Shown here: positions 1-36,255 of the stretch, piece by piece
Layout: each line of letters starts with the position of its first letter
Numbering within the stretch: position 1 is the first letter of the stretch
Assembly (NCBI GenBank): GCA_011391545.1
Contig: JAABQI010000022.1
Coordinates: forward strand, 1 to 36,255
DNA length: 36,255 bases
Reading direction: 5' to 3'
DNA from: Rhodoferax sp.
GTDB taxonomy: Bacteria > Pseudomonadota > Gammaproteobacteria > Burkholderiales > Burkholderiaceae_C
The notes under the pieces: generated by a model
What the model saw: the letters and a program-made list of their open reading frames with translations, nothing else
Database searches by the model: none
What the model was told of the DNA's origin: nothing
Program-made: the position numbers and the translations under genes

Positions 1-14
1 CGCTCTTCCGATCT
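1..14 (+). other. Residual Illumina adapter end
   Basis: The first 14 bases, CGCTCTTCCGATCT, are identical to the 3' end of the common Illumina TruSeq adapter/primer. The ATPase reading frame supports the boundary: the expected codon is GAT of a GDG motif, but it reads TAT because its first base is the last adapter base. This is library sequence left on a contig end, not biology. Confidence 0.93.
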
Positions 15-490
15 ATGGGCTCACGACGGCAAAAGCGGTGGCCAAGCGCTTGGGCATCGACGAAGTGCACGGTGAAGTGAAACCTGCGGACAAACTGATC
101 CTGGTGGAGAAGATGCAAAAGGAAGGACGAGTGGTGGCCATGGCGGGCGACGGCATCAATGATGCGCCGGCGCTGGCCAAGGCCGATGTGGGCATCGCCA
201 TGGGTACGGGCACGGACGTGGCTATGAACAGTGCCCAACTCACGCTGGTGAAGGGCGATTTGCGCGGCATCGCCGTGGCACGCGCGTTGTCGGAAGCAAC
301 GGTCGCCAACATGAAGCAAAACCTGCTGTTTGCGTTGTTTTACAACGCGTTGGCGATCCCGATCGCCGCCGGTGTGTTGTTTCCTCTAACCGGATGGCTG
401 TTGTCGCCCATGATCGCCGCACTGACCATGAGCTTCAGTTCTGTGTCTGTGATCGGGAATGCACTTCGCCTGCGACGCAGCAAGGTCTGA
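15..490 (+). CDS. copA: Copper-translocating P-type ATPase, C-terminal fragment
   Basis: This is the last ~158 residues of a P1B-type ATPase that pumps Cu+ out of the cytoplasm; the 5' part lies outside the contig. Visible are the end of the P domain with the hinge motif [10 protein letters not shown], the following [11 protein letters not shown] segment, and the last two membrane helices. Helix 7 carries the YN pair ([12 protein letters not shown]) and helix 8 the MxxSS pattern ([16 protein letters not shown]), which together mark Cu+ specificity in this family. The frame is open from base 15 and ends at TGA 488-490. The GTG at 38 is internal, not a start. Metal-binding N-terminal domains, if any, cannot be seen. 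Confidence 0.9.
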
Positions 491-689
491 TGCCAATGTT
501 GCCAGGCCATTGCCGGCAGTCAAGGCACCACAGCGACTGCTCGGACTGCACGATCCTGACGCCCGATTCACCCGCCAACGTGGACTCGAGCAAATGGTGG
601 GCGACGCGCTGCATGGACTGCGGACCTGGCGCTTAGCCTTGGATCAATCACCGGATGTGCGCGACGCCGGTGCAAATTGAAAGAAATTG
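491..689. other. Intergenic, no gene recognised
   Basis: About 200 bases between the ATPase and the tspO-like gene. A plus-strand frame ending at 680 stays open and encodes a plausible-looking hydrophilic tail (around residues DPDARFTRQRGLEQMVGDAL), which could be the remnant of a lost gene. I cannot assign it to a family, and no start or ribosome site supports it. Confidence 0.4.
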
Positions 690-1088
690 ATGAACGACTC
701 TGCCAACTGGTACGCCAGCCTTGTAAAACCTTTTTTCTCCCCGCCTGCCTGGATTTTCGGGCCGGTGTGGTCGGTGCTTTACGTGGTGATCGCCATCAGT
801 TTTGGCTATGTTCTGTACTTGGCGTTCAAAAAGCGAATTGGCTGGGAAATTTTTCTGCCATTTGGCCTGAACCTGGTGTTCAATGCCGCCTTCACCCCGC
901 TGCAGTTTGGTCTGAAAAACAACGGGCTGGCTGCCGTGGACATCTTGCTGGTGCTGGCTACGCTGGTGTGGGCTCTGCGCGCCATTTGGCAACCTGCTCG
1001 CTGGGTCGCACTGGTCAATCTTCCCTATTTGGTGTGGGTGATGTTTGCCACCGTGCTCCAGCTTTCCATCACTTGGTTGAACCTTTGA
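690..1088 (+). CDS. tspO: TspO/MBR family tryptophan-rich membrane protein
   Basis: A 132-residue protein with five predicted membrane helices and many Trp residues. The N-terminus has the family pattern WYASLVKPFFSPPAW followed by FGPVWSVLYV, and the centre has NLVFNAAFTPLQFGLKN, like the conserved W/F-N-x-x-W-x-P-x-F-F region. TspO proteins bind tetrapyrroles and cholesterol-like ligands and modulate porphyrin or stress responses; the ligand here is unknown. Length is somewhat short of the usual 150-160. ATG 690 is preferred over TTG three bases upstream; an A-rich stretch (681-686) lies just before it. The 3' end overlaps the possible tail of a broken gene on the other strand. Confidence 0.85.
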   Translation: MNDSANWYASLVKPFFSPPAWIFGPVWSVLYVVIAISFGYVLYLAFKKRIGWEIFLPFGLNLVFNAAFTPLQFGLKNNGLAAVDILLVLATLVWALRAIWQPARWVALVNLPYLVWVMFATVLQLSITWLNL

Positions 1089-1323
1089 TACGGCATGTCT
1101 AAGACAGGCTGCGGTTGTGCAAAGCGCCGGGCACGCTCGGACCCCGGCTGGACCCGTCCTGCGGTGTGGGACCGCCGCAGCAGCAGGAGCAGCAGTGCCG
1201 CGCCGACGAGGATGCCGACACCCACTGAAAAGGCTGCAGGTTGCTGCCGGCGGGCAGGACCATCACCGGGATCATCAGAGACCAGGCGTTCACGGCGGTG
1301 TGCAGCGCCAGCACCGGCAGCAC
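1025..1323 (-). pseudogene. Frameshifted, 5'-truncated remnant of a CPBP-type intramembrane protease
   Basis: Reading the minus strand, one frame (1323 to about 1220) encodes LPVLALHTAVNAWSLMIPVM and the next frame (about 1220 downward) continues with a hydrophobic helix GILVGAALLLLLLRR. Together they resemble the last conserved segment (HxxxN motif) and final helix of CPBP/Abi-family membrane proteases. A single-base shift near 1214-1225 separates the two halves. The upstream catalytic motifs (EExxxR, FxxxH) are absent, so the gene is truncated at its 5' side. The start and stop given here are approximate. Family assignment rests on one motif and hydropathy. Confidence 0.5.
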
Positions 1324-1372
1324 ACCAGCTTTGGTGCCACCAACGGCTCATTGGTTGAATGCGGTCTGGCCA

Positions 1373-2237
1373 TCATGGCGCGAACTCATGGCTTAGCTGT
1401 GTGACGGCGCCCTTGAAGAAGGTCTTGCGACCTTCCGGCCGCATCCACGCCACCTCGCCTGCAAATGGAACCAACATGCCGCCGCGGGTCTGGTAGTTCG
1501 AGAAGCGGCCTTCCCAAGGTGCCTGGACCATGACTTTTCCCACTATGCCGCCACGCGCCTCGGCGCGAAATGAATCGATCAGGCTGGCGTCGTCGAAACG
1601 GAAGAGCAAGGTCAGCGAGAAGGCACTGTCCTCCAGGGTGGCATTCGCCGAACGATCATCAACGGCCTCCCATTGCACGCCCTGGCTGGGCAGCAGCGCA
1701 GTCGGGGTACCAGACTGCCTCGGCGAAGAAGTAGCGCATGCGCTCACCGCGTGCGATGTCGCCGCCGCCACGCATATCGGCCATGGTGAACAGGCCCACG
1801 ATGGTGGCACGCAGGAGGCCATGGCCAACGATGTAGCTGTCGACCACGCGCACCGTCACGCCCGGCAGCATTGCGATCCGGGCATCCCACAGGAAGCCAG
1901 GGCACCGCGTGGTGACACGCTGTCGCGACGTAAACCGCCGCCACTGATCGCCGGTTGCGGACAGGTTGAAGGTACCGGTCATCTGGATCGTGGCAGCCGT
2001 GACGATGGGCTGGTCTTCGGTGAGCACGGAACGGAAATAGCGCTGTACTGGCACGGGCAGGTGGTCAAGCTCGCTGGCGTCATAGCGCGCATGAGAGGGC
2101 GGCATACGGCCCGTTTCCAGGTGGGCTGTCAACCTTTGCATCGCCTCGGCCCACCGCATCGCGCCGACAGTCGTCAGGCCAACGGCGCCGATCAAGAGCA
2201 CGGCCGCTATTAGAACAAGCCAACTGAACCAGGTCAT
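1373..2237 (-). pseudogene. DUF6544/DUF6920-like membrane-anchored protein, frameshifted
   Basis: Two minus-strand frames join into one protein of about 287 residues. The first (2237 to ~1705) starts MTWFSWLVLI with an N-terminal membrane helix and contains LPVPVQRYFRSVL, PGFLWDARI and VVDSYIVGHG, which resemble a conserved family of uncharacterised proteins. The second (~1705 to 1373) continues from AVWYP into TALLPSQGVQWEAVDD and ends HEFAP-stop. The switch falls in a GGGG run at 1705-1708, where one base too many would break the frame; removing it restores YP-TALLPSQ. An AAGGCGG ribosome site precedes ATG 2237. It may be a sequencing indel rather than a true pseudogene. The DUF number is from memory. 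Confidence 0.65.
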
Positions 2238-2592
2238 GGTGGGTACCGCCTTCTGTGTCGTCAGAGATCATCGGCTCCGTTTGCCAAGAGGACCTCGGCT
2301 GCAGCAAGTGCACGTCGACGATGCTGGCGCAGGGAGCGTGGCCTCAGTGGGTTCGGTCACAGGCAGTGCCCCATACCGGATCATGCCTGTTCGGACAGGC
2401 ATGTTCGTGCGATGCCGAACATGCGAAACACATATCTGAAACCTGGTCAAGGCTGCTTACGTGTAGCGGACTTTCCCCCTGCCATGGTCGGCAATGTGAA
2501 AGGAGCGCCGTCGTGGATGACGGCTAACGGGCGCTGATTTGGACAGTCGCTACGACTCCAGTGGATCGCTTGCAATGGGCCGCTGTAAGTCT
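2238..2592. other. Gene-free stretch, 355 bases
   Basis: No convincing coding frame on either strand; small frames here lack ribosome sites and family resemblance. The stretch contains the overlapping inverted repeats at 2382-2424 and ends at the sodB terminator. Confidence 0.6.
2382..2424. repeat. Two overlapping, mutually exclusive hairpins
   Basis: CATGCCTGT (2382-2390) pairs perfectly with ACAGGCATG (2395-2403) around a TCGG loop. GCATGTTCG (2399-2407) pairs perfectly with CGAACATGC (2416-2424) around an 8-base loop. Bases 2399-2403 belong to both stems, so only one can form at a time. No poly-T follows, so this is not an obvious terminator. Confidence 0.7.
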
Positions 2593-2622
2593 AAAAAAAA
2601 ACCACCCGAAGGTGGCTTTTTT
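2593..2622 (-). terminator. Rho-independent terminator of sodB (bidirectional)
   Basis: CCACC (2602-2606), loop CGAA, GGTGG (2611-2615), flanked by a 9-base A run (2593-2601) and a T run (2617-2622). It lies 20 bases beyond the sodB stop on the minus strand; the A run becomes the U tract there. The A/T flanks would also pair, so it can act in both directions. Confidence 0.85.
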
Positions 2623-2642
2623 ATTTTGAAGCGAACCTTAAC

Positions 2643-3224
2643 TCAGGCAAAGTTGGCTTCGGCAAAACGCCAGTTCACCAGATTGCTCAGGAAAGTTTCA
2701 ACATACTTGGGACGCGCATTACGGTAGTCGATGTAGTAGGCATGTTCCCAGACATCCACGGTCAACAGCGCTGTGTCGCCGGTGGTCAGGGGGGTGCCCG
2801 CCGCACCCATGTTGACGATGTCAACCGAGCCGTCTGCCTTTTTCACCAGCCAGGTCCAGCCGGAACCGAAGTTGCCCACGGCGCTCTTGACAAACGCTTC
2901 CTTGAAAGCGGCATAAGAACCCCACTTGGCGTTGATGGCATCCGCCAGCGCGCCGGTGGGTTCGCCGCCGCCGTTGGGGGTCAGGCAGTTCCAGAAGAAG
3001 GTGTGGTTCCAGATTTGGGCGGCGTTGTTGTAGATGCCACCGCTGGATTTTTTGACGATGGACTCCAGGTCCATGCTTTCGAACTCAGTGCCTTTTTGCA
3101 GGTTGTTGAGGTTCACCACATAAGCGTTGTGGTGCTTGCCATAGTGGTATTCCAGCGTTTCCTTGGAATAGTGGGGTGCCAGGGCATCCATCGCAAAAGG
3201 CAGGGGGGGCAAAGTATGTTCCAT
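2643..3224 (-). CDS. sodB: Superoxide dismutase, iron type
   Basis: A 193-residue cytoplasmic enzyme that converts superoxide to oxygen and hydrogen peroxide. Metal ligands are visible as H27, H74 (in IWNHTFFW), D157 and H161 (in [11 protein letters not shown]). Gln70 in [10 protein letters not shown] is the residue that marks Fe-SODs; Mn enzymes place the equivalent Gln further along. No signal peptide, so cytosolic. The start is ATG 3224: a GAGGA site lies 4 bases upstream, and the protein then begins [10 protein letters not shown] as in known SodB. An in-frame ATG at 3248 would add eight residues without family support. Followed by its own terminator. Confidence 0.96.
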
Positions 3225-3280
3225 GTGATCCTCGGTGTTGAGTTGCAAAAACGAAATTGTAAAAACTTTCAGGTGGCAGC

Positions 3281-4558
3281 TTACACCACTCTCAAATCAA
3301 CCGTGCCATCAACAAGGGTAGCGGTAAGAGCCTGGCCTGGCGCAGTCTGCCGGACGCTGGCAACGGTATTGCCCTGATCGTCGGACAACATGGCATAGCC
3401 CCGAGCCAGCACCAGATGCGGGTCGAGCAGGTTCAGCCTCAAACTGGCCCGCTCCAGCCGCTGCGCCTGCTGTTGCCAGGCGCGCTGCAGTGCAGTGGGC
3501 AATTGGGCCGCGACGCGTTGGTGCTGCTGTTCTTTTTGCTGAAGGAAATGGCGTGCCGCGCTTTGCAGGCCGTGGGCACTGGCCGCCAGGCGCAGGCGCT
3601 GGTTGGCCAGGCGATCAGACGGTCGCCCCAGGCGCGCGACAGCCCGGTCCAGCCGCTGGCCCTGACGGTCAAGCTGGCGTAGCACCGCGTCACTCAGGCG
3701 CCGCTGGGCCTGGTCCAGCACGCCCATCCAGGCCTCGCGCGGCTGCGCCACCAGTTCGGCAGCGGCGGTGGGGGTGGGCGCGCGCAGGTCGGCACAGAAG
3801 TCGGCAATGGTGAAGTCGGTCTCGTGACCCACGCCGCAAATGATCGGTACCGGGCTTTGAACCATCAGCCGGGCCAGTGCTTCGTCGTTGAAGGCCCACA
3901 GGTCTTCCAGAGCACCGCCGCCGCGCACCAGCAATATGACGTCGATCGGCTGGGTCTTGAGCTGGTACAAGGCTGACAGCGCTGCCCGCAACTCGGCGGG
4001 GGCGTTGACCCCCTGCACCGAGGCCGGGGCCAGCACCACCGGAATATGCGGCACGCGCCGCTGCAAAGCGGTCACCACATCATGCAATGCCGCCGCGCCG
4101 AGCGAGGTCACCAAACCAATGGCACGCGGCATCACGGGCAAGGCCCGTTTGCGGCTCGGGTCAAACAACCCTTGCGCTTCCAACTTGGCCTTGAGCTTGA
4201 GAAACTCCTCAAACAAACTGCCCTGGCCAGCGCGACGCATGCCTTCCACGATCAATTGAAGGTCACCACGCGGCTCATACACACCCAGGCGCCCTTGCAC
4301 TTCGACCAGTTCGCCATCGCGCGGCGCAAAGTCAAGACCACTGGCGGCACGCTTGAACATGGCACAGCGCAGTTGTCCAGAGGCATCCTTGAGCGAGAAA
4401 TAGCAATGGCCACTGGCAGCGCGTGAAAACCCGGACAGCTCACCGCGCACGGTCACCGGGTTGAAGCGGGCCTGCAGCGCATCGGCAATGGCCCGGCACA
4501 GCGCTCCTACCGTCCAGACAGCACCAGAGCCAGGTGTAAAAGACGGCTCAGCGATCAT
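3281..4558 (-). CDS. xseA: Exodeoxyribonuclease VII large subunit
   Basis: A 425-residue subunit of the nuclease that degrades single-stranded DNA from either end and works with XseB. The N-terminal OB-fold is visible as [18 protein letters not shown] then [22 protein letters not shown] (about residues 15-60). The catalytic core contains [21 protein letters not shown], the [18 protein letters not shown] segment and [29 protein letters not shown] (about residues 140-275). A long helical, Gln/Arg-rich coiled-coil region follows, ending with [13 protein letters not shown]. The length is typical. It sits upstream of sodB on the same strand with a 56-base gap; xseB is not here. Confidence 0.96.
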
Positions 4559-4831
4559 GCCAAAGCACCCGGCGCTAGCAACACGATAGTGAATTGCCCA
4601 CAGTTTGGCGCAGGCACCCGAAATGCAAAAAAGCTAGCAGCCGTGTGAGTTTTTTCGTTGAATAGCATTGATTTAATTGAGTTTTTTTCTGCCTAAATTG
4701 TAATCAATGTGTTACACACCAAAACTTGCTTCAGCAGAGGATGGATATTAGGGTAATTACTCACAAAGTTATCCACAGGCATTGTGATCATTCCACAAAG
4801 GATGCCTTGCCCACTTGGACTGGCACAGATG
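4559..4831. other. AT-rich intergenic region
   Basis: This 273-base gap separates the cyclase end from the xseA start, both on the minus strand, so it should hold the xseA promoter. It is clearly more AT-rich than its surroundings between 4620 and 4800. It contains a perfect DnaA-box-like 9-mer at 4769. No coding frame is convincing. Confidence 0.5.
4769..4777 (+). promoter_or_regulatory. Consensus DnaA box
   Basis: TTATCCACA at 4769-4777 is the exact high-affinity DnaA consensus, in an AT-rich gap. A weaker relative, TTCCACAAA, lies at 4791-4799. Only one perfect box is present and no dnaA, dnaN or parAB genes are near, so it is not evidence of an origin; DnaA could act here as a regulator or the match may be chance. 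Confidence 0.4.
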
Positions 4832-6412
4832 CTACAGCTTGGGCAGCACTTCAGTCACGGCATAGGTCGCGATGTCCATCAGTTTGGCATGGCGCGGGTC
4901 GGTGCTGGACAGCAGCGTCGACACCTGAACATAGGAGTTGTTGACAAATACTTTTCCTTCGGGCGCGTCGCGCTCCACGCCGTAGCGGATTTTTGAACGT
5001 TCGGTGACGGACAGCTTGCTGATCAGCCCCTTGGTGGCCCATATCTTGCCAAAGCGGGCCAGGTCAGACAAGCGGCCACAGATATTGATGGTTTCACCCA
5101 GCACCACCAGTTCAAAGTTAGTGTTGGTCCTGAACGTGCCCAGCCATTCTTCACCCTCGCTCAAGCCAATGTTCATGTACAAGGGGTTGGTCCAGCCCTT
5201 GCGCACCATCCATTCGTGGCTGATGTTCTTCATGGTTTCGCGCACCTTGTTGGCGCACAGCACGGCGTTCATCAGGTAATTGCGGTCGGGCTGTGGAAAG
5301 AAGTAATAGACCATGCCGTCACCCGTGTGTTTGCCATAGGCACCGTAATACTCCCTGAAGATCGGATCCAGCGTGGACCAAATCTGGTTGATCAATTGAA
5401 AATAGTCTTCTGGCGGCAACTCGGAGCAGATACGTACCGAGTTTTGCAGGTCGGCCACCATCACGGCCAGCGGCGTCAGCACCGGCAGGCGCTGGCTGAG
5501 CAGGCCGCGAATGAACGAGTCGCGCCGCGACACACAGTTCAGCAGTTGGTTCACATCCTGCTTTTCCGGCACATAAACAATCAACACGCCTTCGCGAAAG
5601 CTCAATGCCACCACCTGGCAGGGGCCGATCTCCGGGTCGGGATGAACCAGGCCGACGATGTGCTGGATCCTGTTTTCGGGTTCAGGGCAATGGTCATAAC
5701 AGTCCATCAGCCATTGCCGCTGCGTATCAGCCAGGTTACCCAGGTTCTGGCTGAAGGCCTGGCGCGACAAGCGACTTTTGATGGGTCCCAAATGGGCGTT
5801 GAACAAACTGGCCTGCTCCTGCGGGGGCAAGGTTGCAGCCCATTCCAGGAGGGTGGGCACGATGGAGCGGTCGTTGGCCCGCTCCGGGATCGGGTTGTCG
5901 GCGAAGAACTCTCGTTGGGCCAGCGCGTTGAGCCAGATCAACTGGAACTCGAAGTTGACCATGTAGGCGGGATACGGAATGTTTTCGACCGACACCTGAA
6001 CGGATTCGCTGCGCTGGACAGTGGCTGGCGCCGTCCGTTTTTCAGAAAAAGGTGAACTGCCATTTGGCATGGTGGGCATCGGAGCAGGCCCGGCAGTGGC
6101 AGTTGGCGATGGCGCAGTTGCGGGAGCGGGAGCGGGTTCGGGTGTGGACTGCCTGGATTTGACCGGCTCGGCCTCATCGGCCAGTTGACGCTTGATGTCG
6201 TCCATGCTGACACCAGCGCGCTTGAGTTCTTGAATGTTCTCGATGCGTTCCAGCGCCCAATCCGGGAAATAGCCCAAGGTCGTGGGCGCTTCGCCCGGCG
6301 CTGCCGCTTGCCGTCGCACTTCAGGCCGGGGCAGGAGCCCGACGGCGATGTAATTATTGAGGGTGGCACGCGAAATACCGGCACCTTCAAGCAACGCGAC
6401 GCTGGTTAACAT
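4832..6412 (-). CDS. MerR-type DNA-binding domain fused to class III adenylyl cyclase
   Basis: Numbered from GTG 6424 (530 residues). Residues 5-82 are a MerR-like winged helix: LLEGAGISRATLNNYIAVGLLP, then GYFPDWALERIENIQELKRAGVSMDDIKRQL. Residues 85-140 form a Pro/Ala linker; 143-310 look PAS-like (YPAYMVNFEFQLIWLNALAQ). Residues 318-500 are a nucleotide cyclase catalytic domain. Metal-binding Asp are D325 and D369 (GKHTGDG); K365 occupies the position that selects ATP over GTP; N447 and R451 (INICGR) match the transition-state pair. No membrane segment, so likely cytosolic and on DNA. Prediction: makes cAMP and binds DNA. I prefer ATG 6412, which has GGA 7 bases upstream; GTG 6424 is the alternative. 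It is divergent from a Popeye-like gene across a motif cluster. Confidence 0.85.
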   Translation of the reverse strand: MLTSVALLEGAGISRATLNNYIAVGLLPRPEVRRQAAAPGEAPTTLGYFPDWALERIENIQELKRAGVSMDDIKRQLADEAEPVKSRQSTPEPAPAPATAPSPTATAGPAPMPTMPNGSSPFSEKRTAPATVQRSESVQVSVENIPYPAYMVNFEFQLIWLNALAQREFFADNPIPERANDRSIVPTLLEWAATLPPQEQASLFNAHLGPIKSRLSRQAFSQNLGNLADTQRQWLMDCYDHCPEPENRIQHIVGLVHPDPEIGPCQVVALSFREGVLIVYVPEKQDVNQLLNCVSRRDSFIRGLLSQRLPVLTPLAVMVADLQNSVRICSELPPEDYFQLINQIWSTLDPIFREYYGAYGKHTGDGMVYYFFPQPDRNYLMNAVLCANKVRETMKNISHEWMVRKGWTNPLYMNIGLSEGEEWLGTFRTNTNFELVVLGETINICGRLSDLARFGKIWATKGLISKLSVTERSKIRYGVERDAPEGKVFVNNSYVQVSTLLSSTDPRHAKLMDIATYAVTEVLPKL

Positions 6413-6435
6413 GAGACTATCCACTGCTTTCTTTG

Positions 6436-6646
6436 TTAGACAATTGAACTATATAGATATACAGCTGGATTGCAAGTGTCCAAGCCACAAGACAATCAAT
6501 GCAGACACGCTATGTTGCTTTCCTGCATCAGTTGTCCAACCGGCTTCAACTGTCTAACTTAAATTTAGCAGCTGTCTATCTGATGTTTAGCTGTCCAATT
6601 GCCTGTCCAGATCGTAATGCGACACTCCAGTGCCGATTGCTGGACA
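6436..6646. promoter_or_regulatory. Cluster of eight TGTCYA motifs, probable operator array
   Basis: Eight copies of TGTC(C/T)A lie in 211 bases between the divergent cyclase and Popeye-like genes. Plus-strand copies start at 6477, 6533, 6551, 6573, 6592 and 6604; minus-strand copies cover 6437-6442 and 6641-6646. Five extend to TGTCYAA, and the copy at 6533 sits in the palindrome GTTGTCCAAC. Successive copies at 6533, 6551, 6573 and 6592 are 18, 22 and 19 bases apart, about two helical turns. Chance would give well under one copy. The natural candidate to bind is the MerR domain encoded next door, but that is inference. Confidence 0.6.
6448..6475 (-). promoter_or_regulatory. Possible sigma-70 promoter of the cyclase gene
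   Basis: On the minus strand, TTGCAA (6475-6470) and TATAGT (6453-6448) are spaced by 16 bases and lie upstream of the cyclase start. One TGTCYA copy (6477-6483) abuts the -35 and another (6436-6443) falls at the predicted transcription start. The boxes are assigned by eye. Confidence 0.4.
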
Positions 6647-6696
6647 CCTGAAGCGGCCGCTTAATTGTTTTGGCTTGAATTGCAAGGGGAGACGTT

Positions 6697-7386
6697 TTGA
6701 ATTTTGAACTTGGCTTTTATGACTGGCTGGCTTTCAGTTCCTACGGACTGATTGCGATCTCTTATTCCATGCGGGACATCAAGTGGTTGCGTGTCATCAC
6801 CGTGGTGGCCTGCTTTGTGGACTTGGTGGTTTATTACTTCATCCGCGCTGGACAACCCCTGTGGGTGCAACTGGGAATGAACGTGCTGTTCATCGTGATC
6901 AACCTGTACCAGCTGTATGTGTTGTGGCAAGACCAGCAGGCCGAGGTTTTTCATGGCGAGCAGGCCTGGCTCTACAAGCACGTTTTTCCTTTGCTCTCCC
7001 CCGGCGAATTCAAGCGCCTGCTCAAACTGGGTTCTTGGCGAACGCTCGCGCCGCAGCAGCTTGTGCTGCACAAGGACAGCGTGGTGGAGCAACTGGGGTT
7101 TGTGGTGACCGGACGCCTGGACGCGCTCTGGGGCACCACCGTTTTGAACTCAGTGCCCGCCGGCGGTCTGGTCGGCGAGATCAGCTACCTGACTGGCAAG
7201 ACAGCCTCCGCGGCGGTGGTTGCCGGCCTGGAAACCCGCCTGTTCAGTCTGGCCCACAGCGCGCTGGACAAGCTCAAGGTTGACCACCCTGAACTGCACA
7301 ACAAGGTGCTGTACATCCTGAGCCGCAACCTGATTGAGAAACTGGCCAAATCCAACCAGCAGACCGCAGATTGGGCCACATCCTGA
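6697..7386 (+). CDS. Popeye-like membrane protein with degenerate cNMP-binding domain
   Basis: A 229-residue protein with three hydrophobic helices at about 10-25, 30-48 and 55-77, followed by a cytosolic domain (about 95-215) with a cyclic-nucleotide-binding fold: QLGFVVTGRLDALWG, then GGLVGEISYLTGKTASAAVV. This layout matches the Popeye-domain family, whose animal members bind cAMP. In the phosphate-binding cassette G160-E161 are kept, but the usual Pro-Arg is T169-A170, so binding of a cyclic phosphate may be weak or lost. The TTG start at 6697 has a strong AAGGGGAGA site 4 bases upstream, and no in-frame ATG fits better. It is divergent from the cyclase and convergent with the patatin gene. 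Confidence 0.72.
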   Translation: MNFELGFYDWLAFSSYGLIAISYSMRDIKWLRVITVVACFVDLVVYYFIRAGQPLWVQLGMNVLFIVINLYQLYVLWQDQQAEVFHGEQAWLYKHVFPLLSPGEFKRLLKLGSWRTLAPQQLVLHKDSVVEQLGFVVTGRLDALWGTTVLNSVPAGGLVGEISYLTGKTASAAVVAGLETRLFSLAHSALDKLKVDHPELHNKVLYILSRNLIEKLAKSNQQTADWATS

Positions 7387-7446
7387 CTCTGAGGGTTTTC
7401 AGTTCATCGCAGCGCCATCCGCCGGCACAGTAACCGCCACCGGGAA

Positions 7447-9306
7447 TCAGGCGCGTGGCCGAAATGGTTTGAGTTGTTCCTCAGACTGCGCGTCAAGTAC
7501 CTCGCAGGCGTACTCGTAACCCTGCTTGGCAATGCTGTCAAAGCGCTGCCACTGCAGCATGCCCACCCGCTCCAGCGGCGGGCTGAAGTAGAGATCAGTC
7601 AACTTGCGCGATTCGCCCTGGCGCGAGGTGCTGTACACGATGTTGACATTGAGCAAATAGGCCATCAGAGAGGGCACCTTGTAGCGGCGCTGCTGGCGCG
7701 GGCGCAGGCGGTCGCGCAGCAGCGTCCAGGTGCCCGGCACTTCGTCAAACGCCACGGGCTTGGGCCGGCGCGTGCCCAGGTCCATGCCGATGACCTTGCC
7801 CACGCCGCGGCGCTTTCGCATGATGCTGACCGGAAAGTTGTTGAAAGTGCCGCCGTCAAACAGCAGGTCGCCAGCCACCGGCACCGGCGGGAATGCGCCG
7901 GGGATGGCGGTGCTGGCCAGAAGCGCCTGGGCCAGGGGACCCTGGCTGATCACCTGTTCGCGGGCCTCGGTGTAGTTGCTGGCTACGCAAAAGAAGTTTT
8001 TCCAGGTGTCCTCGATGTCCGCCGGGTGACCAAAGACTTTATCCAACGCGACTTGCAGAATGCGGCGCATGCGGCGCCCGCGAATGAGCGAAATGAGCGG
8101 CAGCAGGTTGAAGTCGCCGGTGGGTTTGTCGGCAAAGGCCGCGCGCGCAATCGGCATCAGGCTGTCCAGCGGTTGGTCCGATGCCACCATGGCCGCCATG
8201 ATGGCGCCAATGCTGGTGCCGCCGACAAAGTCAACCACCAGGCCGCGCTCCTGCAGCGCCTGGTACAGCCCCAGGTGCGCCAGGCCCTTGGCGCCGCCAC
8301 CGGCGAGCACCAGGCCGACCGCGGTGCGGCTCTGAATGCGCGCCAGCCGCGCCATGTCGCTGTCCAGCAGCGGGCGCACATGCACATGATCGGTGACCGG
8401 TCGGCGCGCCAGCCATTTGCCCGTGCCGCTCGGACAGCGCACCGCATCCTCGTGCATCAGCACCAGGATTTGCGCCGCCCCACTCTGCCCGCTGCGCTGC
8501 ATCAGGCAGGCGCTTTCGGTTTCATGCAGCACCGGCGGTTGGCTGGCGTCGGCCAACAGCAAGATCTCGTCGCTGTGGCGGCTGCAGCGCTGCGTCCAGG
8601 CGCTGGCATCGGCGTCGCCCACCAGCAGCACAAAGTCGTGTGCCAATTCCAGTTGATCCAAGCACGCAGCAACGCGGCGGTTGGCGGCCACGTCGGTGGC
8701 CGCGCTGCGCGCCAGGCCCGGCTGTTGCAGGGCCGCATCGACGTCGCTCGCAGCCACCAGGCAAACCTTGCCCATTCGACCGAGTTGTGCGGCCAGTCGC
8801 CGGGCGAATTCAGCGGCATCCACCCCGGCAGTGACGGGTAGCAGGGCCATGGCAACCGGTGGCGGCACGGCAGTCAGCAAACTGGTGCTGGTGAGCCGCT
8901 TGATCATCTGGCGGGTCAACAAGATGGACATTTGCGCGCTGCTGGCCAGCAGCAGGCTGAACTCGGACTTGGCCAGGCGCACCAGCAATGAGTTGCGGAT
9001 GGCGACCACGGTGGCCGTGCGCGGCTCGTCGGTGTAGAGGCTCATCTCACCAATGATCTCGCCGCGCCCCATCTCGCGCACCATGCGCTCTTCACCGCCA
9101 TCGTCCCGCACCGTGACCCGCAGGCGCCCGCTGATCGACAAATACATGGCATCGCCAGCCTCGCCCTGGCGCATCAGCGTGTCGCCGGCGGCCACTTCAA
9201 CCCACTGCAGGTGGCGCCGCAACAGCGCAATGGCTTCGGCATCGAGGTCGCTGAGCATGTGCTGCAAATGCTGGTTGAGCACCTGCTCAGGGTAATCAGT
9301 AGTCAT
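7447..9306 (-). CDS. cNMP-binding patatin-like phospholipase (NTE/RssA type)
   Basis: A 619-residue protein. Residues 18-140 form a cyclic nucleotide-binding domain with a complete phosphate cassette, GEMSLYTDEPRTATVV, including R96. Residues 150-310 resemble the middle region of NTE-like proteins. The patatin domain (about 330-500) has the oxyanion loop GLVLAGGGAKGLAHLG, the nucleophile S365 in GTSIG and the catalytic D484 in FDGGTFNNFP. Expected activity is a lipid ester hydrolase (lysophospholipase type) controlled by cAMP or cGMP. No membrane helix is obvious. ATG 9306 is preferred (GGA 6 bases upstream); a TTG at 9327 is in frame. A TGTCCAA copy at 9311-9317 lies just before the start, as in the cyclase promoter cluster. 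Confidence 0.9.
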   Translation of the reverse strand: MTTDYPEQVLNQHLQHMLSDLDAEAIALLRRHLQWVEVAAGDTLMRQGEAGDAMYLSISGRLRVTVRDDGGEERMVREMGRGEIIGEMSLYTDEPRTATVVAIRNSLLVRLAKSEFSLLLASSAQMSILLTRQMIKRLTSTSLLTAVPPPVAMALLPVTAGVDAAEFARRLAAQLGRMGKVCLVAASDVDAALQQPGLARSAATDVAANRRVAACLDQLELAHDFVLLVGDADASAWTQRCSRHSDEILLLADASQPPVLHETESACLMQRSGQSGAAQILVLMHEDAVRCPSGTGKWLARRPVTDHVHVRPLLDSDMARLARIQSRTAVGLVLAGGGAKGLAHLGLYQALQERGLVVDFVGGTSIGAIMAAMVASDQPLDSLMPIARAAFADKPTGDFNLLPLISLIRGRRMRRILQVALDKVFGHPADIEDTWKNFFCVASNYTEAREQVISQGPLAQALLASTAIPGAFPPVPVAGDLLFDGGTFNNFPVSIMRKRRGVGKVIGMDLGTRRPKPVAFDEVPGTWTLLRDRLRPRQQRRYKVPSLMAYLLNVNIVYSTSRQGESRKLTDLYFSPPLERVGMLQWQRFDSIAKQGYEYACEVLDAQSEEQLKPFRPRA

Positions 9307-9367
9307 GGCGTGTCCAATCTGGTGCAAGAGGCTTCAAGCCAGGATAGGCCGAGCGCCACTCATTGTG

Positions 9368-9380
9368 TTGGTCGGACCAA
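9368..9380. promoter_or_regulatory. FadR/GntR-type palindromic operator candidate
   Basis: TTGGTCGGACCAA is a perfect palindrome around one central G and fits the TGGTC-N-GACCA core used by FadR-like GntR regulators. It lies between the patatin start and the TRAP binding-protein gene, 172 bases before the latter. GntR regulators commonly control TRAP loci, but no GntR gene is in this window. Confidence 0.5.
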
Positions 9381-9485
9381 ATTTTGGCAATGGGCCTGCT
9401 CGTGTTTTATGCCTTGGCTTGGCACCAGCACAAAGGGTTTTCACTTACCCGGGAGCTGAACCCAGCACGTAAACTTCGCGCCAAC

Positions 9486-9499
9486 GTACAACCGTGTAC
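9486..9499. promoter_or_regulatory. Inverted repeat upstream of the TRAP operon
   Basis: GTACA (9486-9490), spacer ACCG, TGTAC (9495-9499), 53 bases before the binding-protein start. It could be a regulator site or structure in the 5' leader. Half-sites of five bases make it weak evidence. Confidence 0.3.
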
Positions 9500-9552
9500 A
9501 GCCAGGTAACGGTGGGCGTGCATTCACCTAATCATCATCAGGAGACCCATCC

Positions 9553-10608
9553 ATGAAATTCGTTCGTCATTCATCCCTTCTCGCACTCGCCATTGGCGCC
9601 GCGCTGTCTGCGCCTGCGATGGCCCAGGAAACCGTGCGCTGGGGCATCCCGATGTCCTTTGGCTCGAATCTGGTGGCGCTCGGCGACACCATGCCCTGGG
9701 TTTCGGAGCAGCTCAAAAAGGTTTCCGGCGGCACGGTGAATCTGCAGGTGTTCGAGCCGGGCAAGCTGGTGCCTGCGCTGGCCATTTTCGACAGTGTCTC
9801 CACTGGCAAGGTGGAAGCGGGCTACAGCTGGATGGGCTATGAAATTGGCAAGGTGCCGGTCTCCGCCTTGTTTGGCGCAGTGCCGTTTGGCATGGAAACA
9901 CCCATGTTCTCGGCCTGGATGTTTTTTGGCGGCGGCGATGCCCTGCTCAAGGAAGCCTTCAAGCCGCACAACGTCTATCCAATCTTCTGCGGCTCAGTCA
10001 GCCCGGAAGCCGCCGGCTGGTTCCGCAAGGAAATCAACAAGCCTGATGACCTCAAGGGCCTGAAGTTCCGCGCTGCCGGCTACGGTGGCAAGGTCTATCA
10101 GAAACTGGGCGCTTCGGTGACCATGCTGCCGGGCGGCGAACTGTTCCAGGCGCTGGAAAAGGGTGTGCTCGACGGCACCGAGTTTTCGCTCCCCACCGTC
10201 GATGACCAGTTGGGTTTCTCCAAGGTTGCCAAGAACTACTACCTGCCCGGCTGGCACCAGCCCTCCACCAACCAGTTCCTCTACGTGAACATGGCTGCCT
10301 GGAACAAGCTCAAGCCACAAACCCAGGCGCAGATCGAAACCACCTGCACCGCCGGTGTCGCCATGGCCATTGCCAAGGCGGAAGCGCTGCAGGGTGAAAC
10401 GCTGACCAAGTTTGAAAAAGATGGCGTCAAGGCGCGCCAGTTCAACAAGGTCATGCTGGATGCTTTTGCCAAGGCCACGAAGGAAGTGATGGCCGAAGAA
10501 TCAGCCAAAGACCCGCTTGTCAAGAAGGTGTACGACAGCATGACCGCCTTCCAGGACAAGAACGAAAAGTGGCACAACCTTGGCTACCTGCCACGTGACT
10601 ACAAGTAA
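9553..10608 (+). CDS. dctP: TRAP transporter substrate-binding protein, DctP family
   Basis: A 351-residue periplasmic solute receptor that hands a carboxylate ligand to the DctQM permease. A Sec signal peptide is visible (MKFVRHSSLLALAIGAALS, cleavage predicted at APAMA/QE). The family core LKGLKFRAAGYGGKVYQKLG contains the Arg expected to hold the ligand carboxylate; MLPGGELFQALEKGVLDGTE and YYLPGWHQPSTNQF follow. These resemble the branch that includes 2-oxo acid and aromatic-acid receptors, so a keto- or aromatic acid is a guess. AGGAG (9540-9544) lies 8 bases before ATG 9553. It is the first gene of the dctPQM operon. Confidence 0.92.
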   Translation: MKFVRHSSLLALAIGAALSAPAMAQETVRWGIPMSFGSNLVALGDTMPWVSEQLKKVSGGTVNLQVFEPGKLVPALAIFDSVSTGKVEAGYSWMGYEIGKVPVSALFGAVPFGMETPMFSAWMFFGGGDALLKEAFKPHNVYPIFCGSVSPEAAGWFRKEINKPDDLKGLKFRAAGYGGKVYQKLGASVTMLPGGELFQALEKGVLDGTEFSLPTVDDQLGFSKVAKNYYLPGWHQPSTNQFLYVNMAAWNKLKPQTQAQIETTCTAGVAMAIAKAEALQGETLTKFEKDGVKARQFNKVMLDAFAKATKEVMAEESAKDPLVKKVYDSMTAFQDKNEKWHNLGYLPRDYK

Positions 10609-10640
10609 TCACTGAACCACGCGCTACACATGCGCGCACC

Positions 10641-10683
10641 AAGCCGTTCCAGAAAGCAACTGCCAACTGGAACGGCTTGTTTT
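10641..10683 (+). terminator. Strong hairpin terminator/attenuator between dctP and dctQ
   Basis: AAGCCGTTCCAG (10641-10652) pairs perfectly over 12 bases with CTGGAACGGCTT (10667-10678), loop of 14, followed by GTTTTTG. It stands within the operon, so it probably lets most transcripts stop after the binding protein while some read through into the permease genes. Confidence 0.85.
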
Positions 10684-10700
10684 TGTCAAGGAGAATATCA

Positions 10701-11264
10701 ATGAAGACAAATATACAGGGCGCCGATGGCGCGGTCGTGGGCTTGTCCGGGCTCACCCTGCCCACCACCGGTTTCTCGCGCGCCGTTGACAGGGTGATTC
10801 GCTGGTCCGGTGAATTTGCCTCGGCCTTATGGACTATTCTGGTGATGACCATCGTGCTTCAGGTCGTGTTGCGCTATGCTTTCGGCATTGGTTCCATCAT
10901 GCTCGAAGAAACCCAGTGGCACCTGTACGCCGTTGGTTTCCTTCTCGGGTTGGCGTTTACCGAACTGCAAGAGAAGCACGTGCGCATCGACGTGCTGTCT
11001 GCCGGTTTCACCAGCAAAACCCGCCTGTGGATCGAATTCTTGGGCATCAGCTGCTTTTTGATGACCTTTTCCTTGTTGGTCATCTGGTTTGCCGTGCCTT
11101 TTGTGGTGAGTTCGTGGGAACTCAGTGAGGTGTCGGCTGCACCCGGTGGACTGCCCTACCGCTGGGCCATCAAATCCTTCATCGTCACCGCTTTTGTCCT
11201 GCTGGCCTTGATTGGCATGAGCCGCCTGACCCGTGTCTGGGCGGCGCTGTCGAGTTCACGCTGA
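10701..11264 (+). CDS. dctQ: TRAP transporter small permease, DctQ family
   Basis: A 187-residue inner-membrane protein with four helices (about 38-58, 72-90, 110-130, 155-175). Conserved features include VLRYAFGIGSIMLEETQWHLYAVGFLLGLAF and EKHVRIDVL, typical of DctQ (the Trp-containing EE/ETQ segment and the VRVD-like motif). It partners with DctM to form the transporter. ATG 10701 is supported by AAGGAGA (10688-10694); a TTG-type start at 10677 would sit inside the hairpin stem and is rejected. The N-terminal ~30 residues are longer than usual before the first helix. Confidence 0.9.
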   Translation: MKTNIQGADGAVVGLSGLTLPTTGFSRAVDRVIRWSGEFASALWTILVMTIVLQVVLRYAFGIGSIMLEETQWHLYAVGFLLGLAFTELQEKHVRIDVLSAGFTSKTRLWIEFLGISCFLMTFSLLVIWFAVPFVVSSWELSEVSAAPGGLPYRWAIKSFIVTAFVLLALIGMSRLTRVWAALSSSR

Positions 11265-11317
11265 GCAAGCGAACCCGCGTAAGCACGTTAAACCCTACAA
11301 CTTTTCGAGAATAGTCC

Positions 11318-12685
11318 ATGCCTTTTTACGAAATCCTTTCCATCGGGCTCATGGTCACATTCATTGTGTCCCTGTTTCTAGGTTATCCGGTGGCCTGGTT
11401 GCTGGCGGGCATATCGATTCTTTTTTCCGCCATCGCCATCGTCCTGACGACCCAGTTCGGCATGGACACCTTTTTACTGACCAGTTGGGTCAAGTTCTCC
11501 GGCATTGTTGACCGCTTTGACGCCATCATGTCGAACTGGGTGCTGGTGTCGCTGCCCATGTTTGTTTACATGGGTCTGATGCTGGACCGTTCGGGCGTGG
11601 CCGACGTGATGATGCGCAACTTTGTCAAGGTGTTTGGCGGCATTCGCGGCGGGCTTGGCCTGACCGTCATCGTTATCGGCATTCTGCTCGCGGCCTCAAC
11701 CGGCATCGTGGGCGCCTCGGTGGTGCTGTTGGCCATGTTGTCCATGCCGATCATGCTGCAACACCATTACTCGAAAAAGCTGGCTTGCGGCATCGTGGCG
11801 GCGTCGGGCACGCTGGGTATTTTGATTCCGCCGTCCATCATGCTGGTGCTGATGGCCGACCAGGTGTCGGTGTCGGTGGGCGACCTGTTCATGGGGGCGC
11901 TGATCCCCGGATTGCTGCTGGGTGTGCTTTACATGATCTTTGTCATGCTGGTGGGTATTTTCCGTCCCGACATGTTGCCGCCGCGCCCGGCGGATGCCGA
12001 GAAACTCACGGTGCGTCAAATCGGCATTGCTTTCCTGTCCACCATCCCGACCTTCGGTCTGATTCTGGTGGTGCTGGGCTCGATCTTTTTCGGTATTGCC
12101 ACACCGACCGAAGCGTCGGGTCTGGGAGCATTCGGCGCCATGGTGCTGGCAGGACTCAACGGCAAGCTGAACTGGAAAGTCATACGCCAGGTGGGCATCG
12201 ACACGACCACCACCACCTGCTTCATTTTTGCCATCTTTATTGGCGCCACTGTGTTTGCCTATGTGCTGCGCATGATTGGCGGCGACGAGTTGATTACCGA
12301 ACTCTTCAAGGGCACCGGACTGGGGCCCCAGGGGCTGGTCATACTTGTGCTGGCCGTGGTGTTTGTGGCCGGATTTTTCCTTGACTGGTTCGAGATCGTT
12401 CTGATCATTCTGCCGCTGCTGGCCCCCGTCATCAAACTCGCCGGACTCGACATGACCTGGTTCCTGATTCTGGTGGCACTGATGCTGCAAACCTCGTTCC
12501 TCACGCCGCCGGTGGGCTTTTCGCTGTTCTACCTGAAAGGCGTGGTGCCCAAGGGTGTGACGATTCGCGACATCTATCTTGGCGTGCTGCCCTTCGTCGC
12601 ACTGCAAATGATGATGGTCGCGATCTGCTTCGAATGGCCGCAAGTCATCCTTTGGTTGCCCGAGCAAATGTACGGCGCCAAGTAG
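11318..12685 (+). CDS. dctM: TRAP transporter large permease, DctM family
   Basis: A 455-residue inner-membrane protein with about 12 hydrophobic helices; it forms the sodium-coupled transport channel. Family segments are clear: SLPMFVYMGLMLDRSGVADVM, ILLAASTGIVGASVVLLAM, ASGTLGILIPPSIMLVLMAD, FFGIATPTEASGLGAFGAM and LTPPVGFSLFYLKGV. It is 53 bases downstream of dctQ. Its TAG stop lies two bases from the stop of the convergent acyl-CoA synthetase, leaving no room for a terminator between them. Confidence 0.95.
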   Translation: MPFYEILSIGLMVTFIVSLFLGYPVAWLLAGISILFSAIAIVLTTQFGMDTFLLTSWVKFSGIVDRFDAIMSNWVLVSLPMFVYMGLMLDRSGVADVMMRNFVKVFGGIRGGLGLTVIVIGILLAASTGIVGASVVLLAMLSMPIMLQHHYSKKLACGIVAASGTLGILIPPSIMLVLMADQVSVSVGDLFMGALIPGLLLGVLYMIFVMLVGIFRPDMLPPRPADAEKLTVRQIGIAFLSTIPTFGLILVVLGSIFFGIATPTEASGLGAFGAMVLAGLNGKLNWKVIRQVGIDTTTTTCFIFAIFIGATVFAYVLRMIGGDELITELFKGTGLGPQGLVILVLAVVFVAGFFLDWFEIVLIILPLLAPVIKLAGLDMTWFLILVALMLQTSFLTPPVGFSLFYLKGVVPKGVTIRDIYLGVLPFVALQMMMVAICFEWPQVILWLPEQMYGAK

Positions 12686-12687
12686 CC

Positions 12688-14379
12688 TCAGGAGCCTTGC
12701 CAGATCACCATCTGGCCTGAGCTTTCCCAGCGTTCGTAATTGGCCGAATAGGCGTCTTCGATCCGGTTGCGCTTGACCTTGAAGGTGGGCGTGACGATGT
12801 CGTTCTCGACCGTCCACGCCGTGCTGGCGATCACCAGGCACTTGAGCTGCTCGTGAGGGTCCAGAGTTTCGTTGATGGTTTTCAGGTGTTGCCCCAGCGA
12901 CTTTTCAAGTTCGCTGCGACTGGCCGGGTTGGCGCTGCTCGTCAGGGCTTCGGCGTTGAGCATCACAATACCCAGCGGCTGGCCGAGGTTGGCCCCGGTC
13001 ACCACGCAGGCCTCCACCGCATCGTGCATCACCAGTTTGTCTTCGATGGGTGCCGGTGCCACGTATTTGCCCTTGCTGGTCTTGAACAGGTCCTTGACGC
13101 GCCCGGTGATGCGCAGGCAGCCTTGCGCGTCGATCTGGCCCTTGTCGCCGGTGCGCAGCCAGCCATCCTCAGTGAAGGTCTGCCTGGTCAGCTCGGGCTC
13201 TTTGTAGTACCCCTGCATCAGCGCCGGGCTGCGCATCTGGACCTCACCCGTGGCCGCATCGATGCGGATGTCGACGCCCGCATAGGCCGGACCCACCGTG
13301 CCTTCCTGGTTTTTCCCAGCCAGCGTCAGGTTCGAGACGGCCAGGTTTTCTGTCATGCCGTAGCCTTCGTTGACCGGCAAACCCAGCTTGCGATACCAGG
13401 CCAGCAGCGGCACCGGCATGGGCGCCGCGCCCCCGGCGGCAAAACGGCACTGGTCCAGCCCGAGGGCTTTTTGCACCTTGCGCCGCACCAGGCCGCCAAT
13501 GATCGGAATCGACAACAGGCGGTTGAGCTTGGCCGCAGGCATCTTGTGGTGCACGCCGTGCTGGAATTTGACCCACAGCCTGGGCACCGAGAAGAAAATG
13601 GTGGGGTGCGCGCGCTGCAGGTCGGTGGTGAAGGTGTCGAGCGATTCGGCAAAAAACACATGCATGCCGGTGTACAGCCAGCCGTGCTCTACCAGCACAC
13701 GCTCGACCACATGGGCCAACGGCAGGTAGGACAGCATGCGGTCTTGCTGCGTCATGCCCACGGCGGCAGCACCGGTGGCAATCGCCCAGGCGAAGTTGCC
13801 AAAGCTGTGCATCACGCCCTTGGGCTTGCCGGTGGTGCCCGAGGTGTAGATCAGCGTGGCGAGTTCATCGGCAGCGCGAACCACTTCACCCTGCATGGGT
13901 TCGTTGCGGGCGATGACGGCGTCCCAACCCTCAAAGCGCTGGAGCGCATCCGGCGGCGACAGCGGGTAGCTGATGCACGGCATATCCGCGGGCACACCCG
14001 GTTTCATCAATTCCCAGTCGTCGAGCTTGCCGACAAAACAGGCCCGCGCCTCGCTGTGGTTCAGAATCTGCCTGACGGTGTCATGCCCCAGCGTGGGATA
14101 CAGCGGCACCGACACGTAGCCGGCCATCCAGATCGCAAGGTCGCTCATCAGCCACCAGGCGCAGTTCTTGGACAATATAGCCACTTTGGAGCCAGGCTCC
14201 CAGCCTTGCGCTTTGAGGTGCGTGGCCATGCGGCGCACCTGCTCACCCACCTGCGCCCAAGTGAGGTCCTGGATGACACCACCGCCCATCGGCTGCGTCA
14301 GTGCAATTCGGTCAGGCGCGGTCTTTTCCCAAAAATACAGCCGCTGCAAAGCCAGTTGGTCAGATGTCACGGAAATCAT
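12688..14379 (-). CDS. AMP-forming long-chain-type acyl-CoA synthetase
   Basis: A 563-residue adenylate-forming enzyme that activates a carboxylic acid with ATP and loads it onto CoA. The P-loop YTSGTTGKPKG is at 178-188, the A5 motif GYGMTE at 339-344, the ribose-binding D412 in RTGDKG, and the hinge region ITGRVKDLFKTSKGKYVAP follows at 424-441. The sequence resembles long-chain/FadD15-like ligases (PLYPTLGHDTVRQIL). ATG 14379 is chosen because AAGGAG lies 8 bases upstream; an in-frame ATG at 14415 lacks that support. It faces the TRAP operon tail to tail; a link, such as import of an acid and its activation, is only a possibility. Confidence 0.92.
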   Translation of the reverse strand: MISVTSDQLALQRLYFWEKTAPDRIALTQPMGGGVIQDLTWAQVGEQVRRMATHLKAQGWEPGSKVAILSKNCAWWLMSDLAIWMAGYVSVPLYPTLGHDTVRQILNHSEARACFVGKLDDWELMKPGVPADMPCISYPLSPPDALQRFEGWDAVIARNEPMQGEVVRAADELATLIYTSGTTGKPKGVMHSFGNFAWAIATGAAAVGMTQQDRMLSYLPLAHVVERVLVEHGWLYTGMHVFFAESLDTFTTDLQRAHPTIFFSVPRLWVKFQHGVHHKMPAAKLNRLLSIPIIGGLVRRKVQKALGLDQCRFAAGGAAPMPVPLLAWYRKLGLPVNEGYGMTENLAVSNLTLAGKNQEGTVGPAYAGVDIRIDAATGEVQMRSPALMQGYYKEPELTRQTFTEDGWLRTGDKGQIDAQGCLRITGRVKDLFKTSKGKYVAPAPIEDKLVMHDAVEACVVTGANLGQPLGIVMLNAEALTSSANPASRSELEKSLGQHLKTINETLDPHEQLKCLVIASTAWTVENDIVTPTFKVKRNRIEDAYSANYERWESSGQMVIWQGS

Positions 14380-14523
14380 TAAACTTGCTCCTTGAATGGT
14401 GAAAGTCATGTCCACTGCGGGTACCTGAAGGCAGTATATGAAAAGAACAATTTATTGTGAACCCTGTGTGCTAAAACCCAACTGGAACTACCAAAATTAG
14501 TCACACTTTCCATGCGACTTATC

Positions 14524-15198
14524 ATGAAACCCCCATTCTCCCGTGTCCTTGCCTTCCTGCTGACAGCATCAGCGCTGTCTGGCCAGGCACAAACCCCAAC
14601 GCCTGCGGACGACCCCATGGCCCTGCTGACAAGCGTCCTTGAGATCAAGGCCGACGCCGAGCGCGGTGAGGCCGAATTCGGTGAACAAGCGTGCTCGCGC
14701 TGCCACCGAAAGGATGCCTCCGGCCGATCGGCCGGTCTTACACCTCGGCTTTCGGGTCAACACGCCTCGGTGATCATCAAGCAGGTGCTCGATATTCGCA
14801 GCGGCTTGCGCCATAACCCGCCCATGCAGCCCATGGTGACCGATGAGAAACTGAGTCTGCAAACGCTCGCCGATATTGCCGCCCACCTGCAAGCGCTGCC
14901 CGTGTCCGGAAAAATTGTCATGGGTCCGGGTACTGGCATTGCGAGGGGCAAAGAATTGTTCAGCAAGGACTGCGCCAGCTGCCACGGCCCGCAAGGTGAG
15001 GGCAATTCAATCACCTTTGCGCCGATGGTGGCCGCGCAGCACTTCCCCTACCTGCTGCGTGAACTGGAGTTCGTACGCGACGGGCAACGGGGTAACTCCA
15101 ATGTGGCGATGGCCAGCCTGATCAAAACTTATACACAAGACGATTTGCAGGCGGTGGCGGACTATCTGGCGCAATTGCCCGCGCCCAAGCGCCAGTAG
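14524..15198 (+). CDS. Periplasmic diheme cytochrome c
   Basis: A 224-residue c-type cytochrome with a Sec signal peptide (RVLAFLLTASALSGQAQ). Two haem-binding motifs are visible: CSRCH at 57-61 and CASCH at 150-154, each in a class I fold, with distal Met candidates in HNPPMQPM and TFAPMV. It resembles cytochrome c4/c553-type electron carriers with two domains. The start could be ATG 14512 or ATG 14524; neither has a strong ribosome site, and the second gives a tidier signal peptide. It is convergent with the damaged hydrolase gene, with a small GC hairpin (15199-15211) between the stops. Confidence 0.88.
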   Translation: MKPPFSRVLAFLLTASALSGQAQTPTPADDPMALLTSVLEIKADAERGEAEFGEQACSRCHRKDASGRSAGLTPRLSGQHASVIIKQVLDIRSGLRHNPPMQPMVTDEKLSLQTLADIAAHLQALPVSGKIVMGPGTGIARGKELFSKDCASCHGPQGEGNSITFAPMVAAQHFPYLLRELEFVRDGQRGNSNVAMASLIKTYTQDDLQAVADYLAQLPAPKRQ

Positions 15199-15212
15199 GC
15201 AGCCTGGCTGCT

Positions 15213-15734
15213 TCAGCCCTTCAGGTTTTTCTCAAAAAACGCCAGCGTGCGCTCCCAGGCCAGTTTGGCGCTGGCGGTATCAAAACGCGGTGTGGTGTCG
15301 TTGTTGAAACCGTGCTGGGTGCCCGCATAGACATGAGCCGTGTAGCGCACTTCGGCCGCCTTGAGCGCGGCCTCATACGCAGGCCACGCGGCATTGATGC
15401 GCTCATCGACAGCGGCAAAGTGGATCAGCAGCGGGGCCTTGACCTTGACAGCTTCCTCGGCCGGCGGATGGTTGCCATAAAAGGGCACGGCCGCGTCAAG
15501 TTCGGGCAGGCGGGTGGCCAGAACATGGGCGATGCCGCCGCCCCAGCAAAAACCCACCACACCCAGTTTTCCGCTGCAGTCGGAGCGTGTTTTCAGATAG
15601 CCGTTGACCGTGCCGTGACCGTCGGGTGAGGGGTAGGATAGCCGCTCGGTCTTGAGCCGCGTGTCGTCCCGACTCACCTGCTGCGCCTGCGCAAAATCCG
15701 GGCTCAGCGCGGCCAGCAACATGCTGGCGCTCAT
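15213..15734 (-). CDS. Dienelactone hydrolase family protein, internally deleted and 5'-damaged
   Basis: The C-terminal half is a normal DLH-type alpha/beta hydrolase with nucleophile C63 in GFCWGGG, Asp in HFAAVDERINA and His in GTQHGFNN. The N-terminus is a signal-like segment ending SPDFAQAQ. Between VNGYL and KTRSDCSGKLG about 80 residues of the family core are missing, including the segment that normally carries IHENRGL, so the Cys is only ~47 residues after the signal. The frame stays open upstream of ATG 15734 and encodes a twin-arginine-like stretch LIDRRGFLAGAQKFAVAG, but no ATG, GTG or TTG starts it. Probably a decaying gene; activity is doubtful. Assembly collapse is the alternative. 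Confidence 0.75.
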   Translation of the reverse strand: MSASMLLAALSPDFAQAQQVSRDDTRLKTERLSYPSPDGHGTVNGYLKTRSDCSGKLGVVGFCWGGGIAHVLATRLPELDAAVPFYGNHPPAEEAVKVKAPLLIHFAAVDERINAAWPAYEAALKAAEVRYTAHVYAGTQHGFNNDTTPRFDTASAKLAWERTLAFFEKNLKG

Positions 15735-15794
15735 GCCGGCGACGGCAAACTTTTGGGCCCCTGCCAGAAAGCCGCGCCGGTCAATAAGTCCCTC

Positions 15795-15831
15795 AAGAAA
15801 ACAGGCCCGAACCGGTGAGGGTTCGGGCCTG
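15795..15831 (-). terminator. Strong minus-strand terminator at the 5' end of the hydrolase remnant
   Basis: CAGGCCCGAACC (15802-15813) pairs perfectly with GGTTCGGGCCTG (15820-15831), loop of six. On the minus strand it is followed by TTTTCTT. It points toward the hydrolase gene, yet no minus-strand gene lies directly upstream; that space is now occupied by a plus-strand lipoprotein gene. It may have served a gene since lost. Confidence 0.8.
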
Positions 15832-16033
15832 AGAGGGTGGAATGCGCAATCACAGCGCGCGGGTCGCCGGGCATGAAGGCAAAGGCGTGACAGACAAGTC
15901 TTGAATGGACGGTGATCTCGGGCTGACGTGGTGCGCCGCTTGCGACGATGGCCGGGATCTGCATCCCCGACTTTTCAGGCGCTGTGTTGATAATCGTCAA
16001 CGCGTGGCGCCCGCGCGATAGCAACATGGCACC

Positions 16034-17437
16034 ATGCGTAGCTTCATCAATCGCCTGTGTGCGCTGGCTGTGTTCGTATCCTTTCTGCTCGCCGGTTGCG
16101 GTGGTGGAGGCGGTGACAGCACAGAACCCGCGCCCGAACCGCCACCCACGATCGTCCTGACCGGTCGTGCATTGGATGCCGAGAGCATCGCGCTGTCGTG
16201 GGAGGTGGATGACCTGTACTTCAACCAGGCCTATGCTGTCACGGTTGACGGCAGCCCTTATGCCTACACCACTCAGAAGGGCTACTACTTCAGCGCACTG
16301 CCAAATCGCCGCTATTGCTTCACCGTGGTGGTGGGCAGTCTGGCGCCACCGCTCGGCACCTTTTTCGCGGCGGGGCCAACCAGCAATGAGGTGTGCATAA
16401 CGACCCCATCGCTGCCGGTGGCCGAACCCGGCTGGAACACGGTCGATGCCGGTCTTGGATACGGGCAATATCCCTCCATGGCGCGCCGCAACCCGGTCAT
16501 TCCGGGCCTTGTTGCCTGCAATGCCGAGTCCCTGTGGCTCGGCCCATCTTTTTCGATCTTTAAGGTTTTTGGCGGAGGCATCGTGTTGCCACCATTCACC
16601 GCCGAAGGGGAATCCTGCGCCGTGGCCGATCAGCGTCAGCTGTTCGGCGAGGTGCATGCGCTGACTCGCAGCAATGCGATATTGTCCTACCGGCGGGCAA
16701 GTGTGTTCAGCGGCAGTTGGGCCTTTACCAATGACTGGACGATCACGACCGACGCCGACTGGTCTTGGCCCGTGGCGATGGCACTGGACGTGAACAGCAG
16801 GCCGCAGGTGCTGTATGGCAGCAATGGCAAGACCTACTGGTCGCAACTGGACGCGCAAGGCCAATGGACTGTTCCCGAACTGGTGGGTAACGGCACCGTC
16901 AGCTGGCGATCGCTGGCGGTGGCCGCTGACGGTGCGGTGTTTGCGATGGTCAGCGAAGGGACCGAGGTGCATGTGCTCAAGCGGAATGCGCCAGCGGCCT
17001 GGCTCACCGTCTTCTCGGCCAGCGATGCGCAGGCAGTCCAGTACCTGCGCGGCAATGGATCGATCGTGGCGCCAGCGAGCGGCGGTGTGCGGATGGCGTA
17101 CAGGAAGGCGGCCAGCGCGGTGGCGCTCCCCGGCATCGGCTACGTCGAGTGGCTGGGTGGCGCCGCGGCGTGGACCGAAACGCTTGTCGATGCAGGCACC
17201 TATGTGACGGCGCCGGCCGTGGCGGTCGACCTGACCGGTGCGCCGCTGATCGCCTATGGCGGCTCTGGAGACGATTTGCGGCTTGCGCGGCGTGTCGGCG
17301 GCAGCTGGCAGACAGTCTTCATCGACGCGCTTGGCGTTCTCGCAAGACAGAGCGACATCGAGGTCGACAGCGACGGCCTCATACATATCCTGTACAGCGA
17401 CGAGAATGGCCCGGCGAAACTTGCCACGGGCCAGTAG
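16034..17437 (+). CDS. Hypothetical secreted lipoprotein with repeat-rich C-terminal half
   Basis: A 467-residue protein I do not recognise. It begins with a lipoprotein signal peptide and lipobox LLAGC (acylated Cys22), followed by a Gly run and a Pro/Glu linker. Residues about 38-120 resemble a fibronectin type III-like domain (IALSWEVDDLYFNQAYAVTV, then PNRRYCFTVVV). The rest has recurring units such as PVAMALDVNSRPQVLYG, RSLAVAADGAVFAMV, APAVAVDLTGAPLIAYG and SDIEVDSDGLIHILYS, which suggest a beta-propeller. Likely surface- or periplasm-facing, perhaps for binding. A long antisense frame overlaps it but lacks such features. It is isolated between a hydrolase remnant and lpdA. Confidence 0.75.
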   Translation: MRSFINRLCALAVFVSFLLAGCGGGGGDSTEPAPEPPPTIVLTGRALDAESIALSWEVDDLYFNQAYAVTVDGSPYAYTTQKGYYFSALPNRRYCFTVVVGSLAPPLGTFFAAGPTSNEVCITTPSLPVAEPGWNTVDAGLGYGQYPSMARRNPVIPGLVACNAESLWLGPSFSIFKVFGGGIVLPPFTAEGESCAVADQRQLFGEVHALTRSNAILSYRRASVFSGSWAFTNDWTITTDADWSWPVAMALDVNSRPQVLYGSNGKTYWSQLDAQGQWTVPELVGNGTVSWRSLAVAADGAVFAMVSEGTEVHVLKRNAPAAWLTVFSASDAQAVQYLRGNGSIVAPASGGVRMAYRKAASAVALPGIGYVEWLGGAAAWTETLVDAGTYVTAPAVAVDLTGAPLIAYGGSGDDLRLARRVGGSWQTVFIDALGVLARQSDIEVDSDGLIHILYSDENGPAKLATGQ

Positions 17438-17562
17438 TGAAATCACGGTCGGACACCCCAACATTGGCCCATTCCGTTTCATCCGCTATCAGCCACCAGC
17501 CGGTAACGGTCAGCGCGCAGATCTTCACTCTTCAGGCCACTTCTGCCAACCAGCCAGACAGC

Positions 17563-17593
17563 AAAAAGCCCGGCCCTATGAGGGTCCGGGCTT
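17563..17593 (-). terminator. Terminator of the pyruvate dehydrogenase operon
   Basis: AAGCCCGG (17566-17573) pairs with CCGGGCTT (17586-17593), extended by two inner G-C pairs after a mismatch. The A run 17563-17567 gives the U tract on the minus strand. It lies 22 bases beyond the lpdA stop. Confidence 0.85.
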
Positions 17594-17615
17594 GACGCGG
17601 ACCATGCAGCGCGCG

Positions 17616-19463
17616 TTATTTCTTTGCGGGCGGCAAGTCAGTGCAACTGCCATGCGCCACTTCGGCGGCCATGCCGATGGATTCCCCGAGCGTGGGGTGC
17701 GGGTGGATGGTCTTGCCGATGTCGATGGCGTCGGCGCCCATCTCGATGGCCAGTGCAACCTCACCGATCATGTCACCCGCGTGAGTGCCAACCATGCCGC
17801 CGCCCAGAATCTTGCCGTGACCATGCGCTTCGGGGCTGTCATCAAACAGCAGTTTGGTGACGCCCTCGTCGCGACCGTTGGCAATGGCGCGGCCCGACGC
17901 GTTCCACGGGAACAGGCCTTTTTTGACCTTGATGCCTTGCGCCTTGGCCTGGTCTTCGGTGAGGCCGACCCAGGCCACTTCGGGGTCGGTATAGGCCACG
18001 CTGGGAATCACGCGGGCGTTGAAGGCGGCCGCCGCCAACTCCTTGTTGCCCTGCAATTCGCCGGCAATGACTTCAGCTGCCACATGCGCCTCGTGCACCG
18101 CCTTGTGCGCCAGCATGGGCTGACCGACGATGTCGCCAATGGCAAAAATGTGTGGCACATTGGTTCGCATCTGGATGTCAACGTTGATGAAGCCTCGGTC
18201 GGTGACAGCAACACCGGCCTTGTCGGCGGCAATCTTCTTTCCGTTGGGGGTGCGACCCACGGCCTGCAGCACCAGGTCGTACACCTGCGGCGCGGGAGCG
18301 GTACCGCCCTCCTCTGCTGATGCAAACGTCACCTCGATGCCCTCGGGCAAGGCGCGTGCGCCCACCGTCTTGGTCTTGAGCATGATGTTGTCAAAGCGTG
18401 GCGCATTCATCTTTTGCCAGATCTTGACCAGGTCGCGGTCAGCGCCCTGCATCAGGCCGTCGAGCATTTCGACCACGTCCAGGCGCGCGCCCAGGGTGCT
18501 GTACACGGTGCCCATTTCAAGGCCGATGATGCCGCCGCCCAGAATCAGCATGCGCTTGGGGACTTCTTTCAGAGCCAGGGCACCAGTGCTGTCCACCACG
18601 CGCGGGTCGTCGGGCATGAAGGGCAGGCGCACGGCCTGGCTGCCGGCGGCGATGATGCACTTCTTGAAGGCGATGGTTTGAGTCTTGCCGGTTTTCTCCT
18701 GCGAGGTACCGGTGGTCTCTTCGACCTGCACATGGTTGGCACCGACAAAAGCGCCGTAGCCGCGCACGATCGTGACTTTGCGCATCTTGGCCATGGCGGC
18801 CAGGCCACCGGTGAGCTTGCTGATGACCTTGTCTTTGTGGCCACGCAGGGTATCCACGTTGACCACCGGTTTGCCGAAGTCCACACCCAATGCGCCGAGG
18901 TGGCTCACCTCGTCGATGACGGCTGCCACATGGAGCAGCGCCTTGCTTGGGATGCAGCCCACGTTCAGGCAGACACCGCCCAGCGCAGCGTAGCGCTCAA
19001 CCAGGATGACCTTGAGGCCCAGGTCGGCGGCGCGGAACGCTGCGGAATAGCCGCCAGGACCGGCGCCAAGCACCAGCAGTTCGCAGTCCAGATCGGCACT
19101 GCCGGCAAAGCTGGCCGCCGTGGGTGCGTTGACGGGCGCGGCAGCGGGTGTTGCGGCTTGCGGTGTCGCAGGCGCAGCGGCGGCAGGCGCAGCTTCGGCC
19201 TGGGTTGCCGGGGCGGCGGCCGCGTCAGCGGATTCCAAAACCAGCAGCAGCGAGCCTTCCGAGACTTTGTCGCCCAAGGCAATTTTGAGTTCCTTGACCA
19301 CACCGGCGTGGCTGCAAGGGATTTCCATGGACGCCTTGTCAGACTCCACGGTGATCAGGCTTTGTTCGGCCTTGACCGTGTCGCCGGGCTTGACCAGCAG
19401 TTCGATTACGGTGACTTCGGCGAAGTCGCCAATGTCCGGGACTTTGATGTCGATGAGTGCCAT
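17616..19463 (-). CDS. lpdA: Dihydrolipoyl dehydrogenase (E3) with N-terminal lipoyl domain
   Basis: A 615-residue flavoprotein that reoxidises dihydrolipoamide with NAD+. An N-terminal lipoyl domain (1-80) carries K43 in [10 protein letters not shown], followed by an Ala/Pro-rich flexible linker (81-118). The E3 core has the FAD motif GAGPGG (133-138), the redox disulfide C165/C170 in [13 protein letters not shown], the NAD motif [12 protein letters not shown], and the C-terminal HPHPTLGE with the catalytic His/Glu. An E3 with its own lipoyl domain is known from PDH operons of betaproteobacteria and Neisseria. It is last in aceE-aceF-lpdA, and two hairpin repeats sit in the aceF-lpdA gap just upstream of its start. 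Confidence 0.96.
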
Positions 19464-19493
19464 GTTTGTCTCTTTCTAATTCGATTTAATCGG

Positions 19494-19538
19494 TTGGGGT
19501 CAGAGCACGTTTGCTTCGCGAAGTGGTCCAGCCCACAA
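19494..19538. repeat. REP-like hairpin repeat, copy 1
   Basis: A 45-base unit beginning TTGGGGTCAGAGCACG and ending GCCCACAA. It is nearly identical to copy 2, 59 bases away. Several changes in the right arm (CCAGCCC where copy 2 has CTGACCC) weaken its outer stem. It lies ~30 bases upstream of the lpdA start codon, within the operon mRNA. Confidence 0.85.
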
Positions 19539-19552
19539 CATCCGAAGAAGTG

Positions 19553-19597
19553 TTGGGGTCAGAGCACGTTTGCTTCGCAAAGTGGTCTGACCCACAA
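19553..19597. repeat. REP-like hairpin repeat, copy 2
   Basis: This 45-base unit folds almost end to end: GGGTCAGA pairs with TCTGACCC, CAC with GTG, and TTTGC with GCAAA around a TTC loop. It ends three bases from the aceF stop. GGGTCAGA-type palindromes of this kind are dispersed in many proteobacteria and are often linked to RAYT transposases; none is encoded here. Confidence 0.85.
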
Positions 19598-19599
19598 AG

Positions 19600-21267
19600 T
19601 TATAACAATACCCGGCGGAAATCGCCGAGGATCTGGCCCAGATAGACGTTGAAGCGCGCGGCAGCAGCGCCGTCGATCACGCGGTGATCCCAGGTGAGCG
19701 ACAGTGGCAACATCAGGCGTGGCTGGAAGACCTTGCCATCCCAAATGGGTTCGATGGTGGAGCGGCAGACGCCAAGAATCGCAACCTCGGGCGCATTGAT
19801 GATGGGTGTGAAATAACGCCCGCCAATGCCGCCCAGGCTGCTGATGGTGAAGCAGGCGCCCGACATTTCGGCCGGACTCAGCTTGCCGTCGCGCGCCTTT
19901 TTGGCCAGTTCACCCATCTCGGTGCTGATCTGGTAGATGCCTTTCTTGTCGGCATCCTTGATTACCGGCACCATCAGGCCGTTGGGCGTGTCGGCGGCAA
20001 AACCAATATGGAAATACTGCTTGTAAATCAGCGCATCGCCGTCGAGGCTGCTGTTGAACTCGGGGTATTTCTTGAGCGCGGCCACGCAGGCCTTGATCAG
20101 GAATGCGAGCATGGTGACCTTGACGCCGCTCTTCTCGTTTTCCTTGTTGGTGGAAACCCGGAACGCTTCAAGGTCTGTGATGTCGCAGTCGTCGTGGTTG
20201 GTGACGGCCGGAATCATGATGGCATTGCGCAGCAGGTTGGCGCCGCTGATCTTCTTGATGCGACTCATCTCCTTGCGCTCGATCGGACCGAACTTGGTGA
20301 AGTCCACCTTGGGCCATGGAATCAGGCCCAGGCCGGCACCATCGCCACCGGACGGGGCTGCGCTCTTGGCCTGCGCTGCTGCCGCCATCGTCTGCACGGC
20401 ACCGCTCATGACCGAGCGGGTGAAAGACTGCACATCGGCATCGGTGATGCGGCCCTTGAGGCCGGTGCCCTTGACCTCGCTCAAAGGCACGCCGAGTTCG
20501 CGGGCGAACTTGCGCACCGAGGGCGACGCATGGGGCAAGCCCAGCGCCGGGGTCGAGGTGGGAACGTGGGCCGGTGCTGCAACCACGCTTGCATCGGCAA
20601 CAGCTTGCGCGGGCGCCGCTGCAGCAGCTGCCGGCGCTGCCGGAGCAGGCGCAGACGCGGGTGCCGGCGCTGCGGCCGTGGTCACTGTCCCTTCCAGAAT
20701 GGCCAGCAGGTCGCCAATATTGACCTTGTCACCGAGCTTGACCTTGAGCTCCTTGAGGACACCCGCGGCGCTGCTCGGAATTTCCATCGAAGCTTTGTCC
20801 GACTCGACGGTGATCAGGCTTTGTTCAACCTTGATCGCATCGCCCACGTTCACCATGACCTCGATCACGGTCACGTCCTTGAAGTCGCCAATGTCGGGCA
20901 CAAGCACTTCCACCGGGCCACTCGCGACAGCAGGTGCAGGGGCAGGTGCAGTTTCAGGCGCGGCAACTGCTGCTGCAGGAGCAGCCGCTGACGCGGCCAC
21001 AGCTGCCGGGGCTGGTGCGGCTGCTTCGCCGGCCACTTCGAGCATCAGGATCAGCGAGCCTTGCTTCACCTTGTCGCCCAGGGCCAATTTCAGTTCCTTG
21101 ACCACGCCACTGTGGCTTGACGGGATTTCCATCGATGCCTTGTCCGACTCGACGGTGATCAGGCTTTGCTCGGCCCGGACAGTGTCGCCGGGTTTGACCA
21201 TCAATTCAATGACGGCTACTTCATCAAAGTCCCCGATGTCCGGGACTGTCACTTCTATGATTGCCAT
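19600..21267 (-). CDS. aceF: Dihydrolipoyllysine acetyltransferase (E2 of PDH)
   Basis: A 555-residue core subunit that transfers the acetyl group to CoA. Two lipoyl domains are present, with lipoyl lysines K43 and K158, both in [10 protein letters not shown], each followed by an Ala/Pro-rich linker. The subunit-binding domain lies at about 246-282 (HASPSVRKFARELGV, then GTGLKGRITDADV). The catalytic domain ends with DHRVIDGA, H528 being the acid-base residue. ATG 21267 is preferred because AAGGA stands 8 bases upstream; the ATG at 21276 would follow AAGG directly. It sits 27 bases after the aceE stop, so the two are cotranscribed. Confidence 0.96.
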   Translation of the reverse strand: MAIIEVTVPDIGDFDEVAVIELMVKPGDTVRAEQSLITVESDKASMEIPSSHSGVVKELKLALGDKVKQGSLILMLEVAGEAAAPAPAAVAASAAAPAAAVAAPETAPAPAPAVASGPVEVLVPDIGDFKDVTVIEVMVNVGDAIKVEQSLITVESDKASMEIPSSAAGVLKELKVKLGDKVNIGDLLAILEGTVTTAAAPAPASAPAPAAPAAAAAAPAQAVADASVVAAPAHVPTSTPALGLPHASPSVRKFARELGVPLSEVKGTGLKGRITDADVQSFTRSVMSGAVQTMAAAAQAKSAAPSGGDGAGLGLIPWPKVDFTKFGPIERKEMSRIKKISGANLLRNAIMIPAVTNHDDCDITDLEAFRVSTNKENEKSGVKVTMLAFLIKACVAALKKYPEFNSSLDGDALIYKQYFHIGFAADTPNGLMVPVIKDADKKGIYQISTEMGELAKKARDGKLSPAEMSGACFTISSLGGIGGRYFTPIINAPEVAILGVCRSTIEPIWDGKVFQPRLMLPLSLTWDHRVIDGAAAARFNVYLGQILGDFRRVLL

Positions 21268-21294
21268 GTTGTTCATCCTTATTTTGTAGTTGAC

Positions 21295-24006
21295 TCAGGC
21301 GTACAGAGGGTTCACTTTGTCGGTGTTGATGCCGTACTTGGCAATGGCCTCGGCCACTTTGGCGACCGGCACTTTGCCGTCTTCGCTCAGGGCCTTGAGG
21401 GCAGCCACAACGATGTAATGGCGGTTGATCTCGAAGTGTTCGCGCAGTTTGGACCTGAAGTCGCTGCGGCCAAAACCATCGGTGCCCAGCACTTTGTAAG
21501 TGCGGCCTTTCGGAATAAACGAGCGGATTTGCTCTGCATAGGCCTTCATGTAGTCGGTCGATGCCACCACCGGGCCGTCATGGCCGGCCAGTTGTTGCGC
21601 CACGAATGACACTTTGGCTTCAGCGGTCGGGTGCAGCAGGTTGTCGCGCTCGCAGGCCTGGCCGTCACGCGCCAGTTCGTTGAAGCTAGGGCAGCTCCAC
21701 ACGTCGGCGGTCACGCCCCAGTCCTGGGCCAGCAGTTTTTGGGCAAAGAAGCTTTCGCGCAGGATGGTGCCTGAACCCAGCAACTGCACGCGCGGACCGG
21801 TGGCGCCCTCGGCACCGGGTTTGCTCAGGTACATGCCCTTGATGATCTGCTCTTCAGTGCCGGGCGTGAGGCCGGGCATGGCGTAGTTTTCATTGAGCAG
21901 GGTGATGTAGTAATAGACGTTGTCCTGTTTTTCCACCATGCGCTTGAGGCCATGGTGCAGGATCACGCCCACTTCATGGGCAAAGGTCGGGTCGTAGGAG
22001 ACGCAATTCGGAATCGTGCCCGCCAGAATGTGGCTGTGGCCGTCTTCGTGCTGCAGGCCCTCGCCATTGAGCGTGGTGCGCCCGCTGGTGCCACCCAGCA
22101 AAAAGCCGCGCGCCTGCATGTCGCCTGCCGCCCAGGCCAGGTCGCCGATGCGCTGAAAACCAAACATCGAGTAGTACACGTAAAACGGCACCATGATGCG
22201 GTTGCTGGTCGAATAACTGGTGGCCGCAGCAATCCAGCTGGCCATGCCGCCGGCTTCGTTGATGCCTTCCTGCAGCACCTGGCCCTTGGCGTCTTCCTTG
22301 TAATACATCACCTGGTCCTTGTCGACCGGGGTGTATTGCTGGCCGTCAGGGTTGTAGATGCCGATCTGGCGGAACAGCCCTTCCATACCGAAGGTGCGGC
22401 CCTCATCGACCAAAATCGGCACCACGCGCGGGCCCAGCGCCTGGTCGCGCAGCAACTGCGTCAAAAAGCGCACATAGGCCTGCGTAGTGGAGATTTCGCG
22501 GCCTTCAGCGGTGGGCTCGATCACACTCTTGAACACGTCCAGTGCCGGCACGGTAAAGTGCTCATCGGCCTTGGTGCGGCGGTGCGGCAAATAGCCACCC
22601 AGTGCCTTGCGGCGCTCGTGCAGGTATTTCATCTCCGGCGTGTCGTCGGCCGGTTTGTAGAACGGAATGTCGGCAATCTGGCTGTCCGGGATCGGGATGT
22701 TGAAACGGTCGCGGAAAATCTTGATGTCTTCATCGGTGAGCTTCTTGGTCTGGTGCACGTTGTTCTTGCCCTCGCCGCTCTTGCCCATGCCAAAACCCTT
22801 GACGGTCTTGATCAGCAGCACCGTGGGCTGGCCCTTGTGGTTCACCGCCGCATGGTAGGCCGCATAGACCTTTTGCGGGTCATGACCGCCGCGGCGCAGG
22901 TTCCAGATGTCGTCGTCACTCATCTTGGCCACCATCTCAAGGGTCTTGGGATCACGGCCAAAGAAATGCTTGCGCACATAGGCGCCGTCGTTGGACTTGA
23001 AGGTCTGGTAATCGCCGTCGAGCGTGTCCATCATGACCTTGCGCAGGGCGCCGTCCTTGTCGCGCGCCAGCAGCGGATCCCAGTTGCTGCCCCACAGCAG
23101 CTTGATCACGTTCCAGCCGGCACCGCGAAAAGTGCCTTCCAGCTCCTGGATGATCTTGCCGTTGCCGCGCACCGGGCCGTCCAGACGCTGCAAATTGCAG
23201 TTGATGACAAACACCAGGTTGTCGAGTTTTTCGCGCGCTGCCAGTCCAATGGCGCCCAGGCTTTCCACTTCGTCCATTTCGCCGTCGCCGCAGAACACCC
23301 AGACCTTGCGGTTCTCGGTGTTGGCAATGCCACGGGCATGCAGGTATTTAAGGAAGCGTGCCTGGTAAATGGCCATCAGCGGGCCAAGGCCCATCGAAAC
23401 TGTGGGGAATTGCCAGAACTCGGGCATGAGCTTGGGGTGCGGGTAGCTTGACAGGCCCTTGCCGCCGGTTTCCTGGCGGAAATGCAGCAACTGTTCTTCG
23501 GTCAGGCGCCCTTCCATATAGGCGCGGGCATACACACCGGGCGCCACGTGCCCCTGGATATAGAGACAGTCGCCACCGTGATTTTCAGATTCTGCATGCC
23601 AGAAGTGATTGAAGCCGGCGCCAAACATGTGGGCCAGCGAAGCGAACGAGCCAATGTGGCCACCCAGATCACCACCGTCTTCAGGGTGGTGCCGGTTGGC
23701 CTTGACCACCATCGCCATGGCGTTCCAGCGCATGTAGGCGCGCAGGCGTTCCTCGATTTCGATGTTGCCGGGGCAACGCTCTTCTTGGTCGGTCTCAATG
23801 GTGTTGACGTAGCCCGTATTGGCTGAAAACGGCATGTCAATGCTGCTTTGACGGGCGTGCTCCAGCAGTTGCTCCAGCAAAAAGTGAGCGCGCTCAGGAC
23901 CTTCACTTTCGATGACGGCGCTTAAAGCATCCATCCACTCGCGCGTTTCCTGGGTATCGGCGTCCGGCGCGGAAATGCCTACTCGGCTCTCGGGTATAAC
24001 TGACAT
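21295..24006 (-). CDS. aceE: Pyruvate dehydrogenase E1, homodimeric type
   Basis: A 903-residue thiamine-diphosphate enzyme that decarboxylates pyruvate and acetylates the lipoyl groups of E2. The ThDP motif starts GDGEMDE (240-246) and ends INCNLQ near 268-273. Other family segments are HHPEDGGDLGGHIGS, GHVAPGVYARAYMEGRL, ETGGKGLSSYPHPKLMP and VEKQDNVYYYITLLNENYAMPG. The length fits the E. coli-like single-chain E1. A strong AGGAGA site lies 6 bases before ATG 24006. It is the first gene of the PDH operon, and its promoter must lie in the AT-rich gap shared with the divergent histidine kinase. Confidence 0.97.
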   Translation of the reverse strand: MSVIPESRVGISAPDADTQETREWMDALSAVIESEGPERAHFLLEQLLEHARQSSIDMPFSANTGYVNTIETDQEERCPGNIEIEERLRAYMRWNAMAMVVKANRHHPEDGGDLGGHIGSFASLAHMFGAGFNHFWHAESENHGGDCLYIQGHVAPGVYARAYMEGRLTEEQLLHFRQETGGKGLSSYPHPKLMPEFWQFPTVSMGLGPLMAIYQARFLKYLHARGIANTENRKVWVFCGDGEMDEVESLGAIGLAAREKLDNLVFVINCNLQRLDGPVRGNGKIIQELEGTFRGAGWNVIKLLWGSNWDPLLARDKDGALRKVMMDTLDGDYQTFKSNDGAYVRKHFFGRDPKTLEMVAKMSDDDIWNLRRGGHDPQKVYAAYHAAVNHKGQPTVLLIKTVKGFGMGKSGEGKNNVHQTKKLTDEDIKIFRDRFNIPIPDSQIADIPFYKPADDTPEMKYLHERRKALGGYLPHRRTKADEHFTVPALDVFKSVIEPTAEGREISTTQAYVRFLTQLLRDQALGPRVVPILVDEGRTFGMEGLFRQIGIYNPDGQQYTPVDKDQVMYYKEDAKGQVLQEGINEAGGMASWIAAATSYSTSNRIMVPFYVYYSMFGFQRIGDLAWAAGDMQARGFLLGGTSGRTTLNGEGLQHEDGHSHILAGTIPNCVSYDPTFAHEVGVILHHGLKRMVEKQDNVYYYITLLNENYAMPGLTPGTEEQIIKGMYLSKPGAEGATGPRVQLLGSGTILRESFFAQKLLAQDWGVTADVWSCPSFNELARDGQACERDNLLHPTAEAKVSFVAQQLAGHDGPVVASTDYMKAYAEQIRSFIPKGRTYKVLGTDGFGRSDFRSKLREHFEINRHYIVVAALKALSEDGKVPVAKVAEAIAKYGINTDKVNPLYA

Positions 24007-24163
24007 GCTTTGTCTCCTGTTTTGATTAGCCCAACAATGTTAGTGCAATTTGCCATTTTGGGGACGGATTAAATTTTAGAGGATTTTGTAATTTATTTCA
24101 AATAGCGCATAACGTTTTTATATTATGAAATATATTTAAAGTCTTAAACCCTACACTTTGCCC
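24007..24163. promoter_or_regulatory. AT-rich divergent promoter region, aceE / histidine kinase
   Basis: This 157-base gap is markedly AT-rich between 24060 and 24145 in an otherwise GC-rich region. It separates the PDH operon from the two-component genes and must drive both. ATTTCA and TGAAAT occur as inverted half-sites about 30 bases apart, but no operator can be named. Confidence 0.5.
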
Positions 24164-26716
24164 ATGCCCCTGCCAAACCTAGTTGCCTTACCCAATGCAC
24201 TTCCAGCAAGTCCGTGGCAGCGCCTGAAAACCTGGTGGTCACGCCTGACGCCTCAGCGCCAGGACCGCTTTGCCATGATGGCACCGCTGGCGGCCGTGGT
24301 GCTTTTTCTGGTGGCGATCCTGTCGGCTTTCGCCTACTTGCGGCTGGAAGAAATCTCGCGCGAGCGCGAGGCGGTCAACCGTGATGTCGAGTACACCCAG
24401 CAGCGCCTGCGCCTGCGCCTGCTTGAACAGCAGGAGCAGCTCGGCCGTGTGGCGCGCGAGCTGGCCAGCCGCGAAATCAGCCGCAACGACTTCATCACCC
24501 GGGCCGAGGGTCTGGTCAACCTCTACCCCGAGCTGCAGGGTCTGACCTGGATCGACGAACGCCGCACGGTGCGGGTGGACTACCACGCGGCCAGCTACGC
24601 GAGCCCGCGGCAACAGGCTGGGGAAGTGGCTGCGGTTGCCACCGAACCCGTTGACCACTTCAGCCTGGCCCGCGAGCTGCTGGTTCCCATTTATTCCACG
24701 CCCGTGGCCCAAGGCGACTTCTCCACCGCGCTGGAACTCTACCTGCCGCTGATTGAAAAAGCGCGCTTCAAGGGCACCCTGTTGGCGGTTTACTCGGTGG
24801 ATGCCATGTTCCGCTACGGCGTGCCTGACGAAATCAATGCCAAGTACGCCATGTCGCTGCACGACGCGAAGGGCAAATTACTCGCCGGCACGATGGTGAC
24901 CGAAGGCAAGCTCAAGCGCCATTTGCTCCCTTGGGCCAGTCCCATCAACGCCTACGAAATGCCGGTTTCACCCATCGGCAATGGTGTGACGATCCGCGGC
25001 CAGGCCTACCGCACTTCGCTGGGCGTGATCGGCAGCGGCCTGTTCTGGCTGGTGATGGTGCTCAGTGCCATCACCGCCTGGCTGCTGCTGGCCAATTGGA
25101 GCCACACCCGCAGGCGCATCCAGGCGCAGGATGCACTGGTGCAGGAAACCGCTTTTCGCCGTGCCATGGAAAACTCCATGCTCACCGGCATGCGCGCCCT
25201 GGACTTGCAGGGGCGCATCACCTATGTCAATGCCGCCTTTTGCCGGATGACGGGCTGGAGCGAAGCCGACCTGGTGGGCAAAATCGCGCCTTTCCCCTAT
25301 TGGCCCGAGGAAGATTTTGACCTGCTCAAACAGCGGCTGAGCGAAGAACTGACGGGTCAAATCTTGCCCGGCGGCATCCAGTTTCGGGTCAAGCGCAAAG
25401 ACGGCACCCTGTTTGATGCCCGGCTCTACGTGTCACCCCTGATCGACGCCTTTGGCATTCAAACGGGCTGGATGACCTCCATGACCGACATCACCGAGCC
25501 GAACCGGGCGCGCGAGCAGCTGGCCGCGTCGTATGACCGTTTCACCACGGTGCTGGAAGCGCTGGATGCGTCCATTTCTGTCGCGCCGCTGGGCAGCGAC
25601 GAGCTGCTGTTCGCCAACCAGCTCTATCGGCAATGGTTTGGTACGCAAACCCTGGGTCATGTGCAACTGGTGGCCGAGGCCGGCGTTCCGCCGCCCATCA
25701 ACAGCGATGAAACCGCGGACACCGTTGACGCCTTTGCCGGCCTGCCCACCAGCCATCTGGCCGACAAGGAGGCCGAAAGCGCCGAGATTTATTTGGGCAG
25801 CCTGGGGCTCTGGCTGGAGGTGCGCACCCGTTACCTGAGCTGGGTCGATGGCCGACTGGCGCAGATGGTGATTGCCACCGACATCACAGCGCGGCGCAAT
25901 GCCGAAGAGCAATCCCAGGTGCAAGCCGAGCGTGCGCAAACCGCCAGCCGACTGATCACCATGGGTGAAATGGCTTCCAGCGTGGCCCATGAACTGAACC
26001 AGCCGCTGACCGCCATCAACAACTATTGTCATGGCATGGTGTCGCGCATCAAGAGCCATCAGATCAATGAGAATGAGTTGCTCGTTGCTCTTGAAAAAAC
26101 GGCCAAGCAGGCGCACCGTGCCGGCCAGATTATCCATCGCATCCGCTCCTTCGTGAAGCGCAGCGAGCCCAATCGCAGCCTGTCAAGTGTCGCCAACATG
26201 GTTGCCGAGGCCGTCGAGCTGGCAGAAATCGAACTGCGCCGGCGCAACGTGAAACTCAACCAATACCTGGTGCCCAATCTGCCCAACCTGCTGGTGGACC
26301 CGATCCTGATCGAGCAGGTGCTGCTCAACCTGCTGAAAAATGCGGCCGAATCAGTGGATTCGGCGCAACGCCCCAGTGCTCAGCGGATCATCAAACTCAG
26401 GGTGGCGCAAACCTATGTCAACGACAAGCCGGTGATCGAATTTGTCGTCATCGACTCGGGCGCCGGCATTGCGCCCGACGCGATGGAGCGCCTGTACGAG
26501 GCCTTTTACTCCACCAAGGCCGACGGCATGGGCATAGGCCTGTCTTTGTGCCGCTCCATTGTTGAATCTCACCTGGGAAGAATGAAGGCCGAGAACCTTT
26601 ACAATGGGGATGTCGTGACGGGTTGCAGCTTTACCTTCTGGATTCCGATAGCCGAGCCCTTGCCGACAGCGCCCACAAAGCGCACCGTCCAACCTACATT
26701 GCAGATATCACCATGA
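24164..26716 (+). CDS. PAS-domain sensor histidine kinase
   Basis: An 850-residue inner-membrane kinase. Helices at about 39-60 and 289-311 bracket a periplasmic sensor of ~225 residues. Two PAS domains follow (about 330-445, with ITYVNAAFCRMTGWSEADLVG; and 455-578). The kinase core has the phosphoacceptor H609 in SVAHELNQPLTAI, the N box with N726 in LNLLKNAAES, and G boxes DSGAGI and GMGIGLSL. The type resembles DctS/FixL-class kinases that pair with FixJ-like regulators. ATG 24164 is taken rather than TTG 24158; no clear ribosome site. Its stop overlaps the regulator start (ATGA). Position next to aceE hints at sensing a carboxylate, which is inference. Confidence 0.9.
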   Translation: MPLPNLVALPNALPASPWQRLKTWWSRLTPQRQDRFAMMAPLAAVVLFLVAILSAFAYLRLEEISREREAVNRDVEYTQQRLRLRLLEQQEQLGRVARELASREISRNDFITRAEGLVNLYPELQGLTWIDERRTVRVDYHAASYASPRQQAGEVAAVATEPVDHFSLARELLVPIYSTPVAQGDFSTALELYLPLIEKARFKGTLLAVYSVDAMFRYGVPDEINAKYAMSLHDAKGKLLAGTMVTEGKLKRHLLPWASPINAYEMPVSPIGNGVTIRGQAYRTSLGVIGSGLFWLVMVLSAITAWLLLANWSHTRRRIQAQDALVQETAFRRAMENSMLTGMRALDLQGRITYVNAAFCRMTGWSEADLVGKIAPFPYWPEEDFDLLKQRLSEELTGQILPGGIQFRVKRKDGTLFDARLYVSPLIDAFGIQTGWMTSMTDITEPNRAREQLAASYDRFTTVLEALDASISVAPLGSDELLFANQLYRQWFGTQTLGHVQLVAEAGVPPPINSDETADTVDAFAGLPTSHLADKEAESAEIYLGSLGLWLEVRTRYLSWVDGRLAQMVIATDITARRNAEEQSQVQAERAQTASRLITMGEMASSVAHELNQPLTAINNYCHGMVSRIKSHQINENELLVALEKTAKQAHRAGQIIHRIRSFVKRSEPNRSLSSVANMVAEAVELAEIELRRRNVKLNQYLVPNLPNLLVDPILIEQVLLNLLKNAAESVDSAQRPSAQRIIKLRVAQTYVNDKPVIEFVVIDSGAGIAPDAMERLYEAFYSTKADGMGIGLSLCRSIVESHLGRMKAENLYNGDVVTGCSFTFWIPIAEPLPTAPTKRTVQPTLQISP

Positions 26717-27339
26717 GTTTGATCCCCAAAAAAGGCACGGTTTACGTCGTCGACGATGACGAAGCGGTGCGCGATTCGTTGCAATGGATGCTGGAGGGTA
26801 AAGACTACCGGGTGCGCTGTTTCGATTCCGCCGAGTCGTTCCTGAACCGCTTTGATGCGCGCGAGGTCGCCTGCCTGATCGTTGACATCCGCATGGGCGG
26901 GATGACCGGCCTTGAACTTCAAAGCCGGCTGATCGAAACCCACTCGCCTCTTCCGCTGGCCTTCATCACAGGCCACGGCGACGTGCCCATGGCCGTTGAC
27001 ACCATGAAAAAAGGGGCGATGGACTTCATCCAGAAACCTTTTCATGAAGAACAACTGTTGCCGCTGGTTGAGCGCATGCTGGAGCAAGCCAAGGAATCCT
27101 TTGCCGAATTCCAGAACGCCCTCAACCGCGATGCCCTGATGGCGCGCCTGACCTTGCGCGAGTCGCAGGTGCTGGAGCGCATTGTGGCGGGCCGCCTGAA
27201 CAAACAGATTGCCGACGACCTTGGCATCAGCATCAAAACGGTGGAGGCGCACCGCGCCAACATCATGGAAAAACTCGGTGCCAACACGGTGGCCGATCTG
27301 CTCAAAATTGCACTGGGACCCAATGCCGTCAAGGCTTGA
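26713..27339 (+). CDS. FixJ/LuxR-type response regulator
   Basis: A 208-residue transcription factor. The receiver domain (about 7-122) has the acidic pocket VDDDE, phosphoacceptor D58 in LIVDIRMGGMTG, the conserved Thr in FITGHGD and Lys in FIQKPF. The C-terminal LuxR helix-turn-helix (about 138-195) has LTLRESQVLERIVAGRLNK and ISIKTVEAHRANIMEKL. ATG 26713 overlaps the kinase stop by four bases, so the two are translationally coupled. The reading frame extends upstream to an ATG at 26623 inside the kinase gene, but the receiver begins only after 26713. A terminator follows. Confidence 0.94.
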   Translation: MSLIPKKGTVYVVDDDEAVRDSLQWMLEGKDYRVRCFDSAESFLNRFDAREVACLIVDIRMGGMTGLELQSRLIETHSPLPLAFITGHGDVPMAVDTMKKGAMDFIQKPFHEEQLLPLVERMLEQAKESFAEFQNALNRDALMARLTLRESQVLERIVAGRLNKQIADDLGISIKTVEAHRANIMEKLGANTVADLLKIALGPNAVKA

Positions 27340-27369
27340 GAACCAGTTCAGCCTGACCCAACCCAGCAC

Positions 27370-27401
27370 GCCCGCCCCAACCGGACCAGCGGGCTTTTTT
27401 T
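27370..27401 (+). terminator. Terminator after the two-component operon
   Basis: GCCCGC (27370-27375) pairs with GCGGGC (27389-27394), loop of 13, followed by a run of seven T (27395-27401). It ends only 15 bases before the folD start codon. Confidence 0.85.
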
Positions 27402-27416
27402 ATGGACTGAACGAAC

Positions 27417-28286
27417 ATGACCACACCCACCACTGGCGCCCTCATCATTGACGGTGTCGCCCTGTCCAAGAAGCTGCGTGCCGACGTCACGACCCGGGTC
27501 CAGGCCCTCAAGGCGCGCGACATCACACCCGGTCTGGCGGTGATTCTGGTCGGTGAAAACCCGGCAAGCCAGGTCTATGTGCGCAACAAGGTCAATGCTT
27601 GCCACGACTGCGGTTTTCACTCAGTGATGGAAAAGCACGATGCTGCCATGACCGAGGCGGCGTTGCTGGCGCGCATTGCAGCACTGAACGCCGACCCCGC
27701 CATTCACGGCATCCTAGTGCAGTTGCCGGTGCCCAAACACATTGATTCAACCAAGGTGATCGAAGCCATTTCACCGCTCAAGGATGTCGATGGCTTTCAC
27801 GTGGCCAGCGCTGGCGCCCTGATGACCGGCATGCCCGGATTTCTGCCCTGCACGCCCTACGGCTGCATGAAAATGCTTGAGTCCATCAACTACGACCTGC
27901 GCGGCAAACACGCGGTGGTGATCGGCCGCTCCAACATCGTCGGCAAGCCCATGGCCCTGATGCTGCTGCAAAAAAATGCCACCGTGACCATTTGCCACAG
28001 CGCCACGCCCGACCTCAAAGCCTTCACGCTGATGGCCGATGTGATTGTGGCGGCCGTGGGCAAGCGCAATGTGCTGACCGCCGACATGGTCAAGCCCGGT
28101 GCCGTGGTGCTGGACGTGGGCATGAACCGCAACGACGAAGGCAAGCTCTGCGGCGACGTTGACTTTGCAGGCGTGCGCAAGGTGGCCAGCGCCATTACCC
28201 CGGTGCCGGGCGGGGTTGGCCCCATGACCATTACGATGCTGCTGGTCAACACCCTCGAAGCCGCTGAACGCGCGGCAAACAACTAA
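27417..28286 (+). CDS. folD: Methylenetetrahydrofolate dehydrogenase / cyclohydrolase
   Basis: A 289-residue bifunctional cytosolic enzyme that interconverts 5,10-methylene- and 10-formyl-tetrahydrofolate using NADP. Family features: [14 protein letters not shown] with the catalytic K58, [42 protein letters not shown] for the nucleotide, and [13 protein letters not shown] near the end. The start ATG 27417 lies only 15 bases after the T run of the upstream terminator, and no ribosome site of the usual kind is present, so translation may start from a very short leader or depend on read-through. Confidence 0.97.
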
Positions 28287-28355
28287 CGAATGTCTTTGCG
28301 GGACAGACCGCAGTGACGCGAAGTGAACCAGCCCTGTCCCCAACCAATTACCAAC

Positions 28356-30410
28356 ATGAACAATCCACTGCTCTCCTTTGACGGCCTTCCCCACTTTGAC
28401 CAGATCGGCCCGGAGCACGTCGAGTCGGCCATCGAGCAACTGCTGGCAGAAGCCAACACGGCGCTCGAAACCGTTACGGCAGCCGACTTTGAACCCAGCT
28501 GGACTGGCATTGCCAAAGTGCTCGATGTCGCCACCGAGCACCTGTCGCGCGCCTGGGGCAGTGTCAGCCACCTCAACAGCGTGGCCGACACGCCCGAGCT
28601 GCGCGCCGCTTACAACGCCGCCCTGCCCAAGGTCACCGAGTTCTACACGCGCCTGGGTGCGGATGAGCGGCTGTACGCCAAGTACCGCGACATCGACCCC
28701 GACACGCTCAACAACGAACAGCGCCAGGCACTCAAAAACGCGCTGCGCAACTTTGTGCTGGGCGGCGCCGACCTGAAAGGCGCAGACCGCGAGCGCTTTG
28801 CTGCCATCGCCGAGCGCCAGGCTTACCTGGGCCAGAAGTTCAGTGAAAACGCGCTCGACGCGACCGATGCCTTCGCCTACTTCGCGACGGACGCCGAGCT
28901 CGACGGCCTGCCCGACGATGTCAAACAGACCGCCCGCAACGCCGCCCAGGCCGACGGCAAGGAAGGCTATAAGCTCACGCTGAAAATGCCGTGTTACCTG
29001 CCGGTGATGCAGTTTGCCAGCAACAGCGCGCTGCGCCAGACGCTGTACCGCGCCTACGTGACCCGCGCCTCGGATCAGGCCGGCACCGACCTCAGCCAGT
29101 TTGACAACACCGACATCATCAACGAGCTGCTGGCGCTGCGCCTGGAAGAAGCCAAGTTGTTGGGTTACCCCGATTTCGGCACGCTGTCGATGGTCCCCAA
29201 AATGGCCGACTCGCCCGAGCAGGTGGTGACGTTTTTGCGTGACCTCGCCCAGCGCGCCCGGCCCTTTGCCGAACAGGACCTGGCCGACCTGCGCAGCTTC
29301 GCCAAGGAACACCTGAATCTGGCCGAGCCGCAAGCCTGGGACTGGCCGTTTATCAGTGAAAAACTCAAGGAAGCGCGTTACGCCTTCAACGAGCAGGAAG
29401 TCAAACAGTACTTTCCCCTGCCGCGGGTGCTGGCGGGCCTGTTCAACATTGTGCAAACCCTGTTCGAGGTAGGCATTCGCGAGGACCACGCTCCGGTGTG
29501 GCACGAGTCGGTGCGCTTTTTCCGTATCGAGCGGGCCAAGGCGCAAGGTGCACCCGAGTTGGTGGGCCAGTTTTACCTCGACCCGCAGGCACGCAACGGC
29601 AAGCGCGGCGGCGCCTGGATGGACGACGTGCGGGCACGCTGGCTGCGCCCCGACACGCACCAGTTGCAGACCCCTGTGGCGCATCTGGTGTGCAACTTTG
29701 CCAGTGGCGTGAACGGCAAACCGGCGCTGTTGACGCATGACGATGTCACCACCCTGTTCCACGAATTTGGCCACGGCCTGCACCACATGCTGACGCAGGT
29801 CAATGAGCGTGACGTGTCAGGCATCAGCGGCGTCGAATGGGATGCGGTGGAGCTGCCCAGCCAGTTCATGGAGAATTTCTGCTGGGAGTGGGACGTCATC
29901 AAAAACATGACATCCCATGTGGACACCGATGCACCGCTGCCACGCGCGCTGTTCGACAAGATGCTTGCCGCCAAAAACTTTCAGAGCGGCATGCAGACGC
30001 TGCGTCAGATCGAGTTTTCGCTGTTTGACATGCTGCTTCACACGTCGCATGATCCGGCCCAGGACATCATGCCGCTGCTGCAACAGGTGCGCCAGGAAGT
30101 GGCCGTGCTGCTGCCACCCACATGGGCGCGCACCGCGCACACCTTCAGCCACATCTTTGCCGGCGGTTACGCGGCCGGCTACTACAGCTATAAATGGGCG
30201 GAAGTGCTCAGTAGCGATGCCTATGCCGCCTTTGAAGAAACGGTAGGATCAGACGGTTTGCCCAACGTGCAAACCGGTCAAAAATACCGCCAGGCGATTC
30301 TGGAAGCGGGGGGTAGCCGCCCGGCCATCGAGTCGTTCAAGGCCTTTCGTGGCCGAGAACCTACGTTGGATGCGCTGCTACGTCACCAGGGGATGGTGCC
30401 AACGACATAA
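28356..30410 (+). CDS. prlC: M3 family oligopeptidase (oligopeptidase A type)
   Basis: A 684-residue cytoplasmic zinc metallopeptidase that degrades short peptides. The zinc motif HEFGH is at 469-473 and the third ligand follows in EWDAVELPSQFMENF. Other family segments are FDNTDIINELLALRLEEAKLLGY near the middle and FSHIFAGGYAAGYYSYKWAEVLSSDAY toward the end. ATG 28356 is chosen because the protein then starts MNNPLLSFDGLPHFDQIGPEHVE, as in other M3 proteins; a GTG at 28323 is in frame but lacks support. It follows folD by 69 bases and precedes the glutaredoxin-like gene by 12. Confidence 0.95.
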   Translation: MNNPLLSFDGLPHFDQIGPEHVESAIEQLLAEANTALETVTAADFEPSWTGIAKVLDVATEHLSRAWGSVSHLNSVADTPELRAAYNAALPKVTEFYTRLGADERLYAKYRDIDPDTLNNEQRQALKNALRNFVLGGADLKGADRERFAAIAERQAYLGQKFSENALDATDAFAYFATDAELDGLPDDVKQTARNAAQADGKEGYKLTLKMPCYLPVMQFASNSALRQTLYRAYVTRASDQAGTDLSQFDNTDIINELLALRLEEAKLLGYPDFGTLSMVPKMADSPEQVVTFLRDLAQRARPFAEQDLADLRSFAKEHLNLAEPQAWDWPFISEKLKEARYAFNEQEVKQYFPLPRVLAGLFNIVQTLFEVGIREDHAPVWHESVRFFRIERAKAQGAPELVGQFYLDPQARNGKRGGAWMDDVRARWLRPDTHQLQTPVAHLVCNFASGVNGKPALLTHDDVTTLFHEFGHGLHHMLTQVNERDVSGISGVEWDAVELPSQFMENFCWEWDVIKNMTSHVDTDAPLPRALFDKMLAAKNFQSGMQTLRQIEFSLFDMLLHTSHDPAQDIMPLLQQVRQEVAVLLPPTWARTAHTFSHIFAGGYAAGYYSYKWAEVLSSDAYAAFEETVGSDGLPNVQTGQKYRQAILEAGGSRPAIESFKAFRGREPTLDALLRHQGMVPTT

Positions 30411-30422
30411 GGAGCGAGCAAG

Positions 30423-31109
30423 ATGCAATCTCATTTTTCTGCTGATCAGTCCGCTGTTGCCAACGCACGACCTGCGTTGCGCTGGCTCTTGGCCATGGCC
30501 TGTGGCTGCATCGCCCTGGGTTCTGGCAACCTGCAGGCGCAAGCGATCTACCGCATCGTCGGGCCGGACGGACAAGTGACGTTTTCCGACAAGCCGCCGG
30601 CCACGCCCGCCAGCAAAATAACACCGGTGGACAACGCCCTGCCAGCCACAGCCCCTGCCGCCACCGGGTTGCCCTACGCGTTGCGCCAGCTGGTCGGCAA
30701 ATACCCGGTCACGCTTTACAGCAGCAGCAATTGCGCGCCATGTGACAGCGGGCGCAAATTGCTCGCTGCCAGAGGCGTGCCGTTTTCAGAAAAGACCATC
30801 AGCTCGGCGCAAGACGCTGAGGCGCTGCAGAAATTGAGCGGCAGCAACGCAGTGCCATTTTTGACCATCGGCGCGCAACACGTGGCGGGCTTTTCGGCCT
30901 CGGAATGGACCCAATACCTGAGCGCCGCGGGCTATCCCGAGAGCAGCATATTGCCAACCGGCTACCGCGCGCCGCCGGCAGCCCCCCTGGTCGCACCTGA
31001 AAAACCCGCCACGCCAGAGCCCAGAGGCACCGCACCCGCAGAGCCGATGATGCCGCCCGTCACGGCACCCACCAGCAATCCCGGCAACCCGGCCGGCATC
31101 CAGTTCTAG
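30423..31109 (+). CDS. Exported DUF4124 / glutaredoxin-like protein
   Basis: A 228-residue protein with an N-terminal hydrophobic signal (ALRWLLAMACGCIALGSG). It is followed by a DUF4124 segment (IYRIVGPDGQVTFSDKPP, about 42-60) and a glutaredoxin-like domain with the redox pair C104-x-x-C107 (SNCAPCDSGRKLL) and the cis-Pro segment AVPFLTIG. The tail from about 180 is Pro/Ala-rich. It is probably a periplasmic thiol-disulfide protein; partner unknown. AAGGAG lies 8 bases before ATG 30423. The upstream peptidase ends 12 bases before, so they are likely cotranscribed. Its stop directly abuts the stop of the convergent gene. Confidence 0.88.
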   Translation: MQSHFSADQSAVANARPALRWLLAMACGCIALGSGNLQAQAIYRIVGPDGQVTFSDKPPATPASKITPVDNALPATAPAATGLPYALRQLVGKYPVTLYSSSNCAPCDSGRKLLAARGVPFSEKTISSAQDAEALQKLSGSNAVPFLTIGAQHVAGFSASEWTQYLSAAGYPESSILPTGYRAPPAAPLVAPEKPATPEPRGTAPAEPMMPPVTAPTSNPGNPAGIQF

Positions 31110-32354
31110 TCAGACGGGCAGCGCGATCTGGTGGTCGACGCTGTACTGGTAGTCCTTGAAAATATGCTCGGCGCTGAGTGTTTTGTACGTGCCATCCGCA
31201 TTGCGGGTGGTCGTGTCCTTGAGGCGGTAGGTGTAATGGCCGCAGGTCCAGAGCTTGAAGTTGCGCATTTGGGTGCACAGGCAGGTTTTGTCCATGACCG
31301 AGATGTTCTTGCCATCAGGATGTAGCGCCAGTTCCCGGTTGTACGACGTGATGTAGGCGCAATTGCCATTGCCATCGAGCAAATAACCATACGACTCGCA
31401 ACCCGGCCGAATGCCGTCGCCAATGGCGGGCGAGCCCTTGAGCATGCGCATCGGGTAGCCGGTGGGGGAAATGGTATTGACCTCGATGTCGTCCTCGTTG
31501 GCAAGGAAATAGTCCTGTTTGACATCGGCTGGCAAACCACATTCGTCGGACACGGTAAAGCGCGTGGCGACCTGCACCGCCGCCGAGCCCATTTCCAGGA
31601 ACTCCACCGCATCGCTGCCGGTAAAAATACCACCAGCGGCGATCACCGGAATGTTGAGTTGCTCGTCTTTGACGTATTTGATGACCTCGGCAATGATGGT
31701 CGCCAGGTCGTATTGCGCCCAATCCAGGCCAAAGCCCAAATGGCCGCCGGCAAGCGGGCCTTCGACAATCACGTAGTCGGGCAGGCGGTTCAGGCGGGCG
31801 TTTTTGCGCAGGAACAACTGCAGGGCCCGCACGCTGGAAACGATGATGCCCAGTTTGGCGTCGCGAAAACGCGAGTGGTCGGCAATCAGGCCAAACGAGC
31901 CCAGATGCAGGCCCGCGCTCATGGTGATGCCGTCAATGCCGGCATCCAGCGCCGAAGCCATGCGCACCTGCAGCGTCTCGCGCGGGCCGTTCATGGTGAG
32001 CTTTTCCATGCAGTTGACAAAAATCAGGCCGTCACCCTTTTTGGCCTCCATGGTGGCACCCACATGGCGACGCGTGGCATCGGCCAGCACATCCAGATCG
32101 AACTTGACACCCGACTTGTCGGCGTTGTTGATGTTGTACTTGTACTGTTTGGTTTTGTCCTTGACAAAGCTGGTGTCAAAACGGCGGTCAGAAACATCGT
32201 TGACCATGGCATCCGAAATGTGGCCAATGCCGCCGAGTCGGGCCGTTTCCAGCGCCAGCTCAGCCGTTGAGATGTCCACACCCATGCCGCCGACCATGAT
32301 CGGCACATATTCCTTTTGACCGAATTTCAGACGAAAATCATCAACACGTTTCAT
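31110..32354 (-). CDS. Nitronate monooxygenase-like flavoprotein with Cys-rich tail
   Basis: A 414-residue protein of the NMO/2-nitropropane dioxygenase TIM-barrel family, which uses FMN. Visible are the N-terminal YVPIMVGGMGVDIS, the EGPLAGGHLGFG segment (198-209), VIAAGGIFTGSDAVEFLEMGSAAVQVATRF (phosphate-binding) and VEGP. The C-terminal ~100 residues are unusual: C319, C332, C358, C360 and C371 cluster around CESYGYL, NGNCAY, DKTCLCTQM and KLWTCGHY, which could bind metal. AAGGA lies 5 bases before ATG 32354. True nitronate activity is not shown by the sequence; a related oxidoreductase role is possible. Confidence 0.85.
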   Translation of the reverse strand: MKRVDDFRLKFGQKEYVPIMVGGMGVDISTAELALETARLGGIGHISDAMVNDVSDRRFDTSFVKDKTKQYKYNINNADKSGVKFDLDVLADATRRHVGATMEAKKGDGLIFVNCMEKLTMNGPRETLQVRMASALDAGIDGITMSAGLHLGSFGLIADHSRFRDAKLGIIVSSVRALQLFLRKNARLNRLPDYVIVEGPLAGGHLGFGLDWAQYDLATIIAEVIKYVKDEQLNIPVIAAGGIFTGSDAVEFLEMGSAAVQVATRFTVSDECGLPADVKQDYFLANEDDIEVNTISPTGYPMRMLKGSPAIGDGIRPGCESYGYLLDGNGNCAYITSYNRELALHPDGKNISVMDKTCLCTQMRNFKLWTCGHYTYRLKDTTTRNADGTYKTLSAEHIFKDYQYSVDHQIALPV

Positions 32355-32520
32355 GAAAATCCTTGAGCGAACTGCCCGCTTCTAGAGGCTCCGCCAGACC
32401 AGTCCCCAAGGGCTGCCCGGCGGCAAAATTGGCAAGACGAAATGATCCTGCTGGCCTGCAATTCTAACCACCCCGCCCTCTGTCAACTCACACGCCCGGT
32501 TTACCCATGATGGCCTCAAG

Positions 32521-32563
32521 TGCTTGACAATAGGCGTTCATCAAGACCACTTGATGACAAGCA
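32521..32563. repeat. Nested palindrome upstream of a CoA-transferase gene
   Basis: TCATCAAG (32538-32545), loop ACCA, CTTGATGA (32550-32557) is a perfect 8-base stem. TGCTTG (32521-32526) pairs with CAAGCA (32558-32563) outside it, leaving an 11-base bulge on the left side only. It lies 55 bases before the next start codon, in a 263-base gap that otherwise shows nothing certain. Confidence 0.55.
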
Positions 32564-32617
32564 TTTCACAGGACTTGAACCGCCTGGCAATTACCTATTT
32601 TTCATCCTCCCGACACG

Positions 32618-33523
32618 ATGGCTGCATTACCCAAGCAACCCCAGGCACTTAAAGGCGTACGCATCCTCAGCCTGAGCCTCAACCTGCCCGGCCCGGCCGC
32701 GCTGCTGCGACTCAAGCGCATGGGTGCCCGCTGCGTCAAGATCGAACCTCCTGCCCCGGCCAACGCGCCCGCAGGCATCACGGGCGACCCCATGAGCGCC
32801 TACAGTCGCACCGCTTATGACGCCCTGCACCCGGGCATCCGGATCCTGGTCGCTGATCTCAAGACGGAGGCCGGCCAAAAACAATTGCAGCGTGAACTCG
32901 TCAAAGCCGACGTGCTGCTGACCTCGTTTCGACCCAGTGCCTTGAAAAAGCTGGGGCTGGGCTGGAGCAGCCTGCTGTCACGCTACCCGGCGCTGTCGAT
33001 GGTGGCCATCGTCGGCGCGCCAGGCGCGCGCGCAGATGCACCCGGCCACGACCTCACTTACCTGGCAGAAAACGACCTCGTCACCGGGCTCGACTTGCCC
33101 GCCACGCTGTATGCCGACATGGGTGGCGCGCTGATGGCCGTTGAGGCCGTGCTGCAGGCCTTGCTGCTGCAAAGGCAAACCGGCCGGGGGCATCGTTTTG
33201 AAGTCGCCCTGTCAGAAGCCGCTGCGCACTTGGCAAAGCCGCGCGCCTGGGGCCTGACGCTGCCGGGCACGTCCATTGGCGGCGGACACGCAGGCTACCG
33301 GGTTTATCCCTGCCGCGACGGCCGGGTGGCCATGGCTGCGCTGGAACCCCACTTTGCCAAATCCTTGTGTGCCGTGGCGGGGCTGGTGTGGACGCATCCG
33401 GCCATGATGATGGCACCCACCACGCACCAGGCGATCGCACACTGTGTTGCGGCTTGCACCTGTTCAGAATGGCAACGCCTGGCAGTGCAGCACGACATCC
33501 CGCTGCACACCCTGCCAAACTAA
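32618..33523 (+). CDS. Short CoA-transferase family III (CaiB/BaiF) protein
   Basis: A 301-residue protein like alpha-methylacyl-CoA racemases and family III CoA-transferases, which usually have 360-400 residues. It shows LKGVRILSLSLNLPGPAALLRLKRMGARCVKIEPP, then VADLKTEAGQ, DVLLTSFRPSALKKLGLGW and the active-site segment GHDLTYLAEND (H144, D145, the latter the expected catalytic Asp). The family's ~60-100 C-terminal residues are missing; the end is clean, with no frame continuing. The substrate is unknown. ATG 32618 has TCCTCCCG-like sequence upstream but no standard AGGAG. Confidence 0.82.
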   Translation: MAALPKQPQALKGVRILSLSLNLPGPAALLRLKRMGARCVKIEPPAPANAPAGITGDPMSAYSRTAYDALHPGIRILVADLKTEAGQKQLQRELVKADVLLTSFRPSALKKLGLGWSSLLSRYPALSMVAIVGAPGARADAPGHDLTYLAENDLVTGLDLPATLYADMGGALMAVEAVLQALLLQRQTGRGHRFEVALSEAAAHLAKPRAWGLTLPGTSIGGGHAGYRVYPCRDGRVAMAALEPHFAKSLCAVAGLVWTHPAMMMAPTTHQAIAHCVAACTCSEWQRLAVQHDIPLHTLPN

Positions 33524-33535
33524 AAGGAGTGCGCC

Positions 33536-33605
33536 GTCATTGCGAGCGAAGCGTGGCAATCCATGATTTCCTGGATTGCCGCGTCGCTTCGCTCCTCGCA
33601 ATGAC
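33536..33605. repeat. Dispersed palindromic repeat between convergent genes
   Basis: A 70-base imperfect palindrome starts GTCATTGCGAGCGAAGCG, centres on TGATTTCC between TGGCAATCCA and TGGATTGCC, and ends TCGCTTCGCTCCTCGCAATGAC. GTCATTGCGAG..CAATCCA elements of this kind occur in many bacterial genomes. It fills most of the gap between two convergent genes and may serve as a bidirectional terminator. Confidence 0.8.
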
Positions 33606-33619
33606 AGCTCGCTTCTTCT

Positions 33620-34096
33620 TCAAAACGTCAGCAGCACCATGGCGCGCGCTTCCATGGCCTGGCCCAGGCCGACCGGACCCATTTTTTCTGCGGTTTTGGC
33701 TTTGACGTTGACCTGATCCAGCGTGATGCCCAAAGTCTGCGCCAGCCTGGCACGGATAGTGGGCATGAATGGCATCAGCTTGGGCGCCTGGGCGATGATG
33801 GTGCTGTCGATATTGCCAATCTCAAAGCCTTCGGCGCGCACGCGCCGTGCCGCCTCGGCCAGCAGCACACTCGAGTCCGCGCCCTTGAACTGCGCGTCGG
33901 TGTCAGGGAAATGGGTGCCGATGTCGCCCAGCGCGGCCGCGCCCAGCAGCGCATCAGTGATGGCGTGCAGCAGCACATCGGCATCCGAGTGGCCCAGCAG
34001 TCCCAGGTGGTACGGCACCTCAATGCCGCCCAGCATCAACTTGCGCCCCGCCACCAGGGCGTGGATGTCCCAGCCTTCACCGATTCTGAAATTCAT
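33620..34096 (-). CDS. ispF: 2-C-methyl-D-erythritol 2,4-cyclodiphosphate synthase
   Basis: A 158-residue enzyme of the MEP isoprenoid pathway that cyclises CDP-methylerythritol 2-phosphate with loss of CMP. Zinc ligands D10, H12 (GWDIHAL) and H44 ([20 protein letters not shown]) are in place. LGHSDAD and [10 protein letters not shown] are family segments, as is [12 protein letters not shown] near the end. It is 21 bases downstream of ispD on the same strand, the usual gene pair. Confidence 0.97.
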
Positions 34097-34117
34097 GTCA
34101 TGGACCTTTTGATTGAC

Positions 34118-34843
34118 TTACGCCTGGCGGCTCAGCAGCAACGCCTGCGCCAGTGCAAAGTCCTCCGGATAAGTCACCTTGAAATTCTGCGCGCTGCCGG
34201 GCACCAGCTTCGGGCTCAGGCCCATGGCCTCGATGGCACTTGACTCGTCGGTGACGGCATCGCCCGCCAGTTCCAGCGCCTCGAGCAGGCTGCCAATGCG
34301 AAACATTTGCGGCGTCTGCGCCAGCCATTTGTCTGCGCGCGCCAAAGTGGCCGCCACCCTGCCCGCATGAGCCACCTTGAGCGTGTCGGGCAGCGGCAGC
34401 GCCAGCAGGCCACCCACCTCGTCAGCCAGGCAGGCATCGAGCAGTTGATCGATTTGTGCCGGTGTGATCAGGCAGCGCGCCGCATCGTGCACCAGTACCC
34501 AGTCATGCGCCACAGCGCCTTCATCAAGCAAAGCATTCAAGCCATTAAACACGCTGGCAGCCCGGGTAGAACCGCCACAGGAAGCAATCAGAAATGACGC
34601 ATTCAGCGCCTGCGGTGTCTGAAAAAAAGTGTCCTCCGGTGACACCACCACAAGGGTTTGGTCAATGCGCGAGACCACGGCAAAGGCGTCCAGGGTGTGC
34701 ATCACCATGGGCTTGCCGGCCAGTGTCTGGTATTGCTTGGGCCCTGCGGCACCGGCGCGTGAGCCCGTGCCAGCACAGGGAATGAGCGCCCAGCAACGGG
34801 GAGCGGCGGTGGGCGCAAGGGCAATGTCGTTAAGTTCTGTCAT
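34118..34843 (-). CDS. ispD: 2-C-methyl-D-erythritol 4-phosphate cytidylyltransferase
   Basis: A 241-residue MEP-pathway enzyme that joins methylerythritol phosphate to CTP. The nucleotide loop LIPCAGTGSRAGAAGPKQY contains R29 and K36, equivalent to the catalytic pair of E. coli IspD. WVLVHDAARCLITP and the segment TDESSAIEAMG are also family marks. The frame is open to 35002, but the protein family starts near residue MTELNDIALA, so ATG 34843 is chosen. It is divergent from mfd and followed by ispF, a conserved order in Comamonadaceae as far as I know. Confidence 0.95.
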   Translation of the reverse strand: MTELNDIALAPTAAPRCWALIPCAGTGSRAGAAGPKQYQTLAGKPMVMHTLDAFAVVSRIDQTLVVVSPEDTFFQTPQALNASFLIASCGGSTRAASVFNGLNALLDEGAVAHDWVLVHDAARCLITPAQIDQLLDACLADEVGGLLALPLPDTLKVAHAGRVAATLARADKWLAQTPQMFRIGSLLEALELAGDAVTDESSAIEAMGLSPKLVPGSAQNFKVTYPEDFALAQALLLSRQA

Positions 34844-34878
34844 GGTGTGTGGGCTGCATTCTAGAATCCAGCCTACAC

Positions 34879-34902
34879 ACCCTGCCAAAGCTTGCGCAGG
34901 GT
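34879..34902. repeat. Hairpin in the ispD / mfd divergent gap
   Basis: ACCCTGC (34879-34885) pairs with GCAGGGT (34896-34902), loop of 10. T-rich sequence follows on the plus strand, so a weak terminator toward mfd or a leader structure is possible. The rest of the 191-base gap (34844-35034) shows nothing certain and must hold both promoters. Confidence 0.4.
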
Positions 34903-35034
34903 TTTGGCGTTTTTGCCTCAGCAATACTCGCGTGGATTGATTCCATTCCCGAATCGTTCGTGTCCAGGCATGGAGCCGAAGACAAAAGCGAACGCAAGGC
35001 AAGGCGAGATCACGACGACACGGACGATTTAGAA

Positions 35035-36255
35035 ATGGATTTACCCAAACTCACCGCCGGCAAGCGCTACACGCTGCCGCGCCCGGTCGGCTCAGCCGAT
35101 TCGCTGCTGCTGGCGCAACTGGCCTTGCGCGACAAAGCCAAGCACCAGGTCACCGCCATCGTCACGGCGGACGCCCTGGATGCCCAGCGCCTGATTGAAG
35201 AAATGGCTTTCTTTGCGCCAGCGCTGCGCTGTGTGCTGTTTCCGGACTGGGAAACCCTGCCCTATGACACTTTTTCGCCGCACCAGGACCTGATCAGCGA
35301 GCGCCTGGCCACGTTGTGGCGCATCAGCCAGCGCGACCATGACACCGGCGCCGACGTGGTGATCGTGCCCGCCACCACGGCGCTTTACCGGCTGGCGCCG
35401 CCCTCTTTCCTGGCCGCCTACACCTTTCATTTCAAGGTCAAGCAGCAGCTCAACGAGGCAAAACTCAAGGCGCAGCTCACACTGGCTGGTTACAGCCATG
35501 TGACGCAGGTGGTCAGCCCCGGAGAATACGCGGTGCGCGGCGGCCTGATCGACCTGTTTCCCATGGGCAGCCTGGTGCCGTACCGGGTGGATCTGTTCGA
35601 CGACGAGATCGACAGCATTCGCACTTTTGACCCGGACAGCCAACGCAGCCTGTACCCGGTGCCCGAGGTGCGGCTGCTGCCCGGGCGCGAGTTTCCGATG
35701 GACGACGACGCCCGTGCCCGTTTTCGCAGCCGCTGGCGCGAACTGCTCGACGGTGACCCGACGCGCAGCCGCATCTACAAGGACATCGGCAGCGGTGTGG
35801 CCACGGCGGGTATCGAGTACTACCTGCCGCTGTTTTTTGACGAGACCGCCACCGTCTTCGACTACCTGGGCGAAGCCGCCACGGTGGTGCTGCACGGCGA
35901 CCTGGAACCCGCCTTTGCCCATTTCTGGCAGGACACACGCGAGCGCTACCGGCTGGTGCAGGGCGACCCGGAGCGGCCGGTGCTGCCGCCCGATGCACTT
36001 TTTTTAAGCACTGAGCAGTTTTACGCCCGCGTCAACCAGCATGCCCAACTGGCCTTGCGCGCGGCGGTGGATGAAGTGGCTGACAGCGCCCACTTTGTGC
36101 GCCTTGGCGACCTGACCGTGGTGCGTGGTGCCGAAGACCCGCTGGCCAAACTCAAGACCCACATCCGCAACACGCAGCAGCGCGTGCTGGTGCTGGCCGA
36201 GAGCGATGGCCGGCGCGCCAGTCTGCTCGACTTTCTGCACAGCAGCGCATTCGAC
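35035..36255 (+). CDS. mfd: Transcription-repair coupling factor, N-terminal part
   Basis: The first 407 codons of Mfd, the ATP-driven translocase that removes stalled RNA polymerase at DNA damage and recruits UvrA. It runs open to the window's end with no stop. The UvrB-homology region is visible: FPDWETLPYDTFSPHQDLISERL (about 65-87), VVIVPATTALYRLAPP, and SPGEYAVRGGLIDLFPMGS (about 160-180). The helicase and RNA-polymerase-interacting domains lie beyond the window. The start ATG 35035 gives MDLPKLTAGKRYTLPRP; upstream purines GATTTAGAA are a weak ribosome site. Confidence 0.95.
   Translation, partial: MDLPKLTAGKRYTLPRPVGSADSLLLAQLALRDKAKHQVTAIVTADALDAQRLIEEMAFFAPALRCVLFPDWETLPYDTFSPHQDLISERLATLWRISQRDHDTGADVVIVPATTALYRLAPPSFLAAYTFHFKVKQQLNEAKLKAQLTLAGYSHVTQVVSPGEYAVRGGLIDLFPMGSLVPYRVDLFDDEIDSIRTFDPDSQRSLYPVPEVRLLPGREFPMDDDARARFRSRWRELLDGDPTRSRIYKDIGSGVATAGIEYYLPLFFDETATVFDYLGEAATVVLHGDLEPAFAHFWQDTRERYRLVQGDPERPVLPPDALFLSTEQFYARVNQHAQLALRAAVDEVADSAHFVRLGDLTVVRGAEDPLAKLKTHIRNTQQRVLVLAESDGRRASLLDFLHSSAFD

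What the first reader, a model, noticed from the sequence alone, without database searches (positions are those of the whole stretch)
4832..9306. cAMP signalling locus: DNA-binding cyclase, Popeye-like protein and cNMP-gated patatin
Three adjacent genes share one theme. One encodes a class III adenylyl cyclase fused to a MerR-type DNA-binding domain. The next, divergent, encodes a three-helix membrane protein with a cNMP-binding-like domain arranged as in Popeye proteins. The third encodes a patatin phospholipase with an intact cNMP cassette. The cyclase residues (two Asp, Lys, Asn, Arg) and the patatin residues (GTSIG, DGG) are all present, so a working route from cAMP to lipid hydrolysis at the membrane is plausible. 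I know of no described system with this trio, though I could not search.
Basis: partly seen in the sequence, partly recalled or inferred. Interest (0 to 1): 0.85.

Follow-up and report, generated by a model that had tools for sequence, protein, structure and literature searches.

The report
DNA-binding cyclase with its own operator
The three genes are real, and the striking one is a gene regulator fused to a cAMP-making enzyme, shared by many betaproteobacteria and usually sitting beside a repeated DNA motif that looks like its own control switch; the trio as a set is found only in one small group of relatives.

Summary
Confirmed: a MerR-HTH/class III cyclase (4832-6412, minus), a divergent membrane protein with a CNBD (6697-7386, plus) and a CNBD/NTE-type patatin (7447-9306, minus). 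The trio is not a conserved unit: Popeye occurs in 2 of 89 genomes of the genus (the second cut by a contig end) and lies as an insert between a cyclase-patatin pair that is directly adjacent in 6 of 10 close-clade genomes. Of 80 named MerR-cyclase loci only 7, all of that clade, hold this patatin.

The stronger finding is the cyclase. It belongs to a mainly betaproteobacterial family; catalytic residues are kept in 87-88 of 90 distinct sequences. TGTCYA half-sites surround its promoter: GTCTAA is the top 6-mer upstream of 78 members (152 seen, 2.7 expected), and 68 of 78 have two or more sites against 14 of 584 control upstreams. Two pseudocyclases keep the sites. In the window eight sites fill the cyclase-Popeye gap.

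Best reading: an autoregulating, DNA-binding adenylyl cyclase whose cAMP can reach a local CNBD lipase. The patatin cassette is canonical; Popeye has Ala for the phosphate arginine (7 of 7), so cAMP binding there is uncertain. No binding or enzyme activity is shown.

The parts
4832..6412 (-). MerR-HTH / PAS-like / class III adenylyl cyclase gene (longest ORF to 6424; stop codon included)
   Evidence: Pfam; start by alignment with relatives; AF2 model; Foldseek best match CyaB 3r5g, TM-score 0.83 normalised by the target
6173..6412 (-). MerR-type HTH, residues 1-80
   Evidence: MerR_1 match; AF2 helices; dN/dS about 0.04 against G239, the lowest of the three folded regions
5564..5980 (-). PAS-like sensor domain, residues 145-283 (order strand-strand-helices-strand-strand-strand)
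   Evidence: AF2 secondary structure; one of six slices gave MLTR_LBD at E 0.012, below cut-off; no solved relative found by profile (best E 1.4)
4835..5524 (-). class III cyclase domain, residues 297-526, with D321 K361 D365 E434 N443 R447
   Evidence: residue counts
6437..6646 (.). array of eight TGTCYA/TRGACA half-sites (6437, 6477, 6533, 6551, 6573, 6592, 6604, 6641)
   Evidence: about 0.29 expected per 390 bases from the rest of the window; family-wide enrichment
6448..6475 (-). putative cyclase promoter TTGCAA-16-TATAGT, with a half-site at each end
   Evidence: consensus match only (1 found, 0.5 expected in shuffles)
6579..7428 (.). stretch absent from three relatives compared: Popeye gene and three further half-sites
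   Evidence: blastn of window against L042, L043 and L048
6697..7386 (+). Popeye-like membrane protein with CNBD lacking the phosphate arginine (TTG start)
   Evidence: purifying selection on the 71 codons comparable with G221 (dN/dS 0.19)
7447..9306 (-). CNBD / NTE P-loop / patatin phospholipase with intact cassette and catalytic dyad motifs
   Evidence: Pfam; translation; dN/dS 0.12-0.19 in three comparisons

Best explanation
The core is a transcription factor that is also an adenylyl cyclase. Its MerR-type HTH binds several TGTCYA half-sites that overlap and flank its own promoter, most likely repressing itself; a PAS-like domain receives an unknown signal; the C-terminal class III domain, dimeric like the HTH, makes cAMP. 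In this clade the gene is linked to a CNBD-gated patatin that can read the cAMP and act on membrane lipid. In this strain a Popeye-like gene has been inserted so that it is divergently transcribed from the same operator and may share its control. Shown here by sequence: domains, catalytic residues, purifying selection, conserved operator array, clade-restricted linkage. Inferred: DNA binding, repression, cAMP production, lipase gating, any role of Popeye. My odds by step: cognate operator and autoregulation 0.9; active adenylyl cyclase 0.85; patatin activated by this cyclase's cAMP 0.4; Popeye a reader of this cAMP 0.3.
For: Cyclase residues kept in 87-88 of 90 distinct family sequences (102 rows before collapsing). 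Lys plus an acidic residue at the purine sites agree with CyaB (K, D) and not with the guanylyl cyclase Cya2 (E, K) in the alignments. Fold matches CyaB. Operator: GTCTAA is first of all 6-mers upstream of 78 MerR-cyclases (152 seen, 2.7 expected from control upstreams), two or more TGTCYA in 68 of 78 against 14 of 584 controls. Discriminating controls: two homologues that lost the catalytic residues but keep the HTH retain 7 and 3 sites, while 8 of 9 usable class III cyclases of the same family matching only the cyclase region have none. The paired pattern TGTCTAAN0-30TGTCYA has a single place in the window's own genome, the cyclase promoter; over 9 genomes 9 of 18 matches lie at MerR-cyclase promoters. 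HTH is the most constrained region (dN/dS about 0.04, cyclase 0.075, PAS-like 0.10). Linkage: patatin directly adjacent and codirectional in 6 of 10 close-clade genomes, with Popeye between in G000 and by inference in G221. The closest Popeye homologue (40%) lies 91 bp upstream of a CHASE2 class III cyclase on the same strand in another family.
Against: No experiment. Outside one clade the patatin is not linked: 73 of 80 named loci lack it within the DNA held, though only 49 of the 80 loci are 12 kb or longer. Patatins of 65-74% identity occur in the genus without a close-clade cyclase. Only 1 of 11 Popeye-homologue neighbourhoods holds a class III cyclase, some being short (5-20 kb). Popeye lacks the phosphate Arg. 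The half-sites show no single fixed spacing, and clade-b members of the genus have only 0-3 strict TGTCYA. In 4 of 12 genomes of the order search the match starts after the HTH. The genome has 15 PF00027 matches and a second class III cyclase, so cAMP need not be private to this locus. L060 has Gly for the second metal Asp. The nine other paired-pattern matches are no more than the 12 matches of the reversed control pattern, so no wider regulon is seen.
Confidence: 0.6

Rival explanations
1. The trio is a dedicated pathway: the cyclase makes cAMP for Popeye and patatin, which act together at the membrane.
For: Adjacency; both neighbours carry CNBDs; Popeye is under purifying selection on the part comparable with G221 (dN/dS 0.19 over 71 codons); independent Popeye-CHASE2-cyclase neighbourhood in L194.
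Against: Popeye in 2 of 89 genus genomes; insert absent from the three relatives compared; cassette Arg is Ala; patatin linkage restricted to one clade.
Confidence: 0.15
2. The cyclase is simply a transcription factor; its cyclase domain is kept mainly as a nucleotide-sensing or dimerising module, and the neighbouring CNBD genes are chance neighbours in a genome with many of them.
For: Operator array and strong constraint on the HTH; two homologues have dropped the catalytic residues but keep HTH and operator; linked genes vary between genomes.
Against: All six catalytic positions are kept in at least 87 of 90 distinct sequences, which a mere dimer module would not need.
Confidence: 0.15
3. 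The TGTCYA array belongs to another regulator and only happens to lie upstream of these cyclases.
For: TGTCYA resembles the TGTACA half-sites of LitR-type MerR regulators (PMC9758184, passages read), so another MerR protein might use it.
Against: The array accompanies the MerR-cyclase in very different neighbourhoods, stays with pseudocyclases, is missing from most cyclases matching only the cyclase region, and is not enriched elsewhere in the nine genomes searched.
Confidence: 0.08

Closest known systems
CyaB-type class III adenylyl cyclases (PDB 3r5g)
   Same: Best sequence and fold match of the catalytic domain; same metal Asp, Lys, Asn and Arg positions.
   Different: Here the purine-site Asp is Glu and the domain is fused to a MerR-type HTH and a PAS-like domain.
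Class III cyclases with HTH DNA-binding domains in mycobacteria (e.g. Rv0386; recalled, with PMC2447327 seen only in search listings and an empty in-text search)
   Same: A class III cyclase and a DNA-binding domain in one protein.
   Different: As recalled, those are LuxR-type HTH with an ATPase module; here the HTH is MerR-type, N-terminal, and comes with a conserved promoter array.
LitR/CarH MerR-type regulators (PMC9758184, passages read)
   Same: N-terminal MerR HTH, repeated half-sites (TGTACA-N12-TGTACA, one overlapping the -35) and repression, as reported for PmlR2.
   Different: Half-site here is TGTCYA, spacing is variable, the effector region is PAS-like plus cyclase; no B12-binding domain was reported in the Pfam scan.
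POPDC (Popeye) proteins of animals (PMC5872366, PMC6562197, PMC6952887; passages read)
   Same: Three-helix membrane part plus CNBD; Pfam POPDC1-3 model above cut-off in 6 of 6 homologues tested; canonical cassette Arg missing.
   Different: The window member is below cut-off (24.4 against 28.1); bacterial members keep Gly-Glu with Ala for Arg; the DSPE/FQVT motifs reported for animals are not seen in the alignment.
NTE-type patatin phospholipases with CNBDs
   Same: CNBD, NTE P-loop and patatin domains in order, all above Pfam cut-offs.
   Different: One CNBD only; linked to a DNA-binding cyclase in this clade.

Membership tests
Class III nucleotide cyclase | Catalytic fold and Pfam Guanylate_cyc match | tested here: met
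   30.9 bits against cut-off 21.9; Foldseek to CyaB E 8.4e-12
Class III nucleotide cyclase | Two metal Asp, transition-state Asn and Arg | tested here: met
   D321, D365, N443, R447 in window; 88, 87, 87 and 88 of 90 distinct family sequences
Adenylyl (not guanylyl) cyclase | Purine-site Lys plus Asp or Thr | tested here: inconclusive
   Lys met (88 of 90); Asp/Thr position is Glu in 87 of 90; acidic as in CyaB, unlike Cya2
Adenylyl cyclase | Makes cAMP from ATP | not testable with these tools
   needs an enzyme assay
MerR family | N-terminal winged HTH of MerR type | tested here: met
   MerR_1 22.9 bits against 21.6, just above cut-off; helical HTH in AF2 model
MerR family | Acts at a promoter with an elongated 19-20 bp spacer (recalled) | tested here: not met
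   predicted promoter spacer is 16; consensus match only
LitR/CarH group | TGTACA-N12-TGTACA sites | tested here: not met
   sites are TGTCYA with variable spacing
POPDC (Popeye) | Pfam POPDC1-3 above gathering score | tested here: not met
   24.4 against 28.1 for the window; 6 of 6 homologues are above it
POPDC (Popeye) | Three membrane helices before the CNBD | tested here: inconclusive
   two segments pass the hydropathy threshold; three helices in a low-confidence model (pLDDT 45.6)
POPDC (Popeye) | FL/IDSPEW/F and FQVT/S motifs | tested here: not met
   not present in the alignment of 7; motifs from PMC5872366 and PMC6562197
NTE-type patatin with CNBD | Patatin domain with GxSxG Ser and DGG Asp | tested here: met
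   109.7 bits; motifs read
Cyclic-nucleotide-gated enzyme | Cassette with Glu and phosphate Arg | tested here: met
   GEMSLYTDEPRTATV in the patatin
Conserved three-gene system | Trio kept together in relatives | tested here: not met
   Popeye in 2 of 89 genus genomes; 0 of 80 named loci gave a Popeye match

The most novel reading that the evidence does not exclude
A promoter-bound adenylyl cyclase: the protein reports its own operator occupancy, or the PAS-like signal felt there, as cAMP. Because both MerR factors and class III cyclases work as dimers, pairing on the half-site array could switch synthesis on or off, so DNA would be an allosteric partner of a cyclase. The cAMP is then read by membrane effectors recruited to the same locus in different strains (CNBD patatin, Popeye-like protein, CNBD ion channel), a bacterial parallel to the reported animal POPDC1 - adenylyl cyclase 9 - TREK-1 complex (PMC9724675, start of abstract in a listing).
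Probability: 0.2. Interest if true: 0.85.

Novelty: new variant of a known kind. Interest (0 to 1): 0.6.

Why it matters
Cyclic AMP and gene control are normally joined through a separate receptor such as CRP. A conserved family in which the transcription factor is itself the cyclase, with a mapped candidate operator, would make it directly testable whether DNA binding and second-messenger synthesis are coupled in one molecule. The operator is short, repeated and present in cultured species among the hits (Novimethylophilus kurashikiensis, Polynucleobacter), so tests do not depend on metagenomic strains. The bacterial Popeye-like family, once found beside a CHASE2 cyclase, is a lead on the origin of a cAMP effector that the POPDC passages I read treat as confined to animals and some protozoa.

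Tried and rejected
Trio as a conserved system: rejected on distribution. Popeye only in this strain: corrected, a 71-codon piece at 90% identity lies beside the patatin at a contig end in G221, with the same TRAP and AMP-binding genes beyond; its link to the cyclase there is inferred across a contig break and the contigs were not joined. Wider regulon of TGTCYA: not seen with one pattern (TGTCTAAN0-30TGTCYA, one orientation class only) in nine genomes. Sensor identity: MLTR_LBD (E 0.012 in 1 of 6 slices) too weak to use; no solved relative. Popeye model from one sequence failed (pLDDT 45.6), so no fold search was made with it. First motif count used some wrong starts; repeated with starts taken from the HTH motif (L081 and L107 dropped, 78 of 80 used; L090 and L121 have no site). 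Within the negative cyclase control 7 of 16 loci had no usable start, and the one with two sites (L020) starts inside the match.

Literature: papers describing a MerR-cyclase were sought (2 of 2 listed; 12 of 29; 9 of 9; 12 of 480; 9 of 9; 8 of 521). None of the listed titles or abstract starts describes one; long lists were seen only in part and subscription journals are mostly not held. Passages were read in PMC9758184, PMC5872366, PMC6562197, PMC6952887 and PMC1592074; PMC2447327 was searched in text with no hit; PMC9724675 only as a listing.
Full report
OBSERVATION. Pfam finds Guanylate_cyc and MerR_1 in the first, cNMP_binding in the second with POPDC1-3 just below cut-off, and cNMP_binding, NTE_Ploop and Patatin in the third. 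The flanks are sodB and xseA on one side and TRAP transporter genes on the other (TRAP is my reading of the translations). Relatives' alignments put the cyclase start at ATG 6412. The window is one contig of a 3.06 Mb, 318-contig assembly, 79% complete; close relatives carry the name Rhodoferax in several record titles.

THE CYCLASE FAMILY. In the genus search 29 of 89 genomes match at 1e-10; by my count from that table 22 are MerR-cyclases, 10 of a close clade (81% or more identity; G221 only as a C-terminal piece at a contig start) and 12 of a second type near 45%, while 7 match only as generic class III cyclases. In 200 genomes of the family only G000, G130, G097 and G198 hold a MerR-type match; in 399 genomes of the order 12 match at 1e-60, 4 of them only from behind the HTH. 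In the genome collection 181 stretches encode relatives and the best 80 were kept; their titles are mainly betaproteobacterial (Gallionella, Methylotenera, Polynucleobacter, Rhodocyclales and others), a few say Gammaproteobacteria or only Proteobacteria. Of 102 aligned rows, 90 distinct, the six catalytic positions are kept in 87-88. The exceptions are L062 and L063, which have lost nearly all six, L060 (Gly for the second metal Asp), L126 and L094 (one position each).

STRUCTURE. AF2 on 41 sequences gives mean pLDDT 80.5: an HTH at 1-80, a disordered linker at 84-140, a domain at 145-283 with PAS-like order of strands and helices, and the cyclase from about 297. Foldseek matches the cyclase to CyaB; the 50 listed rows are cyclases or cyclase-containing proteins, so nothing is learned there about the middle domain. 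By sequence the middle domain has no solved relative and one weak MLTR_LBD hit.

THE OPERATOR. The window has eight TGTCYA/TRGACA half-sites from 6437 to 6646, where about 0.29 would be expected per 390 bases. Close-clade relatives have 2-6 in the same 390-base stretch; second-type relatives have 0-3. Without assuming a motif, all 6-mers upstream of 78 family members were compared with 584 control upstreams from the same loci: GTCTAA ranks first (152 against 2.7 expected), and TGTCTAA first among 7-mers (129 against 1.9). At least one TGTCYA occurs in 76 of 78, two or more in 68 of 78; controls 84 and 14 of 584. Controls are ORF-called, not annotated, and the family is phylogenetically related, so the z-values are not probabilities. 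Sites are densest 20-100 bases before the start and in the window two of them border the only promoter-like match. The sites go with the HTH: L062 and L063, pseudocyclases, have 7 and 3; of 9 usable cyclases matching only the cyclase region 8 have none. In nine genomes the paired pattern was found 18 times, 9 of these at MerR-cyclase promoters by my reading of the coordinates; the reversed control pattern gave 12. I see no wider regulon, but only one pattern was tried.

THE NEIGHBOURS. In the ten close-clade genomes the patatin is the next gene, same strand, in six (G213, G239, G241, G242, G246, G251; in G251 it is cut by the contig end), beyond Popeye in G000 and by inference G221, about 7.7 kb away in G253, and not found in G212. 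Fifteen of 89 genus genomes have this type of patatin at 1e-60; the nine at 84% or more are all close-clade, but six others (33-74% identity) show it lives without that cyclase. Among the 80 named loci seven hold the patatin, all close-clade, and none gave a Popeye match; 49 loci are 12 kb or longer. Against L042, L043 and L048 the stretch from 6579 to about 7428, with Popeye and three half-sites, is missing. Popeye and TRAP genes are shared only with G221 among the loci that I examined.

POPEYE. In the order search 20 of 399 genomes match at 1e-6, about half over the whole length and the rest in the CNBD or a part only. The six homologues tested pass the POPDC1-3 cut-off. All seven aligned sequences, window included, have Gly-Glu and an Ala in place of the cassette Arg. 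The closest, 40% identical, stands 91 bp upstream of a CHASE2 class III cyclase; the other 10 of 11 neighbourhoods gave no class III cyclase. The piece shared with G221 is under purifying selection. A more distant relative in G213 and G221 keeps the cassette Arg and stands next to a CNBD ion channel a few genes from xseA and the MerR-cyclase.

MECHANISM AND VERDICT. The evidence supports a DNA-binding cyclase that regulates its own promoter, with good odds that it makes cAMP. The step from cAMP to lipid hydrolysis is plausible because the patatin cassette is canonical and the two genes stay together in most of one clade, but it is inferred. A role for Popeye is the weakest step. Novelty: class III cyclases with DNA-binding domains are, as recalled, known in mycobacteria; the MerR type with a conserved operator array was not found in my paper searches, which saw long lists only in part. 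I therefore file it as a new variant of a known kind.

Noticed in passing
L043:985-2788 and L064:2574-4532 (G213, G221): A CNBD membrane protein distantly like Popeye, with the cassette Arg present, is followed by an ion channel with a CNBD and a TVGYGD filter, near sodB, xseA and the MerR-cyclase.
   Followed up: partly
L045:1289-2629, L046:2915-4207, L047:7760-8515: A second, membrane-type class III cyclase lies between xseA and the MerR-cyclase in G239 and G251; only a truncated version is left in G253.
   Followed up: partly
L062:9468-10979 and L063:8481-9446 (G097, G198): MerR-cyclase homologues that lost nearly all catalytic residues but keep the HTH and the TGTCYA array: a natural cyclase-to-plain-regulator series.
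   Followed up: yes
L194:9392-12440 (G567): The closest Popeye homologue stands directly upstream of a CHASE2 class III cyclase, followed by a GAF/HD-domain protein.
   Followed up: partly
L050, L051, L053, L055, L057, L060: Second-type MerR-cyclases of the genus sit behind NfeD-like and SPFH (band 7) genes, a different neighbourhood from the close clade.
   Followed up: no
L060:2456-4000 (G274): Otherwise intact MerR-cyclase with Gly instead of the second metal Asp; real change or assembly error not resolved.
   Followed up: no
G310, G438, G332, G457: Strong family matches that begin behind the HTH, so a form without the MerR domain may exist; one has two stops inside the match.
   Followed up: no
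window 9553-12685: TRAP transporter genes between patatin and the AMP-binding enzyme gene are shared with G221 and missing at that place in the other close-clade loci read.
   Followed up: partly
L169:7996-12117 (G259): The patatin homologue (65%) stands in tandem with a second, longer protein matching the patatin at 28%.
   Followed up: no
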